Shown: positions 1 through 64,000 of the stretch, piece after piece | How positions within the stretch are numbered: the stretch's first letter is position 1 | Layout of the letters: each line of letters opens with the position of its first letter | Assembly (NCBI GenBank): GCA_937907245.1 | Contig: CALCUM010000002.1 | Span: 1 to 64,000 of the forward strand | From: an uncultured Rhodobiaceae bacterium | GTDB taxonomy: Bacteria > Pseudomonadota > Alphaproteobacteria > RS24 | Direction of reading: 5' to 3' | DNA: 64,000 bases | Program-made: the position numbers and the translations under genes | Notes under the pieces: model-generated | Told to the model about the DNA's origin: nothing | Seen by the model: only the letters and a program-made list of their open reading frames with translations | Database searches by the model: none

Positions 1-246
1 GCGACGCTAAAAGCCCTTAGTCGCTTTTGCGGCTTTAGGGCGCCTTGCGCACGGCTATTTGTCCTTTTTCTCTTGCGAGAATTCAGACCCACTATTTCTA
101 TTTTTTTATTTTGAAAAACTGGTGCTGGCGACGCTAAAAGCCCTTAGTCGCTTTTGCGGCTTTAGGGCGCCTTGCGCACGGCTATTTGTCCTTTTTCTCT
201 TGCGAGAATTCAGACCCACTATTTCTATTTTTTTATTTTGAAAAAC

Positions 247-254
<8 letters not shown>
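1..254. repeat. 127-bp perfect tandem duplication ending in the tRNA-Thr 3' tip
   Basis: Bases 1-127 recur without a mismatch as bases 128-254. The last eight bases of each copy are the terminal bases of the tRNA-Thr gene (CAGCACCA read on the minus strand), so copy 2 completes the real tRNA and copy 1 carries only its tip. Each copy also holds one intrinsic-terminator-like hairpin. The left border lies at or beyond the window edge, so further copies may exist. The arrangement recalls the E. coli tyrT locus, where repeats starting with the tRNA 3' end follow the gene; that comparison is inference. Confidence 0.95.
136..168 (-). terminator. Intrinsic terminator downstream of tRNA-Thr
   Basis: Read on the minus strand, GCCCT and AGGGC arms enclose a second stem (GCCGC/GCGAC with one mismatch) and an AAAA loop, followed by TTTT. 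It lies about 80 bases past the tRNA 3' end. The duplication gives an identical second terminator at 9-41, so a tRNA transcript meets two in series. Confidence 0.6.
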
Positions 255-321
<67 letters not shown>

Positions 322-437
322 GATGCCTGCTGTTTGCCATAGGCAGGCGGGGGATGCAAGTAACGATTGCGTTTGTGAATTGCCAAGCTATTATGTTCGC
401 TCTTTGTTCTTTTATTGCGTTGAGAGTTACTTGTTAT

Positions 438-707
438 ATGCGAGATATAGAGCCTTCTCCGGTTCGGTTAAGCTGGTTGGCAACGCGCCAATTACCGGTG
501 TGGCTTTGGTGCGAGGGCTGCAGTCACCATAAAAGTTTGCCTGTGGAGCCGCTTCTCGAAAAATTTGGCGATGTAGTTCTTTTGGCGCTTAAAGCTCATT
601 TTCATTGTGCTGCCTGTGGCGGGCGGGAGGTGTTTCTTCGCCCCGATTGGCATAGCGCAGGTTGGACGCAGGGCGTGGTGTCGAGGCATGAAAAACTGCC
701 GGAATGA
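438..707 (+). CDS. Small zinc-ribbon-like protein (89 aa)
   Basis: Function unknown. Two Cys-x-x-Cys pairs, CEGC near residue 25 and CAAC near residue 59, are about 30 residues apart, the spacing of a small zinc ribbon; the stretch between them is helical and hydrophobic. Short alphaproteobacterial proteins with this layout exist but I cannot name a family. The frame is open upstream to 186, but that part translates the tRNA-Thr antisense and the duplication. I therefore chose the ATG at 438, which has a modest GAGAG about a dozen bases upstream. It stands alone, divergent from the tRNA. A shadow frame on the opposite strand has no recognisable motif. Confidence 0.55.
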   Translation: MRDIEPSPVRLSWLATRQLPVWLWCEGCSHHKSLPVEPLLEKFGDVVLLALKAHFHCAACGGREVFLRPDWHSAGWTQGVVSRHEKLPE

Positions 708-771
708 AGCGCGCGCCTTCGTTGTGCTAAAACTCACATAAAGATAGCCGTCTCGGCTCAGCGCTCGCCCT

Positions 772-827
772 ATTGCAGTGGCCTCATTGCAGTGGCCGCA
801 TAACAGTGGCCGCATAACCGTGGCCGG
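772..827. repeat. 14-bp imperfect tandem repeat, four units
   Basis: Four consecutive 14-bp units with consensus ATtgCAGTGGCCGC differ from each other by one to three bases. They fill part of the 164-bp spacer between the zinc-ribbon gene and the small gene before murA. No hairpin or promoter function is evident. Confidence 0.85.
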
Positions 828-871
828 TTACAGTTACATGACAAATGGCTCGAAAAAAGTTAAGAAGAAGC

Positions 872-1024
872 ATGAGCAAAGGTCAAAAACCTGCGGTAAA
901 AAACCAAGCGCGTCAGCAAAAGCTGGCGGCAGCTCTGCGCGCCAATTTACAACGTCGCAAAGCGGGGCGCACACAAGCCAGAAGCGCTTCCCAGCCCGCC
1001 GCGGAGGATAAATCAGATGGATGA
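872..1024 (+). CDS. Small basic protein upstream of murA (50 aa)
   Basis: Starts [18 protein letters not shown] and contains a basic amphipathic core, [15 protein letters not shown], with no membrane segment. The stop TGA overlaps the start region of murA (murA ATG at 1017), an arrangement that suggests translational coupling. Small basic ORFs with an LRANLxRRKA-type core sit before murA in other alphaproteobacteria as I recall, which supports a real gene. AAGAAGAAG just before the ATG can act as ribosome binding site. A longer frame from 778 in another register covers the same DNA but looks like noise. Function unknown. Confidence 0.6.
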
Positions 1025-2288
1025 GATTGTCATTGAAGGCGGCGTGGCTCTGACCGGTGAGATTGCTATTTCGGGCTCTAAAAATGCCGTTTTGCCTCTC
1101 ATGGTGGCGGGTCTTCTCAGCGATGAAAAACTAATTTTACGCGGCACGCCGCGCCTTGCTGATACGCAAACTCTGGCGCGGGTTTTGCGCGAGCTGGGGG
1201 CCGAGGTCGAAGAATTTGGCCAAGGGCCCGGCGAGGGTTTGAGCGTTCATACAAGTGATCTGAGCTGCACACGCGCGCCCTATGAATTGGTCTCTAAAAT
1301 GCGCGCGAGCTTTTGGGTTCTCGGCCCGCTTTTGGCGCGCGCGCAGGAAGCGCAAGTCTCGCTGCCAGGCGGTTGCGCCATTGGTACGCGCCCCGTTGAC
1401 CTTTACCTCAAAGGCCTTGAGGCCATGGGCGCTCAGATTGAGGTCGAGAACGGCTATGTAAATGCCACAGCCAAGGGCGGGCTAAAGGGCGCGCGCATTG
1501 ATTTGCCTTTCGTGTCCGTCGGCGCCACGCATGTGTTGATGATGGCCGCGACATTGGCCAAAGGCACGACGCTAATCACCAATGCCGCTACCGAGCCAGA
1601 GGTGGTCGACGTTGGTAAATGCTTGATGGCGATGGGCGCCAAAATAGAAGGTTTGGGGACCCGCAATTTATCTATCACGGGCGTCGATAAGTTGTCGGGC
1701 GCCGACCACACCGTATCGCGCGATCGCATTGAGGCAGGCGCCTTTGCTTTGGCCATTGCCGCTACGCATGGGGATGCGCATCTGACAGGCATTCAAGAAG
1801 ATGTCTTGGGCGCGCTAGCCCCTGCCATGCGCCTAGCGGGGTGCCAGTTAACACAAGAGGGCGATGCCATGCGTATTGTCGGCCCGAAAGGCCGCGCCAT
1901 TGCCACGCCCGTGACGACCGAGCCTTACCCCGGATTTGCCACTGATTTGCAGGCTCCCTTTATGGGGCTGATGTGTGGTGCCGATGGGGTGTCGCGCATT
2001 CGGGAGACGATATTTGAAAACCGCTTCATGCACGTGCAAGAGCTAGTGCGCTTGGGCGCTGACATTACGCTGGAAGGCGACACGGCCATTGTAACGGGTG
2101 TCGAGCAATTGCAGGGTGCGCCCGTTATGGCAACCGATTTGCGCGCCTCAGCTACTTTAGTGATTGCGGGGCTAATGGCCAAAGGGCAGACGCGCATCTC
2201 GCGGGTCTATCATCTCGACCGCGGCTATGAACGCATTGAAGAAAAACTATCGGGGGCGGGCGCAAATATTTGGCGCGAGACAGTCTAA
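1017..2288 (+). CDS. murA: UDP-N-acetylglucosamine 1-carboxyvinyltransferase
   Basis: Catalyses the first committed step of peptidoglycan synthesis in the cytoplasm, adding enolpyruvate from PEP to UDP-GlcNAc. At 423 aa it has the normal length. The substrate-binding Lys-Asn pair is in SGSKNAVLP (residues 22-23). The catalytic cysteine, target of fosfomycin in this family, is Cys120 in [13 protein letters not shown]. The family's C-terminal [13 protein letters not shown] is intact. GGAGG lies nine bases before the ATG. The stop overlaps the ATG of the next gene, so it heads a tight operon with DUF2948, hisD and the UPF0262 gene. Confidence 0.98.
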
Positions 2289-2731
2289 TGCCAGCCAAGC
2301 CTCTAAAACTCTATGCCCGCGACGGCGACGATATGGAAGTGATATCGGCTTACCTGCAAGATAGCGTGGCTCAAATTGGCGATATGGTGTTCCTCAAACA
2401 GCAGTACCGTTTCGTCATGTTGGTTAATCGGTTTTGCTGGGAGCAAGAGGCGCCTATGCGTGTCCGGTCTGCGTTGCAAATTTCGGGTGTCGCATCTATC
2501 CAGCAGCGGCAGTTAAATTTGACACGCCGCGATGGCATTGTGTCGGTTTTGGCGGCGCAATTCGAGCTGAAACAAAGCCCGTCTGGGGTTATCCAGTTGG
2601 TTTTTTCGGGCGGCGGCGAAATCCGCTTGGAAGTCGAGGCTTGCGAGGCCATATTAGAAGATGTTACAGCGCCTTGGGCGGCGGCGTCGCGGCCAGCCCA
2701 TCGGATAGATCATTTGATGGATAAGGAATAG
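2288..2731 (+). CDS. DUF2948 family protein (147 aa)
   Basis: Matches the alphaproteobacterial DUF2948 family by its position between murA and hisD, its length, the N-terminal LKLYARDGDDMEVISAYLQD and the C-terminal DVTAPWAAASRPAH. Predicted cytoplasmic, with no signal or membrane segment. Biochemical role unknown. The ATG at 2288 overlaps the murA stop by one base (TAATG), which favours it over an upstream start inside murA. Confidence 0.92.
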   Translation: MPAKPLKLYARDGDDMEVISAYLQDSVAQIGDMVFLKQQYRFVMLVNRFCWEQEAPMRVRSALQISGVASIQQRQLNLTRRDGIVSVLAAQFELKQSPSGVIQLVFSGGGEIRLEVEACEAILEDVTAPWAAASRPAHRIDHLMDKE

Positions 2732-2742
2732 AAATATAAATT

Positions 2743-4056
2743 ATGGCTCCTTACCTGCGTGCCCACATAAATGATGCTGATTTCGCAACCCGCTTTGGCG
2801 AGTTGCAAGAGATGAAGCGCGAGCAATCGGTGGACGTCAATGCGGCGGTGCAAGAGATAATCGCGGATGTGCGAACGCGCGGCGATGCGGCGCTTATCGA
2901 GCTGACGGCAAAATTCGATCGCCAGCAATTGAGCCCTGAGACTTTGCGTATTTCCGAAGCCGAAATAGATGCGAGCTTTGCCGCCTGCGCCGAGGCGACG
3001 CGCAACGCGCTGGAGCTTGCAGCGACGCGTATTCGTGAGTTTCATGCCCGTCAAAAGCCTGAGGACGAACGCTTTACCGATGCCGCTGGCGTCGAGTTAG
3101 GCCACCGCTGGACAGCCGTAGATGCGGCCGGTCTTTATGTGCCTGGCGGCTTAGCCAATTATCCGTCGTCGGTATTGATGAACGCCATTCCAGCGCGCGA
3201 GGCAGGGGTTGAGCGCGTGGTGATGGTGGTTCCCACCCCGGATGGCAACGTCAATCCATTGGTTCTGGTGGCCGCTCGCTTGGCGGGTGTCGATGAGATT
3301 TACCGCGTTGGCGGCGCGCAAGCCATTGCGGCGCTGGCCTATGGCACAGACACAATCGCTCCGGTTAATGTGATTGTCGGGCCAGGCAATGCTTATGTGG
3401 CGGCGGCCAAAAAGCAAGTATTCGGGCAAGTGGGCATTGATATGATTGCGGGGCCTTCTGAAATTTTAGTGGTAGCGGACAGTCAAAACGACCCGGCTTG
3501 GATGGCGGCTGATTTGCTTAGCCAAGCCGAGCATGATGAAGTAGCGCAATCGATTTTAATTTGTGAGGATGGCGACTATGCCGATGCCGTGGAGCAAGCG
3601 GTGGAGACGGCCCTGGAAACCTTGTCTCGCGCCAAAATTGCGCGCAAAAGTTGGCAAGATTTTGGTGCCATTTTGGTGGTCAATGATTTGGCAACACAGG
3701 CCCCTGATTTAATCAATCAATTGGCCCCTGAACATTTAGAGCTGGCGGTCGAAGACCCGGAGGCCATGGCGCGCGAAGTTCGCCATGCAGGCGCTATTTT
3801 TATGGGTCGCTACACGCCCGAGGCCATTGGCGATTATATTGCTGGCCCCAACCATGTGCTCCCTACGGCGCGCGCGTCGCGCTATGCGTCAGGTCTCTCG
3901 GTGCTTAATTTTATGAAACGCTCGTCTTTGGTTAAATGCGATGCGGCGTCCTTGTCGGCCATTGGTCCGGCGGCGGTGCAATTGGCCGAAGAAGAAGGGT
4001 TGAGCGCGCATGGACGGTCTATCTCTATACGGTTGAACTTGGGGCAGGAGAGCTAG
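2743..4056 (+). CDS. hisD: Histidinol dehydrogenase
   Basis: Performs the last two steps of histidine synthesis, oxidising L-histidinol to L-histidine with two NAD+. It is 437 aa, the usual length. Family blocks are visible in order: GLYVPGGLANYPSSVLMN, GPSEILVVAD, LLSQAEHDEVAQS with the catalytic Glu-His, and GPNHVLPTARASRYASGLSV. It lies in the conserved murA-hisD block, apart from hisG/hisZ/hisS further along this window, so histidine genes are split among loci. Confidence 0.98.
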   Translation: MAPYLRAHINDADFATRFGELQEMKREQSVDVNAAVQEIIADVRTRGDAALIELTAKFDRQQLSPETLRISEAEIDASFAACAEATRNALELAATRIREFHARQKPEDERFTDAAGVELGHRWTAVDAAGLYVPGGLANYPSSVLMNAIPAREAGVERVVMVVPTPDGNVNPLVLVAARLAGVDEIYRVGGAQAIAALAYGTDTIAPVNVIVGPGNAYVAAAKKQVFGQVGIDMIAGPSEILVVADSQNDPAWMAADLLSQAEHDEVAQSILICEDGDYADAVEQAVETALETLSRAKIARKSWQDFGAILVVNDLATQAPDLINQLAPEHLELAVEDPEAMAREVRHAGAIFMGRYTPEAIGDYIAGPNHVLPTARASRYASGLSVLNFMKRSSLVKCDAASLSAIGPAAVQLAEEEGLSAHGRSISIRLNLGQES

Positions 4057-4058
4057 AT

Positions 4059-4559
4059 ATGGCCCAAGCTAGCGTCCACAGTGGCGCCGATAAATCGGCT
4101 CGCATGGTGCATATTTCGCTCGACGACCCGGCTTTGGTGGCGCGCAATCCAGATATTGAGCACGAACGGCGGGTGGCGATTTTTGATCTCATTGAAGGCA
4201 ATCATTTCGCGCTGGTGGATGGGCCCAAAGGGCCCTATCGCGTGGTGCTGTCGGTGGTCGATCGCGGCATTTTGTTTTCGGTTTCGAATGGCGATAACGA
4301 GAGCTTGGCCGAGATTGAACTTGCCATGACCCCGTTTCGGCGCAATATCCGCGATTATTTTTTGATTTGTGAAAGCTATTTCGAAGCCATTCGCACCGCC
4401 ACGCCGGAGCGCATAGAGACCATTGATGAGGCGCGGCGCGCCTTGCATAATGAGAGTGCAGAATTGCTAAAAACCCGCCTGGCTGCCTATGTGGAGGTGG
4501 ATGACGACACGGCACGACGCCTGTTCACCTTGATTAGCGTATTGAAAATGCGCAGCTAA
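4059..4559 (+). CDS. UPF0262 family protein (166 aa)
   Basis: Recognised by the C-terminal FLICESYFEAIRTATPERIE followed by RRALHNE and DDDTARRLFTLISVL, hallmarks of this nearly alphaproteobacteria-specific family of unknown function. The start at 4059 (MAQASVHSG) lies two bases after the hisD stop with GGGGCAGGAG upstream; the frame also runs back into hisD, which I discount. Predicted soluble and cytoplasmic. Confidence 0.92.
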   Translation: MAQASVHSGADKSARMVHISLDDPALVARNPDIEHERRVAIFDLIEGNHFALVDGPKGPYRVVLSVVDRGILFSVSNGDNESLAEIELAMTPFRRNIRDYFLICESYFEAIRTATPERIETIDEARRALHNESAELLKTRLAAYVEVDDDTARRLFTLISVLKMRS

Positions 4560-4637
4560 GATAAAACAGTTGATTTTTAGCCAGTTTCTGGCCATTGTCC
4601 GCCCAATGCAACGAGCCAATTTTTACGAGTGAGATAT

Positions 4638-4856
4638 ATGGCCAAAGAAGAACTTCTTGAATTTAACGCAACGGTAGTCGAATTGCTGCCGAATGCGACA
4701 TTTCGTGTGAAATTGGAAAATGAGCACGAAGTGATTGCTCATACGGCTGGTAAGATGCGCAAAAACCGCATTCGCGTATTGGCCGGCGACAAGGTTTTAG
4801 TGGAAATGACGCCTTATGACCTCACCAAAGGACGTATCACCTATCGCTACAAATAA
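4638..4856 (+). CDS. infA: Translation initiation factor IF-1
   Basis: Starting at [20 protein letters not shown] the product is exactly 72 aa, the standard IF-1 length. The S1/OB fold blocks [35 protein letters not shown] and the KGRITYRYK end are intact. It occupies the ribosomal A site during initiation. An in-frame GTG three codons upstream is possible but would exceed the family length. A 78-bp gap from the UPF0262 gene may hold its promoter. Confidence 0.98.
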
Positions 4857-5439
4857 GCGGTTGGTGCTGGCGAGTGCCAGCCCGCGCCGCCTAGATTTGC
4901 TGGCGCAAATTGGGCTCGTGCCCGATGACATTATCCCTGCAGACATCGATGAAACCGAAAAACCAGCCGAAGCGCCACGCGCTTTAGCTTTGCGGTTGGC
5001 ATCGCAAAAAGCCGAGGCTCTTAGCGCGCATTTAGACGAGCATACGTTCATTCTTGCGGCCGATACAGTGGTTGGGGTTGGGCGTCGTATTTTGCCAAAA
5101 ACCGAAACACCAGAGCAGGCCCGGGCTTGCCTCGAGCTTTTATCTGGGCGCGGTCACCGCGTGCATACGGGCTTTTGTGTGTTGTCGAGAGAGCGCTGCG
5201 TCGTGAAATGCGTAACCAGCCGTGTGCGCTTTAAAAACCTCTCCTCGGCCGAAATAAACGCCTATCTCGATAGCGAGGAATGGCAAGGTAAGGCGGGCGG
5301 CTATGCCATTCAGGGCCGCGCGGCAGCCTTTATAAGCAGTCTTGTTGGCTCCTACTCCAATATTGTAGGCTTGCCTTTATACGAAGTTAGCGAAGTCTTG
5401 CGCGGCGCTGGTATCCCCTTTCAAACAGGAAAAGAGTGA
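4816..5439 (+). CDS. maf: Maf family nucleoside triphosphate pyrophosphatase
   Basis: Maf proteins hydrolyse non-canonical nucleotides to monophosphates. The signature [14 protein letters not shown] is near the N terminus and the catalytic ILAADTVV near residue 80; length 207 aa. The only ATG in frame lies inside infA and adds about 15 residues before the signature, overlapping infA by 41 bp. TTG at 4861 or GTG at 4864 would give the shorter N terminus usual in the family, so the start is uncertain. RNase E/G follows three bases after the stop. Confidence 0.93.
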
Positions 5440-5442
5440 AGC

Positions 5443-6690
5443 ATGTCCCATGAAATTTTGATGAGTGTTGAAGATGGCTTATTGCGGGTTGCCCAAGTAG
5501 AAGACGGCCAGCTAACCAACCTGCAAGCCGCGCCTATGGATCAAGCTGCAAGCGATGGCCGTAGCCTTATCGGGCAGATATATTTGGGACAAGTCGAACG
5601 CGTGGTGTCGCGATTGCAAGCCGCTTTTGTTGATATTGGCATGGATCGGGCTGGGTTTTTGGGCGCTCGTGAGGCCCGGGCACTTTTGCCCGGCAGTGAC
5701 CGCGAAACCCCAATTGAGGATTGCGTGCAAGATGGGGATACGGTTTTGGTGCAAATCACGCGTCCGCCACATGGCGAAAAAGGCGCGCAAATCACCTCAG
5801 ATATTACCCTGCCTGGTCGCGCCGTGGTGCTGGCGCCTTGCCGCAGCCGCATTGCTGTGTCGCGTCAAATTGAAGATGAAGCTGAGCGCACGCGTTTGGC
5901 AGATTTAGCGGCTGCCATCCGCGACGGTAAGCAAGGCGATGGACTAGACGTAGAAGGCATGGACGGCCCTGCAGGCTGGGTCATTCGCACCGCCGCGATT
6001 GGCATGGAAGCCGCTGACATGGCCGCCGATATGGCCAGTGTGGCAGGCCAATGGGAAACGCTTTTGGCGCAGGCCGAAGACAGCGAGCCGCCAGCGGTTT
6101 TATATCAAGATTTAGGCCCCGTCGAAAAAGCGTTGCGCGACTTAGTGCGCGCCCAAACCTCGGCTGTAGTCATTGAAGATACAAAAAGTTTGGCCCAAGC
6201 CAAAGCCTTTGCCAAGGCTCATATGCCAGCTGCGGTATCGCTTTTGCAAGGCTCCGAAAAAAGCGAAATTCTCTTTGATCGCTACGACATTGCCGGCCAG
6301 CTAGAACAAGCCCTGTCCAATCGGGTGAACTTGGCATCTGGCGGCTGGTTGATGATTGAAACCACCGAAGCGATGACGACAATTGATGTTAATTCAGGCG
6401 GGGATACAGCCGACGCACGCGGCGTTAACTTGGAGGCGGCCCAAGCGATTGGGCGTCAATTAAGATTGCGCGCGCTGGGTGGCTTGGTGGCTATCGATTT
6501 CATCGACATGAGCGAAGAGGCCGACAATGAAGCGGTTCTGGCTGCTTTGGATGCTGGTTTTCAGGGCGATAAAAACCCGATCCGCATCGGCCCTATGTCA
6601 GAGTTTGGCGTGGTGGAGATGACGCGTCGTCGCGATGTGATGAGCCTCGCGGAAGCGATGCGCCAGAGTAGCCGCCCCGATAGCGAGTAG
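5443..6690 (+). CDS. Ribonuclease E/G family endoribonuclease, short form
   Basis: Shows the catalytic core of RNase E/G: an S1 domain at about residues 35-125 (GQIYLGQVERVVSRLQAAFVD onward), the metal-binding TTIDVNSGG and GGLVAIDFIDM. It is 415 aa, RNase G-like, with no long C-terminal scaffold for a degradosome. Likely roles are rRNA maturation and mRNA decay. A separate full-length RNase E may lie elsewhere in the genome. Its place between maf and yacG is the conserved alphaproteobacterial one. The exact symbol (rne or rng) is left open. Confidence 0.92.
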   Translation: MSHEILMSVEDGLLRVAQVEDGQLTNLQAAPMDQAASDGRSLIGQIYLGQVERVVSRLQAAFVDIGMDRAGFLGAREARALLPGSDRETPIEDCVQDGDTVLVQITRPPHGEKGAQITSDITLPGRAVVLAPCRSRIAVSRQIEDEAERTRLADLAAAIRDGKQGDGLDVEGMDGPAGWVIRTAAIGMEAADMAADMASVAGQWETLLAQAEDSEPPAVLYQDLGPVEKALRDLVRAQTSAVVIEDTKSLAQAKAFAKAHMPAAVSLLQGSEKSEILFDRYDIAGQLEQALSNRVNLASGGWLMIETTEAMTTIDVNSGGDTADARGVNLEAAQAIGRQLRLRALGGLVAIDFIDMSEEADNEAVLAALDAGFQGDKNPIRIGPMSEFGVVEMTRRRDVMSLAEAMRQSSRPDSE

Positions 6691-6699
6691 GTTCGAGAG

Positions 6700-6900
6700 A
6701 TGGCCACGTGTCCGATTTGTAAGACAAAAGAAACGGTGCAAGCCTATCGTCCGTTTTGTTCGAAACGCTGTGCCGATGTTGATTTGCACCGCTGGATGGG
6801 TGGTCATTACGCGGTTCCTGCGGTCGAGCCGCCTGATGATTTTGATACAGAGATTGAACAAGCCTTGGCCGAACAGAGCTCGCCAGACGAGTTCCATTAA
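6700..6900 (+). CDS. yacG: DNA gyrase inhibitor YacG, zinc-binding
   Basis: A 66-residue protein with the four-cysteine zinc site CPIC...FCSKRCADVDLHRWM, followed by an acidic tail. In E. coli YacG binds gyrase and inhibits it; the role here is inferred from family membership. It lies nine bases after the RNase gene and is the last gene of this block. Confidence 0.95.
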   Translation: MATCPICKTKETVQAYRPFCSKRCADVDLHRWMGGHYAVPAVEPPDDFDTEIEQALAEQSSPDEFH

Positions 6901-7011
6901 AAACTTATTTTTGGAGGGTCAGACGTCTAGACAGGCGCACTCCCTTCACCTATAAACCAAGCACAAATCAGGCGTACCACGAGACCTATGTTTCAAGTGG
7001 CTTCGTTTAAG

Positions 7012-7086
7012 GCCCGGGTAGCTCAGGGGTAGAGCAGTGGACTGAAAATCCTCGTGTCGGTGGTTCAAATCCGCCCCCGGGCACCA
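7012..7086 (+). tRNA. tRNA-Phe (anticodon GAA)
   Basis: Cloverleaf: acceptor GCCCGGG/CCCGGGC, D arm GCTC/GAGC, anticodon loop CTGAAAA (anticodon GAA), variable loop GTGTC, T arm GGTGG/CCGCC, encoded CCA. The anticodon stem GTGGA/TCCTC has a T-T mismatch at positions 28-42, where other tRNA-Phe genes normally pair. No obvious terminator follows closely. Confidence 0.95.
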
Positions 7087-7221
7087 TTTTTCAAAAAAAA
7101 CGGGTAGAGTGCAGTGAAATAAAGTGCACAATTTAGCTTACGCTGGCTTAGGTTGGCTTTGGCTGGCTTTCTTCGCAAACCAAGGCACCACAGGTGTTTC
7201 ATACTTATGGAAGGTTTTGAC

Positions 7222-7659
7222 ATGGATCATAAAATCGGAGTTATTCCATTTACCATCGATGGAGAGCGTATCGCCATCATGTTTGTTACCTCGCAACAGC
7301 GGGGCCGTTGGATTTTGCCAAAAGGTAATTTAAAGGCCAAAGAGAGCCATAAAAAAGGCTGCCAACGCGAAGCCTTCGAAGAAGCTGGGGTGAGCGGCGA
7401 GATCCTTACAGACTTTCCCATTACCACATCCATCAGCAAATCAGCCGCCACGGGTGTGGTTCAAAACGCGGTGACATATTACCCGATGCTGGTTACCGAT
7501 CAGGCCGATGAATGGCCTGAAAAAGAGAAACGTGAACGCCATTGGGCGCTGTTAAAGCACGCGTATCAGGTAACCGACCGCGAAGATTTTCAGCAACTGA
7601 TTGGTTTGTTCGAGGCTATTTCGCCAGCTGTGTTAGCCACTGCAAAGCGTAAAATATAA
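7222..7659 (+). CDS. Nudix hydrolase, diphosphoinositol-phosphatase-like
   Basis: The Nudix box G-x5-E-x7-REAFEEAG is complete at about residues 34-56, preceded by GRWILPKGN, a pattern common in the DIPP-like subgroup. Such enzymes cleave nucleoside-diphosphate-X bonds; the substrate cannot be read from sequence. I chose the ATG at 7222 because GGAAGG lies seven bases upstream; an ATG at 7207 adds five residues. The 3' end overlaps the convergent phosphate permease gene by 44 bp. Confidence 0.9.
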   Translation: MDHKIGVIPFTIDGERIAIMFVTSQQRGRWILPKGNLKAKESHKKGCQREAFEEAGVSGEILTDFPITTSISKSAATGVVQNAVTYYPMLVTDQADEWPEKEKRERHWALLKHAYQVTDREDFQQLIGLFEAISPAVLATAKRKI

Positions 7660-9121
7660 GCGCCGCTAAGCTGGCCGAGGCCGGCACAGTGATAACCCAG
7701 GCCGCCGCAATCGACACGACAAACCGACGCCGAACGAGACGCCGCTTCATATTATAGCGTGTCGTCAAGAAGGCTTCTCTCGCGGTTGCATTGAGGCGGT
7801 GCGCTGGTTTTACCCGTTTCCGATTTGGGTTTTCCATATATTCTCGCAAGAAACCCACGCCAAAAATCGCGCCAATGGCGATATGCGTCGAGCTAACCGG
7901 CAGACCCAAGGTTGTGGCCAAAAGCACCGTGACGGCGGATGCCAGAGCCACGCAATAAGCGCGTGGCGCATTGAGGCGGGTGATTTTCTCCCCCACGGTA
8001 TTGATCAACTTAGGGCCGAATAAGAACAGACCTAAGGCGAGACCACTGGCACCAATGAACATCACCCAAAATGGCACCGCCACTTTAGCCTCAACCGAGG
8101 TAGAGGTAAGGGTCGATACAATGGCGGCCAAGGGGCCCACGGCATTGGCCACATCATTGGCGCCATGGGCGAAGCATAGAAGCGATACGCCCGCAATGAG
8201 CGGCAGGTTGAACAATTTATAAACATCGCTTTTGCTTTGGCTCAACTTGTCAGCGCGGTTGCGGATGAACGGGACAGAGCCCCCCCAGGCCACAAAAAAC
8301 GCAATGGCTGAGTAAAGGCTGATTTCATTGCTGGAAGGCTTCCAGATTTTTTTCAAACCCTTCATCGCCATATAAGCAAAGAAGGCGCTGGCCATCAGGC
8401 CGATCAGGATAGGCACCCATTTTTTGGCCGCTGTCAGGCGGTCTTCAACTCGTAGAATTTTGACCTCAATGACAAATAATAAGCTGGCTGCTGCGATGCC
8501 ACCAAGCACCGGAGAGATGACCCAACTGGCCGCAATCTTGGACATGGTTGGCCAATTGACCAAGCCAAAGCCAGCGCCAGCAATACCTGCCCCTAAAACA
8601 CCGCCAACAATGGAGTGGGTGGTGGAAACGGGAGCGTTTAGGGATGTCGCTAAATTAATCCAAAGGGCAGCCGCCAATAGCGCGCCCAGCATGAGGTTGC
8701 GAAACGCTTCGACATCGACACCGCTGCTCGGGTCAATGATGCCCTTGGAGACGGTCTTCACAACGTCACCGCCAGCCAAAAGGGCGCCTGCGCTCTCGCA
8801 AATTGCGGCAATAACCACCGCTGTGCCAATCGTCAATACGCGACCGCCAACTGCGGGCCCCATGTTATTGGCAACGTCATTGGCGCCAATGTTTAGCGCC
8901 ATATATCCGCCAATAGCTGAGGCGGCGATTAAGACAATGATGTTTTCAGTTGAAACTTCGAGGTTAATATATCCCCAATAGCCCGCAATAATTAAAAAGA
9001 AGCCAGCCACCATAAAGGGCAACTTGCCAAACTTCGCGTTCGCTGTTTGTTGTTGGGCAAATTCTAATTTTCGCAAATCGTTGACATATCTATTTCCAAG
9101 TTTCTTTGGAATTTCACTCAT
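7616..9121 (-). CDS. PiT family inorganic phosphate permease
   Basis: A 501-residue integral membrane protein with the two inverted family signatures, NIGANDVANNMGPAVG in the N-terminal half and HGANDVANAVGPLAAI in the C-terminal half, and many hydrophobic segments. PiT carriers move phosphate or metal-phosphate in symport with H+ or Na+. A long charged loop near the C terminus is typical. It is a single gene with its own upstream region, divergent from the kinase gene. No PhoU-like partner is adjacent. A possible Pho box lies upstream. Confidence 0.95.
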   Translation of the reverse strand: MSEIPKKLGNRYVNDLRKLEFAQQQTANAKFGKLPFMVAGFFLIIAGYWGYINLEVSTENIIVLIAASAIGGYMALNIGANDVANNMGPAVGGRVLTIGTAVVIAAICESAGALLAGGDVVKTVSKGIIDPSSGVDVEAFRNLMLGALLAAALWINLATSLNAPVSTTHSIVGGVLGAGIAGAGFGLVNWPTMSKIAASWVISPVLGGIAAASLLFVIEVKILRVEDRLTAAKKWVPILIGLMASAFFAYMAMKGLKKIWKPSSNEISLYSAIAFFVAWGGSVPFIRNRADKLSQSKSDVYKLFNLPLIAGVSLLCFAHGANDVANAVGPLAAIVSTLTSTSVEAKVAVPFWVMFIGASGLALGLFLFGPKLINTVGEKITRLNAPRAYCVALASAVTVLLATTLGLPVSSTHIAIGAIFGVGFLREYMENPNRKRVKPAHRLNATAREAFLTTRYNMKRRLVRRRFVVSIAAAWVITVPASASLAALIFYALQWLTQLAK

Positions 9122-9218
9122 GTCTTACTCCAATAACTGTTTTTGTTCCGAGCCAGCGAACTGACGGACTATGAATTTAAATTATTGTGCTCGAAAACCA
9201 ATAAGTGGTGTTTCAAGC

Positions 9219-9237
9219 CATGACAATATAAAACTGC
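9219..9237 (-). promoter_or_regulatory. Possible Pho box upstream of the phosphate permease
   Basis: On the minus strand CAGTTTTATATTGTCAT resembles two 7-bp PhoB half sites (consensus CTGTCAT, 4-bp spacer, CTGTCAC); the downstream half fits 5 of 7 positions and the upstream half only 4 of 7. It lies about 100 bases before the permease start. By-eye call, weak on its own. Confidence 0.3.
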
Positions 9238-9266
9238 GGCATGAAGAACTTTGTTAACATGTGTAA

Positions 9267-10070
9267 ATGATGCAGCTCAAAACACTGGTCGCGCAAATGG
9301 CTCAACACATATTGGCGCGGGCGCAATCGCGCCCTTTCGTCTTGGGTGTTTCGGGTGGGCAAGGGGTCGGAAAGTCCACTTTTTGCAAGGCTTTGAGCGA
9401 ATATTTAAACGATGCAGGAACGCCGACCTTAAGTTTATCGCTGGATGATTTTTATCTCTCGCGAGAGGCCCGCGAGACGCTAGCCCGCGACATCCACCCC
9501 TTGTGCAAAACGCGAGGCGTGCCTGGCACGCATAATGTTGCCCAGCTAAGCGAGACGCTGCAGGCTCTGCGTTCGGGGGAGGACGGTATGGATTGGCGAT
9601 TGCCGGTTTTTTCGAAATCTCTGGATGATGTTTTGCCGCCCGCGCAATGGCTAACCGTGACACGCAAGCCCGAGGTTATTTTGCTGGAAGGTTGGTGTGT
9701 GGGCGCCAGCGCCAGCTGCCTCTCGCCGCATCCGCAAACAGACTGGGAGCGGACCCACGATAGCGCAAGCGTTTGGAAGCAATGGAGCCAAAACCAAGCG
9801 GCGGCTTATGAAGATATTTGGGCGACTTGCGATAGCTTCATGCTGATGCGCCAAGATAATTTTGAAGCCGTTATCGACAGTCGTTGGGCGCAAGAAAAAG
9901 ACAATGCGGCAGCTAGTGGCATTTGGCAGTTTAAAACCCGCGAGCAAGTGGCAGAGTTTTGCGCGCATTACGAAAGCTGGACGCTGGGTCTATGGCGGGC
10001 TCTGCCGCCCTTCTGCGATTTCGTTATCGGGCGCGACGCTGATTTCACCTATCGACATTTGCTAGACTAA
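9267..10070 (+). CDS. P-loop kinase, D-glycerate 3-kinase-like
   Basis: Contains a Walker A motif GGQGVGKST near residue 33 and the family block LDDFYLSREARETLA followed by TRGVPGTHN, seen in D-glycerate 3-kinases and yeast Tda10-like kinases. LLEGWCVG near residue 140 fits the same fold. The likely reaction is ATP-dependent phosphorylation of glycerate, but the substrate is inferred from family only. ATGATG at the start allows 9267 or 9270. A DUF4396 gene follows after 26 bp. Confidence 0.8.
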   Translation: MMQLKTLVAQMAQHILARAQSRPFVLGVSGGQGVGKSTFCKALSEYLNDAGTPTLSLSLDDFYLSREARETLARDIHPLCKTRGVPGTHNVAQLSETLQALRSGEDGMDWRLPVFSKSLDDVLPPAQWLTVTRKPEVILLEGWCVGASASCLSPHPQTDWERTHDSASVWKQWSQNQAAAYEDIWATCDSFMLMRQDNFEAVIDSRWAQEKDNAAASGIWQFKTREQVAEFCAHYESWTLGLWRALPPFCDFVIGRDADFTYRHLLD

Positions 10071-10096
10071 GTCCGCGCATCGGCTATGGTAACCCT

Positions 10097-10561
10097 ATGA
10101 GTAGAACCCCTACCACGAGCCCCTCTAAAAGTCCGATGGCCATAAGCTGGACTTGCCGCCATACGTGGCGAACCGCCAGCTATAATACGATGTGGTGTTT
10201 AATCGGCTGCTCTATCGGCGATATGGGCACGATTTTATTTTTCCAATGGAGCGGCATCGCTTGGCCGGTCATGGCGATTATGGCTTTGGCCATCGTCAAT
10301 GGCTTGCTGACCTCGATTGCGCTAGAGACATTTATTATGGCGCGGCAAATGGCTTTGAAGCTGGCCTTCCAAACCGCCATTGGCATGTCGCTTATTTCGA
10401 TGATAGCGATGGAAGTAGCCATGAATGTCGTCGACGTGGCCGTCACGGGCGGCGCCAAGCTCACGCTGAGCGTGTTACCGCTCATGTGGATAGCCGGCTT
10501 CTTGGCACCTTTGCCATATAATTATTGGCGTCTGAAGGCTTTGGGAAAAGCCTGCCACTAA
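10097..10561 (+). CDS. DUF4396 domain membrane protein (154 aa)
   Basis: Small membrane protein with about four hydrophobic segments and the DUF4396 features CSIGDMGTILFFQW, IVNGLLTSIALETFI, ISMIAMEVAMNVVD and the end GFLAPLPYNYWRL. Related domains occur alone or fused to metal-handling proteins; the role is unknown. The first 18 or so residues are Ser/Thr/Pro rich and a later start is possible. It ends three bases before the convergent typA stop. Confidence 0.8.
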   Translation: MSRTPTTSPSKSPMAISWTCRHTWRTASYNTMWCLIGCSIGDMGTILFFQWSGIAWPVMAIMALAIVNGLLTSIALETFIMARQMALKLAFQTAIGMSLISMIAMEVAMNVVDVAVTGGAKLTLSVLPLMWIAGFLAPLPYNYWRLKALGKACH

Positions 10562-10564
10562 AGC

Positions 10565-12421
10565 CTATTTCTGGTCTTCTAGCTCGCGACGGAATTTCTT
10601 GCGTTCGTGTTCCAGCAAATAGCGCTTGCGCAAACGCAGGCTCGTCGGGGTCACTTCCAGCAATTCGTCATACTCAACGTAAGCCATCATATCTTCCAAC
10701 GACATACGACGCGGCGTGACAAGCGTTACCGCTTCATCGGTGCCCGAGGCGCGCATATTGGTCAGCTTCTTGCCTTTCAACACGTTGATTTCCAAATCAT
10801 TGTCGCGGCTATGCTCGCCCACAATCATGCCTTGATAGACAGGTGTTTGCGGGTCGATGAACATGGCACCGCGGTCTTGCAAGTTAAACAAAGCAAAAGC
10901 CACAGCCGTGCCGGTCTCGCTAGCAATCAGGGCGCCATTGCGACGGCCTGGGATGTCTCCGCTATAAGGTTGATACGAATGGAACACACGGTTCAAAACG
11001 CCCGTACCGCGAGTTTGCGTAAGGAAGTTGCTTTGGTAACCAATAAGCCCGCGAGATGGCGCATGAAACACCATACGGGTTTTGCCAGCCCCAGCGGCGC
11101 GCATATCCACCATTTTGGCTTTGCGGCGGTTCATACTGTCAACCACGGTAGAGGAATATTCTTCATCCACATCAATGGTGACTTCTTCTACTGGCTCTAG
11201 TTTTTCGGTGCCTTCCATGCGGAAAAGAACTTTCGGGCGCGAGACATTCATCTCAAAGCCTTCGCGGCGCATGGTTTCAATCAGCACACCCAATTGCAAT
11301 TCGCCACGACCGCCAATTTCAAAGGCGTCACGGTTTTCACTTTCGGCAAAAGTAATGGCAACATTGGTTTCCACTTCATCGAGCAAGCGCTGACGAATGA
11401 CCGTGGAGGTTACTTTCTTGCCTTCTTGGCCAGCAAAAGGGCTGTCATTCACGGTCAGATTTACCGACATGGTAGGCGGGTCAATCGGCGTCGAGGCCAA
11501 GGCCTGCGTAATACCCGGATCGCCAATGGTGTCCGCCACCGAAGTTTTGGTCAGGCCCGCGATGCAAATCAGGTCACCCGCTTGCACTTCGTCTACGGGC
11601 ACGCGTTTGGTGCCTTCAAAGCGCAGCAATTTGGTCAGACGACCGGTTTCAATCTGCTTGCCATCGAGGTCGATAGATTTCACCGGGGCATTGATTTTGG
11701 CGGTGCCTTGCAACACGCGTCCGGTTAGGCAACGACCAATATACGGGTCGCTATCCAGAAGGGTGGCCAACATAGCGAAAGGTTTATCTGGCTCTACCAT
11801 GGGCGGCGGCACATGCTTTAACACCAAGTCCAATAAAGGAGTTAGGTTTTCGCGTGGGTCGTCTAATTCTACCGCACACCAACCATCGCGGCCCGAGGCG
11901 TAAAGAATTGGGAAATCAAGCTGCTCGGCAGTGGCGTCTAGCGAGACAAAGAGGTCAAAAACTTCGTCAACGACCTCATCGGCGCGGCCATCGGGGCGGT
12001 CGACTTTGTTGATAATCACGATAGGGCGCAAGCCTTGCGCCAAGGCTTTACCCAGCACGAATTTGGTCTGTGGCATTGGCCCTTCGGCCGCATCGGTTAG
12101 CAAAATAACGCCATCCGCCATATCCAACACCCGCTCTACCTCGCCACCGAAATCGGCGTGGCCTGGCGTATCAATAATATTGATGCGAATATCTTTCCAA
12201 GTGATAGAAGTCGGCTTGGCCAAAATGGTGATGCCGCGTTCTTTTTCCAAGTCGCCAGAGTCCATAACCCGCTCATCTACCGACTGATTATCGCGGAACA
12301 TGCCGCTTTGTTTCATAATCGTATCGATGAGCGTGGTTTTGCCGTGGTCCACGTGAGCGATAATAGCGATATTGCGCAAGCCTTCAGCGGGCACAAGATT
12401 GGAAGCAGTTTCGGTTGACAT
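10565..12421 (-). CDS. typA: Ribosome-associated GTPase TypA/BipA
   Basis: A 618-residue translational GTPase with G1 AHVDHGKTT, G3 DTPGHADFGGE and G4 NKVDRP in the first 140 residues, followed by EF-G-like domains and the BipA C-terminal domain ending in RLRKRYLLEHERKK. It binds ribosomes and aids 50S assembly and stress or cold adaptation in other bacteria. Monocistronic, with an 89-bp gap before the rhodanese gene. Confidence 0.97.
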   Translation of the reverse strand: MSTETASNLVPAEGLRNIAIIAHVDHGKTTLIDTIMKQSGMFRDNQSVDERVMDSGDLEKERGITILAKPTSITWKDIRINIIDTPGHADFGGEVERVLDMADGVILLTDAAEGPMPQTKFVLGKALAQGLRPIVIINKVDRPDGRADEVVDEVFDLFVSLDATAEQLDFPILYASGRDGWCAVELDDPRENLTPLLDLVLKHVPPPMVEPDKPFAMLATLLDSDPYIGRCLTGRVLQGTAKINAPVKSIDLDGKQIETGRLTKLLRFEGTKRVPVDEVQAGDLICIAGLTKTSVADTIGDPGITQALASTPIDPPTMSVNLTVNDSPFAGQEGKKVTSTVIRQRLLDEVETNVAITFAESENRDAFEIGGRGELQLGVLIETMRREGFEMNVSRPKVLFRMEGTEKLEPVEEVTIDVDEEYSSTVVDSMNRRKAKMVDMRAAGAGKTRMVFHAPSRGLIGYQSNFLTQTRGTGVLNRVFHSYQPYSGDIPGRRNGALIASETGTAVAFALFNLQDRGAMFIDPQTPVYQGMIVGEHSRDNDLEINVLKGKKLTNMRASGTDEAVTLVTPRRMSLEDMMAYVEYDELLEVTPTSLRLRKRYLLEHERKKFRRELEDQK

Positions 12422-12510
12422 GCAAGAAGCCTCTAAAAAAATAAGTATGTGAGGCTTCTATCCCCTCTCGGGCGCACAAGCCAGCGTTATTTCGTGCAAA
12501 TTCATACGGG

Positions 12511-12885
12511 TTATTTTTTAACTGGGCCGCCCGCCTCTTGCCACTCGCTGAAGCCGCCAATGTTGACAACATTCTCAAAGCCCATTTCTTGCATGGTTTT
12601 GCCCGCGAGAGCCGCCATACCGCCGGCTCCGCAGACGAGGTAAAAGGTTTTGGATTTGTCAAAAACCGGATTGAACATCGGGCTGTCTTCATCGGCCACA
12701 AATTCGAAAAGCCCACGCGGGATATGGTGTCCGCCGTCAATCGTTCCACTTTCGGCAATCATATAGGCGTCGCGCACATCGATGAAAACGGCATCCTCGT
12801 CCTTATAATGGCTGAGCGCGGAAGCGCCGTCGATACGAGGCACACTGGCATTGGCTTCGCTCATGTAATCCATCATTTTTTTCAT
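12511..12885 (-). CDS. Single-domain rhodanese-like protein
   Basis: A 124-residue rhodanese homology domain with VFIDVRD near residue 33, a PRGLFEF block, and the active-site loop LVCGAGGMAALAG whose cysteine would carry the persulfide. Sulfur transfer is likely; donor and acceptor are unknown. AAGGAGA lies seven bases before the ATG. Same strand as typA but separately spaced. Confidence 0.9.
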   Translation of the reverse strand: MKKMMDYMSEANASVPRIDGASALSHYKDEDAVFIDVRDAYMIAESGTIDGGHHIPRGLFEFVADEDSPMFNPVFDKSKTFYLVCGAGGMAALAGKTMQEMGFENVVNIGGFSEWQEAGGPVKK

Positions 12886-13067
12886 TCTCAGTCTCCTTGA
12901 AAGGTAGTTGATTTCTATCGTCCTGTTTAATCAGATTTGGCCAGAATTTCCATACCAAGCTTGCAGATGCGGGTTTTGTCAAAACGTCACTCCCTAGCTC
13001 CCCACCTCTTGTTTTATGCCCAGAACTCCGCCTATGCTTTTTGCACCAAAACCCGAGGGAGTGGACG

Positions 13068-14261
13068 ATGGATGAGTTGCAGCAATTTACCCAAGAGGTA
13101 AGAGAGTTTTTGGCCGAGCATCTGACGCCAGAGCTACGCCGCGCTGGCGAGCTATGCGCCGGTATTTATGCTGAGAAACCTGTCGGCATCGCTTGGCAGC
13201 GCATTCTGGATCAAGAAAAAGGATGGGCCGTGCCGGCTTGGCCAGAGGCTTGGGGTGGCACGGGGTGGTCGCTTGAGCAACATGAGATTTTTAAACGCGA
13301 GATGACTTTGGCCAACGCGCCCGTCCTCGCGCCCAATGCCATTGGCATGGTGGGCCCCGCAATTTTGGCCTATGGCACGGACGAGCAAAAAAACTATTAT
13401 CTGCCGCGCATTCGCAGCGGGGAAGACTATTGGGCACAAGGCTATTCTGAGCCCGGCTCCGGCTCTGACTTGGCATCCTTGCAATGCAAGGCCGAGCGCG
13501 ATGGCGATGACTATGTCATTAATGGCACAAAAATTTGGACGACCCATGCGCAATGGGCGAACAAGATTTTTTGCTTGGTTCGCACAGATACATCGGGCAA
13601 GCCACAACAGGGCATTACGTTTTTACTGTTCGATATTCATTTGCCTGGTATTGAAATTCGCCCGCTGATTTCCATTTCCGGCGACCATGAGTTTAACCAA
13701 GTATTTTTCGAGAATGTCCGTGTGCCGGTTTCGGCTGTTTTGGGCAAAGAAAACGAAGGTTGGACAGTCGCCAAATATTTACTGCAACACGAACGCGGAA
13801 GTTCTTACGCGGCGAGCCTGCAAGTGCGCCTCAAAAGAGTGCGTGATTTTGCCGCCCAAGAAGAAGACGGAAGCGGCGCACGTTTGGGCGAGGATGCGCA
13901 TTTCACTCGCAAATTGGCGTCCGCTGAAATTGAGCTGATGGCTATGCAGGCGTTTGAGGATAAAATTTTCTCGGCCGTAAAATCAGGCGATCCCGTGGGC
14001 GCTTTATCGTCGGCGGTAAAAGTGCGCGGCACGGAATTACGCCAGCTAGTCACTGAGCTAGCGGTCGAAGCGGTGGGTTTTTACGCTTTGCCCTATCAGC
14101 CAGAAGCGCGCCGCCCTGAGGCTAATGTTGCCGCCATTGGGTCTGATTTGGCGGCCACGGCCATGCCGCAATATTTAAATGATAGAGCGGCGACGATTTA
14201 TGCGGGCTCCAATGAAATTCAGCGCAATATTATGTCGAAAGCTCTACTCGGCCTTTCTTAG
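13068..14261 (+). CDS. Acyl-CoA dehydrogenase family protein (first of three)
   Basis: A 397-residue flavoprotein with the FAD/substrate blocks AQGYSEPGSGSDLAS and INGTKIWTTHAQWA and the C-terminal IYAGSNEIQRNIM. It should oxidise an acyl-CoA thioester at C2-C3; the substrate is unknown. The position that carries the catalytic Glu in the MCAD type (YEGT) is Ala here (YAGS), common in bacterial ACADs that use a different Glu or act in heteromeric complexes. Start at ATG 13068 with GAGGGAG upstream. Confidence 0.93.
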   Translation: MDELQQFTQEVREFLAEHLTPELRRAGELCAGIYAEKPVGIAWQRILDQEKGWAVPAWPEAWGGTGWSLEQHEIFKREMTLANAPVLAPNAIGMVGPAILAYGTDEQKNYYLPRIRSGEDYWAQGYSEPGSGSDLASLQCKAERDGDDYVINGTKIWTTHAQWANKIFCLVRTDTSGKPQQGITFLLFDIHLPGIEIRPLISISGDHEFNQVFFENVRVPVSAVLGKENEGWTVAKYLLQHERGSSYAASLQVRLKRVRDFAAQEEDGSGARLGEDAHFTRKLASAEIELMAMQAFEDKIFSAVKSGDPVGALSSAVKVRGTELRQLVTELAVEAVGFYALPYQPEARRPEANVAAIGSDLAATAMPQYLNDRAATIYAGSNEIQRNIMSKALLGLS

Positions 14262-14358
14262 AATATTGGTCTTAAAATACTGGTCTTAAAATATTGGGTT
14301 AGCCCTTTTCAATCGGGCTACAACATTTATAGTGTGGGTCAGATATAGGGAGTTGTTC

Positions 14359-15561
14359 ATGTTAGACGCAAAAGATTTAGACGCTTTCACGCAAGACGCG
14401 AAAAATTGGTTCAAGGAAAATGCCCCCAAAGAAACCGATTTTATGCTGCCGCTTACTTTCATGGAAGTGGGCACGGATGAGCAGTTTCATTTTCTGCGCG
14501 ACTGGCAAAACAAAGTTTATGAGGCGGGATATCTAGGAGCCCATTGGCCGAAAGAATATGGCGGCGGCGGTCTAGATAAAGCTTTTCAAGATGCCGCCAC
14601 TCGCGCCATGGCCGTCGAGCGCACGCCCATTATGCTGAACGCCATTGGCCTTAACTGGACTGGGCCTTTGTTAATTGACCGTGGCTCGGAAGCGGAAAAG
14701 AAAAAATATATTCGCGGTATTCTGTCAGCGGAAGAAATTTGGTGTCAGGGTTTTTCCGAGCCCGACCATGGGTCTGATTTGGGCAATGCGCAAACCCGTG
14801 CCGTGCGCGATGGCGATGACTATGTCATCAATGGTTCGAAAATTTGGACGACGCAGGGCAATTACGCCGACCACATGATTTTGCTGGCACGCACCAACCC
14901 AGAAGCCGAAAGTAAATATAAAGGCTTAAGCTTCTTTTTGGCGCCAATGAAAGGCGAAGGTATTCAAACCGTGCCTATTCGCAAGCTGACCGGTGAATAT
15001 GGCTTTACCCAAACCTTCTTTGACGACGCGCGCATTTCGGCCGATTGCCTTATGGGTGCGGAAGGCGAAGGCTGGCTGATTGCTATGCAGACGCTAGAGT
15101 ATGAACGCGGCGCGCGCTCCGGCCAAGCCGGCGGTCATGTGATGATGTTGTCTGACCCGAATGATATTATTGATCTGGCCCGCACGGCGCAATTAAACGG
15201 CAAGCCAGCTATTGAAGACGAGGCGATACGCGAAGAATTGGTTCATCTGATGACCGAGGCTCGCGCGTTAGGTTTGGCCTCGCGGCGCGATAAATTGCAA
15301 CCCTTAACCCAAGATAGGCCGATGTCCTTGGCTTTGGGCGGCAAATTATCGAGCACAGATTTCTACCAACGCCTCAACGCTTTCGCAATTACCCTGCAAG
15401 GTACGCGAGCGGCCTATTATGTAGGCGATGATAGCGCGCATGATAATGGCATTTGGCAGCGGGGCTATTTGAACAGTTTCTCGGCCACGATTGGCGGCGG
15501 AACATCACAAATTCAGCGCAATATTATTGGCGAGCATGTGCTCGGTCTGCCGAAAAGCTAA
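14359..15561 (+). CDS. Acyl-CoA dehydrogenase family protein (second of three)
   Basis: A 400-residue ACAD with CQGFSEPDHGSDLGN, INGSKIWTTQGNYA and the end block IGGGTSQIQRNIIGEHVLGLP. The MCAD-type Glu position is Gly (IGGG). The ATG at 14359 follows AGGGAG; the frame is open further upstream but lacks a better start. It lies 97 bp after the first ACAD and 42 bp before the third, so the three probably share a transcript. Confidence 0.93.
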   Translation: MLDAKDLDAFTQDAKNWFKENAPKETDFMLPLTFMEVGTDEQFHFLRDWQNKVYEAGYLGAHWPKEYGGGGLDKAFQDAATRAMAVERTPIMLNAIGLNWTGPLLIDRGSEAEKKKYIRGILSAEEIWCQGFSEPDHGSDLGNAQTRAVRDGDDYVINGSKIWTTQGNYADHMILLARTNPEAESKYKGLSFFLAPMKGEGIQTVPIRKLTGEYGFTQTFFDDARISADCLMGAEGEGWLIAMQTLEYERGARSGQAGGHVMMLSDPNDIIDLARTAQLNGKPAIEDEAIREELVHLMTEARALGLASRRDKLQPLTQDRPMSLALGGKLSSTDFYQRLNAFAITLQGTRAAYYVGDDSAHDNGIWQRGYLNSFSATIGGGTSQIQRNIIGEHVLGLPKS

Positions 15562-15603
15562 GCCGTTTCAGCGCAAGAAAATACGAAGAAAAGGAACACC
15601 CTT

Positions 15604-16743
15604 ATGTCGGCATATGTAGGCCCGGGCATCACCCCCACAATTGGTTTGTCGGAAGAACAAGCGCAACTCATCGATATTGCGGCTGCCTTTTGCCGCGATA
15701 AATCGCCAATGGATAAAGTCCGCAGCTTGCTCGACGAGGAAACCGGTTTCGACCCTGCGGTCTGGAGCGAAATGGTCGATTTGGGCTGGACTGGTATTGC
15801 CATACCCGAAGAATTTGGCGGCATTGGTTTGGGCCTTGGCGAGGTTGTGCCTTTGGTCGAATATATGGGCCGCGCCATGATGAGCTCGCCTTTCGTGGGC
15901 ACCACTTTGGCGGCACAAGCGGTATTGCGCGGCGGCACGGACGAGCAAAAACAAACGCTGTTGCCAAAATTGGCCGGCGGCGCGCCCGCCAGTCTGGCAC
16001 TATGTGAGGCACATGCCGATTGGAATTTAGAAAACCTAAGCTGCACCGCAAAAGCAGATGGCGAGGCTTTGGTTCTTTCAGGCACAAAATATTTGGTCAT
16101 CCATGCGGCGGCGGCGGAACTGATTATCGTCAGCCTTAGCTATGAGGGCGCGCCCGCTTTGCTGGTCTTGCCCAAGGCTGATATTGAGGCATCGCGTCTC
16201 ACGCGAGAGAAAATTATTGATGATACGCAGCGCGCCTATGCCCTCGATTTAGAGGGCATCCGCGTGCCGAAGTCTGCTTTGATGGATGTGTCTTTAGCTA
16301 GTGAAACCTTGGCGCATATTGAGCTGACGGCTTCTTTATTATTGGCAGCCGACATGTGCGGTGGGGCTTTTTCATGCATTGATTACACGCTGGATTATCT
16401 CAAAACTCGCAAACAATTCGGCAAGCTCATCGGCTCTTATCAATCGCTGAAACATACAGCGGTAGATGCGCATCAGGCCTATGAGCGGGCCCGCTCGCAT
16501 TTATATTCAGCCGCTTTTCTCGTCGACCAACAAGGCGAGGGCGAAATGGCCGTGCGTATGGCCAAGGCAGAAGCGGGCGAGGCCTATAGTTTTGCCGCCG
16601 ACCGTGCCATTCAGTTTCATGGCGGTTTTGGGTTTACCTATGATTGCGATGCGCAGCTTTATCGTCGTCGCGCCATTATGGGCTGTGCCCAGCACGGCGA
16701 TGCGCGCTATCACCGTCGCAAGCTCGCGGACTTAATGTTCTAG
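15604..16743 (+). CDS. Acyl-CoA dehydrogenase family protein (third of three)
   Basis: A 379-residue, more divergent ACAD: N-terminal helical domain with IPEEFGGIGLGLGE, a shortened middle domain without the SEPxxGSD block (LCEAHADW instead), and a C-terminal helical domain with KTRKQFGKLIGSYQ and QFHGGFGFTYD. The usual YxGTxxIQR end is absent. These features match the smaller partner of two-subunit ACADs encoded by adjacent genes; this pairing is inference. Confidence 0.9.
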   Translation: MSAYVGPGITPTIGLSEEQAQLIDIAAAFCRDKSPMDKVRSLLDEETGFDPAVWSEMVDLGWTGIAIPEEFGGIGLGLGEVVPLVEYMGRAMMSSPFVGTTLAAQAVLRGGTDEQKQTLLPKLAGGAPASLALCEAHADWNLENLSCTAKADGEALVLSGTKYLVIHAAAAELIIVSLSYEGAPALLVLPKADIEASRLTREKIIDDTQRAYALDLEGIRVPKSALMDVSLASETLAHIELTASLLLAADMCGGAFSCIDYTLDYLKTRKQFGKLIGSYQSLKHTAVDAHQAYERARSHLYSAAFLVDQQGEGEMAVRMAKAEAGEAYSFAADRAIQFHGGFGFTYDCDAQLYRRRAIMGCAQHGDARYHRRKLADLMF

Positions 16744-16852
16744 GCCGATTTTAGCTAGACTTTATGACCGAATTTCGCGTGTCAGGCTGGCTCGCTAAGG
16801 CGACGCAAGCCTCTCTATTTTGGTTGCCGAGCGCGGGCTATTTGAAGCTCTG

Positions 16853-16904
16853 CTCTCAAGCTCATCTCTCAAGCTCGTCTCTCAAGCTCGTCTCTCAAGC
16901 TCTG
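16853..16904. repeat. 13-bp tandem repeat, four units
   Basis: CTCTCAAGCTCxx is repeated four times with changes only in the last two bases of the unit. It lies in the 234-bp spacer between the third ACAD and the DsbA-fold gene. No gene was seen in the rest of that spacer. Confidence 0.9.
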
Positions 16905-16977
16905 CGCTAAAGCTATGCAAAACTCATTGTCTCGGCTAAGCTAAATATCCAAATTTTATCGGTACAGGAGACGATAC

Positions 16978-17586
16978 ATGAGCCAGACAGTTGATTTCAT
17001 TTTCGATTTTGCCAGTCCCAACGCATACCTAGTGCATAAAATTGTGCCTGAAATAGAGGCGCGCACGAGTGCGAAGTTTAACTATATCCCTTGTCTTTTG
17101 GGCGGTATTTTCAAATCGACTAACAATCAAGCGCCGATGATTGCCTTTGGCGGCATCCCCAATAAAATGGCTTATGAGAACCTAGAAATGCAGCGGTTTA
17201 TCGAGCGGCATAAATTGGTGAAATTCAAAATGAACCCGCATTTTCCGGTCAATACATTGATGCTTGCCCGCGGCGCTATTGCGGCGGAACGAGCTGGATT
17301 TTTACCGAAGTATATTGACGCGATGACGGCGGCTCTTTGGGAGCAAGGCCTAAAACTCGACGACCCTGAAGTGCTGCATAAAGCTTATGCCGATGCGGGC
17401 TTTGAGGCGGACGCTCTGATGGCGCAAATGGGAGAGCCAGAGGTGAAAGCCCAATTGGCCGCCAATACAGAACAAGCGGTCTCTCGCGGCGCCTTCGGCA
17501 TTCCTACGTTTTTCGTTGGCGACGAAATTTTCTTTGGTAAAGAGCGCCTCGATCAAGTTGAAGAAGCGCTCGGTAAGCAAGCCTAA
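16978..17586 (+). CDS. DsbA-fold oxidoreductase / 2-hydroxychromene-2-carboxylate isomerase family
   Basis: 202 aa with FIFDFASPNAYL at the N terminus, in the place of the thioredoxin motif, and FGIPTFFVGDEIFFGKERL at the C terminus. This is the kappa-GST/HCCA-isomerase branch of the DsbA fold, which lacks the CxxC. Members isomerise aromatic ring-cleavage intermediates with glutathione; the substrate here is unknown. AGGAGA precedes the ATG. The stop overlaps the convergent dioxygenase gene by four bases. Confidence 0.88.
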   Translation: MSQTVDFIFDFASPNAYLVHKIVPEIEARTSAKFNYIPCLLGGIFKSTNNQAPMIAFGGIPNKMAYENLEMQRFIERHKLVKFKMNPHFPVNTLMLARGAIAAERAGFLPKYIDAMTAALWEQGLKLDDPEVLHKAYADAGFEADALMAQMGEPEVKAQLAANTEQAVSRGAFGIPTFFVGDEIFFGKERLDQVEEALGKQA

Positions 17587-18419
17587 TTTAACGCAGAGCC
17601 TTCCAGCGTGATGCGGTGCATTTCGCGGCGCACGCCGTGATAATCGTTCAGCGCATAATGCCAAGTGCAGCGATTGTCCCAAATGGCAATCGAGCCTTCG
17701 GCCCATTTAAAGCGGGTTGTATGCTCCATCAGCGTGGCGTGTTGATAGAGATAATCCAACAATGGCTTACTTTCGGCAGCGCTCCAGCCTTCGAAATGCA
17801 AGGTAAACGCAGGGTTTACATAAAGCGCTTTGCGCCCGCTTTCCGGGTGGGTGATGATGACGGGATGAACGGCGTCTTGGGTCGCTTTATCGGCGTTTTC
17901 AAATACCCCATCCATCTCATCGCGATAGGCTGATTGGTCGCCAAAAATATGTCGGCTAGAATGAATGGCCTTCATGCCTTCTAAAGTCGTTTTGAGGCCC
18001 GGAGAGAGGCTTTCATAAGCCTTATACATGCAGGCAAAAAGCGTATCTCCGCCCACATTGGGGGTTTCACGCGCCAGCAAAATAGAGCCCATGGCAGGAA
18101 TTTGGTCATAGCTATGGTCGGTGTGCCAGCCACCGCCGATATTGGTTACCTGGTCTTTTTCTTTGGTAACAGAAGCGATTTTTTCATAGCCGTCTAGCTT
18201 GGGGAAAAAACGATTAACGTTGATTTCACCCCAGCGCTCAGCAAACTCAATATGCTGTTCTGGTGTGATGTTTTGGTCTCGCAAGAACACTAACCCATTG
18301 TCGACAAAAGCTTTCTGAATAATATGGAACTGCGCATCTGTTAGCGTTCCATCTATATTCACATTGGCCACTTCGACGCCGACGCCGCCGGATACTGGGT
18401 TGATTGTAATCTCACTCAT
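17583..18419 (-). CDS. TauD/TfdA family Fe(II)/2-oxoglutarate dioxygenase
   Basis: 278 aa with the iron ligands HxD in GGGWHTDHSYDQ (about residues 98-100) and the distal His in RCTWHYALNDYHG, plus the 2-oxoglutarate-binding Arg in RREMHRITLEG. Family members hydroxylate taurine, alkyl sulfates, phenoxyacetates and other small acids; which one cannot be told. It stands next to three ACADs and an HCCA-type isomerase on the other strand, which suggests a catabolic group. Confidence 0.93.
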   Translation of the reverse strand: MSEITINPVSGGVGVEVANVNIDGTLTDAQFHIIQKAFVDNGLVFLRDQNITPEQHIEFAERWGEINVNRFFPKLDGYEKIASVTKEKDQVTNIGGGWHTDHSYDQIPAMGSILLARETPNVGGDTLFACMYKAYESLSPGLKTTLEGMKAIHSSRHIFGDQSAYRDEMDGVFENADKATQDAVHPVIITHPESGRKALYVNPAFTLHFEGWSAAESKPLLDYLYQHATLMEHTTRFKWAEGSIAIWDNRCTWHYALNDYHGVRREMHRITLEGSALN

Positions 18420-18692
18420 AATTTCTCTCCCTAATTTGATAAAACTCTACACCTGAATTCTGAACAAAGACAAGGCGCTTTTTGGGCGATTGGCGTTTCA
18501 AATCATCCGATGGCGAGCCGTTCAGGAGCGCGGGAAAGATGCGGATTTCCGCCAGTTGTGGCAATTTTGTTCACGAAATTGTGATAGACTCAAAGGATAG
18601 CCGGTGTCTCGAAATTTCACGGCTTTGTGGGCGCGTGCCAGATGTATTGGGGGCGCTGAGTAACAGGTGTTAATTTTGCGTAATATTGTCAA
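18420..18692. other. Spacer upstream of the dioxygenase gene
   Basis: No convincing gene seen. It should contain the promoter of the TauD-type gene. A 63-codon plus-strand frame (18482-18673) has no recognisable motif and atypical composition. Confidence 0.5.
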
Positions 18693-18731
18693 AGCCAATG
18701 AGTAGAGCCAATGAGTAGAGCCAGTGAGTAA
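18693..18731. repeat. 13-bp tandem repeat, three units
   Basis: AGCCAATGAGTAG occurs twice and a diverged third unit AGCCAGTGAGTAA follows directly. Each unit contains ATGAGTA or GTGAGTA. The third supplies the possible GTG start of the small ORF that follows. Confidence 0.88.
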
Positions 18732-18888
18732 AGCGGAAGCCTTTCTCGCCAGTGCCGTGCAGATTGCCGGGCCGCTAACGCGCCTGCAAGAATGCATTGT
18801 GGCTGTGAAGCTTCACCCCGACGCCGTGTCGGTCATGCAGCTCAATCCTAGTTTGGATGATTGGAAGCTAGATCGCTTGCAATTGTAA
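18724..18888 (+). CDS. Possible small ORF (54 aa), GTG start
   Basis: Reads VSKAEAFLASAVQIAGPL and ends LNPSLDDWKLDRLQL. Codon use resembles that of its neighbours and the composition looks protein-like, but no family is recognised and there is no good Shine-Dalgarno. Its start lies in the third unit of a 13-bp repeat. It may be a genuine microprotein or a gene remnant. Confidence 0.3.
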   Translation: MSKAEAFLASAVQIAGPLTRLQECIVAVKLHPDAVSVMQLNPSLDDWKLDRLQL

Positions 18889-19086
18889 GGTATATGATTT
18901 CACTTTTATCGCGTTTAAATTGAAAGGCCATATTATTAGTTCCTTAAGACTCTCATAAGACTAGACGTTTTTAAGTCACAGCACATTAGAAACTTCTTAG
19001 CCACATTGCTTCACGGCGACCATTGCTGTTAGTTTTTGACCACTGGGTTCGCGCATCAGCGCGTTTGTATTAATAGGAGAGTTCCC

Positions 19087-19656
19087 ATGAGTATTCGTGC
19101 ACAAAGCGAAAGAGGCTTTAGCCTTATAGAACTACTAGTTGTTGTCGCTATTATTGGTGTTTTGGCAGCGGTTGGCGTTGATGGTTACCAAGGCTATATC
19201 GATAGCACTAAAAAATCTGTCACAGATGCAAACGCGAAAGCCGTGCACCAGTGGTTGATAAACACAAAAACAGTCCGGGCTGCTGGCATCGACACAGATC
19301 CAGTTGAGTGCAAAGCAACAACTTTGACAAGCTCAACAACAGCGGCAACTGCCGTGGCTGCCGGAGGGTGCTTCGGTGCCTTGGCTTTGGCTGGCAACCC
19401 GTTTGAAAGCTTCAAAAATCCATATAAAACAACACGTACGAGTTCTAATGCCGTTCGTGCGGTAGCTGATAACACGACTGCCGTAACCGATGGCATAACA
19501 GATTGCACATCGCTGCAGACGGGTACAGAAAATGGCGACATCATCATCCGCGTCAGCGGTACGGGCGCCAAGCATGTGGACGTTTACATCTGCGCCAAAG
19601 AAGGCGATGCCGATGGCAAACTGACCAAGCGCGACACGACGATTAAAAACTTTTAA
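19087..19656 (+). CDS. Type IV pilin-like protein
   Basis: A 189-residue prepilin with a short basic leader ending at the prepilin peptidase site, RGF^SLIELLVVVAIIGVLAA: Gly before the cut, Phe+1 and Glu+5 are present. The hydrophobic helix is followed by a Ser/Thr/Ala-rich globular domain with four cysteines. The ATG at 19087 has AGGAGA upstream; an earlier start would give an unlikely leader. It sits just before a PglL-type glycosyltransferase and near pilT and prepilin peptidase genes, so it is probably a structural pilin. Confidence 0.9.
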   Translation: MSIRAQSERGFSLIELLVVVAIIGVLAAVGVDGYQGYIDSTKKSVTDANAKAVHQWLINTKTVRAAGIDTDPVECKATTLTSSTTAATAVAAGGCFGALALAGNPFESFKNPYKTTRTSSNAVRAVADNTTAVTDGITDCTSLQTGTENGDIIIRVSGTGAKHVDVYICAKEGDADGKLTKRDTTIKNF

Positions 19657-19678
19657 TCGGTTCCGCATGGCTATGGAG

Positions 19679-19709
19679 AGAGCGCTGTGCTTGCATGGCG
19701 CTCTTTTTT
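19679..19709 (+). terminator. Intrinsic terminator between pilin and glycosyltransferase genes
   Basis: AGAGCGC and GCGCTCT form a perfect 7-bp stem with a 12-base loop, followed by six T. It lies 22 bases after the pilin stop and 15 before the next ATG, whose ribosome binding site GGAGAGAA starts right after the T run. It may end most pilin transcripts while letting some read on. Confidence 0.8.
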
Positions 19710-19724
19710 GGAGAGAATCTGAAC

Positions 19725-21494
19725 ATGAATTGGGTTAGAGACAAATTCAGAGATGGGATATTTATCTCTCGCTCGCCGCTTGTGGTTTCGGGCTTCCTCC
19801 TTCTCTTGGCTTTCAATTATCATTCCGTCGATTTAGGCGAGACCTATGTCTCGCGCAACCTCCTGGCTTGGGCGGCCATGGGGGCTTCTGTTCTAGGTTT
19901 GTGGTGGGGCCCTATGGGGAAAGGTCAGCTGCGTTGGTCACCTATTTGGCTCGGGGCGCTTTTCGTGCCCGTGGCCGGTGCTTTTGGCGTATTGGCCATC
20001 CATATTTTGGGCTCTTTTGAGAGCGTGCAGGCGGGCCACTTATATTTGCCTGCCATGTTGTTGGTTTTTGCCGTCTTTATCCTGGGGCTTTTGCAGAGAA
20101 CGTTTTCAAACGCCGAATGGGCCGCTTTTGTGCTTGTGGTTCTGACTGGCTTTTTGCCGCAATACCTCCTCCATTTTATCAGCACCAACCCGGTATTGTT
20201 TTTTGATATTTCCTTCACCTTGCCGAGTTTTCTGGTCAAACCTTGGGCTGGATTTGGGCAATATAATTTGTTTGGTTCTTTTCTGACGAGCCTAATTGTG
20301 ATGAGTGCTTGGGCGGTAGCTTGTGTGCCTATGGCCCGTTGGCAACGCATTGCCATTATTGGGTTTGGTTTCTTATATGCGGCGGAATACCCCGTCATGA
20401 CCAGCAAAACCGGGGTGCTGGGTATGCTCCTTGGCTTGGTGTTTTTGGCCTTGCACCTTTGGCAAGCCAATGTCGACAGATCCGCTCGACGCCGATTTTT
20501 AATTTATCTCGCTAGCCTTTTGCTTGCCTATATTGGGGTTTCTTTGGCGCTATCTTTGCAGCCAGAAAAGCCCGTGCCATTGCCAGACTGGAGTGGTGAC
20601 AGTGTTTCTATTCGTACGCGGTGGACGATGTGGTTTATCGCTTGGCGCTCGTTCTTAGAGGCGCCGCTTTTCGGCCACGGCCTCGGCAGTTTTAGCGCCA
20701 CTTATCTTGAGCATTTCTCGCGCTATGGTTTGGCTGAAAACTTACTGTTCTATCGGGTCGTGAGCGTGCCTCACAATTTGGTGATGCACGTCCTCTCCGA
20801 AGCCGGCCTTCTCGGCCTTCTTAGCTTACTGGCGCCTCTTGGGGCTCTGGCTTTTTGGTTGATCCGACATAGCCCAAACCGCTGGCTGATTATTGGCCTA
20901 TGCGCGCCCATCGGCTTACATAGCCAACTAGAGTATCCGTACATTGGATCGGGTGGGCATTATTTTTTACTGGCGATATTATTGGCTGCGGGATTAGGCA
21001 GACCCGACAGACCCGACAGACTTAAGCGCTTGCAAAAGCCAGCACTGGCCAAGGTCATTTATGGCGCTCTGGCTGGGGCTTGTGTGGCGCTCGTTTTTCA
21101 TATCGCGTCTTTATTAATGTTGGTGTCGAGTGCCAGTCAGCGTTTCGATGCGGCGACGCGTCTGCCCTTAGATCGCTATGTGGAAGAACGCTACCAAAGC
21201 CCTGACCTATCGCACCCGCTGATTGGAAAACGCATGCGCGCGATGACAGATTTAGTTTTGGTTAGTAGCGCGCTGGACGAAAAGCGTGTCGATATTTTGC
21301 GCGGGCTGGCTATTGGGTTGCTTGAGAAAAACGTCTTGCCGTTTTACGCGTCTCCCCCCGTTTGGGATTTGGCTTTTCGAGCCTATGCTGCCGCTGGTAA
21401 TTTGGCGGCTATGGAGGCGTTGATAGCAAAAGTAGAAAAGTGGCAGCCCGACCAGGCCGATAAATATCGTCATGCGTTACAAGGCGAGCGGTAA
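19725..21494 (+). CDS. PglL/PilO-type O-oligosaccharyltransferase (Wzy_C family)
   Basis: 589 aa with roughly eleven hydrophobic segments in the first 470 residues. The Wzy_C-type block is seen as FLEAPLFGHGLGSF then SVPHNLVMHVLSEAGLLGL; the later LHSQLEYPYIGSGGHYF resembles the LHSxLEYP segment of PglL enzymes that transfer lipid-linked glycans to pilin Ser/Thr. A soluble C-terminal domain of about 110 residues follows. A role in glycosylating the adjacent pilin is inferred from this and from context; an O-antigen ligase is the alternative. The ATG at 19725 follows GGAGAG. Confidence 0.82.
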   Translation: MNWVRDKFRDGIFISRSPLVVSGFLLLLAFNYHSVDLGETYVSRNLLAWAAMGASVLGLWWGPMGKGQLRWSPIWLGALFVPVAGAFGVLAIHILGSFESVQAGHLYLPAMLLVFAVFILGLLQRTFSNAEWAAFVLVVLTGFLPQYLLHFISTNPVLFFDISFTLPSFLVKPWAGFGQYNLFGSFLTSLIVMSAWAVACVPMARWQRIAIIGFGFLYAAEYPVMTSKTGVLGMLLGLVFLALHLWQANVDRSARRRFLIYLASLLLAYIGVSLALSLQPEKPVPLPDWSGDSVSIRTRWTMWFIAWRSFLEAPLFGHGLGSFSATYLEHFSRYGLAENLLFYRVVSVPHNLVMHVLSEAGLLGLLSLLAPLGALAFWLIRHSPNRWLIIGLCAPIGLHSQLEYPYIGSGGHYFLLAILLAAGLGRPDRPDRLKRLQKPALAKVIYGALAGACVALVFHIASLLMLVSSASQRFDAATRLPLDRYVEERYQSPDLSHPLIGKRMRAMTDLVLVSSALDEKRVDILRGLAIGLLEKNVLPFYASPPVWDLAFRAYAAAGNLAAMEALIAKVEKWQPDQADKYRHALQGER

Positions 21495-21560
21495 CGCGCG
21501 GAGGCCCAGTCATCTATTTTAAGTCTTCTATCTCCGTCTTCTATTTCTAATCATCTATTT

Positions 21561-22614
21561 CTAGTCATCGTCTTCAATAATAATTAAATCCTGCTTTTCC
21601 AGCTCATCGACATATTTTTCCATCGTAATCATGCCGAATTGCGCGCCGGTTTGCATAACGGTGGCAATTTGAGGAATTTTATCTTCACGAATAAGATTGC
21701 GAATCGCAGGCACACAGACCATGACTTCAAAGGCGTCGATACGTCCGCCACCTTTGCGCTTCAGCAATTGCTGCGTCATGACCAATTGTAAGGAAGAGGC
21801 CACCATCGAGCGCGCTTGGGGTTGCTCGTCGGCAGGAAAAGCATCGATGATACGGTTGATTGTCTCGGCCGCGCCAGAGGTATGCAAAGTACCAAACACC
21901 AAATGACCCGTCTCGGCCGCGGTAAGCGCCAAAGAAATAGTCTCATAATCGCGCATCTCCCCGAGCAGAATAATATCTGGGTCTTCGCGCAAAGCCCCCT
22001 TCAAGGCAGAGGCAAAACTTACGGTGTCACGGCCAACTTCGCGCTGAGAAATAATTGAATTATTTTCTGTATGCACAAATTCCACTGGGTCTTCGATGGT
22101 AATAATATGCTCTTTGCGCTCGCGGTTAATCTTATTGATCAAGGCGGCCAAAGAGGTCGATTTGCCCGAGCCCGTGGCCCCGGTTACCAGCACCATGCCT
22201 TTTTTTTCTTTCAAAATATTATGCACAGCGGCCGGCAATCCCAATTGGTCGATATTGGGAACTTCAGTCACAATGGTACGCATAATCAGCGCCCAGCCTT
22301 TTAGCGTATGATAGCCATTGGCCCGAAAGCGCGCACCGCGCACGGTCATCGCGAAGTCGATATCGTTGGTCTCGCAAAACCGCTCGTAGTCTTCTTCCGA
22401 TAATTCAGCCCGAAAAATGTCATCGAGCAAATTATGGGTGATCGGATAGCCTTCCAGCACTTTAAATACAATTGGTGCGGATGGCTAAGTCACTTCCCGA
22501 GCGCATATGAAAATCTGAAATGCGATACTCTTTTGGCAAAGTGTCGAGATAGCCATAAATCGGATTATCTGTCTTATAGGCTTCGGTATGGGGCGGTGGA
22601 ATTGAGTCTGACAT
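21561..22614 (-). pseudogene. pilT: pilT/pilU-like retraction ATPase, split by a single-base frameshift
   Basis: A PilT-type hexameric ATPase that would power pilus retraction. The N-terminal 50 codons start at ATG 22614 (MSDSIPPPHTEAYK) and run through RISDFHMRSGSDLAIRTN to a TAA at 22462. One frame over, the protein continues as KVLEGYPITHNLLDD to the end, with Walker A GATGSGKST, Walker B DIILLGEMRD and GTLHTSGAAETINRI all intact. Removing one T from the short T run at the junction restores a protein of about 350 aa, the normal length. The frameshift may be a recent mutation, a sequencing error or, less likely, programmed. Start codons for the C-terminal part alone would leave out the PAS-like domain. 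Confidence 0.85.
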
Positions 22615-22758
22615 ATGCTTTGACCTTTGGTCTTGCTTGCTGACGCAAGTGAATTACACAATATGCATTACAAGTTGCACTCCCACGCTTTATACTGGCC
22701 TGACAAATTGTTTGCCAGCGCCAGAACCAGAATTCGGCGCGGCTGTTGCGGATATATT

Positions 22759-23526
22759 ATGGTTATGGTTTTTCTTGTTGGGGTCCTTGGCGCCTGTCTT
22801 GGTAGTTTTGCCAATGTTGCGGCTTTGCGAAGTCTGGACGGCCGTGACTGGGTGCGCGAACCTTCGGCTTGTTTCCATTGCCAGACAAAATTACGCTTTT
22901 GGCAGAACTTGCCGATTATCGGCTATTTGAGCCATGGCGGTCAAACGGCCTGCTGCCAACAACGCCTGCCTGCGCGGTATATTTTTGTAGAACTTGCGAT
23001 GGCTGCGTTGATGATTGTGGCTTGGCAGCATCTTTCCATGCCGGTGTTTTTGGCTTTTATTCCTTTTATGGTCTTGATGGTGGTGATTTTTCTTACCGAT
23101 ATGGATGATTTTATTATCCCAGATTGGACGAGCCTTGGCGGTTTGGGTTTGGGGGTTTTCCTGGCGCTCATCGGCGCGCCGGGTTTGCCAGATATCCAAA
23201 CGTCGTTGATTGGCAGCATGGCTGGCGCGGCGCTTATTTTTAGTATTAATTTTACCTATAAGCTGTGGCGCGGGCACGATGGCATGGGTCGTGGCGATGT
23301 GAACCTCATGGCAATGCTCGGGGCGTGGCTAGGCCCTGTCAGCCTATTACCAATTTTAGTCTCCGCCAGTCTTAGCGGGGCGGTGATTGGTATTGGCGCC
23401 ATATTGTTTCACCGGTTGCAAAATAGCCGCGAGGCACCCGCTCAAGTGCCATTTGGCTGCTTTTTAACGCCGATGGCACTGTTTTGGCTGATATTTGCGC
23501 CACAGGCATTGCAAACATTGCTGTAA
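22759..23526 (+). CDS. Type IV prepilin peptidase (PilD-like)
   Basis: 255 aa, polytopic. N-terminal GACLGSFANVAALR, then a cysteine region CFHC ... ACCQQ, and both catalytic aspartates in LTDMDDFIIPDWTS and GRGDVNLMAMLGAWLG. It cleaves prepilin leaders and N-methylates the new Phe. The cysteine region deviates from the usual CxxC...CxxC in its second pair, which here is adjacent (CC). I took the ATG at 22759 so that the first membrane segment is N-terminal; the frame is open 44 codons further up. Divergent from pilT. Confidence 0.9.
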   Translation: MVMVFLVGVLGACLGSFANVAALRSLDGRDWVREPSACFHCQTKLRFWQNLPIIGYLSHGGQTACCQQRLPARYIFVELAMAALMIVAWQHLSMPVFLAFIPFMVLMVVIFLTDMDDFIIPDWTSLGGLGLGVFLALIGAPGLPDIQTSLIGSMAGAALIFSINFTYKLWRGHDGMGRGDVNLMAMLGAWLGPVSLLPILVSASLSGAVIGIGAILFHRLQNSREAPAQVPFGCFLTPMALFWLIFAPQALQTLL

Positions 23527-23646
23527 GTTTGGTTTCATCCACCGATTTTGCGTCAATTGTGTTGCAACAGCCTTTATACTCAAACCTGGAAATAGATTCG
23601 TTTTGGAGCCGCCGCTAGACGCGTTCCGCCAGTAGAGGTTTGGGCA

Positions 23647-24057
23647 ATGAACACACTACGCACCGAAGATGACTATAAGCGCGCCATTCAAGATTATGTG
23701 CGCCAAGCCGAAGCCAGCTTGGAAGCCGATTTGGAAAAACGCGACCGCGAACAGGATGCGGAACAAAGCTCGCGCATGTCAGACAGTGATTTGCAGCATT
23801 ATATACAAGGGCTAGATGTCGCCATTACGCAGGAAGCCACGGTAGCCTTGCGGGCCGAGTTCCTGCGTTATTCGAGTGTGTTTGACACCGGCCGCTCGCG
23901 CGAGACCATTCGCCAAGCCGTGGCAGATGTCACGCGACCGCTTATCGAAGAGTGGATTAACCGCAATCTCGCCAATATCGCGCGGGAAGTGATTACCGAT
24001 GCCATTGGTAAAATTTCTGACGTACGACCCAGTGGGGCCCCGAGAAGGCCAAAGTAA
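23647..24057 (+). CDS. PopZ-like (DUF2497) small protein
   Basis: 136 aa, acidic and charged in the first half, with a predicted C-terminal helical region RPLIEEWINRNLANIAREVI that resembles the conserved C-terminal motif of PopZ (RPMLkeWLdeNLP.lVE). PopZ organises the cell pole in alphaproteobacteria through multimerisation of this region. The resemblance covers only about 30 residues and the proline-rich middle of PopZ is missing, so this is tentative. Its place in a pilus island would suit a polar protein. Confidence 0.5.
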   Translation: MNTLRTEDDYKRAIQDYVRQAEASLEADLEKRDREQDAEQSSRMSDSDLQHYIQGLDVAITQEATVALRAEFLRYSSVFDTGRSRETIRQAVADVTRPLIEEWINRNLANIAREVITDAIGKISDVRPSGAPRRPK

Positions 24058-24174
24058 AATGGGAGCTGGTGCCCATCGCCAGCTTAGGTAAGTAAGCTTG
24101 AGACGGGTCCTGCGCCTTGGCGGGGTAGGCAAGCCGCTTATTAGCTAGGGCCTTGGGTTTCAAAGCATCCGCTC

Positions 24175-24813
24175 CTAATATCGGGTCATGGAAAATAGAT
24201 TGAGACGTTTTCGCATTTTCATGGCCGCAATTTCATCTGTGCCGGGCACGATACGCTCCAGCTCCAAAACAACATCCAAAGAATAGGGACTCCCGCTAGC
24301 ACGGGTAAAGGTTAATCCGCCAATGACTTGCTCGGTTAGGGTTTCCCAACCTGTGTCGCCACTGTCTGGGGTGCAATTGGCGTCGATACGGGTGCGGGTT
24401 TGCAAGCGTTTTGCGTCTACCCGAAACTGGCGTAACTCGCGTTGGCTAGCAGATTTATCGACGCAGATGTTTATTTGGCCTGCGCCCGGAATGGACAAAG
24501 CGCTGGCCTCCGGCAAGGCGCTCGCTCTTTGCAGGTCGCCAGCCAAGCCAGACCAGGGTTCCAGCATTTTAAACACTTGGGCGCCGCTCGCCAGCAAGCG
24601 GGTCTGTGTGTTCATACGCTCGCTTTGGGTGTTCAGATTATTCATCACAGCGATTAGGGCTGCGGTGATAATGCCAATAATGGCAACCGTGGTGGTAAGC
24701 TCGGTGAGGGAAAACCCTGCGGTGGCGTTCGCATTCTTATGGCGATGCGTCGACGATGCGGGCGGGGTCAGCTTATCCAACTTGGGCTGCGAATTCTCGC
24801 GCCTTAAGGACAT
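24175..24813 (-). CDS. Prepilin-like protein with type IV N-methylation motif
   Basis: Contains AGF^SLTELTTTVAIIGIITAA, a class III signal with Gly-1, Phe+1 and Glu+5, then a globular region of about 160 residues with few landmarks. It may be a minor pilin or pseudopilin. The start is unclear: the ATG at 24813 gives a 33-residue basic leader and overlaps the upstream gene by 41 bp; a TTG overlapping that gene's stop would shorten it; the frame also extends to 24912. It shares a strand and probably a transcript with the SHOCT-like gene. Confidence 0.72.
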   Translation of the reverse strand: MSLRRENSQPKLDKLTPPASSTHRHKNANATAGFSLTELTTTVAIIGIITAALIAVMNNLNTQSERMNTQTRLLASGAQVFKMLEPWSGLAGDLQRASALPEASALSIPGAGQINICVDKSASQRELRQFRVDAKRLQTRTRIDANCTPDSGDTGWETLTEQVIGGLTFTRASGSPYSLDVVLELERIVPGTDEIAAMKMRKRLNLFSMTRY

Positions 24814-25471
24814 AAATTTCAGGGGCAATAAGGCCGGCTTCATACAACTCGCGCAAAGCCATGAGCTTTCGCTCAATCTCGGCCAGTCGAGCGCATTCGG
24901 CGGCGGCGGCACGCATTTTGCTGTCTTCGGGCGTCGGTTGATGGCCCATCTGCGAGGCTTCGGCAGCGGGCGATGTCGCCACGGGTTTGGTTTCTTTGTG
25001 CAGCCAAGAGGCGCTGAAAAAACGAGATTTATGCGGCGGCGGAGCCTGGACTACTTTGGGAATGGTAATACCGTCCCGAGTGTTCACATTATCTAAATCA
25101 TCCCCGATAGGCATATTGGGTCTTTCGTCGGGTGGGGAGGTGTCTAATTCGAAAGCCACGGTTGCGGCGGTATCCACCTTTTCTTCTTTCTCTTTCGTGC
25201 CTTGGTTTATATCCACAGTCATATCCATATCGCCGTCTAGCTCCATCGTCATATTGATATCGTCATCGATTACAGTTTCGGGGCTTGGTGCTTTTGTCTC
25301 GGCCATGGGGTCGCGCATTGGAGCGGCGGGGGCCACAGCGTTAGTTTTGCTAGAGCGTGAGATTATAATCAACATAAACAGGGCCAAAACAGCTAGGCCG
25401 CCGGCTGCGTATATCGCGCCATTTTCTTCCATCATGCGGGCAATGATTCTGCTAATTCGATCGAAATCCAT
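24773..25471 (-). CDS. Membrane-anchored protein with SHOCT-like C-terminal helices
   Basis: 232 aa. One membrane segment near residues 20-37 (IYAAGGLAVLALFMLIIIS), a long acidic, Asp/Met-rich low-complexity stretch (about 60-110), a Pro-rich linker, and a C-terminal ALRELYEAGLIAPEIYVLK that resembles a SHOCT domain (short helical oligomerisation module). No enzyme motif. Upstream of a prepilin gene with overlap, so a pilus-related or assembly role is possible but unproven. Confidence 0.6.
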   Translation of the reverse strand: MDFDRISRIIARMMEENGAIYAAGGLAVLALFMLIIISRSSKTNAVAPAAPMRDPMAETKAPSPETVIDDDINMTMELDGDMDMTVDINQGTKEKEEKVDTAATVAFELDTSPPDERPNMPIGDDLDNVNTRDGITIPKVVQAPPPHKSRFFSASWLHKETKPVATSPAAEASQMGHQPTPEDSKMRAAAAECARLAEIERKLMALRELYEAGLIAPEIYVLKAREFAAQVG

Positions 25472-25529
25472 AAGTCCGGCTCCTGTTCTTTCAAACTAAG
25501 CGAATTCGCGCTGATTCTCACGCCTAAAG

Positions 25530-26357
25530 TTAAACCTCCATATGCAAATAATCGCGCGTCACAAAGCTATGTGGCAAAATCGCTTGCGCGCGGGTTTCAA
25601 TATCGGTTAATGCCGCATCGCTGCGCTCGGGTTCGTGGTGAAAAATACCAAATTTTTTAACTTCTGCGGCCTCGGCCAAACGCAGGCCCTCTTGCCACGT
25701 CGAATGCCCCCAGCCGCGGCGCCGCTCAAATTCACCATCGTCAAAACTGCAGTCATATACTGACATGTCGGCATTGCGCAAAAACTCGATTAGCGATTGA
25801 TTTGGCTCGCCGATACTATGCTCCGTGTCCGTGGCATAAACGAAAGATTTGCCGCCGGCCTTAGCCTTTAGGGCGTGGGCCCCGCCTGGGTGCGGAATTT
25901 CGAGCGCTTGAACCTGTATGCCACCAATGTCCACGTCTGGGCTAGAAATTTGCGCCTTAATATCGGCCTGCAAATTGGCCCAAGTTTGCGCATCTCCCCC
26001 GCGGCGTAACATGTTCCAAACGGGCAGGATTTCACTGGGGGTCGTGCGGTCGGGCTCGGTGAATAAAACATCGAAAGCAATGGCAGCGCTTCCATCTTCG
26101 CTCATATTGCGCACCAATTCGGCAAACACGCTGCGCGGCCATGGAAACTGGCCAATGGCTTTTAAGCTGGCTTCATCAATATCCACGAAGACGACCAAAT
26201 CATTGGTTTCGACGCGCGGCTGCCAACGATTGTATTGATCGAACACAAGGTTGCGTATAAATTCGACAGGATAAGGTTGCCCCAATTGCAGGGCCACGCC
26301 CAATAATAAGACGGCGAGGGGCAGTAGATAGTTTTGTAAACGCAACAAAAACCGCAC
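25530..26357 (-). CDS. CHASE2 / metallo-beta-lactamase chimera (275 aa)
   Basis: Residues 8-28 form a membrane segment. Residues about 33-114 match the start of a CHASE2 extracellular sensor (LVFDQYNRWQPR, VFVDIDEASLKAIGQFPWPR, FDVLFTEPDRTTPSE). From about 115 the sequence is the C-terminal half of an MBL-fold hydrolase: EIPHPGG, YATDTEH, GWGHSTWQEG and FHHEPERSD. The HxHxDH metal motif that should precede it is missing. CHASE2 normally leads into a cytoplasmic output such as a cyclase. I infer that a deletion fused two neighbouring genes. The product may be inert, or a membrane-tethered remnant. Confidence 0.75.
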   Translation of the reverse strand: MRFLLRLQNYLLPLAVLLLGVALQLGQPYPVEFIRNLVFDQYNRWQPRVETNDLVVFVDIDEASLKAIGQFPWPRSVFAELVRNMSEDGSAAIAFDVLFTEPDRTTPSEILPVWNMLRRGGDAQTWANLQADIKAQISSPDVDIGGIQVQALEIPHPGGAHALKAKAGGKSFVYATDTEHSIGEPNQSLIEFLRNADMSVYDCSFDDGEFERRRGWGHSTWQEGLRLAEAAEVKKFGIFHHEPERSDAALTDIETRAQAILPHSFVTRDYLHMEV

Positions 26358-26450
26358 AATAAATCCCTAAAACAAACCCGCAAAGCAAGCCGAAGCATAC
26401 CATTAGATGGCGCCGTTTTTAGCCGCATTTGAGAGCTATAGCTCGGTGCG

Positions 26451-27248
26451 TTATTTTTGCCACGGGTGCTCTTGCGGTGTTTTGGAACTAGTTTTGCGCG
26501 CGCTTTTTCCAACTTGAGGAATATGCGTGGCCAAGCCCTGCACTTGAAAGGCTCGGCTGACGGGCTTTGAAAATAATTTCACATGCGGTTTTTTAAAAAA
26601 GGGAATGAGCGCCGCGCCGGCCACAAAGCCACCGATATGAGCCCAATAGGCCACACCGCCGCCATTGCCAACTTGGCCAAGGCTCATAAATTGCAGGCCA
26701 ATCCAGCCCCCTAGCACCAAAAAAGCGGGGACGTTGATCATGCGGAAAAAAATGAAAAACCCTACCAAGCAGCGGATGTTGGCGCGCGGATGCAGCAGCA
26801 AATAGGCGCCCAAAACGCCCGCTATGGCGCCACTGGCACCGATCATTGGAATGTCGGAGCGCACATCGACAAAAGCTTGCGAGAGCGCCGCCGCAATGCC
26901 GCACAGCAGATAGAAAATAACGAAATTTCGGCGGCCAATGCTGTCTTCTACATTGTCGGAAAAAATCCAGAGATACAGCATATTGCCAGCTAAATGCATA
27001 AAGCCACCATGCAGAAACATGGAGCTGATGAGGGTCATCCAAGCGGGAATAACGCTGGGCAGGCCATAGGCAGCCTCGGGCGCAAATAGGCGCAGGGGCA
27101 CCATGCCAAAAGCCATAATGGCTTCGCGTTGCGTCTCGCCTAACGAGATTTGCCAAAAGAAAACACTCATGCAAAGCGCCAGCACAAGATAAGAAATTAT
27201 GGGCCGCGCACGCGTAGGATTGTCATCTCGGATGGGAAAAAAGAACAT
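26451..27248 (-). CDS. Rhomboid family intramembrane serine protease
   Basis: 265 aa with about six membrane segments. The catalytic Ser lies in MIGASGAIAGVLGAY and the partner His in GGVAYWAHIGGFVAGAAL; LHGGFMHLAGNMLYLWIF carries the oxyanion-hole His-Asn region. It cuts membrane proteins within the bilayer; substrates unknown. The basic C-terminal tail of about 45 residues is cytoplasmic. Nineteen bases downstream of the M16 gene on the same strand. Confidence 0.94.
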   Translation of the reverse strand: MFFFPIRDDNPTRARPIISYLVLALCMSVFFWQISLGETQREAIMAFGMVPLRLFAPEAAYGLPSVIPAWMTLISSMFLHGGFMHLAGNMLYLWIFSDNVEDSIGRRNFVIFYLLCGIAAALSQAFVDVRSDIPMIGASGAIAGVLGAYLLLHPRANIRCLVGFFIFFRMINVPAFLVLGGWIGLQFMSLGQVGNGGGVAYWAHIGGFVAGAALIPFFKKPHVKLFSKPVSRAFQVQGLATHIPQVGKSARKTSSKTPQEHPWQK

Positions 27249-27266
27249 GGCAGGAGGCTAAAACCT

Positions 27267-28613
27267 TTACCGCTGTTTCGCAAGCGAGACCGCCGTCTCA
27301 CCGACAGAGACCACCAGTAATCCATCCGCCAAGAGCCGTTGGGCCGCGGCTTTTACATCCTCCACACGCACAGCTTCAATGCGCTGATTGCGGGTTTTAA
27401 AGTAATCAATCGGCCATCCAGAAAGCTGCACACCGATAAGCTGTTGGGCAATTTTGGCACCGCTATCAAAGCGCAAAGCATAGGCGCCAGTCATATAGGT
27501 TTTGGCGGCTTCCAGGCGGCTTAGGTCGACACCTTCTTGGGCAATGCGGCGCATTTCACCGCGAATAACATCCAGCGCTTGCTGCGTCGTTTTATTGTCG
27601 CTGGCCACCGAGCCAAGCCATAGATGACTATGCTCAAGCGACAGAAAATAGCTATAAACCGAATAGGCCAACCCGCGCGCCTCGCGCACTTCTTCGGTCA
27701 GGCGAGATGAAAAGCCAGAGCCACCAAGAATAGAATTCATCACAAAGGCTGGGAAAAATAATTCATCGTCATAGGCAATACCGCGATGACCAAAGGTGAC
27801 GCTGGTCTGCGGCCCGCGTCTTTCTATGTGTTTGGTTTTAGGGCCAAGTATGGCCAAGGTGTCGGCCACACGCGGCAAGCGAGCGTGCGCGGGGAGGGCG
27901 GCAAAAACATCGCGCATCAGGCGGCGCGTTTGGCTGCGCGTCATATCGCCAACAACGGCGAGTTTTAAATTATCGCGGGCAAATGTGTTTTGATAATGGG
28001 CGACAATGTCATCCCGCGTCAGGCCTTCCAGCGTGGCTTGTGTGCCGTCCCTAGATTGGCCATAGGGGTGCTTGTCAAAGGCCAGTTTCATAAAGGCCGA
28101 ATTTGCCAAGGCACTGGGGCTTTGCTGGGCCCGCAATATCGAACTGGTTTGCTCTTGCTTCATGCGCGCGATGGCTTCGGGGTCAAAACGCGGCGCCGTG
28201 AGGGCCAATTTTAGCAGCCGAACGCAAGCGTCTTGATAGCGTTTCAAGCACCGTAATTTTCCGGTTACCTCATCCCGACCGGCATTAAAGCTCAAAGAAA
28301 TAGCTTTATCGGCCAGCGCTTGCTGAAATGCTTTGGCAGGCATATCGCCCGCGCCCTCGTTCATCAATCGCGCCATCAGCATCGACAGGCCGGTCTTTTG
28401 GGCTGGGTCGGTAGCGGCTCCGCCTTGCCATGCCATCTCGAGGGTAAATATCGGCAAGCTCGCCTCGCTCACCAGCCAAGCCGACATATCGCGCACGTTT
28501 ACCTCTTGCACGCCCACCGCTTGCCCGCCCACCGCGTGTAAGCGCGGCGTGGCATGCGCGGTGCCAAAGCTTAAACTGGCACTGAGAAGAAGACTGGCAA
28601 AAATAAAACGCAT
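27267..28613 (-). CDS. M16 family peptidase-like protein without zinc motif
   Basis: 448 aa with a Sec signal peptide ending near THATP-like AHATP at residues 19-23. Its fold blocks match M16 (pitrilysin-type) proteins, for example GGSGFSSRLTEEVREARGLAYSVYSYF, but where HxxEH should stand it has LSMLMARLMNEGAG. It is therefore the non-catalytic member of a two-gene M16 pair, like the beta subunit of mitochondrial processing peptidase. Its ATG overlaps the stop of the upstream active M16 gene, which fits a heterodimer. Confidence 0.92.
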   Translation of the reverse strand: MRFIFASLLLSASLSFGTAHATPRLHAVGGQAVGVQEVNVRDMSAWLVSEASLPIFTLEMAWQGGAATDPAQKTGLSMLMARLMNEGAGDMPAKAFQQALADKAISLSFNAGRDEVTGKLRCLKRYQDACVRLLKLALTAPRFDPEAIARMKQEQTSSILRAQQSPSALANSAFMKLAFDKHPYGQSRDGTQATLEGLTRDDIVAHYQNTFARDNLKLAVVGDMTRSQTRRLMRDVFAALPAHARLPRVADTLAILGPKTKHIERRGPQTSVTFGHRGIAYDDELFFPAFVMNSILGGSGFSSRLTEEVREARGLAYSVYSYFLSLEHSHLWLGSVASDNKTTQQALDVIRGEMRRIAQEGVDLSRLEAAKTYMTGAYALRFDSGAKIAQQLIGVQLSGWPIDYFKTRNQRIEAVRVEDVKAAAQRLLADGLLVVSVGETAVSLAKQR

Positions 28614-29971
28614 TATTTGCCCCCTCTTTTTGTATCGCCCGACAAATGACCTGTCAGGCTATGCTCTATGCGCAAGAGGCTTTGCGCGGCGCGGCGCACG
28701 TCTTCGGGGGTTACCGCTTCAATATCGCGGGTCCAGTTCAAAACGTCTTGCGGGGTTAAGCCCAGCATCGCGGCGCGGCCAAAAATATCGGCCATGCTCT
28801 GCTGGCTGTCGCGCGCGAAAAGGGCGCTGGAGACCAATTGCATTTTGGCGCGCGCAATCTCCGCCTCGCTTGGGGGCTGCTGCATCATCCGTTCGATTTG
28901 AGCATCGATGGCCGCCGCGATCTCGTCAAAGGAAGCCGTGGAGGCAAGGCTTGCATAAATCATCAATTCGCCATTATCGAGCCGCGCACTATCGGCATAA
29001 GCGCCCACGCCGCTGGCTAGTTTTTGTTCCACCACCAGCGCTTGGTAAAGGCGCCCGGTTAGCCCGCCGTCTAGCACTTCGGCAAGCACATCAGCGGCGG
29101 CAAATAGCTGGCGGTTTTGGGGGGTGCTTTGCGGCAAACGATATAGGCGTCGCCAACTGTCTTGGCGCACCCGAGAATCGACGCGCACTTCCGGCGTCGC
29201 ATAATCGTTAACCCGCAAATCGCTCGCCACACGGCGCGCATCGCGCGGGGTTTGGCTGGGGGTTAGCTTGGCGTAATAGGTTTCGGCCAAAGGCAATACT
29301 TCGGCCAGAGACACCGCACCCGCAATCACTAAGACGGCGTTATCGGGCGCATAATAGCGCTCGTAAAAGGTTTTCGCATCCGCCGCATTGAGCGCGCTAA
29401 TCTCGTCGCGCCAGCCAATAACGGGCACGCTATAGGCTGTGCCCGCATGCAGGCGTTTGCGCATTTGTTCGCTCAACAAACTACTAGGGCGACCATCGAC
29501 GCGCATGGAACGCTCTTCTAAAATAACATCGCGTTCCACCGCCACGATATCCGGATTGATAATCAGCCCACGCATGCGCTCGGCTTCCATCTCCATCATG
29601 ATCGGCAATTTGTCTCGCGCAATACGTTGAAAATAGGCGGTGTAATCATAGGAGGTAAACGCATTGTCTTGTCCACCGAGGCGCGCCACGGTTTTGGAAA
29701 ATTCGCCTGGGGCAATTTTTTCAGTGCCGCGAAACATTAAATGTTCAAAAAAATGCGCGATGCCCGATTTACCAATTGGCTCATCGGCCGAGCCGACTCG
29801 GTACCAAAGCATATGTGTCACTACATTGGCGCGCGGGTCGGGGAGTACGATAATTTCGAGGCCATTGGCTAATTTGGCGGTTTCGACTTTTGGGCCATCT
29901 GGCACGGGCGTGCAATTGGCCAGCATGGCACTGAGCCCTAAGCCTACGAGGAATAGACCCCATTTTTTCAT
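28613..29971 (-). CDS. M16 family zinc metallopeptidase lipoprotein
   Basis: 452 aa with a lipoprotein signal whose lipobox LANC puts the lipidated cysteine at residue 20. The zinc motif HFFEH is at residues 73-77 with the distal Glu expected about 75 residues on (VERDVILEERSMR). Likely an envelope-anchored peptidase in the periplasm acting with the inactive partner encoded immediately downstream. The nearby DUF3035 lipoprotein and lspA on the same strand add to an envelope theme. Confidence 0.95.
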   Translation of the reverse strand: MKKWGLFLVGLGLSAMLANCTPVPDGPKVETAKLANGLEIIVLPDPRANVVTHMLWYRVGSADEPIGKSGIAHFFEHLMFRGTEKIAPGEFSKTVARLGGQDNAFTSYDYTAYFQRIARDKLPIMMEMEAERMRGLIINPDIVAVERDVILEERSMRVDGRPSSLLSEQMRKRLHAGTAYSVPVIGWRDEISALNAADAKTFYERYYAPDNAVLVIAGAVSLAEVLPLAETYYAKLTPSQTPRDARRVASDLRVNDYATPEVRVDSRVRQDSWRRLYRLPQSTPQNRQLFAAADVLAEVLDGGLTGRLYQALVVEQKLASGVGAYADSARLDNGELMIYASLASTASFDEIAAAIDAQIERMMQQPPSEAEIARAKMQLVSSALFARDSQQSMADIFGRAAMLGLTPQDVLNWTRDIEAVTPEDVRRAAQSLLRIEHSLTGHLSGDTKRGGK

Positions 29972-29979
29972 GCTGTTGC

Positions 29980-30438
29980 CTATTGTGGGCTCTTAGATTG
30001 ATCTTTTACCAAAGCGTCGACGGTGGTAGCGGGTTCGCTGGCTTTGCCAGAGGCACGATTGCTCAAGTCTTCGCGAATCCCATTGCCAAACACGCCACCG
30101 CGGGCGGCTTTATCCAATAGGTTTTGTTCGCTTGGCGGTATTGATGTCTGGGGCGCATTGGGCAAAACAATCAGCCGCGCCAGCTCAGCGCCAGTGGGCG
30201 TAATGGGGCGCGCGCTATTAGACGAAGGCGGACGCAAGTTAAAATCAGGCGGCAGAATAAGCGGCGCTTTGCGCACGACATTAAATTCGTCTGGTGCATT
30301 TTTACCGTACCCAAGCGCATTGTCTCGGTCGCTGCCGCATGCCGAAAGAGCCGCCGCCAGGCCGATAACCATCGTCATTTTGAAACAAGATGACAGAACA
30401 GATGTTTTTTCAGTTTTCTTAGTCACAAAGTGCCTCAT
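29980..30438 (-). CDS. DUF3035 family lipoprotein
   Basis: 152 aa. A hydrophobic signal ends in ALSAC, a lipobox; the family block PDEFNVVRKAPLILPPDFNL follows directly. Role unknown; the protein is usually found next to lspA and the M16 pair in alphaproteobacteria, as here. The true start may be the internal Met 20 residues in (MTMVIGLAA), which gives a signal of more typical length. Confidence 0.85.
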   Translation of the reverse strand: MRHFVTKKTEKTSVLSSCFKMTMVIGLAAALSACGSDRDNALGYGKNAPDEFNVVRKAPLILPPDFNLRPPSSNSARPITPTGAELARLIVLPNAPQTSIPPSEQNLLDKAARGGVFGNGIREDLSNRASGKASEPATTVDALVKDQSKSPQ

Positions 30439-30495
30439 TAAAATGCCTCAAAAATCTTGCCGCCTATCTATAGCGGAAATTGCTATAGACGCAAA

Positions 30496-30990
30496 CTAGT
30501 CTGCGGTTTTTTGTGGCCAGATTAAGTCATAAATTAGCAGAGCCACGCCCAAACTTATCCAAACATCGGCCAAATTAAACACATACCAATAAAACCCGTC
30601 CCAATGCAGAGAGACGAAATCAACCACGGCGCCATACCAAACGCGGTCGACCAAATTTCCCAAAGCGCCGCCTGCCAGAAGCGCGTAAGCCATGCCCACA
30701 CGCCGCGTTTCGCCCGCTTTTAACATCCAAATAAAATAGCCAATGGCCAGCAAAGCCACCAAGCTCAAAAGCCAGCGGCCGGTGTCGCCGCTGCCATCCA
30801 AGAGGCCGTAGCTAATGCCTCGGTTCCAAATAAAAGTGAAGTCGAGAAACGGCAAAACGGCGAAGGCTTCGCGCTCGGCAAATCCAAACCCATGCACAAT
30901 GGCCCATTTCGTGGTTTGGTCGAGCCCTGCCAAAATGGCAGCCCAGCTCAACCCTTGAGCCATGCCGAAAGATCTAGGCGCTTGCGTCAT
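30496..30990 (-). CDS. lspA: Signal peptidase II (prolipoprotein)
   Basis: 164 aa, four membrane segments. The catalytic aspartates are in GNLVDRVWYGAVVDF and FNLADVWISLG. It cleaves the signal of lipid-modified prolipoproteins at the inner membrane; two candidate substrates are encoded just downstream. I prefer the ATG at 30990 (MTQAPRSFG), which overlaps ileS by 17 bp, over 31011. Confidence 0.95.
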   Translation of the reverse strand: MTQAPRSFGMAQGLSWAAILAGLDQTTKWAIVHGFGFAEREAFAVLPFLDFTFIWNRGISYGLLDGSGDTGRWLLSLVALLAIGYFIWMLKAGETRRVGMAYALLAGGALGNLVDRVWYGAVVDFVSLHWDGFYWYVFNLADVWISLGVALLIYDLIWPQKTAD

Positions 30991-33778
30991 ACTCAGCCAC
31001 CGCTGCCGCATCGCGCGGGCTTAAATCTGGATAGCCCTCGACCGAACCCACGTCGGGCGAAATTTTCCACGAGCGTTGGCACTTTTGACCTTCGGCCATT
31101 CTTGGCACGACGCCGACATGAGCGACATCATCTAAGGTAAAAGCGTCCGCAGGCGGAGCCTCGGCACGAATATCAATTTGGCTGGTGATGCAAATATCAG
31201 CCATGTTTTGGCCCACGGTAACGGCAAATAACGCTTCTTGTCCGACATAAACAATCGGCGCCGCCTCGAGGCTAGAGCCGATACGTTTTTCGCGCCGTTC
31301 AATTTCCAAGGCGCCGGTCACCACACGACGCAGGGTGCGAATTTTTTCCCATTTTTGGGCCAAGGCTTCATCCGTCCAAGTGTCGCCGATGGGATAGAAA
31401 GTCTGCAAATGCACGCTGTCTTGACTTTGGCCAAAACGCGATTGGTAAACTTCTTCCATGGTGAAACATAAAATCGGTGCCAGCCATCGGGTCAAGCAAT
31501 GGAAAATGGCATCCATCACGGTGCGGCTCGCGCGTCGCTCTAGGCTGGAATGGGGATCGCAATAAAGCGTGTCTTTGCGAATATCGAAATAAAACGCCGA
31601 CAAATCCACGGTCATGAAAGTGAATAGGGCTTGATAGATTTTGCGGAAATCAAAATGATTGTAATTGTCGCGCACCAAAGCGTCCAGCTCGGCCAAACGG
31701 TGCAAAATATACCGCTCTAGCTCAGGCATATCGGCGACATCGACTTTTTCGCTATCCTCAAAATCGGTCAAATTGCCCAGCAAGAAGCGAAAACCATTAC
31801 GCATTTTTCGATAGGCATCCGTATTGGCCTTAATAATTTCAGGGCCGATGCGTTGGTCTTCTGAATAGTCACAAGACACTGTCCAGAGGCGAATAATCTC
31901 TGCGCCCGATTGCTGTATAATCTTCAAGGGGTCTACGGCATTGCCGATGGACTTCGACATTTTTTTGCCTTTTTCATCCATCGTAAAGCCGTGCGTGATG
32001 ACGTTTTTAAAAGGCGCGACCCCTCGGGTGGCACAGCTTTCTAGCAAGGAAGACTGAAACCAACCACGGTGCTGGTCAGAGCCTTCAAAATAAACATCGG
32101 CCGGCCAATGCAGGTCGTCGCGGGCTTCCAGAACAAATGAATGGGTCACCCCACTGTCGAACCAAACATCGAGAATGTCGCTAACTTGGTCGAAGTCTTC
32201 GGCTTTATAGGCATCGCCCAGGAAGACTTGCGGATCGGTATCAAACCAAGCGTCGGCGCCTTTTTGGGTGACCGCATCGACAATACGTTGGTTCACTTGG
32301 GCATCGCGCAAAATGGCGCCATCGGCTTTGGCGGTGAAAATCGTTAGCGGCACCCCCCATGCGCGTTGGCGCGAAATAACCCAATCGGGGCGGTTTTCGA
32401 TCATGGCATGAATGCGATTGCGCCCCGCTTTGGGATACCAATTAACGTCATCAATAGCCTTTAGGGCTTTGTCGCGCAGGCCCGTTTCGCTCATCGAGAT
32501 GAACCATTGTGGGGTATTGCGGAAAATCAGTGGCGCTTTCGAACGCCAGCTATGCGGGTAAGAATGGCGCAATTTGCCTTTGGCCAATAGCCGTTCAGCC
32601 TCTACCAATGCGCTAATAACGCCGCCATTGGCATCGCCATCTTTGCCCTTTTCATTGAGCACGCATTTGCCTGCAAACAACGGCACATGGTCGTAATAAA
32701 CACCGGCTTCGTCGACCGTAAACGGCACTTCAATATTATACTTAAGGCCGAGTTCGAAATCATCTTGGCCATGGCCCGGCGCAATATGCACCAATCCTGT
32801 GCCCGTTTCATCGGTCACAAAATCACCCGCCAGAACCCGCACATCATAATCATAACCTTGGCCGTGCAAAGGGTGATGGCAAATCAGACCGGCAGGGTCG
32901 ATATCCGATAGGCGCGAATAGTCTTCTATTTTGGCCGCGCCCATCACCCGCTCGGCGAGGGCATCTGATAAAATAAATTTTTCGCCATTGGCTTCATACA
33001 GACCATAAGTCAGGCCAGGCGCATAAGCGATGGCGCGGTTGGCCGGAATGGTCCACGGCGTCGTCGTCCAAATAACCGCAAACGTATCGTCCATGCCTTG
33101 CACGGGAAACTTTACAAAAATCGTCGGCGAGACATGTTCTTCATATTCGACTTCGGCTTCGGCGAGGGCGGTTTTTTCAACCACCGACCACATGACCGGT
33201 TTCGAGCCGCGATACAGCGAGCCATCCATCAGGAATTTTTGAAACTCTTTAACAATCGTCGCTTCAGCTTCAAAGGCCATGGTCGTATAGGGGTTTTCCC
33301 AATCGCCTTGCACGCCGAGGCGCTGGAATTGTTCGGATTGAACGTCGACCCATTTTTTTGCAAACTGGCGGCACTGCTCGCGAAACTCGCTGGCAGGCAC
33401 ATCATCTTTGTTCAGCCCTTTATTGCGATATTGCTCTTCAATTTTCCATTCAATCGGCAGGCCATGGCAATCCCAACCCGGCACATAGACAGAGTTTTTG
33501 CCCATTAATTGTTGCGAGCGGACAATCACGTCTTTCAAAATTTTATTCAGCGAGTGGCCGATATGAATGTCGCCATTGGCGTAGGGAGGGCCATCGTGCA
33601 GCACAAAGCTCTCGCGAGTTTTGCCTTGCTCGCGAATTTTATCGCGCAGGCCAATCGCATCCCAATGAGCCAGCAAATCGGGCTCGCGTTTTGGCAATCC
33701 GGCTTTCATAGGAAATTCGGTCTGGGGCAAATTCAACGTGTCGCGATAATCGCGGCTATTATTTTCTGTGTCACTCAT
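30974..33778 (-). CDS. ileS: Isoleucyl-tRNA synthetase
   Basis: 934 aa class I synthetase. The HIGH motif is in DGPPYANGDIHIGHSLN, the editing domain (CP1) follows with VIWTTTPWTIPANRAIAY, and the KMSKS loop is in DEKGKKMSKSIGN. The start at 33778 (MSDTENNSRDYRDTLN) suits the family; an upstream start adds 18 residues of unlikely sequence. The 3' end overlaps lspA, a conserved ribF-ileS-lspA order interrupted here only by short spacers. Confidence 0.98.
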   Translation of the reverse strand: MSDTENNSRDYRDTLNLPQTEFPMKAGLPKREPDLLAHWDAIGLRDKIREQGKTRESFVLHDGPPYANGDIHIGHSLNKILKDVIVRSQQLMGKNSVYVPGWDCHGLPIEWKIEEQYRNKGLNKDDVPASEFREQCRQFAKKWVDVQSEQFQRLGVQGDWENPYTTMAFEAEATIVKEFQKFLMDGSLYRGSKPVMWSVVEKTALAEAEVEYEEHVSPTIFVKFPVQGMDDTFAVIWTTTPWTIPANRAIAYAPGLTYGLYEANGEKFILSDALAERVMGAAKIEDYSRLSDIDPAGLICHHPLHGQGYDYDVRVLAGDFVTDETGTGLVHIAPGHGQDDFELGLKYNIEVPFTVDEAGVYYDHVPLFAGKCVLNEKGKDGDANGGVISALVEAERLLAKGKLRHSYPHSWRSKAPLIFRNTPQWFISMSETGLRDKALKAIDDVNWYPKAGRNRIHAMIENRPDWVISRQRAWGVPLTIFTAKADGAILRDAQVNQRIVDAVTQKGADAWFDTDPQVFLGDAYKAEDFDQVSDILDVWFDSGVTHSFVLEARDDLHWPADVYFEGSDQHRGWFQSSLLESCATRGVAPFKNVITHGFTMDEKGKKMSKSIGNAVDPLKIIQQSGAEIIRLWTVSCDYSEDQRIGPEIIKANTDAYRKMRNGFRFLLGNLTDFEDSEKVDVADMPELERYILHRLAELDALVRDNYNHFDFRKIYQALFTFMTVDLSAFYFDIRKDTLYCDPHSSLERRASRTVMDAIFHCLTRWLAPILCFTMEEVYQSRFGQSQDSVHLQTFYPIGDTWTDEALAQKWEKIRTLRRVVTGALEIERREKRIGSSLEAAPIVYVGQEALFAVTVGQNMADICITSQIDIRAEAPPADAFTLDDVAHVGVVPRMAEGQKCQRSWKISPDVGSVEGYPDLSPRDAAAVAEYDASA

Positions 33779-33872
33779 TTTCAGTCTCACTCTCGCCGCT
33801 TTGTAGCAATCTCGCACTCGGCTGCCAAGCAAATTGGTCGCTAGTTCATGGAGGTGTTATGGGGTTTTGGCG

Positions 33873-34853
33873 TTATTTAATCTTCTTTAATTGTCTTTTG
33901 GCGGTGTCGCTATCTTTGGCAATTTGGGAGGTTAGCGCTTCCAGCCCATCGAATTTTTGTTCGGGGCGAATGAAATGTAACAAAGAGACCCGCAAAGTGG
34001 CGTCATAAATATCGCCGTTGAAGTCGAACAAATGGGTTTCGAGGCGCGGCTTGTCGGTGCCCACGGTTGGGCGCATGCCTAAATTAGCGACGCCGTCTAT
34101 AAGTTGTCCGGCAAAGGCGCCATCTAAAATTTCTGCCCGCACGGCATAGACGCCAAATTTGGGCAGCACATAATCTTCCAACGCCATATTGGCGGTGGCA
34201 AATCCGATGGTGCGTCCGCGTTGATCGCCGTGCTGCACCTCGCCTTCAATGGCGAAAGCATGGCCCATTAAATCGGCTGCTTTTTCCGGCTCCCCGTCGC
34301 GCAAAAAATTGCGGATAGCAGAAGACGAATAAGGCGCGGTGCTATCTGGCTGCAAAACCGCGCTAGTGGCATTGGTTTCAAAGCCCAGTTTTTCGCCATA
34401 GGTTTGCAGCATGGCGAAATTGCCTTTGCGGCCTTTGCCAAAACAAAAGTCATAGCCCACACAAACCGCTTTTACGCCAAGCTGCTCGCATAGAATATTG
34501 TCGATGAAATCCTCGGCTTCGCAAGCCGCCATTGCCGCATCAAACGGCAAGGCAAGGGTAAAGTCGACGCCCAATTGCGCTAATAAAGCGGCGCGCGTCA
34601 CCAGTCGGGTCAGGCGAAAAGGCGGTGCTTCGGGCGCGAAAAACTGCTGCGGATGCGGGTCGAATAACATAACGCCCAAGGGCGCGTCCAATCTATCGGC
34701 GGTGGCGCGCGCTTGCGCGATGACCTGTTGGTGGCCCAAATGCACCCCATCAAAATTGCCAATGGCCAGCACACAGTTTTTGGCTGTTGCGTGGTTTTGA
34801 AGCTCGGCAAGATTGCGGTAGAGCGCGGGTGGTTTGGCGGGGGTATTGGTCAT
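33873..34853 (-). CDS. ribF: Bifunctional riboflavin kinase / FAD synthetase
   Basis: 326 aa. The N-terminal FMN adenylyltransferase has AIGNFDGVHLGHQ and GYDFCFGKGRKGNF; the C-terminal flavokinase has GRTIGFATANM and RPTVGTDKPRLETHLFDF. The kinase motif usually reads GFPTAN; here Pro is Ala, a mild change outside the Mg-binding Thr and Asn. Makes FMN and FAD from riboflavin, the cofactor of the several ACADs nearby. Confidence 0.96.
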   Translation of the reverse strand: MTNTPAKPPALYRNLAELQNHATAKNCVLAIGNFDGVHLGHQQVIAQARATADRLDAPLGVMLFDPHPQQFFAPEAPPFRLTRLVTRAALLAQLGVDFTLALPFDAAMAACEAEDFIDNILCEQLGVKAVCVGYDFCFGKGRKGNFAMLQTYGEKLGFETNATSAVLQPDSTAPYSSSAIRNFLRDGEPEKAADLMGHAFAIEGEVQHGDQRGRTIGFATANMALEDYVLPKFGVYAVRAEILDGAFAGQLIDGVANLGMRPTVGTDKPRLETHLFDFNGDIYDATLRVSLLHFIRPEQKFDGLEALTSQIAKDSDTAKRQLKKIK

Positions 34854-34894
34854 GGGGAAACCCTAAAGGCAATGCGGTCAAGAGACAAGCCAGC

Positions 34895-35770
34895 TTACCA
34901 AGTCAAATGGCGGATGGCGTAACGCGCATGGGTGTTTTCTTCGCGCAATAAATCAGCCACATCCTCGGCCGTGTCTACTTTGGCACCGGAAGCCCCGGCC
35001 AAGCCGCCGCTGATAAACAAAGCATCGACGCCGGCTTCTTGCGCGCCTGGGATATCGGTTTTCGGCCCATCGCCAATCGCCAGCAAGCGCGGCGCCTCGA
35101 GGCCGGTCATCTCGCTCAACATGGCTTTGGCGCGGTGGTAAACTGTGGGATAGGGTTTGCCCATCCAAATGACTTCACCGCCCATGGTTTCGTAAACTTC
35201 GGCGACGGCACCGGCGCAGAAAATAATCTTATCGCCCATTTGCACTTGGCGATCTGGGTTCGGGCAAATGAGCGGCAGTTTGCGGGCTAAAATATCGGTC
35301 AGAAAATCTGCATAATCTTGCGGGCTCTCTGTGCTGTCGTCATACATGCCAGAAAACAAAACGACATCGGCGTGGTCTATCTCGACCAGCTCAATGTCGA
35401 GACCTGCCACTAAATCGGCATCTTTTGCGGGGCCCACGTGGTGGCATTTTTTGCCTTGCGCGCCCAGCTCGGTTAATTTTGTGCGGGTGGCATCGCCAGA
35501 AGTTAAAATATTGTCGTAGGAAGTGCGTGCATTGCCAATTTCATCGAGCCGATTAAGCGCGGTTTGGCCGGGGCGCGGGGCGTTGGATAAAAGCAAGACT
35601 TTGCCGCCGCCATCTCGGAAGTTTTTCAACGCCGCATCGACGCCAGCAAAAGGCTCGCGCCCATTGTGCAGCACCCCCCAAATATCGCAAATCACCGCGT
35701 CATATTGCTCGGAAATATCGCTTAAACCGTTCAGCATTTGGGGCAATTGGGGGGCGTTGGCTTGGGTCAT
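34895..35770 (-). CDS. HAD-superfamily IIA hydrolase (TIGR01459-type)
   Basis: 291 aa, nucleophile Asp in YDAVICDIWGVLHNG, motif II LLSNAPRPG, cap of the NagD type, motif IV LAIGDGPKTDIPGA. These phosphatases act on small sugar phosphates or phosphoglycolate-like compounds; the substrate is unknown. Same strand as ribF with a 41-bp spacing, so a shared transcript is likely. Confidence 0.93.
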   Translation of the reverse strand: MTQANAPQLPQMLNGLSDISEQYDAVICDIWGVLHNGREPFAGVDAALKNFRDGGGKVLLLSNAPRPGQTALNRLDEIGNARTSYDNILTSGDATRTKLTELGAQGKKCHHVGPAKDADLVAGLDIELVEIDHADVVLFSGMYDDSTESPQDYADFLTDILARKLPLICPNPDRQVQMGDKIIFCAGAVAEVYETMGGEVIWMGKPYPTVYHRAKAMLSEMTGLEAPRLLAIGDGPKTDIPGAQEAGVDALFISGGLAGASGAKVDTAEDVADLLREENTHARYAIRHLTW

Positions 35771-35992
35771 TTTAAAGCAATCTTTCGTGTCGAAGGCAGG
35801 GTCTGGGGTAAAGGGCTAAACTACAGGGCTAAAAGGGGTGCCGGATTGGCTCAATAAAGCGCGAAGCTGCCTGTTTCCTGTGCTGGCGTCAAGCCTTTCG
35901 TCAATCGGCGGGGCATATTCAAAAGTTGACGCAAGGGCGATATCTGCTAGCTTTTCGTCCAATAAAACGTGCCACATAAACAGGAGCAAAAT

Positions 35993-36757
35993 ATGACACT
36001 TTTTAATCTCGAAGGAAAAACCGCCATTATCACGGGCGCCTCGCGCGGTATTGGCGAAGCCATCGCCCGTCAAATGGCAGACCATGGTGCCAATGTTGTT
36101 GTTTCGAGCCGCAAAGCGGCCGCGTGTGATGAAGTCACCAACTCCATCAACGAAAAGCACCCAGGCAAAGCGCTAACAGTAGAATGTAATATTGGCGCCA
36201 AAGACCAGCTGCAAAACTTGGCTGACACAGCTAAAGCGCATTTCGGCAAAGTCGATATTCTGGTTTGCAACGCGGCCGTGAACCCGTATTTCGGCCCAAG
36301 CCTTGATTGCCCTGACGATGCTTTCGATAAAATTATGGCCAATAATGTGAAATCCAATCACTGGCTCTCCAACATGGTATTGCCAGGCATGATTGAGCGC
36401 AACGATGGCGCGATTATCATTATCTCGTCGATTGGCGGCATTAAAGGGTCGGCCATGCTGGGAACTTATGGCATTTCCAAAGCGGCTGATTTTCAGCTCG
36501 CGCGCAATATTGCGGTCGAGCATGGTTCGAAAAACATTCGTGCCAATACGATTGCGCCAGGTCTCATCAAAACCTATTTCGCACAAGCCTTGTGGGATAA
36601 CCCAGATATTCTCGAGCAATCAACCGCCACGACGCCCATGCGTCGCATTGGTATGCCAGACGAAATTGCGGGTGCGGCTGTCTTCCTAGCCAGTGAGGCG
36701 GGTGCGTTTATGACCGGCCAGCAAATGGTTATCGATGGTGGGCAAACCATCGCCTAA
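35993..36757 (+). CDS. Short-chain dehydrogenase/reductase
   Basis: 254 aa classical SDR. The NAD(P)-binding TGASRGIGEAIA is at the N terminus, NAAVNPYFGP follows the NNAG-type position, and the active site is Ser in IISSIGGIKGS with YGISK. Ends with the common MTGQQMVIDGGQTIA. It resembles DHRS4-like reductases; the substrate is unknown. CAGGAG lies seven bases before the ATG. Divergent from the HAD gene and followed by a terminator. Confidence 0.94.
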   Translation: MTLFNLEGKTAIITGASRGIGEAIARQMADHGANVVVSSRKAAACDEVTNSINEKHPGKALTVECNIGAKDQLQNLADTAKAHFGKVDILVCNAAVNPYFGPSLDCPDDAFDKIMANNVKSNHWLSNMVLPGMIERNDGAIIIISSIGGIKGSAMLGTYGISKAADFQLARNIAVEHGSKNIRANTIAPGLIKTYFAQALWDNPDILEQSTATTPMRRIGMPDEIAGAAVFLASEAGAFMTGQQMVIDGGQTIA

Positions 36758-36782
36758 TTTGCCAGGCACCTCGTTATTTATA

Positions 36783-36822
36783 AAAAAGCCTGCCTGACCA
36801 ATAGGGGTTGGGCAGGTTTTTT
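36783..36822 (+). terminator. Intrinsic terminator after the SDR gene
   Basis: CCTGCC and GGCAGG arms with an inner ACC/GGT stem and AATAGG loop are followed by six T; an A run on the other side makes it look bidirectional. It closes the SDR transcript 26 bases after the stop. Confidence 0.85.
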
Positions 36823-36911
36823 AGTGCCGAACAAGTGAGATAATAATTTATCTCTATGCATATAAATAAACTCTATTTATTTTATTTTAAACCATTGAAA
36901 TAACTAAAAAA

Positions 36912-37085
36912 ACCTCTCTTGCCAGCATGGCTTTCTTGGTCGAAATAGAGAGCGCAACGTAAGAAGTGCGCTGATTTAAAAAGCCTGTGGGAAGGCGTGC
37001 GGTTAATCCCACCTACCGTATGTTTTTCTCCGCCCGGGCTGTAATTGGTGGCCGACAGGTTAAACTGTCGGCCCTTATTTTTTTC
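36912..37085 (+). ncRNA. Candidate structured small RNA upstream of groES
   Basis: Four potential stems follow one another: CTCTCT (36914) with AGAGAG (36947) enclosing GCCA/TGGC; AGCGCA/TGCGCT (36951-36972); GTGGGA/TCCCAC (36987-37012); and GGCCGACAG/CTGTCGGCC (37050-37073), a terminator. The first and second share two bases and would compete. No ORF with a plausible start fits. A TTGCCA lies in the stretch but no convincing -10 box. I do not recognise a known RNA family. It could be a small RNA or an attenuated leader. Confidence 0.4.
37050..37085 (+). terminator. Strong intrinsic terminator upstream of groES
   Basis: A perfect 9-bp stem GGCCGACAG/CTGTCGGCC with a six-base loop is followed by CTTATTTTTTT. 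It lies 200 bases before groES and upstream of the heat-shock promoter, with no gene ahead of it other than the SDR, whose own terminator precedes it. It must therefore end a transcript that starts between 36823 and 37050, if it is used. Confidence 0.85.
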
Positions 37086-37164
37086 TCTATTTTTTTCTGC
37101 ATTTTTTTCTGCCCTTTTTTCTGCATTTTTTTCTTTTTATTTTCGTCTTTATTTCCCTCCGAGC

Positions 37165-37193
37165 CTTGACACTGTGCGGCCTTCTCCCTATCT
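37165..37193 (+). promoter_or_regulatory. Sigma-32 type promoter of groESL
   Basis: CTTGAC, 15 bases, then CCCTATCT fits the RpoH pattern CTTGAA / CCCCATnT. It lies about 90 bases before the groES ATG. Between it and the gene is a hairpin GCAC-T-CCCC-TTTT-GGGG-C-GTGC at 37209-37230 in the presumed leader. No CIRCE element was found. A pyrimidine tract with repeated TTTTTTCTGC precedes it at 37078-37158. Confidence 0.6.
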
Positions 37194-37283
37194 GAAACAT
37201 GCGCAGAGGCACTCCCCTTTTGGGGCGTGCTCCTTTAATTTTTGGGGAAGCTCCTAAGGGAGCCCTTTCATAGGAGAAAGAAG

Positions 37284-37571
37284 ATGAAATTTCGTCCTTT
37301 ACATGACCGTGTATTGGTTCGCCGTATTGATGAAGATACGAAGACCAGCGGTGGTATTATCATTCCGGACTCGGCTCAAGAAAAACCATCGCAAGGTGTT
37401 GTGGTTGCAGCTGGTAGCGGAACCCGTGGCGATGACGGCAAACTAACGCCGCTCGACGTGAAAGCAAAAGACAATGTGTTGTTCGGCAAATGGTCGGGCA
37501 GCGAAGTCACCATTGATGGCGAAGAACTGCTCATCATGAAAGAAAGCGATATCCTGGGCATCATCGGCTAA
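37284..37571 (+). CDS. groES: Co-chaperonin GroES
   Basis: 95 aa, the normal length. Begins [20 protein letters not shown]; the mobile loop region [19 protein letters not shown] and the roof loop follow. It caps GroEL during folding cycles. TAGGAGAAAG precedes the ATG. groEL starts 29 bp downstream in the same operon. Confidence 0.98.
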
Positions 37572-37591
37572 CGCCACCCAGTTTTGGATAG

Positions 37592-39241
<1,650 letters not shown>

Positions 39242-39285
39242 CCTCTCCATAGCGCTGATGTAAATCAGAGCGTGCAGAAATAAGG

Positions 39286-39317
39286 AAAAGGGCTGTTCGT
39301 TGGAGCAGCCCTTTTTT
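39286..39317 (+). terminator. Intrinsic terminator after groEL
   Basis: AAGGGCTG and CAGCCCTT arms with a ten-base loop end in a T run, 45 bases after the groEL stop. Confidence 0.88.
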
Positions 39318-39567
39318 CATTGGTTTTCTCAAGCCTATCTTATCGCTTGGGGCTTGTATTTTGGGCTAGATGCGCCTACCTAATACTTGCGCTTTTCGCT
39401 AGCCATGCCGATAGGTTCTTGCTAGCTTGCGCGCGCCTGAGAAGGCAAACCGAAGAAAAATAATAATGACGGAGATGGCAGAAAAACTGCCAATTCATTA
39501 ACCAAATAGTAACGCCTCCAACCTTAAGTTGGACGTCTGTTGGTTGTGTTCCGTATGAGAGGTTTGT
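39318..39567. other. Spacer before the type I secretion operon
   Basis: No gene seen. It should hold the promoter of the secretion operon. CCAAC-CTTAA-GTTGG at 39518-39532 is a short inverted repeat that could be an operator, and TTAACCAAATAGTAAC at 39497 is near the CtrA pattern TTAA-N7-TTAA but imperfect. Neither is strong. Confidence 0.3.
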
Positions 39568-41241
39568 ATGAGATCGATTGCTAAGAGCGCGTTATGCGCA
39601 AGTTTTCTGTTGTATACCCCAAGTTTAGGGGCTGCAGAAGAGGCCCCGGCCTTGCCCGAAATAATTAGGCAAGCGGGAACGCCTGCGCCTATTTCAAAGG
39701 CGGTGCCAGTGCTGGTACCGGCTCCTACTCCTACTCCTACTCCTACTCCTACTCCTACTCCTACTCCTACTCCTACTCTTGCCCCTAATGTGGCTCCTAA
39801 TGTGGCTCGCGCCCCTACTGCGGCTCGCGCGCCTGTTGTTAAAGCGCCAGTAATGCCGCCGCATATCGCCGACTTGCAACGCAAATTGCGCAATCACCCT
39901 AGTCAGCAGCGCGTCGAGCAACGTGTGTGCGAGGCGAAATGGGGCATTCTTCTCGGCAAGTCGAGTTATTATCCGCGCCTCGACGCGACGCTTTCAAGCG
40001 GCTCGAAATGGATAGACCAGACTTCGAGAGCCGATGAGTTTGGCGGTTCTAATTCCAGCGAATATGACGGTGAAGGGGTCAATGCAACTTTAAGCTTACG
40101 CCAACATATTTACGATTGGGGCCGCAATGCCTCGATTATATCTGGCCATCGTGAAGACCGCTTCGCGGCCCAAATTGAACGCAGTGCCACTTTGGAACAG
40201 CAGCTTAGTAGTGTCACCCGCTTGGCGCTCGATTATGTTTTGCAGGTCAGCCTCATTGAGCATTTTACGCAAAGCAAAGAAGTTATAGATCGCGATGTCG
40301 AGAGTATGCAGCAACGCTTTAAAGCAGGTGCCGCCCGGCTGGCTGAAATGCGCCAAGCCCGTTTGACCGGACTAGAAATAGAAAGTCGGGTAACCCAAGC
40401 CCAACGCCAAAGAGATTTGGTAGCCCGTGAAATGAAAACCGAATTTGGAATATTGCCCGAGCAGGCCAAAGCGATTGTCGCCAGTTTTCAAAGCCAGCGC
40501 CCAGATGTCCCCACTATGGTGGCGGGCGAGGCGAGCCCAAGGGCCAAGCTTCTTCGGCATAATATTAAGAAGGTGGAATCAGAAGATGCGCGCCTGCGGG
40601 CCGAACGCCTGCCTAGTCTGACCGGCGTGGTCTCTGCACGCGGGTGGGACGTCGCGCAGAAAAACCGCTGCAATGATCCGATAGCAGCTAGGGGCAGTGA
40701 AATTCACGAGGATATTCGCGGCTCCACGCGCTTGGTCGATGAGGATGGCAATGGATCGCGGGACCGCGATGCAAACGGTAACTTTCTTTATTATCGCGTC
40801 CAAAATTGTTCGACCTATGAGGTGACGGGCGCGATTGAGTTCTCTATGCCGCTGTATGACGGCGGAGCCAATGCGGCCCAACGGGGCGGGGTATCGGCGC
40901 GCCGTATGGGGCTAGAAGCTGAATTATCTGCCTATCAGCGCAGCCATAACGCCGAGAGCCGTCGGCTGCAAGATCAGCTGTTGGATGAGATGACCCAATT
41001 GGTCGAAAACCGCGAGCAGTTAGAGCAATTGGAAACGCAAATCGCCAGTGAACGCATTTTGTCGACGCGCACTCGTGGCAACCTTTTGGGGTTGTTGGGG
41101 CTGGAGCAGAGGCTGGCGGACGCGCAAGCGCAATATATTTCATTGCAAATTCGCTCTGAAAATACCCGCTTGGCAGCGCTGCAACTGGCCGGTCAATTGG
41201 CCAATGTTTTAGATATTAGTCTTGGAGTCAGTGGATGTTAG
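39568..41241 (+). CDS. TolC family outer membrane efflux protein (type I secretion)
   Basis: 557 aa. A signal peptide ends near LGAAEEAP, then a low-complexity linker of nine Pro-Thr pairs and Ala/Pro/Val repeats (about residues 52-95), then the TolC alpha-barrel/beta-barrel region with long helices (for example SLRQHIYDWGRNAS and the repeated coiled stretches near residues 210-290 and 450-530). It forms the outer membrane channel of the secretion complex encoded with the next two genes. The stop overlaps the ABC gene start by seven bases. The extended N-terminal linker is unusual for TolC. Confidence 0.9.
   Translation: MRSIAKSALCASFLLYTPSLGAAEEAPALPEIIRQAGTPAPISKAVPVLVPAPTPTPTPTPTPTPTPTPTLAPNVAPNVARAPTAARAPVVKAPVMPPHIADLQRKLRNHPSQQRVEQRVCEAKWGILLGKSSYYPRLDATLSSGSKWIDQTSRADEFGGSNSSEYDGEGVNATLSLRQHIYDWGRNASIISGHREDRFAAQIERSATLEQQLSSVTRLALDYVLQVSLIEHFTQSKEVIDRDVESMQQRFKAGAARLAEMRQARLTGLEIESRVTQAQRQRDLVAREMKTEFGILPEQAKAIVASFQSQRPDVPTMVAGEASPRAKLLRHNIKKVESEDARLRAERLPSLTGVVSARGWDVAQKNRCNDPIAARGSEIHEDIRGSTRLVDEDGNGSRDRDANGNFLYYRVQNCSTYEVTGAIEFSMPLYDGGANAAQRGGVSARRMGLEAELSAYQRSHNAESRRLQDQLLDEMTQLVENREQLEQLETQIASERILSTRTRGNLLGLLGLEQRLADAQAQYISLQIRSENTRLAALQLAGQLANVLDISLGVSGC
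39723..39776 (+). repeat. TCCTAC hexanucleotide repeat, nine units, coding Pro-Thr
   Basis: Nine perfect TCCTAC units lie in frame within the TolC-like gene and give (PT)9. Gain or loss of units keeps the frame and would change the length of the periplasmic linker only. The following GCCCCTAATGTGGCT is also partly duplicated. Confidence 0.95.
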
Positions 41242-43100
41242 ATACGCGCCCGAAAGAAAAAAAATCAGAAGAGCCCGAGAAGAAAACAACCGGCTTGGCG
41301 CAAGAGGCTGCCAAAGAGTCGAATGACCAAGAGTATATGACGCATTGGTTTTGGGGGCCGGTCTTGGCTTGCCGTAGAATCTATGGCCAGGTCATTGCAG
41401 CTTCTGTGCTGATCAATATGTTTGCCTTGGGCTCGTCGCTTTACATTATGACGGTCTATGACCGCGTCATTCCTAATGAAGCGGTGGAAAGTCTATGGGC
41501 GTTGACCAGCATTATGTTGGTTATCATGGGCTTTGATTTTGCGATGAAAATCATTCGTGGCCAATTTGTGGATGCGGCCGGCGCGCGTATCGACCGCGTT
41601 ATTTCGGAGCGTTTGTTTAACCGCATCGCCCGCCATGATGTCGACCTGAGCCAGCAAGCCACGGGGGCTTTGGCCAGTACCGTGCGTGAGTTCGAATCCT
41701 TAAAAGAAGTTTTAGGCTCGGCCAGTTTTACGGTGTTTGCAGATTTGCCATTCGTGATTTTATTCCTCTTCGTGCTTTGGGGCATTGGCGGGCCGGTGGC
41801 GGCTGTGCCGGCGCTCATCGTTATCGGCGTGGTTCTATTCGGCTTGCTGTTACAGCCTGTGATGCGTCGCCTTACCCTGACCGGCATGATGCAAGGCCAA
41901 GGCAAACAAGCGGTTATGGTGGAGATGATTTCTGCGCTGGAAACCATCAAAACGCTTTCGGGCTTATCGATGCTGCGCCAGCGTTGGTTGCAAAGCGTTG
42001 TTAATCAGGCTGTTTCGAACCGGAAAACTAAATTCACCAGCCAGCTAACCCAAACAGTCACGCAATTGGGACAACAAATGAGCCAGGTCGGTATTGTGGT
42101 TTATGGCGTTTATCTCATCGCGTCGGGCGATTTGACGATGGGGCAGCTTATCGCTTGTGTCATTTTGTCGGGTCGAACTTTGGCACCTTTGGGCCAGCTA
42201 ACGCAATTGCTTGGCCGGTTTAACCAAGCCATCGCCGCTTATCGTAGCTTGGGCGAAATCCTATCGGGCCAAACCGATGAAGAACAACGCGCAGGCCGCC
42301 TCAGCCGCGAAAAACTAAATGGCGACATTGCCTTTAACCATGTGCATTTCACTTATGAGGGGCAAGATAACGCAACGTTGGAAGATGTTTCTTTCGAAAT
42401 AAAAGCGGGTGAGCGTGTCGCTATTCTGGGTCGTATTGGCTCTGGCAAAACCACCGTGTTGCGTCTGCTATCCGGTCTGCATAAACCCGATAGCGGTCTT
42501 GTGATGATCGACAATGCCGACGTCCGCCATATTCGGCCGACAGATTTGCGCAATAATATGTCGATCGTGTTTCAAAATCCTGTGCTGTTCTCCGGCTCGA
42601 TACGCGAGAACCTGCTAATGGGCGCGCCAGATGCTTCTGATGCGGACTTGCTGGATAGCGTTCGTGCGGCGGGGGCTGAGGGCTTTATTGGACAATTACC
42701 GGGCGGCTTTGATTTTCCGCTTTCAGAACGCGGACGCGAATTATCTTCGGGTATGCGTCAAAGTCTGGCGATTGCAAGATCTCTGCTCTCAAAGCCATCG
42801 CTTCTATTGCTAGACGAGCCGACGGCCTCTCTCGATGTCGGGAGCGAGCAAGCCCTCGTGAAATCCCTAGATGCAGCGACGCGCGGCATCACCACTGTGT
42901 TTGTGACCCATAGGGGCCCGATGCTGGAAATTGCCGACCGTATTCTGGTTATTGAAGGTGGTCGATTGGTGGCCAATGGCCCACGCGATCAAGTGCTGGA
43001 GCGTTTACAGGCGAGTGCACAAAACGCGGCGGCTGAAGCAGAAAGTGCTGCCCAATCTCCCCCCCAAAGCAGCCCGCCCAGCAAACCTGCTGGCGAGTAA
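41235..43100 (+). CDS. Type I secretion ABC transporter (permease/ATPase)
   Basis: 621 aa: an N-terminal membrane domain of about six helices (residues 45-320) without a C39 peptidase domain, then an ATPase with Walker A GRIGSGKTT near residue 399, signature ELSSGMRQSLAIAR and Walker B LLLLDEPTASLD. This architecture belongs to exporters of RTX-like or adhesin proteins with uncleaved C-terminal signals (HlyB/LapB/PrtD group). The Ala/Ser/Pro-rich C-terminal tail of some 30 residues is species-specific. Confidence 0.95.
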   Translation: MLDTRPKEKKSEEPEKKTTGLAQEAAKESNDQEYMTHWFWGPVLACRRIYGQVIAASVLINMFALGSSLYIMTVYDRVIPNEAVESLWALTSIMLVIMGFDFAMKIIRGQFVDAAGARIDRVISERLFNRIARHDVDLSQQATGALASTVREFESLKEVLGSASFTVFADLPFVILFLFVLWGIGGPVAAVPALIVIGVVLFGLLLQPVMRRLTLTGMMQGQGKQAVMVEMISALETIKTLSGLSMLRQRWLQSVVNQAVSNRKTKFTSQLTQTVTQLGQQMSQVGIVVYGVYLIASGDLTMGQLIACVILSGRTLAPLGQLTQLLGRFNQAIAAYRSLGEILSGQTDEEQRAGRLSREKLNGDIAFNHVHFTYEGQDNATLEDVSFEIKAGERVAILGRIGSGKTTVLRLLSGLHKPDSGLVMIDNADVRHIRPTDLRNNMSIVFQNPVLFSGSIRENLLMGAPDASDADLLDSVRAAGAEGFIGQLPGGFDFPLSERGRELSSGMRQSLAIARSLLSKPSLLLLDEPTASLDVGSEQALVKSLDAATRGITTVFVTHRGPMLEIADRILVIEGGRLVANGPRDQVLERLQASAQNAAAEAESAAQSPPQSSPPSKPAGE

Positions 43101-43112
43101 AGAGGTTTCCCA

Positions 43113-44546
43113 ATGAGTAATATGATCGAAAAATTACGCGTCCTATGCCGGACACTGCTGCAGAAATTGCTTCCCATGCTTGGGTCTTTGGCGCGCCAGG
43201 TTTGGGGGCTCTTGAAGAAATTGGCCATTGCCCTGCGCCTGGATAAATTAGGCGCGCGGATTTTAGCCACCCCTTGGGGGCAAACAACACTCGTGCGTTG
43301 GTACAAGGCACGTGAGATTTATCGGAAACTAACCAGCCCGCCGCCCGACCCGCTGATGGCCGCAATGATGTCGTTGGGCGAAAAAATCGATATCGACGAA
43401 GACCCGACAGAGCTGCAAGGCAATCGTGTGTTTATTCTGATTGCCAGTTTCTTCTCCATTGCTTTGCTATGGGCGACGTTCACTGAGTTGGACGAAGTGG
43501 TGCGGGCAGAGGGTACGATTGTGCCTCCGTCTTCGGTGCAATTGGTCCAAAACCGATTGCTCGGATCGGTAGTGACTATCTCTGCCAAAATCGGCGATAG
43601 CGTCAAAAAAGGCGATATCTTATTTCGCCTCGCAGACGAAGATGTGGTGGCGAATTTTGATGATAATGAAATTACGCTCATCGCGGCTCTGGCAACCATC
43701 GCGCGCCTAACGGCGGAAGCCAATGGCGCGGATGAATTGGTTTTTCCAGATTGGCTGGAAGGCAATAGCAATGCCGAAGATGTGGTGACAGCAGAACGCA
43801 GTGTCTTTGTGCGCCGCCAACGCGCGATTCAATCGCGCCTTACCTCGATTAACCGTCGGGTGACAAACCTGAAAGAGAAAATAGATATTCTGCGCCCCCT
43901 CGTTGAAGGCGGCCACGAAGCGCGCCTGACTTTGGTGGAGGTGCGCGGCGACTATAATAGCGCTTTGGATGAATATGAGGCGGTTGTTGATAATTTTCGT
44001 GCGGAGGCGGCTCGCGAATTATCGGAAGTGCAAATCCGCGCTGACCAAGCCGGAGCTCGCGAAAGCGCCTTCCGGGCCAAGGTTCGCAACGCCGAAGTTC
44101 GCGCGCCCGAAGATGGCACCATCTCGGCAGTTCACATTAAAACCGTTGGCGCCGTGGTGCAGGCGGGAACCGTATTGGCAGAAATTGTGCCGGATGAGCA
44201 GCAAGTATTGGTGAAAGCCAAAATCATGTCGGAAGATATTGCGAGCATTTTTCCGGGTCAGACCGCTCAAGTGGCGCTCTCGGCCTATGATGTGTCGCGC
44301 TATGGCAACCTAGAAGGCAGCGTGCAGCGCATTGCGCCCAATACCACGCAAGAAGATAACATGCCGCCTTATTATGAAACTATGATTTCTGTACCCGAAG
44401 CCAAATTATCGAAAACCGATGAGGAAGTAGATATCGTGCCGGGCATGACGGTCGTGGTCGATATCATTGGCAAAAAGCGTTCGGTCTTGGACTATATTAT
44501 GACGCCGCTCAATCGCGCCACGGGCGTGGTGTTTCGGGAAAATTAG
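43113..44546 (+). CDS. HlyD family membrane fusion protein (type I secretion)
   Basis: 477 aa. A cytoplasmic N-terminal region of about 100 residues, longer than in HlyD, precedes one membrane helix (about 105-123, FILIASFFSIALLWATF). The periplasmic part has the lipoyl/barrel-sandwich halves (LGSVVTISAKIGDSVKKGDILFRL and VRAPEDGTISAVHIKTVGAVV), a coiled coil between them, and the C-terminal PGMTVVVDIIGKKRSVLDY typical of HlyD/LapC. It links the ABC transporter to the TolC-like channel; last gene of the operon. Confidence 0.95.
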   Translation: MSNMIEKLRVLCRTLLQKLLPMLGSLARQVWGLLKKLAIALRLDKLGARILATPWGQTTLVRWYKAREIYRKLTSPPPDPLMAAMMSLGEKIDIDEDPTELQGNRVFILIASFFSIALLWATFTELDEVVRAEGTIVPPSSVQLVQNRLLGSVVTISAKIGDSVKKGDILFRLADEDVVANFDDNEITLIAALATIARLTAEANGADELVFPDWLEGNSNAEDVVTAERSVFVRRQRAIQSRLTSINRRVTNLKEKIDILRPLVEGGHEARLTLVEVRGDYNSALDEYEAVVDNFRAEAARELSEVQIRADQAGARESAFRAKVRNAEVRAPEDGTISAVHIKTVGAVVQAGTVLAEIVPDEQQVLVKAKIMSEDIASIFPGQTAQVALSAYDVSRYGNLEGSVQRIAPNTTQEDNMPPYYETMISVPEAKLSKTDEEVDIVPGMTVVVDIIGKKRSVLDYIMTPLNRATGVVFREN

Positions 44547-44614
44547 AATGCGTATGCGCGCCGCCAAATTGCGGGCCAAGCGAATGGCCGTCACACGGCG
44601 GCGTTGCTTGCGGT

Positions 44615-45361
44615 TTAGCCCTGCAAAAGAAATAGCGCCCGGGCAATCAACACCGCCCCCACGCTCAGCAAAATCCGCTGCGTCCACTTAAAAAACGTCG
44701 CGTCTTGCATGTTGTCCAACACGCGTTTGCCAAGGCGTGTGCCCAACACGGAAGCCGCCATGGCGGCGCCAAGCAGCCAAAAACTCGGCCAATCTTGAAG
44801 CGAGGCGGTGGCGGCGAGGCCCCCATAGAAAATAATTTTTGAGCTATGCCCAAGGCTTTGCGCCACCGCTTTGGTTGCCACCACTTGATGGCGGGTGAGG
44901 GTGACGCGTTGGAAAAACACATCTAATAACGGCCCGCCGACGCCTGCCAAGAGGTTGGTAGCCACAACAATTATTCCGGCAAACACGCCGATGGGTTTTC
45001 GGGTGACATCTAAAACTAGGTTCTTAGGCAAAGCCCACGCCACATAAGGCAAGAGCCCGAGCGCCAATAAAACGCTGGTTCGGTCGGGAGAGAATGAGAT
45101 AAAAGCCAAAGCCGCCAGCGCAATGACATTGCCGACAAAGAGACTAGCGACAATCGGCCAAACGATATCCGCGCGGTTCAGCCAAGCGCGATACCCATTG
45201 GAGGTGAGCTGAATAAGCCCGTGAAGAACCATGGCCGCGCCGATGGGCAAAATACTGACCAGCAGGCCCATAAGAATGAGCCCGCCGAGCATGCCAAAAA
45301 TGCTCGACAAAAAGGCAGTGCCGAGGCTTGCCAGTACGATAATGACGGTGGTTAAGACCAT
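44615..45361 (-). CDS. TSUP (TauE/SafE) family membrane permease
   Basis: 248 aa with eight or so hydrophobic segments and internal symmetry typical of TauE/SafE; GMLGGLILMGLLVS in the first half and GVGGPLLDVFF in the second. Family members export sulfite or organic sulfonates, among others; the substrate is unknown. It follows hisG by three bases on the same strand. Confidence 0.85.
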   Translation of the reverse strand: MVLTTVIIVLASLGTAFLSSIFGMLGGLILMGLLVSILPIGAAMVLHGLIQLTSNGYRAWLNRADIVWPIVASLFVGNVIALAALAFISFSPDRTSVLLALGLLPYVAWALPKNLVLDVTRKPIGVFAGIIVVATNLLAGVGGPLLDVFFQRVTLTRHQVVATKAVAQSLGHSSKIIFYGGLAATASLQDWPSFWLLGAAMAASVLGTRLGKRVLDNMQDATFFKWTQRILLSVGAVLIARALFLLQG

Positions 45362-45364
45362 GCC

Positions 45365-46363
45365 TTACAATACAGCGCCGAGCAGCCGTTCGTAAAGCGC
45401 ATTGCGGCTTTCATAAACAAAGTCGAGCTTGGAAACGCTGGCTTGTGAAAAGCCTTTTTGCAGCATGGTTTCGATGAAATCATCCTGATTTTCCAGTGGC
45501 AATTGGAAGCCATAAAAGCTACCGCCCGTCGAGGTGGCGCCCGCAAAATGATGGTCTTCCACGGCGCCAAACTCGCTCACCAAGGCAGCCAAAGCGTCGC
45601 CTTGTAAGGCTGCCTCTACTATGCCGCGGGGTGAGGATAGCGTGACATGCACCAACTCCTGCGCCCGATTATAGGCGGCCAAACGCGACAGCAATCGCTT
45701 GCTGGCGGCGCGGGCGGTCTCGTCCCAATCGGCTTTTAGGGAGGCGGCTAAATTGGCCTCGCTTTGCAACATCACGCCATCGTCGGGGATGCGCAATTGA
45801 TTGGCAACCAGCGTGGCCCCTGTCGAGGTGATGTCGACAATGGCTTCGGCTGCGCCGGAATTGGGCGCCGCTTCTGTGGCGCCAAAGCTCTCGACCAATT
45901 TATAATCGGTCACGCCGTGCTCTGCGAAAAAGTCTGCAGTGAGGTTCGTGTATTTGGTGGCAACGCGCAGGCGCTTGGCGTGTTTGGCACGAAACTCGGC
46001 CGCTACTTCGGCCAAGTCTGCCATGCTGCGTACATCCACCCAGCCGTCTGGAATAGCCACCACCACATCGGCGCGGCCAAAGCCAAGTCCCAGCACAAGT
46101 TGCACGGCGCTATCTAAATCAGGCACTTCTTCGCGCAGCAGGTCTTCGCCCGTAATGCCAAAATGAATGCTGCCATCGGCAAGGCGCGCGGCAATCTCGG
46201 AAGCCGAGAGATATTGTACTTCAATTTGGTCGATGCCTTTGACCATGCCGGTATAGCCGCGTGCGCCGGCGCGTTTTAGCGCGATGCCAGCTTTGGTAAA
46301 TAAGGCCGTGGCGCTTTCTTCTAGGCGACCCTTCGAGGGGACGGCGAGGATAAGGGGGCTCAT
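45365..46363 (-). CDS. hisG: ATP phosphoribosyltransferase catalytic subunit
   Basis: First enzyme of histidine synthesis, joining ATP and PRPP. 332 aa: PSKGRLEESATALF at the N terminus, the PRPP-binding EAIVDITSTGATL near residue 175-187, then a C-terminal extension of about 110 residues. Short HisG proteins that need HisZ are near 230 aa, whereas this one is longer and still has hisZ beside it, as in Bradyrhizobium-type alphaproteobacteria. Overlaps hisZ by four bases (ATGA), so the two are co-translated. Confidence 0.94.
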   Translation of the reverse strand: MSPLILAVPSKGRLEESATALFTKAGIALKRAGARGYTGMVKGIDQIEVQYLSASEIAARLADGSIHFGITGEDLLREEVPDLDSAVQLVLGLGFGRADVVVAIPDGWVDVRSMADLAEVAAEFRAKHAKRLRVATKYTNLTADFFAEHGVTDYKLVESFGATEAAPNSGAAEAIVDITSTGATLVANQLRIPDDGVMLQSEANLAASLKADWDETARAASKRLLSRLAAYNRAQELVHVTLSSPRGIVEAALQGDALAALVSEFGAVEDHHFAGATSTGGSFYGFQLPLENQDDFIETMLQKGFSQASVSKLDFVYESRNALYERLLGAVL

Positions 46364-47715
46364 GAGCGGTCTCCTTTTTGAAGTTGCGCAGCAGCTTCCA
46401 CGCGCTCTAAAGCCATGGCGCCCCCAACCGCACCGAGCGCGCGCTCGGCGCCCAAGGCTTGCAGCAAATCATCATATCGGCCCCCCGCCGCAATGACGCT
46501 TTGGTTGCCCAGCGCAGGCACGATAATTTCAAACGAAAGGCCTGTGTAATAAGCCATTTTCCGCCCGCCTGTGAGGCTGAGCGTGGCTGGTAATTTATCT
46601 AGCTCTAGGTTTTGGCGAAGCGCGGTCCAATAGTCGGTGACACTCGATAAATCGGCTTCAGGCGCTAATTGAATCATCTCGCGCAACACCCCTTCCAAAG
46701 GGCCATTTAGGTTTAAAAACCGCAGGATAATGTCTGCTTGGGCTTGGCTAAGCCCCACATTGGCATCTTCGCGCAACCGATCGATACGGGTTTGAATGTC
46801 TTGCGGCGAGCGACCGGCAATCGTCGGCCCTGACAGATTGATCGATAAGCTTGTATCGGCTTGGAGTTGGCGCGTTTCTTCCCCAACCATCTGGGCGATA
46901 ACGGTTTCGAAATTGGCACTCTGATGATAGGCGCGCGTCAGGCGCGATACGGCGCGCGCGGTTAGGCCAAGGCCTTGCAAAAACAAAGGCAGCATCGCGA
47001 AATGGTTAAGCCGAAGCTGGAACTGGGCCACACCTAAGGCCTTCACGCCAGCCATCACGTCGCGCAAAACCGTCGCATCATCTGCATAGCTATCGGTGCC
47101 TGCCGTGGCGCCACCGATAATCTCAATGCCCGCTTGGGTAAATTCTTCTGGCTTGCCAGCGCCGCGCGATTGATAGCGAAAGGCGATGCCTTCATAAGCA
47201 AATTTCTTCAAGCGGGTTTCGCCTTGCGCCAAATAGGCGAGGGCGGTGGGAATGGTTAGGTCAGGGCGCAAGCACAGCTGCTCGCCAGCCGGATCCGTGA
47301 AGGTGAATAGGCGACGGCGCATTTCCTCGCCCATCCGGTCGATGAAGGGCGCGGCGGGTTGTAAAACTGGCGTTGCCAAAGCGGTGAAGCCATTGCGGGT
47401 AAAAATATCCAAGGCTTGGGTGCGTGGCAAAGCGGCCGCCGCGCGTGAGGGCGCAAGCGGCGTGAGGCGGATGCCGCCAAATACCGCATCGGCTACATCT
47501 AAGCCGCGTTCGGCACATATTTTAGACAGCACAAAATGACTGCGGGCCGGAAACCCTAATTTGCGATAGTTGGATACAGACGATTGCCCGACGCCCAAAA
47601 TCTCAGCGACGGTTTTCGTGCCGCCCAAAGCATCGATGACGCCGCTGGCGGAGCTTAAACGAGTGTCTTGGCTGGCAGCGCGCGCGCCAAAACTGGCTTG
47701 TGGTTTCTCTTCCAT
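46360..47715 (-). CDS. hisZ: HisZ regulatory subunit with N-terminal helix-turn-helix
   Basis: 451 aa. Residues about 95-440 are HisZ, a class II HisRS-like paralog that makes HisG active and sensitive to histidine: LRPDLTIPTALAYLA, FAYEGIAFRYQSRG, and YYTGLSFEIIVPALG. Residues 1-90 are extra: VIDALGGTKTVAEILGVGQS and SSVSNYRKLGFPARSHF form a helix-turn-helix of the Cro/YdaS-like type. The frame is unbroken from the start, with no alternative Met near the junction. The ATG has no clear Shine-Dalgarno. This adds a DNA-binding module to a subunit known to bind histidine, which suggests a feedback regulator of its own genes. I do not know of a described case. Confidence 0.9.
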   Translation of the reverse strand: MEEKPQASFGARAASQDTRLSSASGVIDALGGTKTVAEILGVGQSSVSNYRKLGFPARSHFVLSKICAERGLDVADAVFGGIRLTPLAPSRAAAALPRTQALDIFTRNGFTALATPVLQPAAPFIDRMGEEMRRRLFTFTDPAGEQLCLRPDLTIPTALAYLAQGETRLKKFAYEGIAFRYQSRGAGKPEEFTQAGIEIIGGATAGTDSYADDATVLRDVMAGVKALGVAQFQLRLNHFAMLPLFLQGLGLTARAVSRLTRAYHQSANFETVIAQMVGEETRQLQADTSLSINLSGPTIAGRSPQDIQTRIDRLREDANVGLSQAQADIILRFLNLNGPLEGVLREMIQLAPEADLSSVTDYWTALRQNLELDKLPATLSLTGGRKMAYYTGLSFEIIVPALGNQSVIAAGGRYDDLLQALGAERALGAVGGAMALERVEAAAQLQKGDRS

Positions 47716-47744
47716 AGGCCAGACGTAGCGAAATAGAGTTCATT

Positions 47745-47792
47745 TGTCAATAAAAATGAAGTTATTTTTTAGTATTTAGTAAAAATGAAGTT
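47745..47792 (-). promoter_or_regulatory. Direct repeats and possible -35 box upstream of hisZ
   Basis: AACTTCATTTTT (read toward hisZ) occurs twice, at 47781-47792 and 47752-47763, 29 bp apart. A third partial copy AACTTCAT lies at 47837-47844 across the hisS stop. TTGACA (47745-47750) directly follows the second copy and could be a -35 box. A 17-bp spacer would put the -10 at TACGTC, almost at the ATG, which would make a leaderless message. The repeats are candidate operator sites for the HTH on HisZ. Confidence 0.45.
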
Positions 47793-47835
47793 CAATTTGT
47801 GTAAATAATAGGATTTAGGAGTCAAAAATCATAAA

Positions 47836-49344
47836 TTATGAAGTTAACTCTATCAGCTTGCTGGCTAAGTCGCCTTTGGGCACTTGTTGTTGCGCGTGTT
47901 CGGAGGCGCGCCATTCGGCATTATCGTTAATTTCGGCCGATTTTTCTTTGCCCAATTGCAAATCCTTAATGGTTACTTCACCGGCCGCGCGTTCATCTTC
48001 ACCTTCGATGACCACAAACCTAGCCCCGCGCGCATCGGCATAGCGCAATTGCGCTTTCATGGCGCTGTCGCCCATATAGAGTTCGGCGCGCAGGCCTTGC
48101 TGGCGCAGATCGCGCACCAAAGCCATCAGCTCGGGGCGCGTTTCTTTATCCATCACGGTCACGACAATTAAATCGGCGGGCTCGGCGGCACCTGCTTTGC
48201 CCAATAGGGTAAGGGCTGCGGCCAAGCGGCTAACGCCGATGGAAATGCCGGTGGCCGGAATTTCAATGCCTTTAAAGCGCTTCACCAAATCATCGTAACG
48301 CCCACCGCCACCGACGGAGCCGAAGCGTGCCAGCTCGCCGGTCTCGTCGCGGGCTTCAAAAGTCAGCTCAATTTCATAAACAGGGCCCGTGTAATAGCCC
48401 AGCCCCCGCACAATGCTGGGGTCAATCGCCAAGCGGTCTTCGCCATAGCCAAGGGTGGTGAACAGCTCGGCCATATCGCGCAATTCCGCGAGCCCTTGTT
48501 GGCCAATTTCCGTGCCCCCCACCAGCTCGGCCATCGCGTCTAGCGCATGGCTGCGGTCGTTGGCTTCGATGGAAACCATTTGCGCCACTTTATCGATTTG
48601 GGCCGGCGTCAAATGGGCACCCTTGGTGAAATCGCCGCTTTCATCTTTGCGGCCTTCGCCCAAAAGGGCCTTCACCGCGTCGAGCCCAAGCCGGTCGAAT
48701 TTATCCATGGCCCGCAAAATCGTTAGGCGGGTGGTTTCATACTCTTCGGCCTCGGGGTCGAGCCCGATGGCTATCAACAGGCCGTCCATAATTTTGCGAT
48801 TGTTAATCCGCACAACATAATCGCCGCGCTCGAGCCCTAGGGCTTCCATGCAGTCGGCGGCCATCATGCAAATTTCTGCGTCGGCTGCTTGGTTGGCAGC
48901 GCCCACCGTGTCGGCGTCTATTTGCATGAATTGGCGATACCGCCCGGGCCCAGGTTTTTCATTGCGCCAAACCGGGCCAAATTGAAAGCGGCGCAAGGGC
49001 TTGGGCAGGCGGTCATAATGTTCCGCGACATAGCGCGCCAGCGGCGCGGTCAGGTCATAGCGCAAGCTCATCCATTGCCCGTCGTCGTCTTCTAGCGAAA
49101 ACACACCTTCGTTTGGCCGGTCGTCATCGGGTAAAAACTTGCCCAGCGCATCGGCATATTCAAAAGCCGAGGTGTCCAATTCTCCAAACCCATAGCTCTC
49201 ATAAACTTGGGCGATGGTGGCAATCATGTGGTTTTGCAGGCGCAGCTCATCGCCTGCCATATCACGAAGCCCGCGCGGCGTGCGCGCTTTGGGCTTGAAT
49301 TTCTTTTGCTTTTTGGCTTGTCGCCTAGATGGTTGCTCGCTCAT
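47836..49344 (-). CDS. hisS: Histidyl-tRNA synthetase, divergent alphaproteobacterial type
   Basis: 502 aa class II synthetase, longer than the common ~420 aa form. Motif 2 reads FGPVWRNEKPGPGRYRQFM and continues IDADTVGA, and GLGYYTGPVYEIE is the histidine loop. These are the features of the divergent HisRS found in many alphaproteobacteria whose tRNA-His lacks the extra G-1. A polar insertion near residues 230-280 is part of that type. The N terminus is a Lys/Arg-rich stretch. Upstream of hisZ by 120 bp on the same strand. Confidence 0.95.
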   Translation of the reverse strand: MSEQPSRRQAKKQKKFKPKARTPRGLRDMAGDELRLQNHMIATIAQVYESYGFGELDTSAFEYADALGKFLPDDDRPNEGVFSLEDDDGQWMSLRYDLTAPLARYVAEHYDRLPKPLRRFQFGPVWRNEKPGPGRYRQFMQIDADTVGAANQAADAEICMMAADCMEALGLERGDYVVRINNRKIMDGLLIAIGLDPEAEEYETTRLTILRAMDKFDRLGLDAVKALLGEGRKDESGDFTKGAHLTPAQIDKVAQMVSIEANDRSHALDAMAELVGGTEIGQQGLAELRDMAELFTTLGYGEDRLAIDPSIVRGLGYYTGPVYEIELTFEARDETGELARFGSVGGGGRYDDLVKRFKGIEIPATGISIGVSRLAAALTLLGKAGAAEPADLIVVTVMDKETRPELMALVRDLRQQGLRAELYMGDSAMKAQLRYADARGARFVVIEGEDERAAGEVTIKDLQLGKEKSAEINDNAEWRASEHAQQQVPKGDLASKLIELTS

Positions 49345-49386
49345 GTCTTCTTCCTACAATGTGGGGTTTGTCGCGTCAATCGGCGC

Positions 49387-50829
49387 TCAAAAATCAAACG
49401 GCGATAGCCCACGCACATGCTCATCCAGCCGCAACGCCCGATTGATAGAGGGGGTGGCGCGTTGATTGCAATCGCGGCGCTCGCATAGTCGACAGTTCAC
49501 TCCAATGGGCGTGTCTCCCGTTGGGTTATCCGTATTGCTGCCGCGGGCATAAATCAGTTTATCGGCGTGTTTAATCTCGCATCCCATCGCAATGGCGAAC
49601 TGATTGTCGGGAACTCCAAAGCCGGAATTATCTCGGCTCACCGTGCGGGCAATGGAGAGGTAGCGCGTGCCATCTTCCATTTGTACGGTCTGGGTGTTGA
49701 TTTGCCCCGGAATGCGAAACGCATCATGCACATGCCAGCGCGGACAAGTGCCGCCAAAGCGCGCAAAATGAAACCCACCAGCGGAAAAGCGTTTGGAAAT
49801 ATTGCCAGCATTGTCGACGCGAATAAGAAAAAACGGAATGCCGCGCGCGCCAGGTCGTTGCAAAGTGGTCAGGCGATGGCAGACTTGCTCAAAGCTCGTG
49901 CCAAAGCGGCGCGCCAATAAAGTGATGTCATATTGATTGGCCGTGGCGGTTTTTAAAAACGCCTCATAGGGCATTAAGGCAGCGGCGGCAAAATAATTGG
50001 CCAATGAAATACGCGCGACCGTGCGCACTTCCTCGCTCTCCATGCCTGAGCTGACCAGAATATTTTCAATATTGGGTATCTGCTCAAAATAGGCCAATTG
50101 ATAGGCCAGTTGAAACGAGCGACCTGGTTGGTCAAGCAATTCCGATAAAAAAATAGTCTGGCGATGTCGGTCATAGCGGCGCAACGTATTGTCCATCACC
50201 TCGACGGGGGCGATGCGGGTTTTCACATTGTGCCGCTGCTCTAGGCGCGCGCGCAAAGCCAAATAGGGCTCGTCATGCTCAGCCATTACCGCGTCATGCA
50301 AGGTCTCGGCTTCTTCGTCGAGGACAGGAAAATAATTATTCTGCGCAACAATAAAATCGCGCACTTCATCGAGGGCCATTCCCGCACCTTGGGTCTTGCT
50401 CGCATCGCCGCCCTCTAGCTGCTCCACCAAAAGCGCATTGGATGCGCGGCTTTGCAGCATCTCTTGGTAAAGCCGCGCCACCGCATCGGCAGCGGCGGGG
50501 CTGGCGGCGGCCAAATCTTTCAGCTCGGCTTTAGACAGCGGCGTATCGCGAAACATCGGATCGGAAAACACTTCATGCAATTGAGTTTGCGCCCGCGCTT
50601 CTTCATCGCCGGCCAGCCCACGCGGATCAATATCGAAAACATCCACCAACTGTAAAAGAATCTGTGCCGAAATAGGGCGCTGGTCTCGTTCAATCAGGTT
50701 GAGGTAGCTGGTTGAGATGCCCAAAGCCTCCGCCATGGCGGCTTGGGTGAGGCGTTGCTCGCGTCGCAACCGTCGCACGCGCGACCCGGCAAACAGTTTT
50801 TTCTCTACCAATCGACCGGTGTCGGCCAT
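49387..50829 (-). CDS. ScfR/RamB-type transcriptional regulator (XRE HTH + ImmA/IrrE-like)
   Basis: 480 aa: an XRE helix-turn-helix at about 14-66 (RLRREQRLTQAAMAEALGIS), an IrrE-like middle region (about 150-290) without a clear HExxH, and a C-terminal cysteine block NCRLCERRDCNQRA. This matches the short-chain fatty acyl-CoA regulator family (PccR, RamB, PrpQ, MccR), which senses acyl-CoA levels and controls propionate, acetate and glyoxylate genes. Divergent from isocitrate lyase here, so aceA is the likely target. Confidence 0.9.
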   Translation of the reverse strand: MADTGRLVEKKLFAGSRVRRLRREQRLTQAAMAEALGISTSYLNLIERDQRPISAQILLQLVDVFDIDPRGLAGDEEARAQTQLHEVFSDPMFRDTPLSKAELKDLAAASPAAADAVARLYQEMLQSRASNALLVEQLEGGDASKTQGAGMALDEVRDFIVAQNNYFPVLDEEAETLHDAVMAEHDEPYLALRARLEQRHNVKTRIAPVEVMDNTLRRYDRHRQTIFLSELLDQPGRSFQLAYQLAYFEQIPNIENILVSSGMESEEVRTVARISLANYFAAAALMPYEAFLKTATANQYDITLLARRFGTSFEQVCHRLTTLQRPGARGIPFFLIRVDNAGNISKRFSAGGFHFARFGGTCPRWHVHDAFRIPGQINTQTVQMEDGTRYLSIARTVSRDNSGFGVPDNQFAIAMGCEIKHADKLIYARGSNTDNPTGDTPIGVNCRLCERRDCNQRATPSINRALRLDEHVRGLSPFDF

Positions 50830-50888
50830 GCTCTATCCTCTTTATGAATCAAGGGTTTATCTGTACTTTCTAGGCTTTCGATAAACTC

Positions 50889-50945
50889 AAAAGTTTACAA
50901 GGTTTACATATATTACAAAAAATATGACAATTTGTGTAAACTTTT
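50889..50945. promoter_or_regulatory. Three AAAGTTTACA-like sites between regulator and aceA
   Basis: AAAAGTTTACAAG (50889), AAGGTTTACATA (50899) and, inverted, TTTGTGTAAACTTTT (50931-50945) share the core AAGTTTACA. The RamB consensus in Corynebacterium is close to AAAGTTTGCAAA. They lie in the 212-bp divergent spacer, 100-150 bases before the aceA ATG, in an AT-rich stretch. Likely operators of the adjacent regulator. Confidence 0.55.
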
Positions 50946-51041
50946 TTACTTTAATATTTTCAATAGCTTGGGATTCACTCGACAAGGCGCTGTCATGGTT
51001 GTATGTCGACATCAACGAAACCCTTATATGAGGATATAGTG

Positions 51042-52646
51042 ATGACGAAATACAGTGACCTAGTTGCCCAAAAAGCCGCAACTATCAAATCCGGTGGTTC
51101 TGCTTGGGCTGCCATTAACCCAGAATATGCCGCGCGCATGGAAGTTCAAAACCGCTTTAAAACCGGTCTGGACGTTGCCCGCTACACAGCTGATATCATG
51201 CGTAAAGATATGGCTGATTATGACGGCGACAGCAGCCAATACACCCAGTCTTTGGGTTGCTGGCATGGTTTCACCGCGCAGCAAATGATGATGGCTGTTA
51301 AGCGTCACCGCAAAACCACCGATAAATCTTACGTCTATCTGTCCGGTTGGATGGTAGCTGCGCTTCGTTCTGAGTTCGGCCCTCTGCCAGATCAGTCGAT
51401 GCATGAGAAAACTTCGGTCGCAAGCCTCATCGAAGAAATTTACACATTCTTGCGTCAAGCCGATGCCCGCGAATTGCGTCATCTGTTTGTTGACCTAGAC
51501 GATGCCCGCGCCAATGGCGGCGACGTCGACGCGGCTCTGGCAGCTATCGACAACCACGAAACACATGTTGTGCCAATTATTGCTGACATTGATGCTGGTT
51601 TTGGTAACGAAGAAGCCACTTACTTGCTAGCCAAGAAAATGATTGAAGCTGGCGCCTGCTGCATTCAAATCGAAAACCAAGTGTCGGACGCCAAACAGTG
51701 CGGCCACCAAGATGGTAAAGTGACGGTGCCACACGAAGACTTCCTCTCGAAAATTAACGCTGTGCGTTATGCGTTCCTCGAGCTGGGTGTTGATAATGGC
51801 ATCATCGTAGCCCGCACCGATAGCCTCGGTGCTGGCCTGACCCAAAAAATCCCAGTGTCGCAAACACCTGGCGACATGGCTGACCAATATAATGCCTTCT
51901 TGCAACTCGAAGAAATCTCTGACCTGTCTGGCATCAAGCAAGGCGAAACAGTGATTACGCAAGGCGGCAAGCCAATGAAACCAGTTCGTCTGCCAAATGG
52001 TCTGTATGCATTTAAAGACGGCACAGGCGAAGATCGCTGCGTCTTGGATTGCATCACCGCCCTAGAAAACGGCGCGGACTTGCTGTGGATTGAAACCGAA
52101 AAACCAAATGTTGCCCAAATCGGCGGCATGGTCTCGCGCATTCGCGAAGCCATTCCAAACGCCAAATTGGTTTACAACAACTCGCCAAGCTTTAACTGGA
52201 CGTTGAACTTCCGCAATCAAGTGCATGCGGAATGGGTAGCGGCTGGTAAAGACGTATCGGCTTATCCAGATCCAGCTTCCGAGCCTACGGGTCTGATGAA
52301 CGTTAAGTTCGACGATAGCGAGCTGGCAGCGGAAGCGGATGCTAAAGTGCAAACGTTCCAAGCTGATGGCGCGCGCGAAGCAGGTATTTTCCACCACCTC
52401 ATCACTTTGCCGACCTATCACGATACGGCTCTGGGCACGGATGTTCTGTCGGAAGGTTACTTCGGCGACTTGGGCATGTTGGCTTATGTGCGCGATGTTC
52501 AGCGTAAAGAAATCCGTCGTGGCATGGCTTCGGTCAAGCACCAAGATTTGGCTGGCTCGAACATTGGCGATGATCACAAAGAGTATTTCTCTGGCGACAT
52601 GGCTCTGTTGGCTTCGGGTGAAGACAACACAATGAACCAGTTCTAA
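51042..52646 (+). CDS. aceA: Isocitrate lyase
   Basis: Glyoxylate-cycle enzyme splitting isocitrate into succinate and glyoxylate, needed for growth on acetate or fatty acids. 534 aa, the longer form also known in Pseudomonas aeruginosa, not the 434-aa E. coli form. The catalytic cysteine is in AKQCGHQDGKV (the E. coli form reads KKCGH). LVYNNSPSFNWTLNF near residue 380 is intact. Start at MTKYSDLVAQ with GAGGAT upstream; an ATG 13 codons earlier is less likely. The many ACADs in the window would supply acetyl-CoA. Confidence 0.97.
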   Translation: MTKYSDLVAQKAATIKSGGSAWAAINPEYAARMEVQNRFKTGLDVARYTADIMRKDMADYDGDSSQYTQSLGCWHGFTAQQMMMAVKRHRKTTDKSYVYLSGWMVAALRSEFGPLPDQSMHEKTSVASLIEEIYTFLRQADARELRHLFVDLDDARANGGDVDAALAAIDNHETHVVPIIADIDAGFGNEEATYLLAKKMIEAGACCIQIENQVSDAKQCGHQDGKVTVPHEDFLSKINAVRYAFLELGVDNGIIVARTDSLGAGLTQKIPVSQTPGDMADQYNAFLQLEEISDLSGIKQGETVITQGGKPMKPVRLPNGLYAFKDGTGEDRCVLDCITALENGADLLWIETEKPNVAQIGGMVSRIREAIPNAKLVYNNSPSFNWTLNFRNQVHAEWVAAGKDVSAYPDPASEPTGLMNVKFDDSELAAEADAKVQTFQADGAREAGIFHHLITLPTYHDTALGTDVLSEGYFGDLGMLAYVRDVQRKEIRRGMASVKHQDLAGSNIGDDHKEYFSGDMALLASGEDNTMNQF

Positions 52647-52666
52647 GGTTCTAAATAGTTTTGAAG

Positions 52667-52702
52667 AGGGCTCGTAGGCACATGTGCTTGCGGGCCCTTT
52701 TT
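52667..52702 (+). terminator. Intrinsic terminator after aceA
   Basis: AGGGC...GCCCT arms extend inward through CG/CG and GCAC/GTGC pairs, followed by five T. Confidence 0.85.
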
Positions 52703-52739
52703 AGTTTATAAAGACAAATAGATTTAAGGAGCGCCCCCA

Positions 52740-53228
52740 ATGACCGCAGATATGATGACGACCGACTTATCCGATGCCCATGAGGGGGCTTTGCAATATC
52801 TCGCTCCAGGCTATCAAGATTTTGGAGGCCGCGTGCGCTTTCACGGCCCCGCAAAAACGCTGCTGACCTTTGAGGACAACACCAAAGTGCGCGCCGCGGT
52901 AGAAACACCTGGCGAAGGCCGCGTGCTCGTGGTCGATGGCGGTGGCTCGATGAATTGCGCTCTATTTGGCGGAAATCTGGCTAAATTAGCCGCTGATAAT
53001 GGCTGGTCTGGCATTCTTATTCACGGCTGCGTGCGCGACCAAGCCGAATTAAAAGCCGAAGCTGTCGGCATTAAAGCCTTGGCCAGCCACCCGAAAAAAA
53101 GCGAAAAGCGCGACCTGGGAACATATGACGAAGTGTTGGAATTCTCTGGCGTCACCATTCGGCCCGGCGACTATATCTATGCCGATGAAGACGGCGTGCT
53201 GATTGCGCAAGACGCTTTATCTCTCTAG
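52740..53228 (+). CDS. RraA family protein
   Basis: 162 aa with [20 protein letters not shown] and [10 protein letters not shown], the core of the RraA / 4-hydroxy-4-methyl-2-oxoglutarate aldolase family. In this family GCVRD carries the aldolase substrate/metal residues (Arg, Asp), all present, so it could be an aldolase or a regulator of RNase E activity as in E. coli; sequence alone does not decide. AAGGAG precedes the ATG. Confidence 0.9.
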
Positions 53229-53256
53229 GCTGTGCCGATTAGAATAAGGTGAGCTT

Positions 53257-53871
53257 ATGTATATTCCACCGCAATTTGAAATCACGGCGCCAGAGGTCAT
53301 TGCCTCGGTTATTCACGAATATGGTTTTGCGAGCCTTGTTTCGCGAGATGGCGCTAAATTGAACGCCAGTCACGTGCCTTTGATGTTGGTTGGAAGCGCC
53401 GCCAGAGGCGGGGAATTGCACGGTCATTTGGCAGCTTCAAACCCGCAACTGGAGCAGATAGACGGGCAAAATATACTGGCGATGTTTCATGGCCCCCATG
53501 CTTATATTTCACCGCAAGCCTATGCTGAAGCTTCTGTGCCGACCTGGAATTTCATCGCGGTGCATGTCACGGGAACAGCTCGTCGACTGCATGAGGCTGC
53601 GCGCCAAGACGAAAACCTAGCGCGCCTCACCGCTCAATATGAAGGAGCAGATATGCCTGCGCGCGAGTTGGACCCGAAAAGGCTTATGGCCTTGAAAGCG
53701 GGCATTGGCCATTTTGTCATGGATATTGAAACCGTGCAGGCCAAGTTTAAACTGAGCCAAAATAAGTCAGCCGAAGACCGCGCCCGCATTATTGCTGACC
53801 TGCGCCAGAGAGACGGCAGCCTAGCGCATGCGATTGCGGATGAAATGGCGCGACTGGAAGACCCGGCCTAA
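53257..53871 (+). CDS. PaiB-like FMN-binding protein
   Basis: 204 aa, MYIPPQFEITAPEVIASVI at the start, SHVPLMLV, FHGPHAYISPQAY and VPTWNFIAVHVTG, all features of the PaiB/FMN-binding split-barrel family named after a Bacillus negative regulator. The later AGIGHFVMDIETVQAKFKLS is conserved too. Regulation in this organism is unproven; it may be a flavin reductase-type enzyme. The stop overlaps the convergent HupE-like gene by four bases. Confidence 0.92.
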   Translation: MYIPPQFEITAPEVIASVIHEYGFASLVSRDGAKLNASHVPLMLVGSAARGGELHGHLAASNPQLEQIDGQNILAMFHGPHAYISPQAYAEASVPTWNFIAVHVTGTARRLHEAARQDENLARLTAQYEGADMPARELDPKRLMALKAGIGHFVMDIETVQAKFKLSQNKSAEDRARIIADLRQRDGSLAHAIADEMARLEDPA

Positions 53872-55118
53872 AGCAAGGCGCGTGAGACAAAAAGATAGAG
53901 CCCAAAAGCGGTTAGTCCACTGGCTGCGATATCGCGCCAGCGAATTTTATATTTGGCAAGGCTCGGTAGTTCTTCAATCAATATTGGCACGAAGATGAAG
54001 GCTGGAATAAGCACCAGTAGTTGGCCGAATTCGACGCCAAGATTAAAGCTGAATAATCCGCTGACCAAATGCCCGCTCGGTAAGCCGATGTCGGTAAGTA
54101 AGCCGGCAAAGCCGAAGCCATGAATGAAACCAAACGCCACGGTCATCGTGGGGGCATAGCGTTGCAAAGCTTCTGGCCCGTCGATGAGCCATCCATAGCA
54201 CAAGCAAAACAGCATTAATCCGGCCCAAGCGCCCAGCGGCAAAACGCTGCCGGTCAGCAGGCTAACCCCAGAGGCGATAAATAAAACCACGGCGGCAATC
54301 ACGCCGCTGCGTGCCATTCGCTTGCCTCGGCTCAATATCGGTTCTGCCGCCACCAGTGCGATGGAAGCGCCAATAAGGGCCTCCACCACATTATTGTTTG
54401 GCACCACCCAGCCTAAGGTCGCCATGCCTAACGTGGCGCTATGGCCAAGGGTAAAGCCGGTGACCAACCAAATCGCGCGCTTGCGTGTTGGGGCAATAAG
54501 CAGCAAGCACAAGACGAAAGCCAAATGGTCAAAGCCGGTTAAAATATGAGTGACGCCGAGCCAAAAGTAATTTTGAAACACCTCGCCAAAGCTCAGCTCG
54601 CCCACCAAACTACCGGTTTCATTGGCTCGAATGAGATGACGACGTTGGGTGGCGGTGAATAGAATTTCATTGGCTTCGGCTTGCGCTTTTTCGCCCTCTA
54701 GCCCAAAGCGAGCGAAATGCACGTGGCTGCGGGCTAGGTTGAAAAACGCGTTGTTTTCCACTTCAATAGCGGAGCTATTATCAAAGCAGCGAAATTCCCC
54801 CATCACCCGAATGTAATTGTCGCGCGACGGGGCTTTCGCGAAAGGCACGCTTATTTTGCATGGCGTGTTTATTTGGCTGAGGCGCAAAAACTGGCTGACA
54901 TGGCTGGCTAGCGCCGCACTTAAACTTTCGCTGGTTTGGACGCTTGGCAAAAGGGTGACATCGCGCGCAGGGGCGGTAAAGCTGACCGAGAGGGTTTCGC
55001 CAGCCCAAATGAAATTTGAAAAACTAAGGCTTTTATTATGCGCCTGCAAAGGCTGCAAACTGGCCGGGGCCAGCGCCAAAATAAGCCCCAAGGCTAGGGC
55101 TTTTAACAGCCGACCCAT
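53868..55118 (-). CDS. HupE/UreJ-like membrane protein
   Basis: 416 aa. A signal peptide (cut near LQAHN), an extracytoplasmic domain of about 170 residues, then about seven membrane segments. The second part carries the family motifs GVTHILTGFDHLAFVLCLLL and GFTLGHSATLG and IHGFGFAGLL, with His/Asp residues suited to metal binding. Related proteins transport nickel or cobalt; the substrate here is not known. Overlaps the PPIase gene by one base and is probably co-expressed. Confidence 0.85.
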   Translation of the reverse strand: MGRLLKALALGLILALAPASLQPLQAHNKSLSFSNFIWAGETLSVSFTAPARDVTLLPSVQTSESLSAALASHVSQFLRLSQINTPCKISVPFAKAPSRDNYIRVMGEFRCFDNSSAIEVENNAFFNLARSHVHFARFGLEGEKAQAEANEILFTATQRRHLIRANETGSLVGELSFGEVFQNYFWLGVTHILTGFDHLAFVLCLLLIAPTRKRAIWLVTGFTLGHSATLGMATLGWVVPNNNVVEALIGASIALVAAEPILSRGKRMARSGVIAAVVLFIASGVSLLTGSVLPLGAWAGLMLFCLCYGWLIDGPEALQRYAPTMTVAFGFIHGFGFAGLLTDIGLPSGHLVSGLFSFNLGVEFGQLLVLIPAFIFVPILIEELPSLAKYKIRWRDIAASGLTAFGLYLFVSRALL

Positions 55119-56086
55119 TATTTTGCGCCTTCTTGCCCAAGCGGCGCATCAGGCGCCAACACAATATCGGCCCGCGCGCGCAGCCAATCGAGGTAATCGC
55201 GCAAGGCTTTATCATCACGCTCATGGCGCACGGCATCGACTATTTGCGAGCGGATTTTCTCAAACGCGGGCGGTCGGCCGGGTTGGTTGCGGATAATCTT
55301 CAAAAAATGCCAGCCTGTTGGGCCCGCCAAAGCATCTGAAATAGCGCCTTGTGGTAGGCGGCTAGCAGATTTGGTTAACTCGGGCCCTAGATAATCGGTC
55401 ATTTTCGCCGGTGTCAGCATGACGCGCGGCAGAGCCGGTAAAATCTCTGTCCCGAATGTCTCGCGGGCAAGTTTGAAATCCATACCGCCGCGCAAAGCAT
55501 CGCGAATGACATCCAGTTTTTTAGTCATTTCTGGCGATTGTCTCGGCTCCATATACGGCACGAAAATACGCGATACTTGCAGCCGATTGGCTGGGGCGAA
55601 ACGGGCTTTGTGTTGATTATAAAAACGCCGTAAATTTGTTTCACTCAACGCATCCGAGCCCTTTTGCGCCAATACAAATTCGATAACCGCCATAGCCACT
55701 GCTTTGCGCACGGCGGCATCGCCTTCCAGCAGGCCAATTTCAAGGCCGCGCTGCACCAAAAGTTCTTCTTCGATAAGGCGGTCGAGTACGAGTTTTTTAT
55801 CGGCTTCCGTAGGGGCTTTATTTTTATCCGACAACAAAGCCTGATAAGCGCCGGCGAATTCTGTGCGGTCGATGTGTTGTTGGTTCACTTTGGCGATGGC
55901 GCCATCGTTGGATAAGCGTCTTTGGTCGCTGGGCGAGGCCGTTACCAGTGCCAAAAGCAAACCGAAAAGAGCGCCTGCGAGCAACAATCGCTCGGGCAAA
56001 GGAGAGGCGGAACCCGTGACTGTGTGGCCGTCTTTATCGATGCCCTTATCGCTTGTGGGCCGTTTACTCTTTTTACCTGTCGTCAT
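55118..56086 (-). CDS. Periplasmic parvulin-type peptidyl-prolyl isomerase
   Basis: 322 aa, one N-terminal membrane helix (about 32-51, LLLAGALFGLLLALV), then a SurA/PpiD-like chaperone region and a parvulin domain ending with GPTGWHFLKIIRNQPGRPPAF. Start chosen at MTTGKKSKRP; a TTG three codons earlier is less likely. Pairing with a HupE-like gene occurs in other proteobacteria, and it may fold that protein's periplasmic domain; that role is inference. Confidence 0.85.
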   Translation of the reverse strand: MTTGKKSKRPTSDKGIDKDGHTVTGSASPLPERLLLAGALFGLLLALVTASPSDQRRLSNDGAIAKVNQQHIDRTEFAGAYQALLSDKNKAPTEADKKLVLDRLIEEELLVQRGLEIGLLEGDAAVRKAVAMAVIEFVLAQKGSDALSETNLRRFYNQHKARFAPANRLQVSRIFVPYMEPRQSPEMTKKLDVIRDALRGGMDFKLARETFGTEILPALPRVMLTPAKMTDYLGPELTKSASRLPQGAISDALAGPTGWHFLKIIRNQPGRPPAFEKIRSQIVDAVRHERDDKALRDYLDWLRARADIVLAPDAPLGQEGAK

Positions 56087-56228
56087 GGCGCACAATCTAG
56101 CGATTGGCGCGCGAAGTGCAAGCCCCGCTTTCGCCCGTTTTAAGCCTCGTGCGCTTGCCCATTGGTAAACCCGCGAAGCGCTGATAAGATGCGGGCTTAT
56201 AAACGCATTCTAATGGCGGGTAATCTAA

Positions 56229-57494
56229 ATGCTCCAGCACCTGACTTCTGCGCTTTGCGCCAACACCAAGCCGCTTTATGAAGCGGCTCTGGTGGCTTTG
56301 GCGAGCCATCATGCGGGCTATCAAAAATTGCCTTTGCCGCATATGGCCCTGCCTGAAAAGCAAGACGATGTAGCAGCTATGCATCAGATGGCGCAGGCTT
56401 TGGCGCAAGATGCGCAACGAATTATTATCTTGGGCACGGGCGGCTCTAGTTTGGGCGCGCAAGTTTTGGCGCAAGCCCAGATTCAAAATCAGATTCAAAA
56501 CCAGACTCAAAATGAGACCCCTGATTTAATTTTTGCCGATAATCTCGATGCCGATAGCTTTACAAAAATCTTGCAGGGCGACATGGCGACGACGCGGTTT
56601 TTCGTCGTCTCGAAATCAGGCGGCACAGCCGAGACGATGATGCAATTGGGCGGCGCCCTCATGGCTTTGGAAGCCGCAGACGCCAAGCCATCTCATCATG
56701 TGGCAGGCATTGCGGGCAGCGATGACAATGCGCTGCGCCGTTTAGCACGTGCCTATGATTTTCCAATATTGGCGCATGAAAGCGATATAGGGGGGCGGTT
56801 TTCCGTGTTGACCAATGTCGGGCTTTTGCCCGCCATTTGGGCCGGAAGGGATCCGCAAGCCGTGCGCGCGGGCGCAAGAAAAACCATGCTTGGCTTGGCG
56901 GGGGAGCCGCAAAACTTTGAGCCCCTGAAAGGCGCCGCCCTTCATTTGGCGCATATGCAGGCGGGGCGAAACATCCATGTGATGATGCCCTATGCCGATG
57001 CGTTGGAGCGTTTGGCTTTTTGGCATCGCCAGCTTTGGGCTGAGAGTTTGGGCAAGCAAGGCCAAGGCTCGGTGCCCGTGAGTGCGCTGGGCCCGGTCGA
57101 TCAACACTCTCAATTGCAGCTCTATCTAGATGGGCCTGACGATAAGCTTTACACCCTCGTGACCCATGACACGCAAGGTCGAGGCTGTCGGGTGCCAGAT
57201 GGATTTTCGAAAGACCCTGATTTGGCTTCTCTGGTAGGGCATACGATGGGCAATTTAGTGGATGCGGAAGCGCGCGCCACGGTGGATGTTTTAATCGATG
57301 CCAAACGACCCGTGCGCCATATCGAGCTTGGCGCGATAACCGACGAAAGCCTTGGCGAGCTGCTGATGCATTTGCAATTGGAAACGATTTACACCGCCGA
57401 TGGCTTGGGCATCGATGCCTATTCACAACCCGCCGTCGAGGCTGGAAAAATACGCGCCAAACAATATTTGCAAGAGCTAGAAAATAAGTCATGA
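56229..57494 (+). CDS. pgi: Glucose-6-phosphate isomerase
   Basis: 421 aa, shorter than the 450-550 aa forms but with the conserved [27 protein letters not shown] and [15 protein letters not shown]. The late [16 protein letters not shown] and [22 protein letters not shown] hold further active-site residues. Interconverts glucose-6-P and fructose-6-P. A three-unit Gln-Asn repeat lies at residues 84-95. The stop overlaps mutL by four bases (ATGA). Confidence 0.94.
56478..56513 (+). repeat. 12-bp tandem repeat inside pgi, three units
   Basis: CAGATTCAAAAT is repeated three times with two changes and encodes [12 protein letters not shown] between two conserved strands of the sugar-isomerase domain. 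Confidence 0.9.
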
Positions 57495-59305
57495 GCCGCA
57501 TTCGTCGCCTACCTGAAGACACGATCAACCGCATCGCCGCGGGGGAGGTAGTCGAGCGTCCAGCCAGCGCGGTGAAAGAACTGGTTGAAAACGCCATTGA
57601 TGCCAAGGCCAGTCAAATTGACGTGAGCTTGGGGGCGGGCGGTAAGACGCTTATCCTCATCGAAGACAATGGCCACGGCATGAACGGCGAAGAATTATCG
57701 CTGGCGGTGGAGCGTCACGCGACCTCTAAGCTGCCGGAAGGCGATGGCGGCGATCGGATGTTTCGTATCGCCAGTCTTGGGTTTCGCGGGGAGGCCCTGC
57801 CGAGCATTGGGGCGGTGGCGCATTTGTCTATTGTCAGTCGCACCCTTGATGGTGAAACGGCGTATGAAATTCGTGTCGATGGCGGCAAGCTGGGGCAGGT
57901 AAAACCCGCCGCGGGGCAGCGCGGCACACGTGTGGAAGTGCGCGATTTATTTTACGCCACGCCCGCGCGGTTGAAGTTTTTAAAATCTGACCGCGCCGAA
58001 ACCACGGCCGTGAGCGATATATTACGCCGCTTGGCAATGGCCAATCCGCAAATCGGTTTCAGCCTGACCAGCGACGGGCGCAAGAGTTTTGCTTATCCGC
58101 CAGAGCATGGCGAGACCGCGCAGCTCAAACGCCTTGGCGCAATTTTGGGGCGCGATTTTGCCGATAATGCCGTGCCTGTTTTGGCCACGCGCGATGGGGT
58201 GCGCCTTTATGGGTTTGCGGGCTTGCCGACGTTTAATCACGCCACAGCCCAAAAACAATATTTGGTGGTGAACGGGAGACCCGTGCGCGACAAATTATTG
58301 AACGGCGCGGTGCGTGGGGCGTATCAAGATTTTCTGGCGGGCAATCGACACCCGGCCTTGGCTTTGTTTATTGAGCTGGAGCCCAGCGAGTTAGACGTCA
58401 ATGTGCATCCGGCCAAAACCGAAGTGCGGTTTCGCGATGCCGGTCTTATTCGGTCGATGATTGTCGGGGGCTTGCGCGCCAGTATGGCCGAAGCGGGGCA
58501 TCGCGCCTCTACCACAGTGGCGGGGCAAACCATGTCGGCGTTTCGCCCAGGTGGCCTAGGCGGCTTTGGGCAGGCAAACCCGCAAGGCAGTTTTGCCGCG
58601 GCTCAAAATTTTCAAGCCCCGATGGAGGGTGGTGGCATGAGCGAAGCCGCTGCCGAATGGCTTTCCACGCCGCAGGCCGCGCAAACGATGGCCGAAGTCG
58701 TGCCGACGCATTTGCCCTTGGGGCTGGCACGGGCGCAATTGCACGAGACTTATATTCTATCGCAGACCCATGATGGTTTCGTCATCGTTGATCAGCACGC
58801 GGCGCATGAACGCCTGGTTTATGAGCGAATGAAAAAGCAAATGGCGGAACGCGGCATTGCCCGTCAAATTTTATTGGTGCCCGAAGTTGCTGAATTAGAG
58901 CCGGATGAAGGCGATTTGATTTTAAGTCGCGCAGCCGAATTATTGGAGCTGGGCTTTGTAATTGAGCGCTTTGGCCCGGGCAGCGATGGCCGCGTGGCGG
59001 TGCTTTTGCGCGAAGTGCCTGCCATGCTTTATGGCGCTGATTGTGTGGCTCTTCTGCGCGATATGGCGCAAGAGATGTCAGAGCTAGGCGCCGGACTTGC
59101 CTTGAAAGAACGCTTGGAAGAAATTGCTGGCACGCTGGCTTGCCATACCTCAGTGCGGGCTGGGCGTCGGTTGAACGGCGAGGAAATGAACGCGCTGTTG
59201 CGCGACATGGAAGCCACGCCAAACTCGGGCCAGTGCAATCATGGCCGACCCACTTATGTAGAATTAAAGCTGGCTGATATCGAACGCCTGTTCGGCCGCC
59301 GCTAG
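57491..59305 (+). CDS. mutL: DNA mismatch repair protein MutL
   Basis: 604 aa. N-terminal GHKL ATPase motifs [15 protein letters not shown] and [10 protein letters not shown]; PAxxxKF-type PARLKFLK. The C-terminal domain has [15 protein letters not shown], the DQHAxxExxxxE endonuclease motif, and [12 protein letters not shown] near the end, where most homologs read CPHGRP. So it should nick the unmethylated-independent strand-discrimination substrate, as MutLs without a MutH partner do. The linker between domains is Gly/Pro/Gln rich. Confidence 0.96.
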
Positions 59306-59310
59306 AGATA

Positions 59311-59345
59311 AAAAAACCCCGCCGCTCGAAAGCGACGGGGTTTTT
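59311..59345. terminator. Bidirectional terminator between mutL and the ACAD gene
   Basis: A long perfect-looking hairpin, ACCCCG-CCGCT-CGAA-AGCGA-CGGGGT with one mismatch, flanked by A6 and T5. It serves both convergent genes. Confidence 0.92.
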
Positions 59346-59368
59346 CTAAATCCAAATGGCTTTAAAAT

Positions 59369-60637
59369 TTAGCCGCGAGGGACGTCGAGTGTCTTCAAGC
59401 CTTCTTCATTGGCTTGCGACAGGTCGGCGTATTTTTTCATTTCCAATCGCGCGATGGTGCGATTGTGCACTTCGTCAGGGCCATCGGCCAGACGCAGGGT
59501 ACGGATACCGGCATACATTTTCGCCAGACCGAAGTCTGTCGTCACGCCGCCGCCACCATGGGCTTGAATGGCATCGTCAATAATTTGCAGCGCGATGCGA
59601 GGGCCTGCCACTTTAATTTGGGCAATCTCACTCTTGGCTACTTTATTGCCGACCGTATCCATCATATAGGCAGCCTTCATGGTCAGAAGACGGCTCATTT
59701 CGATGTTGGTACGAGCTTCCGCAATGCGTTGTTCCCAAATGCTATATTCCGAAACGCGCTTGCCAAAGGCCACACGGCTCATCAGACGCGTGATCATTTT
59801 TTCGAGCGCGCGTTCGGCAACGCCGATGGTGCGCATGCAATGGTGAATGCGGCCAGGGCCAAGGCGTCCTTGGGCAATCTCAAAGCCACGGCCTTCGCCG
59901 AGCAAGAGGTTTTCAACCGGTACGCGAACATTGGTGAGGCGCACTTCGGCATGGCCGTGTGGCGCATCATCATAGCCAAATACAGGCAGCATCCGCAGCA
60001 CTTCAATGCCTGGGGCATCGAGGGGAACCAAAACCTGGCTCTGTTGTTGGTGACGCGGCGCTTCTGGGTTGGTTTTGCCCATCACGATAGCAATTTTGCA
60101 GCGCGGGTCGCCAACACCGGAAGACCACCATTTCGTGCCATTGATGACATATTCGTCACCATCGCGCTCAATGCGGGTTTCAATATTGGTGGCATCGGAC
60201 GAGGCCACAGCAGGTTCGGTCATCAAGAAGGCCGAACGAATTTCGCCGTTCAACAAAGGCACCATATATTCTTCTTTATGGCGATCATTGCCGTAGCGTT
60301 CCAAAACTTCCATGTTGCCAGTGTCTGGCGCGGAGCAGTTAAACACTTCCGAGGCGAAGCCAACACGGCCCATAATTTCACAAAGCGGTGCATATTCGAC
60401 ATTGCTTAGACCGAAGCCGCGTTCGCTTTCAGGTAGGAACAAGTTCCACAGGCCTTCTTCTTTGGCTTTGTCTTTCAACTCTTCCAAAATTGGCACAACC
60501 TGCCACGGGTTTCCGTCTGCACGGAACGCGTCCATTTGTTGATGGTAAGTAATTTCATTAGGATAAATATGGGCATCCATAAATCCTTCGACGCGAGCAA
60601 TCAGCTCTTTCGTGCGGTCGTTATGTTCGAAAATCAT
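59369..60637 (-). CDS. Acyl-CoA dehydrogenase, ACAD10/11-like
   Basis: 422 aa. [15 protein letters not shown] and [16 protein letters not shown] are the FAD/substrate loops of the ACAD10/11 branch, and [17 protein letters not shown] plus [12 protein letters not shown] follow. In that branch the C-terminal catalytic motif is replaced by [12 protein letters not shown]. Start at [12 protein letters not shown] (60637); an upstream ATG adds nine residues. Human ACAD11 acts on hydroxylated or long-chain acyl-CoAs together with a kinase domain; a matching kinase-type gene lies at the window end. Confidence 0.93.
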
Positions 60638-60706
60638 GTTCTTCTCCCTCAAGTTCAAGGCCAAAGCCTAGAATAAAGCCCGAGGCAGTGCTACCAAAAA
60701 AACGCC

Positions 60707-61168
60707 TTAAGAAGGTTCATTTCGCCGCAGGGCAAAAAAATCAGTCAGCAAGTCGGCACAAGCGCCTTCGCGCAAGCCCCCAATCACCTCGGGCGCGTGG
60801 TGGCAGGTGGATTGCGCGAATAGCGCCACGCCATTGTCTACCGCGCCGCCTTTGCTATCGCCGGCGCCATAATATAACCGCCGCAGCCGCGCATGGGCAA
60901 TGGCGCCCGCGCACATGGGGCAGGGCTCTAGGGTCACATAAAGGTCGCAATCGATTAGGCGGCTATTGCCAAGCTTGGCGCAAGCCTCACGAATGGCCAC
61001 GATTTCGGCGTGGGCGGTCGGGTCATTTTGGCGCCGCATTTGGTTTTGCGCCCGCGCCAGCACCTCGCCGTTTGGCCCCACAAGCACCGCGCCCACAGGC
61101 ACTTCGCCTTGTTGGGCTGCGGCTTGGGCTTGCTCAATGGCCATTTGCATATAATCGGTATCACTCAT
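60707..61168 (-). CDS. tadA: tRNA-specific adenosine deaminase
   Basis: 153 aa. Zinc-deaminase motifs TAHAEIVAIREA (His and catalytic Glu) and TLEPCPMCAGAIAHARL (two Cys). Converts A34 to inosine in tRNA-Arg(ACG). Start at MSDTDYMQMAIEQ (61168); the earlier ATG at 61240 would overlap the divergent rluB-type gene. Confidence 0.94.
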   Translation of the reverse strand: MSDTDYMQMAIEQAQAAAQQGEVPVGAVLVGPNGEVLARAQNQMRRQNDPTAHAEIVAIREACAKLGNSRLIDCDLYVTLEPCPMCAGAIAHARLRRLYYGAGDSKGGAVDNGVALFAQSTCHHAPEVIGGLREGACADLLTDFFALRRNEPS

Positions 61169-61216
61169 CGTAAACGATACTAGCACGCGAGGCGCAGCCC
61201 GTGCTACAGGGGAGGG

Positions 61217-62269
61217 ATGAGTGATGAAAAAACTTCCCAATTCGATGGCGACCGCGTCGCTAAAGTCCTAGCTCGGGCGGGTGTGTGTTCGCGCCGCGAC
61301 GCCGAGCGCATGGTGGCCGATGGCCGCATTGCCGTAAACGGGCGCCGGCTCGATACGCCTGCTTTCAATGTCACCTCGAAAGATAAAATTACCGTCGATG
61401 GCAAGCCCATCGCGGAGCCCGACCCGCCGCGCATGTGGCGTTACCATAAGCCTGCAGGCTTGGTTACCACGGCGCGCGATCCGCAAGGGCGCGATACTGT
61501 GTTTCAAAAACTACCTGCCAGCCTGCCAAGGGTAAACGCCATTGGCCGGCTCGATATTAATACCGAAGGCTTATTGCTATTGACCAATGATGGCGGCATG
61601 AAGCGCTTGCTCGAATTGCCCAGCACGGGCTGGTTGCGCCGCTATCGGGTGCGTGCTTTTGGCAGGGCCGATGAAGCCAAATTGAAAGAGTTAAAACACG
61701 GCATCACCATTGATGGCGTTAATTATAAGTCTATCGAAGCGATGCTTGAGCGCCAGCAAGGGGGCAATGTTTGGCTCTCTATGGCTTTGCGCGAAGGCAA
61801 AAACCGCGAGATTAAACGCGTGCTAGAAGCACTAGATTTGAAAGTGAACCGACTATTGCGTCTTTCTTTTGGCCCGTTTCAATTGGGTCAGCTAGAGGAA
61901 GGAAAAGTAGAAGAAGTGCCACGCCGTGTTTTGCGTCAACAATTGGGCAAAAATTGGCAATCGATTATCGATGGCACCGTGCGCGGTGCTGGCACGGATA
62001 AGAACGAAGCTGCGGCGGAGGCAGCTAAAGAGGCAGCCACAGAGGCGACACCGCGCTCGCGCTCGGATGCCAAACGAGGGAAACTGCGCGATACCAGCGA
62101 ACCTTTAAAAGTGCGCACTCCAAAAGGTAAAAGCGCATCTAAAAAACCTGGGCGCAACGAAAGCCAACAAGCCCCTAAAGGCAGAAACTTTAAAGCCTCG
62201 GGCGCTAAGCCATCGGCGAAAGTGCCATCCTCTCGCAAAGGCTCTTCTGATGCGCGTGGTAGGCGGTAA
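61217..62269 (+). CDS. rluB: Pseudouridine synthase RluB-like
   Basis: 350 aa. S4 domain (VLARAGVCSRRDAERMV), then the RsuA/RluB core with catalytic Asp in NAIGRLDINTEGLLLL and GKNREIKRVLEALDLKVNRL. About 100 C-terminal residues are Lys/Arg/Ala/Ser rich, an RNA-contacting tail that varies between species. Modifies 23S rRNA. Its 3' end overlaps rsmD by 20 bp. Confidence 0.92.
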   Translation: MSDEKTSQFDGDRVAKVLARAGVCSRRDAERMVADGRIAVNGRRLDTPAFNVTSKDKITVDGKPIAEPDPPRMWRYHKPAGLVTTARDPQGRDTVFQKLPASLPRVNAIGRLDINTEGLLLLTNDGGMKRLLELPSTGWLRRYRVRAFGRADEAKLKELKHGITIDGVNYKSIEAMLERQQGGNVWLSMALREGKNREIKRVLEALDLKVNRLLRLSFGPFQLGQLEEGKVEEVPRRVLRQQLGKNWQSIIDGTVRGAGTDKNEAAAEAAKEAATEATPRSRSDAKRGKLRDTSEPLKVRTPKGKSASKKPGRNESQQAPKGRNFKASGAKPSAKVPSSRKGSSDARGRR

Positions 62270-62798
62270 TTGGCGCGGCAAACCTTTACGCGCGCCCAAG
62301 GGAAACGAAACGCGCCCGACCACCGACCGCACGCGCGAAGCCTTGTTTTCCATGCTCAGCTCGCGGCTCGATTTTGATAATTTACGCGTGCTTGATTTAT
62401 TCGCTGGCACTGGCGCTTTGGGGCTTGAAGCTTTATCGCGCGGCGCCAGTTTTTGTTTATTTGTAGAAACCCAAGCGCCTGCACGCGCCGCCATTCGAGA
62501 TAATGTCGAGACCTGCCATGCGACAGGACACAGCAAAATTTTCCGCCGCGACGCCACCAAACTGGGTCCCTGCACAGGCGGGGGAGCCTATGACCTAGTG
62601 TTCGCAGATCCCCCCTATCGTCAAGGGCTTGGAGACCAGGCGTTGGCGGCTTTGTTGCAGGGCGGCTGGTTGAGCGAGGCGGCACTGGTTATTGTTGAAG
62701 AAGACAAACGAGCCAATTTTCGCGTTCCCCCAGGGTTTAACGAGTTGGAGCGACGCCTAAAAAGCGATACGGAATTAATCTTCTGCACGCCGAGTTAG
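62250..62798 (+). CDS. rsmD: 16S rRNA (guanine(966)-N2)-methyltransferase
   Basis: 182 aa, RVVGGNWRGKPL at the start, RPTTDRTREALF, SAM-binding VLDLFAGTGALGLE, and catalytic FADPPY. Usual length for the family. The overlap with rluB suggests a shared transcript, both acting on rRNA. Confidence 0.95.
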   Translation: MRVVGGNWRGKPLRAPKGNETRPTTDRTREALFSMLSSRLDFDNLRVLDLFAGTGALGLEALSRGASFCLFVETQAPARAAIRDNVETCHATGHSKIFRRDATKLGPCTGGGAYDLVFADPPYRQGLGDQALAALLQGGWLSEAALVIVEEDKRANFRVPPGFNELERRLKSDTELIFCTPS

Positions 62799-62856
62799 CT
62801 AGGTAATTCCCCACAAATGTGCTAGCTGTTACGCAATAAAAATAAAAGCGGGACTT

Positions 62857-63279
62857 ATGGCATTCGATAGTCAAAACTTTATTTCAAAAATTTCCGACGC
62901 TGGGATGCACCGCGAACAAGCGGTATTGCTCGCGCAAACATATGCTCACTTCATGTCGATGCAAACCCTTACGAGCGAGGAAATTACTCGCTTAGAAGAT
63001 CGGGTGCGTGCTGAGCGTGACTTATTGGAAGGCCGACTAATGGCCAACCATGCGGCTTTAGGGCTTTCTTTGCACAAAGAATTAGAGGCGCAAAGCATAA
63101 TCAACCGCACTCAAGTAGACGGTATTCAGACCCGTATGGGACAATTAGAAGCCCGCATTGAAGGTAGCTACAAAACTAATTTGGCGGCGATGAAAAGCAA
63201 CGCCAATAAGCATTCGGCTGCCAATATGATGCTGGTTCTAAGCGCCATGGCAGGGGTTTATTTTATTGGCGCCGCGTAA
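62857..63279 (+). CDS. DUF1640-like coiled-coil protein with C-terminal membrane anchor
   Basis: 140 aa. N-terminal FDSQNFISKISDAGMHREQA, a long charged coiled-coil region with ITRLEDRVRAERDLLEGRL, and a final hydrophobic segment (about residues 122-138). This layout matches DUF1640/CCDC90-type proteins, related to MCUR1 in mitochondria. The role in bacteria is unknown. Confidence 0.7.
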   Translation: MAFDSQNFISKISDAGMHREQAVLLAQTYAHFMSMQTLTSEEITRLEDRVRAERDLLEGRLMANHAALGLSLHKELEAQSIINRTQVDGIQTRMGQLEARIEGSYKTNLAAMKSNANKHSAANMMLVLSAMAGVYFIGAA

Positions 63280-63287
63280 ACCGAGAG

Positions 63288-64000
63288 CTAAACAGCCCCC
63301 GCTTTTTGTGCGAATTCCCAACCCATATCCGACAGAGGTTTTACCCGGTCTGCCATAGCCGCAGCATGGGCGTTGGACGCTGTACCATCGCGCACACGCC
63401 CGACGATACCTTGCAAAATACCTGCCAAGCGGAACATATTATAGGCGATATAATAGTCCATATTCTCAATGCCATCGCGGCCCGTATGCTCGCAATAGGC
63501 GCGCGTATAGGCGTCTTTATCGGGAATATTCAGCGCGCTGAAATCGCAGCCCAAAAGCGTATTCGTGCTGCCCGCATCATTGGGCATATACCATTGCATG
63601 AGGTGATAGGTAAAATCGCCCAGTGGATGCCCCAGCGTCGATAGCTCCCAGTCGAGAACGGCCGAAACTTTTGGCTCGGTGGGGTGCAGCACCATATTGT
63701 CGAGGCGATAATCGCCATGCACAATCGATACTTCATCATCGCCCGGAATATTGCCAGGCAACCAATCGATGAGCTTGTTCATACTGTCAATCTGTTGCGT
63801 TTCGGAGAGCTGATATTGCTTCGTCCAACGCGAGATTTGGCGAGCGAAATAATCGCCTGGTTTGCCAAAGTCTTCCAAGCCGATGGCTTTGTAATCGGTG
63901 TTATGCAATTGCGCTAAAGTTTTAATTTTGGCATCGAAAATTGCATGGCGGCCTTCGCGCGGGATGTCTGGCAATTGCGGGTCCCACAAAATACGCCCCT
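63288..64000 (-). CDS. ACAD10-type phosphotransferase family protein (5' end outside window)
   Basis: Incomplete at its N terminus. Visible: SIVHGDYRLDNMVLHP with the kinase-like catalytic HGDxxxxN, then AVLDWELSTLGHPLGDF with the metal-binding Asp. This is the aminoglycoside/choline-kinase-like (APH) fold as fused to ACAD10 and ACAD11. The frame continues past 63989 without a stop to the window edge. An acyl-CoA dehydrogenase of the ACAD10/11 type lies 2.6 kb away on the same strand, separated by tadA, rluB, rsmD and the DUF1640-like gene. Confidence 0.92.
   Translation of the reverse strand, partial: GRILWDPQLPDIPREGRHAIFDAKIKTLAQLHNTDYKAIGLEDFGKPGDYFARQISRWTKQYQLSETQQIDSMNKLIDWLPGNIPGDDEVSIVHGDYRLDNMVLHPTEPKVSAVLDWELSTLGHPLGDFTYHLMQWYMPNDAGSTNTLLGCDFSALNIPDKDAYTRAYCEHTGRDGIENMDYYIAYNMFRLAGILQGIVGRVRDGTASNAHAAAMADRVKPLSDMGWEFAQKAGAV

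Follow-up and report, generated by a model that had tools for sequence, protein, structure and literature searches.

The window (the whole 64,000-nt stretch of DNA analyzed here) contains on its minus strand a chimeric open reading frame (25530..26357), in which part of a CHASE2-class III cyclase gene is joined to part of a gene for a metallo-beta-lactamase (MBL)-fold hydrolase. The frame begins with GTG and runs uninterrupted for 275 codons without an internal stop. It lies on a 760 kb contig of the genome designated G000 (1.80 Mb in 3 contigs, 100% complete), in which the sole match to the chimera was the frame itself; a second copy of either gene was absent. Pfam searches returned two matches: CHASE2 at residues 18-131 (E 1.7e-20), which covers only profile positions 5-95 of 257 and is thus not a complete domain, and Lactamase_B_2 at residues 124-241 (profile positions 85-200 of 200, E 1.5e-6), with a score of 28.4 bits (cut-off 27). 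Guanylate_cyc, the class III catalytic domain, gave no Pfam match in the chimera, and the HxHxDH metal-binding motif is absent. This motif was present in all 76 intact MBL homologues examined (79 loci were fetched, and 3 were dropped because MBL was missing or truncated), and the region that bears it falls inside the deleted part; the later ligand positions HP, TDTEH, and FHHEP are retained. The first-pass annotation had described half a CHASE2 sensor fused to the later part of an MBL hydrolase lacking HxHxDH, and both statements hold.

Comparison with the intact genes of the same-genus relative G001 assigned codons 1-141 (25935..26357, minus strand) to the cyclase gene, with 88% amino acid identity, and codons 143-275 (25533..25931, minus strand) to the MBL gene, with 82% identity over 133 codons; both alignments were gap-free. 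The former part runs through the first helix and one third of the way into CHASE2, and the latter, the last 133 codons, comprises the C-terminal half of MBL with the later metal-ligand positions. Codon 142 (GTG; 25932..25934, minus strand) is assignable to neither gene, and the join was placed at 25932-25935 with one-codon resolution. The CHASE2 part had earlier been given as 114 residues; it is 141 residues long, residues 115-141 being sequence of the CHASE2-cyclase gene and not a linker or MBL. The join, earlier put at 25990-26030, had been misplaced by approximately 55-100 bases.

An intact rhomboid protease gene (26451..27248, minus strand; Pfam PF01694), which we used as a control gene, lies upstream of the chimera, and a conserved gene of no confident family (24773..25471, minus strand) lies downstream; the order of both is kept in relatives. 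G001 has these genes in the sequence rhomboid, CHASE2-cyclase, MBL, downstream gene, and prepilin-like gene, and the flanks in the window match it. A search for the two chimera halves covered 61 genomes, G000 included. Separate CHASE2-cyclase and MBL genes were found in 10 of the 11 same-genus relatives (G001-G005 and G007-G011), with lengths of approximately 770 aa for the CHASE2/class III cyclase and 275 aa for the MBL hydrolase; the eleventh, G006 (77% complete), had neither. As the first-pass annotation had anticipated, the two intact genes stand side by side, on the same strand, in nine of these ten relatives, and in G010 they lie on separate contigs. The G001 cyclase has 762 aa, with CHASE2 at 21-386 and Guanylate_cyc at 486-673, both above the Pfam cut-offs, and the G001 MBL protein has 269 aa, the motif SHFHSDH, and domain PF12706. 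The order and orientation of these intact genes fit a single fusing deletion, and the gene layout of the relatives agrees with the earlier proposal that such an event removed the end of CHASE2, the cyclase, and the start of MBL and left the frame open. Conservation of the chimera in many relatives, which would have spoken for a functional protein, was not observed: the chimera occurred in none of the 60 other genomes.

Of the 28 genomes of the family (G000-G027), 15 carried both the cyclase and the MBL gene, 12 carried neither, and 1 had the two fused. In one of the 15, G018, a contig end after the cyclase holds only the N-terminal half of MBL, and several of the 12 genomes without the pair are incomplete (range 56-100%). 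Neither the chimera halves nor PF00211 or PF00027 had a match in three members of another genus of the family (G016, G019, and G022; 85-100% complete), which may have lost the same circuit completely and independently.

The sequence missing at the join amounts to 2289-2309 nt, measured as the distance between the matching points in six relatives. The longest exact word common to both breakpoints within 30 nt was only 5-10 nt in these relatives, so that an assembly join caused by a repeat is unlikely, and we rejected such an artefact for want of a long shared word. The breakpoints fit a deletion through illegitimate recombination, with little homology or none; they do not fit repeat collapse by an assembler.

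To both halves of the chimera in five genomes we fitted a codon model. Omega was 0.078 on the G000 branch and 0.105 elsewhere (p 0.36 for the difference), omega = 1 was rejected for the G000 branch (2dlnL 40.3, p 2e-10), and no relaxed selection was seen in either half. A second codon model estimated, under two topologies, the fraction of the G000 branch that was neutral since the deletion. The best value was 0; a fraction of 0.05 cost a 2dlnL of 3.45-3.89 and one of 0.08 cost 6.5-6.7, and neutrality since birth would mean that the chimera is younger than approximately 5% of its branch. From this one genome, the low omega and the small neutral fraction point either to a recent deletion or to constraint on the product. 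The chimera keeps its start codon as well as the stop codon of MBL, and there were no indels in 822 nt relative to G001, with which a FastTree phylogeny of concatenated genes groups G000 (support 0.96). Among the controls, the timing test was weak with G004 as foreground (a fraction of 0.15 was not rejected), omega on the G001 branch was below that of the rest (p 0.036), and a peptidase gene was under stronger constraint on the G000 branch (p 0.005). Dating from unique changes at otherwise invariant residues was uninformative, as G000 had 1 in 72 and 2 in 67 such sites, like its relatives.

The AlphaFold model of the chimera had a mean pLDDT of 63.5, against 93.5 for intact MBL. Residues 2-25 form a helix, residues 27-121 fell below 50, a low value obtained from a thin alignment of 5 relatives, and the MBL half was mostly above 80. 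The product, if made at all, is likely to be a membrane-anchored fragment with no metal site, to judge from the model, and the single N-terminal helix makes plausible the periplasmic location of the MBL half that the first-pass annotation had suggested. Such a product should neither make nor hydrolyze a cyclic nucleotide.

The chimera lies inside a gene cluster resembling type IV pilus and type II secretion clusters, with prepilin-like genes, a prepilin peptidase gene, and a T2SSE ATPase gene. One prepilin-like gene (24175..24912, minus strand) shows a weak N_methyl match, and its homologue in G008 is above the cut-off. At the adjoining site (23527..24174), G001, G005, G007, and G008 carry a secretin gene (approximately 1030 aa) and two additional prepilin-like genes; all three are missing here, and a search of the whole G000 genome gave no secretin match with a query that hits G001, G005, and G007 by tblastn. 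The type II/IV secretion ATPase gene (T2SSE; 21561..22625, minus strand), which we take to be PilT-like, is frameshifted: compared with G001, it lacks 2 nt slightly upstream of 22460, and the first ~50 codons are thereby split off. The rest of this gene is well conserved, which points either to recent pseudogenization or to an error in the sequence. Between the prepilin peptidase and prepilin-like genes, the gene at 23647-24057 has a DUF2497 match barely above the cut-off. A link between pili and cAMP has been described for Pseudomonas aeruginosa; by analogy, a tie between the pilus and a cyclic nucleotide in the present organism may be taken as a lead only.

Other proteins expected to handle cyclic nucleotides are also lost from G000. 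PF00211, a profile for class III only, gave one match in each of the ten cyclase-bearing relatives (G001-G005 and G007-G011) and none in G000. A PF00027 search revealed two proteins common to the genus, one a SulP-STAS-cNMP transporter and the other Popeye-like. The transporter (~735 aa, with SulP, STAS, and cNMP_binding domains, all three above the Pfam cut-offs in G001) is present in 9 of the 11 same-genus relatives and absent from G000, where the only SulP protein is a distant one (603 aa, 26% identity). Its former site there is a stretch of 163 nt (G000:C2:623437-623599; L127:3438-3600) between intact enoyl-CoA hydratase and MFS genes. In this stretch lie two pieces collinear with the transporter gene; the second corresponds to GEMGFVRKEARSAQ, the transporter's cyclic-nucleotide pocket. 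None of 500 shuffles reached the score of either piece against G001 and G004; against G005, piece 2 was significant and piece 1 was not (20 of 500 shuffles reached its score).

The small Popeye-like membrane protein, which contains a cNMP_binding domain, occurs in 10 of the 11 relatives, which keep its gene beside a beta carbonic anhydrase gene; one of three intact proteins tested passed the POPDC1-3 cut-off, and two fell below it. In G000, a relic on the minus strand (G000:C2:232678-232874; L171:1179-1375) adjoins the same carbonic anhydrase gene, which is intact. The relic holds TGA and TAG stop codons, has lost most of its middle, and over its first 185 nt differs from G005 by three frame-breaking indels. 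An equal neutral time would predict approximately 13 indels in the chimera (3/185 x 822), compared with the 0 seen; to judge from these few events, the two putative readers were probably lost before the cyclase and MBL genes. A CRP-like regulator is kept in G000 (G000:C3:672159-672797; L122:2660-3301); its sole orthologue is in G001 (60% identity). Glu and Arg-Ser/Thr are marks of the classical cyclic-nucleotide phosphate-binding cassette; by eye, the CRP-like protein lacks both, and we rejected it as a surviving reader.

The intact MBL protein of G001 matched NF041851, a model of cyclic-nucleotide-degrading phosphodiesterases, over its full length (E 1e-14), although its 54.6 bits fall short of the cut-off of 400. 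The C-terminal part also matches RNase Z models, and the predicted structure (pLDDT 93.5) is nearest to RNase Z (1y44) and YhfI (6kns). YhfI and Rv1339 are atypical class-II phosphodiesterases that carry a [T/S]HXHXDH motif and are related to RNase Z (PMC9293780). The intact MBL protein likewise has this motif, PF12706, and an RNase Z-like predicted fold; since the motif is common to other PF12706 members, it is no proof of phosphodiesterase function. Judged by sequence and predicted structure, phosphodiesterase activity is likely. The data did not support a rule under which this MBL family would generally adjoin cyclases: among 79 loci kept from the best 80 of 578 confirmed hits, 10 matched the cyclase profile, 9 of them together with MBL, so that MBL stood beside a class III cyclase in 9 of the 78 MBL-containing loci.

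We consider it highly probable that the chimera is the scar of a single deletion of approximately 2.3 kb, probably a young pseudogene, within a wider dismantling of a cyclic-nucleotide circuit. This deletion removed the class III cyclase domain entirely, along with two thirds of CHASE2 and the later part of the membrane region, and it took from MBL the first half, which binds the metal; the frame across the join stayed open by chance (one in three). In the relatives, the CHASE2 cyclase would be the maker of the messenger, MBL its presumed breaker, and the SulP-STAS-cNMP and Popeye-like proteins its presumed readers; in G000, both readers are in ruins and were probably lost first, and maker and breaker probably went later, together. 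The deletion, the lack of any class III cyclase, the two relics, and the absence of relaxed selection are shown by the data, whereas a common messenger for the four proteins, a phosphodiesterase role for MBL, and this order of losses are inferred. Against this reading we count that the chimera itself shows no decay: its omega of 0.078, not raised over the 0.105 elsewhere and far from 1, is equally expected of a selected protein, and its start and stop codons are kept. Also counted against it are the single assembly that represents the species, the thin alignment behind the low pLDDT of the CHASE2 half, the MBL homologues that mostly do not stand beside a class III cyclase, the 54.6 of 400 bits, and G003, which has the cyclase, MBL, and the Popeye-like protein and in which SulP-cNMP was undetectable. 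For the genus as a whole, we propose only tentatively, and rate somewhat below an even chance, a circuit of the CHASE2 cyclase, an MBL phosphodiesterase, the SulP-STAS-cNMP transporter, and the Popeye-like protein beside carbonic anhydrase, with a possible tie to the pilus and stepwise, all-or-none loss, readers first.

The same omega, with omega = 1 rejected, would also suit a functional new fusion, a membrane-anchored periplasmic protein of half CHASE2 and half MBL under selection, as would the 275 open codons and the kept translation start. A young deletion fully accounts for the omega, however, since neutrality over up to approximately 5% of the branch is not rejected; moreover, HxHxDH, the cyclase, and most of CHASE2 are gone, the CHASE2 half is predicted to be unordered, and the matching readers are dead. 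With the chimera confined to one genome and the catalytic cores lost, we rejected the fusion as the best reading, although dN/dS is compatible with it, and regard it as very improbable. We give equally little credence to an error of assembly or binning that joined distant pieces of an intact locus. The species is represented by a single assembly, but that assembly is complete in three contigs, the breakpoint words in six relatives are too short for assembler collapse, no second copy of the cyclase or MBL gene exists in G000, and linked functions were lost elsewhere in the genome too.

A less remote, though still unlikely, explanation accepts the deletion as real but treats it as one hit in a decaying pilus-type cluster, the loss of the readers elsewhere being coincidental. 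The missing secretin and two prepilin-like genes next door and the frameshifted ATPase agree with such decay. However, each reader, at a distance of hundreds of kb, was lost at a precise site whose flanks are intact; G000 has no class III cyclase left; and the cyclase and MBL genes are lost together across the family. If pilus and cyclic nucleotide are linked, decay of the cluster and loss of the circuit become one explanation.

Read as the scar of a deletion, the chimera itself is ordinary wreckage of a known kind, and its annotation as a sensor-hydrolase fusion should be avoided; of more value is the snapshot that it gives of a wider loss, of the maker, the presumed breaker, and the presumed readers. 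What is new here is that no class III cyclase is left in G000 and that both other cyclic-nucleotide-binding membrane proteins are ruined. The first-pass annotation, correct in its essentials, did not extend to the lost readers and pilus-type genes. Loss of a second-messenger circuit can thus leave a deceptive open reading frame, and the common fate of the four proteins suggests that they work jointly. The intact relatives are open to a test of a little-studied idea, that bacterial Popeye-like and SulP-cNMP proteins read the output of a cyclase whose neighbor degrades the same messenger. Among the open-access papers searched, none brings together CHASE2, adenylate cyclase, and metallo-beta-lactamase, and open-access titles and abstract openings contained nothing on a circuit with SulP-STAS-cNMP or on Popeye with bacteria, cAMP, and carbonic anhydrase.

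The intact relatives of the Popeye-like relic share a cNMP_binding domain with the POPDC cAMP effectors (PMC6562197), and one of three passes the POPDC1-3 cut-off; unlike POPDC proteins, they are bacterial and small, their gene adjoins that of carbonic anhydrase, and two of three fall below the cut-off. Transporters that combine SulP and STAS with cNMP_binding at the C terminus are found in 9 of the 11 relatives, and G000 has only the 163-nt ruin of one. The G001 MBL protein is like the atypical class-II phosphodiesterases Rv1339 and YhfI in PF12706, the SHFHSDH motif, the full-length NF041851 match, and its predicted fold; unlike them, this putative enzyme scores far under the NF041851 cut-off, and the half of it in the chimera is without the motif. 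The chimera also differs from the CHASE2-class III cyclases, a group that includes the Sinorhizobium meliloti CHASE2 cyclases (PMC13001267), in having no cyclase domain and in lacking approximately two thirds of CHASE2, although its N-terminal 141 residues remain 88% identical to the G001 member of that group.

Follow-up and report, generated by a model that had tools for sequence, protein, structure and literature searches.

A lineage-restricted structured small RNA gene, predicted from comparative evidence, between an SDR oxidoreductase gene and groESL in a family of alphaproteobacteria

Introduction

Small RNAs that act in trans on messenger RNAs are described in alphaproteobacteria, and two examples from the Rhizobiales, SmelA075 and SmelA099, carry anti-Shine-Dalgarno loops (CCUCCUCCC) that are conserved on variable stems and are proposed to pair with ribosome-binding sites (PMC3927594). 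Another, StsR of Rhodobacter sphaeroides, is a stress-controlled, trans-acting small RNA whose expression depends on RpoHI/RpoHII (PMC8307010). A search of the literature for small RNAs adjoining groESL in alphaproteobacteria found nothing relevant.

Here we describe an element at that position in a stretch of 64,000 nucleotides (the window; contig CALCUM010000002.1, positions 1 to 64,000) from a 1.8-Mb alphaproteobacterial genome, whose close relatives in the public records are metagenome assemblies. An earlier, sequence-only reading of the window had pointed to a run of hairpins here and proposed an independent, stress-linked small RNA. Like SmelA075 and SmelA099, the element is a short RNA with hairpins, a conserved pyrimidine loop and varying stems, but those RNAs belong to a different bacterial order and have three or four hairpins with CCUCCUCCC loops, whereas the element has a single long hairpin with the loop UAAUCCCACCU. 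StsR is the kind of RNA that the sequence-only reading had proposed; the likeness is one of description, and a test for a sigma-32 promoter at the element was negative. 6S RNA (RF00013) resembles the element in being short and structured and in containing CCCACCUAC, by chance or otherwise, but it forms one long rod with a central bubble, in contrast to the separate hairpin, long hairpin and terminator seen here. The alphaproteobacterial small RNA mmgR (suhB, RF00519) has a faint, sub-threshold similarity to the terminator end of the element.

We regard the element as a previously uncatalogued small RNA family of a known kind. With it, a small-genome group of alphaproteobacteria, known here only from metagenome assemblies, gains a structured RNA family that is well supported, and the element provides a concrete loop, exact coordinates and a covariance model that can be used on more genomes and on metatranscriptomes. 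It also illustrates how synteny and compensating changes together can validate a small RNA that lies outside Rfam.

Results

Organization of the locus

The features of the locus, all on the forward strand of the window, are as follows, with the evidence for each in brackets.

35993..36757, + strand: SDR-family oxidoreductase gene, the upstream neighbour (NCBIfam SDR models)
about 36783-36823, + strand: the SDR gene's own terminator, a hairpin and T run (sequence)
36885..36922, + strand: probable promoter or control region, with TTTTAAACCATTG, 21 bases and TTGC (fixed box spacing in three genera)
36914..36952, + strand: stem 1 of the sequence-only reading, weak; it may be promoter or 5' leader DNA and not RNA structure (no excess covariation)
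36952..36971, + strand: hairpin P2, GCGCA/TGCGC (compensatory changes at two pairs in g1)
36970..36976, + strand: closing stem, 5' strand (pairs with 37043-37049)
36983..37039, + strand: long hairpin P3, carried by the closing stem (covariation in three genera)
37004..37014, + strand: apical loop of P3, UAAUCCCACCU, 11 nt, pyrimidine-rich, the proposed pairing seed (near-invariant in genera g1 and g4)
37043..37049, + strand: closing stem, 3' strand (pairs with 36970-36976)
37050..37085, + strand: intrinsic terminator, a 9-bp stem GGCCGACAG/CTGTCGGCC (37050-37073) and U tract (terminator scan; compensation)
37165..37193, + strand: sigma-32-type promoter of groESL, CTTGACA and CCCTATCT (kept before groES through most of the family)
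37284..37571, + strand: groES, the downstream neighbour (NCBIfam GroES models, E 1.4e-47)

We propose a stand-alone non-coding RNA gene of roughly 130-170 nt that begins at about 36915-36955 and ends at 37085. Its transcription would start at a promoter within the conserved block 36885-36950, and the transcript would fold into a short hairpin, a closing stem carrying a long hairpin, and an intrinsic terminator.

Conservation and compensatory change within and among genera

The DNA of the window's element matches 8 of the 11 other genomes of its genus (g1), with 79-91% identity over 59 to 196 bases, and g1 contigs of sufficient length have the SDR gene upstream and groES downstream of it. When ten distinct g1 copies are aligned by MAFFT alone, the fold composed of P2, the closing stem, P3 and the terminator has 95.9% of its cells paired, and nine of its pairs show changes on both sides, a number reached by 2 of 500 shuffles; the covariation score was reached by none of 500, and sliding the pairing partners by 1-3 columns reduced pairing to 34-52%. 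The sequence-only reading had suggested a covariance search across relatives with synteny to groES as a check, and its outcome is favourable: a model built from the g1 copies alone (R1) recovers homologs in genera g6 (L031, L032) and g4 (L051, L055) at the same SDR-groESL junction, with scores of 30-37 bits (E 1.6e-5 to 4e-4). A second model (R2), built from the g1 copies and these added g6 and g4 homologs, detects the copy in G024, which was not part of its training (E 2e-6). Over the three genera, 25 of 38 pairs show pair-keeping changes on both sides, which none of 500 shuffles reaches, in an alignment that was fitted to the model and whose pair counts lean towards the structure.

These changes are spread over the parts of the fold. 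In the three-genus alignment, both-side changes occur in five of the seven pairs of the closing stem and compensatory changes in 12 of the 18 pairs of P3, whose three helices have 98%, 90% and 92% of cells paired, as well as in six of the eight modelled pairs of the terminator; GCAC..GTGC hairpins equivalent to P2 are visible in g4 and g6. The terminator stem differs in sequence by species (the window has GGCCGACAG/CTGTCGGCC, other species have GGCCGGTGGCG/CGTCACCGGCC, and g4 has AAACTGGTGGGCC/GGCCCACCAGTTT), a pattern in which it is evidently rebuilt by compensation across species. A T-rich tail follows it in the inspected g1 and g4 copies, and a U tract is absent after the terminator in both g6 copies.

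Complementary segments are present for all four stems that the sequence-only reading had named, and two of them, its stem 2 and the terminator, are conserved; its stem 1 is at best weakly kept, and its stem 3 is contradicted. Stem 2 (GCGCA 36952-36956/TGCGC 36967-36971) is P2, and it is conserved with compensatory changes; the 9-bp stem at 37050 with its T tract is likewise conserved by compensation. In stem 1 (CTCTCT 36914-36919/AGAGAG 36947-36952) 87% of cells are paired within the genus and covariation is no better than in shuffles, and stem 3 (GTGGGA 36987-36992/TCCCAC 37007-37012), with 74% of cells paired and zero compensatory changes, is broken in many relatives; its bases belong to the longer hairpin at 36983-37039, with UCCCAC in the loop. 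The test by compensating changes, by which the sequence-only reading was prepared to let its stems be judged, thus supports P2, the closing stem, P3 and the terminator, gives no support to stem 1 and contradicts stem 3. The reading was right that no coding frame fits, since insertions and deletions of 1-2 bases among the homologs break any fixed frame, and only spurious open reading frames overlap the element.

Taken together, the comparisons make the element very probably a real, lineage-specific structured small RNA gene, and the covariation across three genera supports the earlier proposal that it is an independent one. The decisive evidence for a conserved RNA is comparative. The energy excess of the single sequence comes mostly from the terminator, and terminator-like patterns are not rare here. 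The segment 36905-37085 folds with -62.7 kcal/mol (z -3.5, with 1 of 200 shuffles as good), but with the terminator excluded (36912-37048) z is only -1.1; most of the excess is contributed by the terminator. Single sequences show a modest thermodynamic excess (z about -1 to -3). The terminator scan listed seven sites against 6.4 in shuffles, which is no excess, and it is conservation, and not the scan, that argues for the terminator being more than chance.

The promoter-like block and the 5' end

Upstream of the fold, the boxes CCATTG and TTGC stand exactly 21 bases apart with no indel in all three genera, and the RNA body has many indels; an unvarying distance of this sort would be expected of a promoter region. 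For G008, G009 and the second copy of G003 the spacing, again with no indel, was read from the alignment, and in one g4 copy (G024) the block is degenerate. The promoter scan listed no sigma-70 match at this block. A sigma-32 matrix trained on 18 groES promoters of the family gave best scores before the RNA that are no better than those of shuffles (p 0.10 to 0.68, all ten copies scored). We therefore rejected a sigma-32 promoter built from the TTGAA and CCCTATT motifs that are plausibly spaced in some copies, as their matrix scores are at shuffle level. The stress link of the sequence-only reading gained no support from this matrix, and a connection of the RNA to heat stress is suggested only by its position. 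The 5' end can accordingly be placed no more closely than between about 36915 and 36960.

Distribution of the element

The order-level group searched is one family of 28 genomes, so that the order and family sets are identical. The element is found in 14 of these (nine in g1, three in g4 and two in g6), a count that leaves four genomes undecided: G002, in which the contig ends 163 bases upstream of groES, and G006, G021 and G026, in which groES was not found. Wherever the contig is long enough, carriers share the order SDR gene, element, groESL. No copy was found in g2, g3 or g5, which have a different sequence upstream of groES, or in two genomes from carrier genera, G007 (g1) and G022 (g6), which yet retain the SDR gene, groESL and the groESL promoter. 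Because these two keep both neighbours without it, the chaperonin transcript does not require the element. A search with R2 of 385 genomes in all, about 380 of them outside the order and sampled from the remainder of the class, gave no match beyond the order under strict filters with which weak matches can be lost, and a plasmid search gave no match to the element. A contig search with the exact core motif returned metagenome-assembled genomes of the group and two isolated matches, in a Streptomyces and an acidobacterium, that are probably due to chance given the size of the pattern. From this distribution the element is, as far as the genomes searched indicate, lineage-restricted, and its loss need not entail that of groESL.

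A different, strongly conserved block, CCCGGCTTGATGGTGTTTCAGGGCGCACCATTGAATCGGCAGATAGGTTTGGCCCCTCAATGACTGAAAACC, lies upstream of groES in g3 (L056-L061), and a similar one, GGGCGCACCATCGCTTCGGCGGCAGGCTTTGCC, in g5 (L062). The two that were scanned (L060 and L062) have no Rfam match at gathering level; the block is possibly another unnamed RNA or a repeat.

Discussion

Proposed function

The reading that we favour, and consider reasonably probable, is that of a stand-alone small RNA acting in trans through its loop: UAAUCCCACCU, displayed at the tip of a variable stem, would pair with the G-rich ribosome-binding regions of target mRNAs. We propose this because an intergenic position, a terminator of its own, variable stems and a near-invariant pyrimidine loop are the usual shape of such RNAs, with a parallel in the Rhizobiales (PMC3927594). 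Among the g1 and g4 copies the loop shows almost no variation, in contrast to the stem that supports it; the apical loops of the g6 copies are UAAUCCACC and UAAUCCAUC. In the window's genome, complements of the loop with no mismatch or one mismatch show no enrichment: there are eight, the element itself among them, compared with 16 for the reversed control. A single complement falls at a start codon, AGGTGGGATT at the ribosome-binding site of a TPR-protein gene downstream of an ETF-QO-like gene. We rejected this gene as an antisense target, since AGGTGGGATT is not kept in relatives and its occurrence is attributable to chance.

Alternative explanations

Several other accounts of the locus can be weighed against a trans-acting small RNA, of which membership in a known family (a divergent 6S, mmgR/suhB, L20 leader or other RNA) is extremely unlikely. 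Neither the window's element nor its homologs match an Rfam family at cut-off, and the weak matches that could be cited in favour, to suhB/mmgR (16.8 bits against 41) and to the L20 leader (16.4 against 58.7), are far below gathering scores and recur in none of the homologs scanned. The genome has its own 6S (C2:149874-150031), RNase P, SRP RNA and tmRNA genes elsewhere, and the covariance models of these do not match at the element, which bears out the judgement of the sequence-only reading that it is none of the four. That the structure is instead the 3' untranslated region of the SDR gene, ending its messenger, with any small RNA being cut from that messenger, is suggested by the same-strand position of this gene ahead of the element in every carrier whose contig reaches far enough, and by some relatives in which a separate SDR terminator is not obvious by eye. 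The claim that nothing upstream needs the terminator at 37050 holds in the window, where the SDR gene has a separate terminating hairpin with a T run (about 36783-36823), and seemingly does not extend to all relatives. This terminator, the promoter-like block with its fixed 21-bp spacing before the RNA, and the retention of the SDR gene without the element in G007 and G022 all speak against such an origin, and we consider it very unlikely.

The main rival is a cis-acting leader of groESL, in which an upstream transcript would cross the structure and the terminator would serve as an attenuator with partial read-through, in the manner of riboswitches and attenuation systems. The element is always directly upstream of groESL in its carriers, leaders of this sort consist of a structured domain and then a terminator, and in several copies CCCACC of the loop can, by eye, pair with a GGUGG or GGUGGG that lies within the terminator or immediately ahead of it. 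However, the CTTGACA promoter of groESL (37165-37193) lies downstream of that terminator in carriers, so that the main transcript would be without the element, and G007 and G022 have groESL and no element; on these two grounds the leader is disfavoured, and we judge it unlikely. Moreover, we saw no conserved alternative pairing able to open the terminator, the complement of the loop differs in place among copies, and antitermination of groESL by pairing of loop and terminator was rejected since G018 and G024 have not retained the complement. A protein-binding RNA, whose invariant loop and hairpin would be the recognition site through which it sequesters or activates an RNA-binding protein, would account for a loop that is near-invariant with no conserved mRNA target found and for a long irregular hairpin that is among the best-kept parts; no known binding motif was recognised in it, nor any Rfam match, and this too seems improbable. 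Also improbable is a broader variant, a new, order-restricted RNA family in which the near-invariant UAAUCCCACCU loop works by means other than ordinary antisense pairing, such as the titration of an RNA-binding protein or the coupling of chaperonin supply to some other process, and which is kept beside groESL through co-regulation.

Other features of the groESL neighbourhood

Between the terminator of the RNA and the groES promoter (37074-37165) lie a T-rich tract and TTTTTTTCTGCATTTTTTTCTG-type repeats, the length of which varies among relatives. Between groES and its promoter, relatives of the same genus carry a perfect inverted repeat, CTTTGGCACTCTC/GAGAGTGCCAAAG, that is CIRCE-like and of the HrcA operator type (e.g. 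L008:1666-1696); it is absent from the window, where 37196-37235 holds a degenerate trace only, and the window's subgroup may have lost the control of groESL by HrcA. A HAD hydrolase gene of the TIGR01459 family (HAD-IIA) occupies 34895-35770, near groESL (37284-39241). This neighbourhood may be old in alphaproteobacteria, because a COG0647 gene also adjoins groES in Candidatus Pelagibacter ubique (PMC2704228). The open reading frame at 39568-41241 encodes Thr-Pro repeats (PTPTPTPTPT) near its N-terminus, which derive from a simple-sequence DNA repeat.
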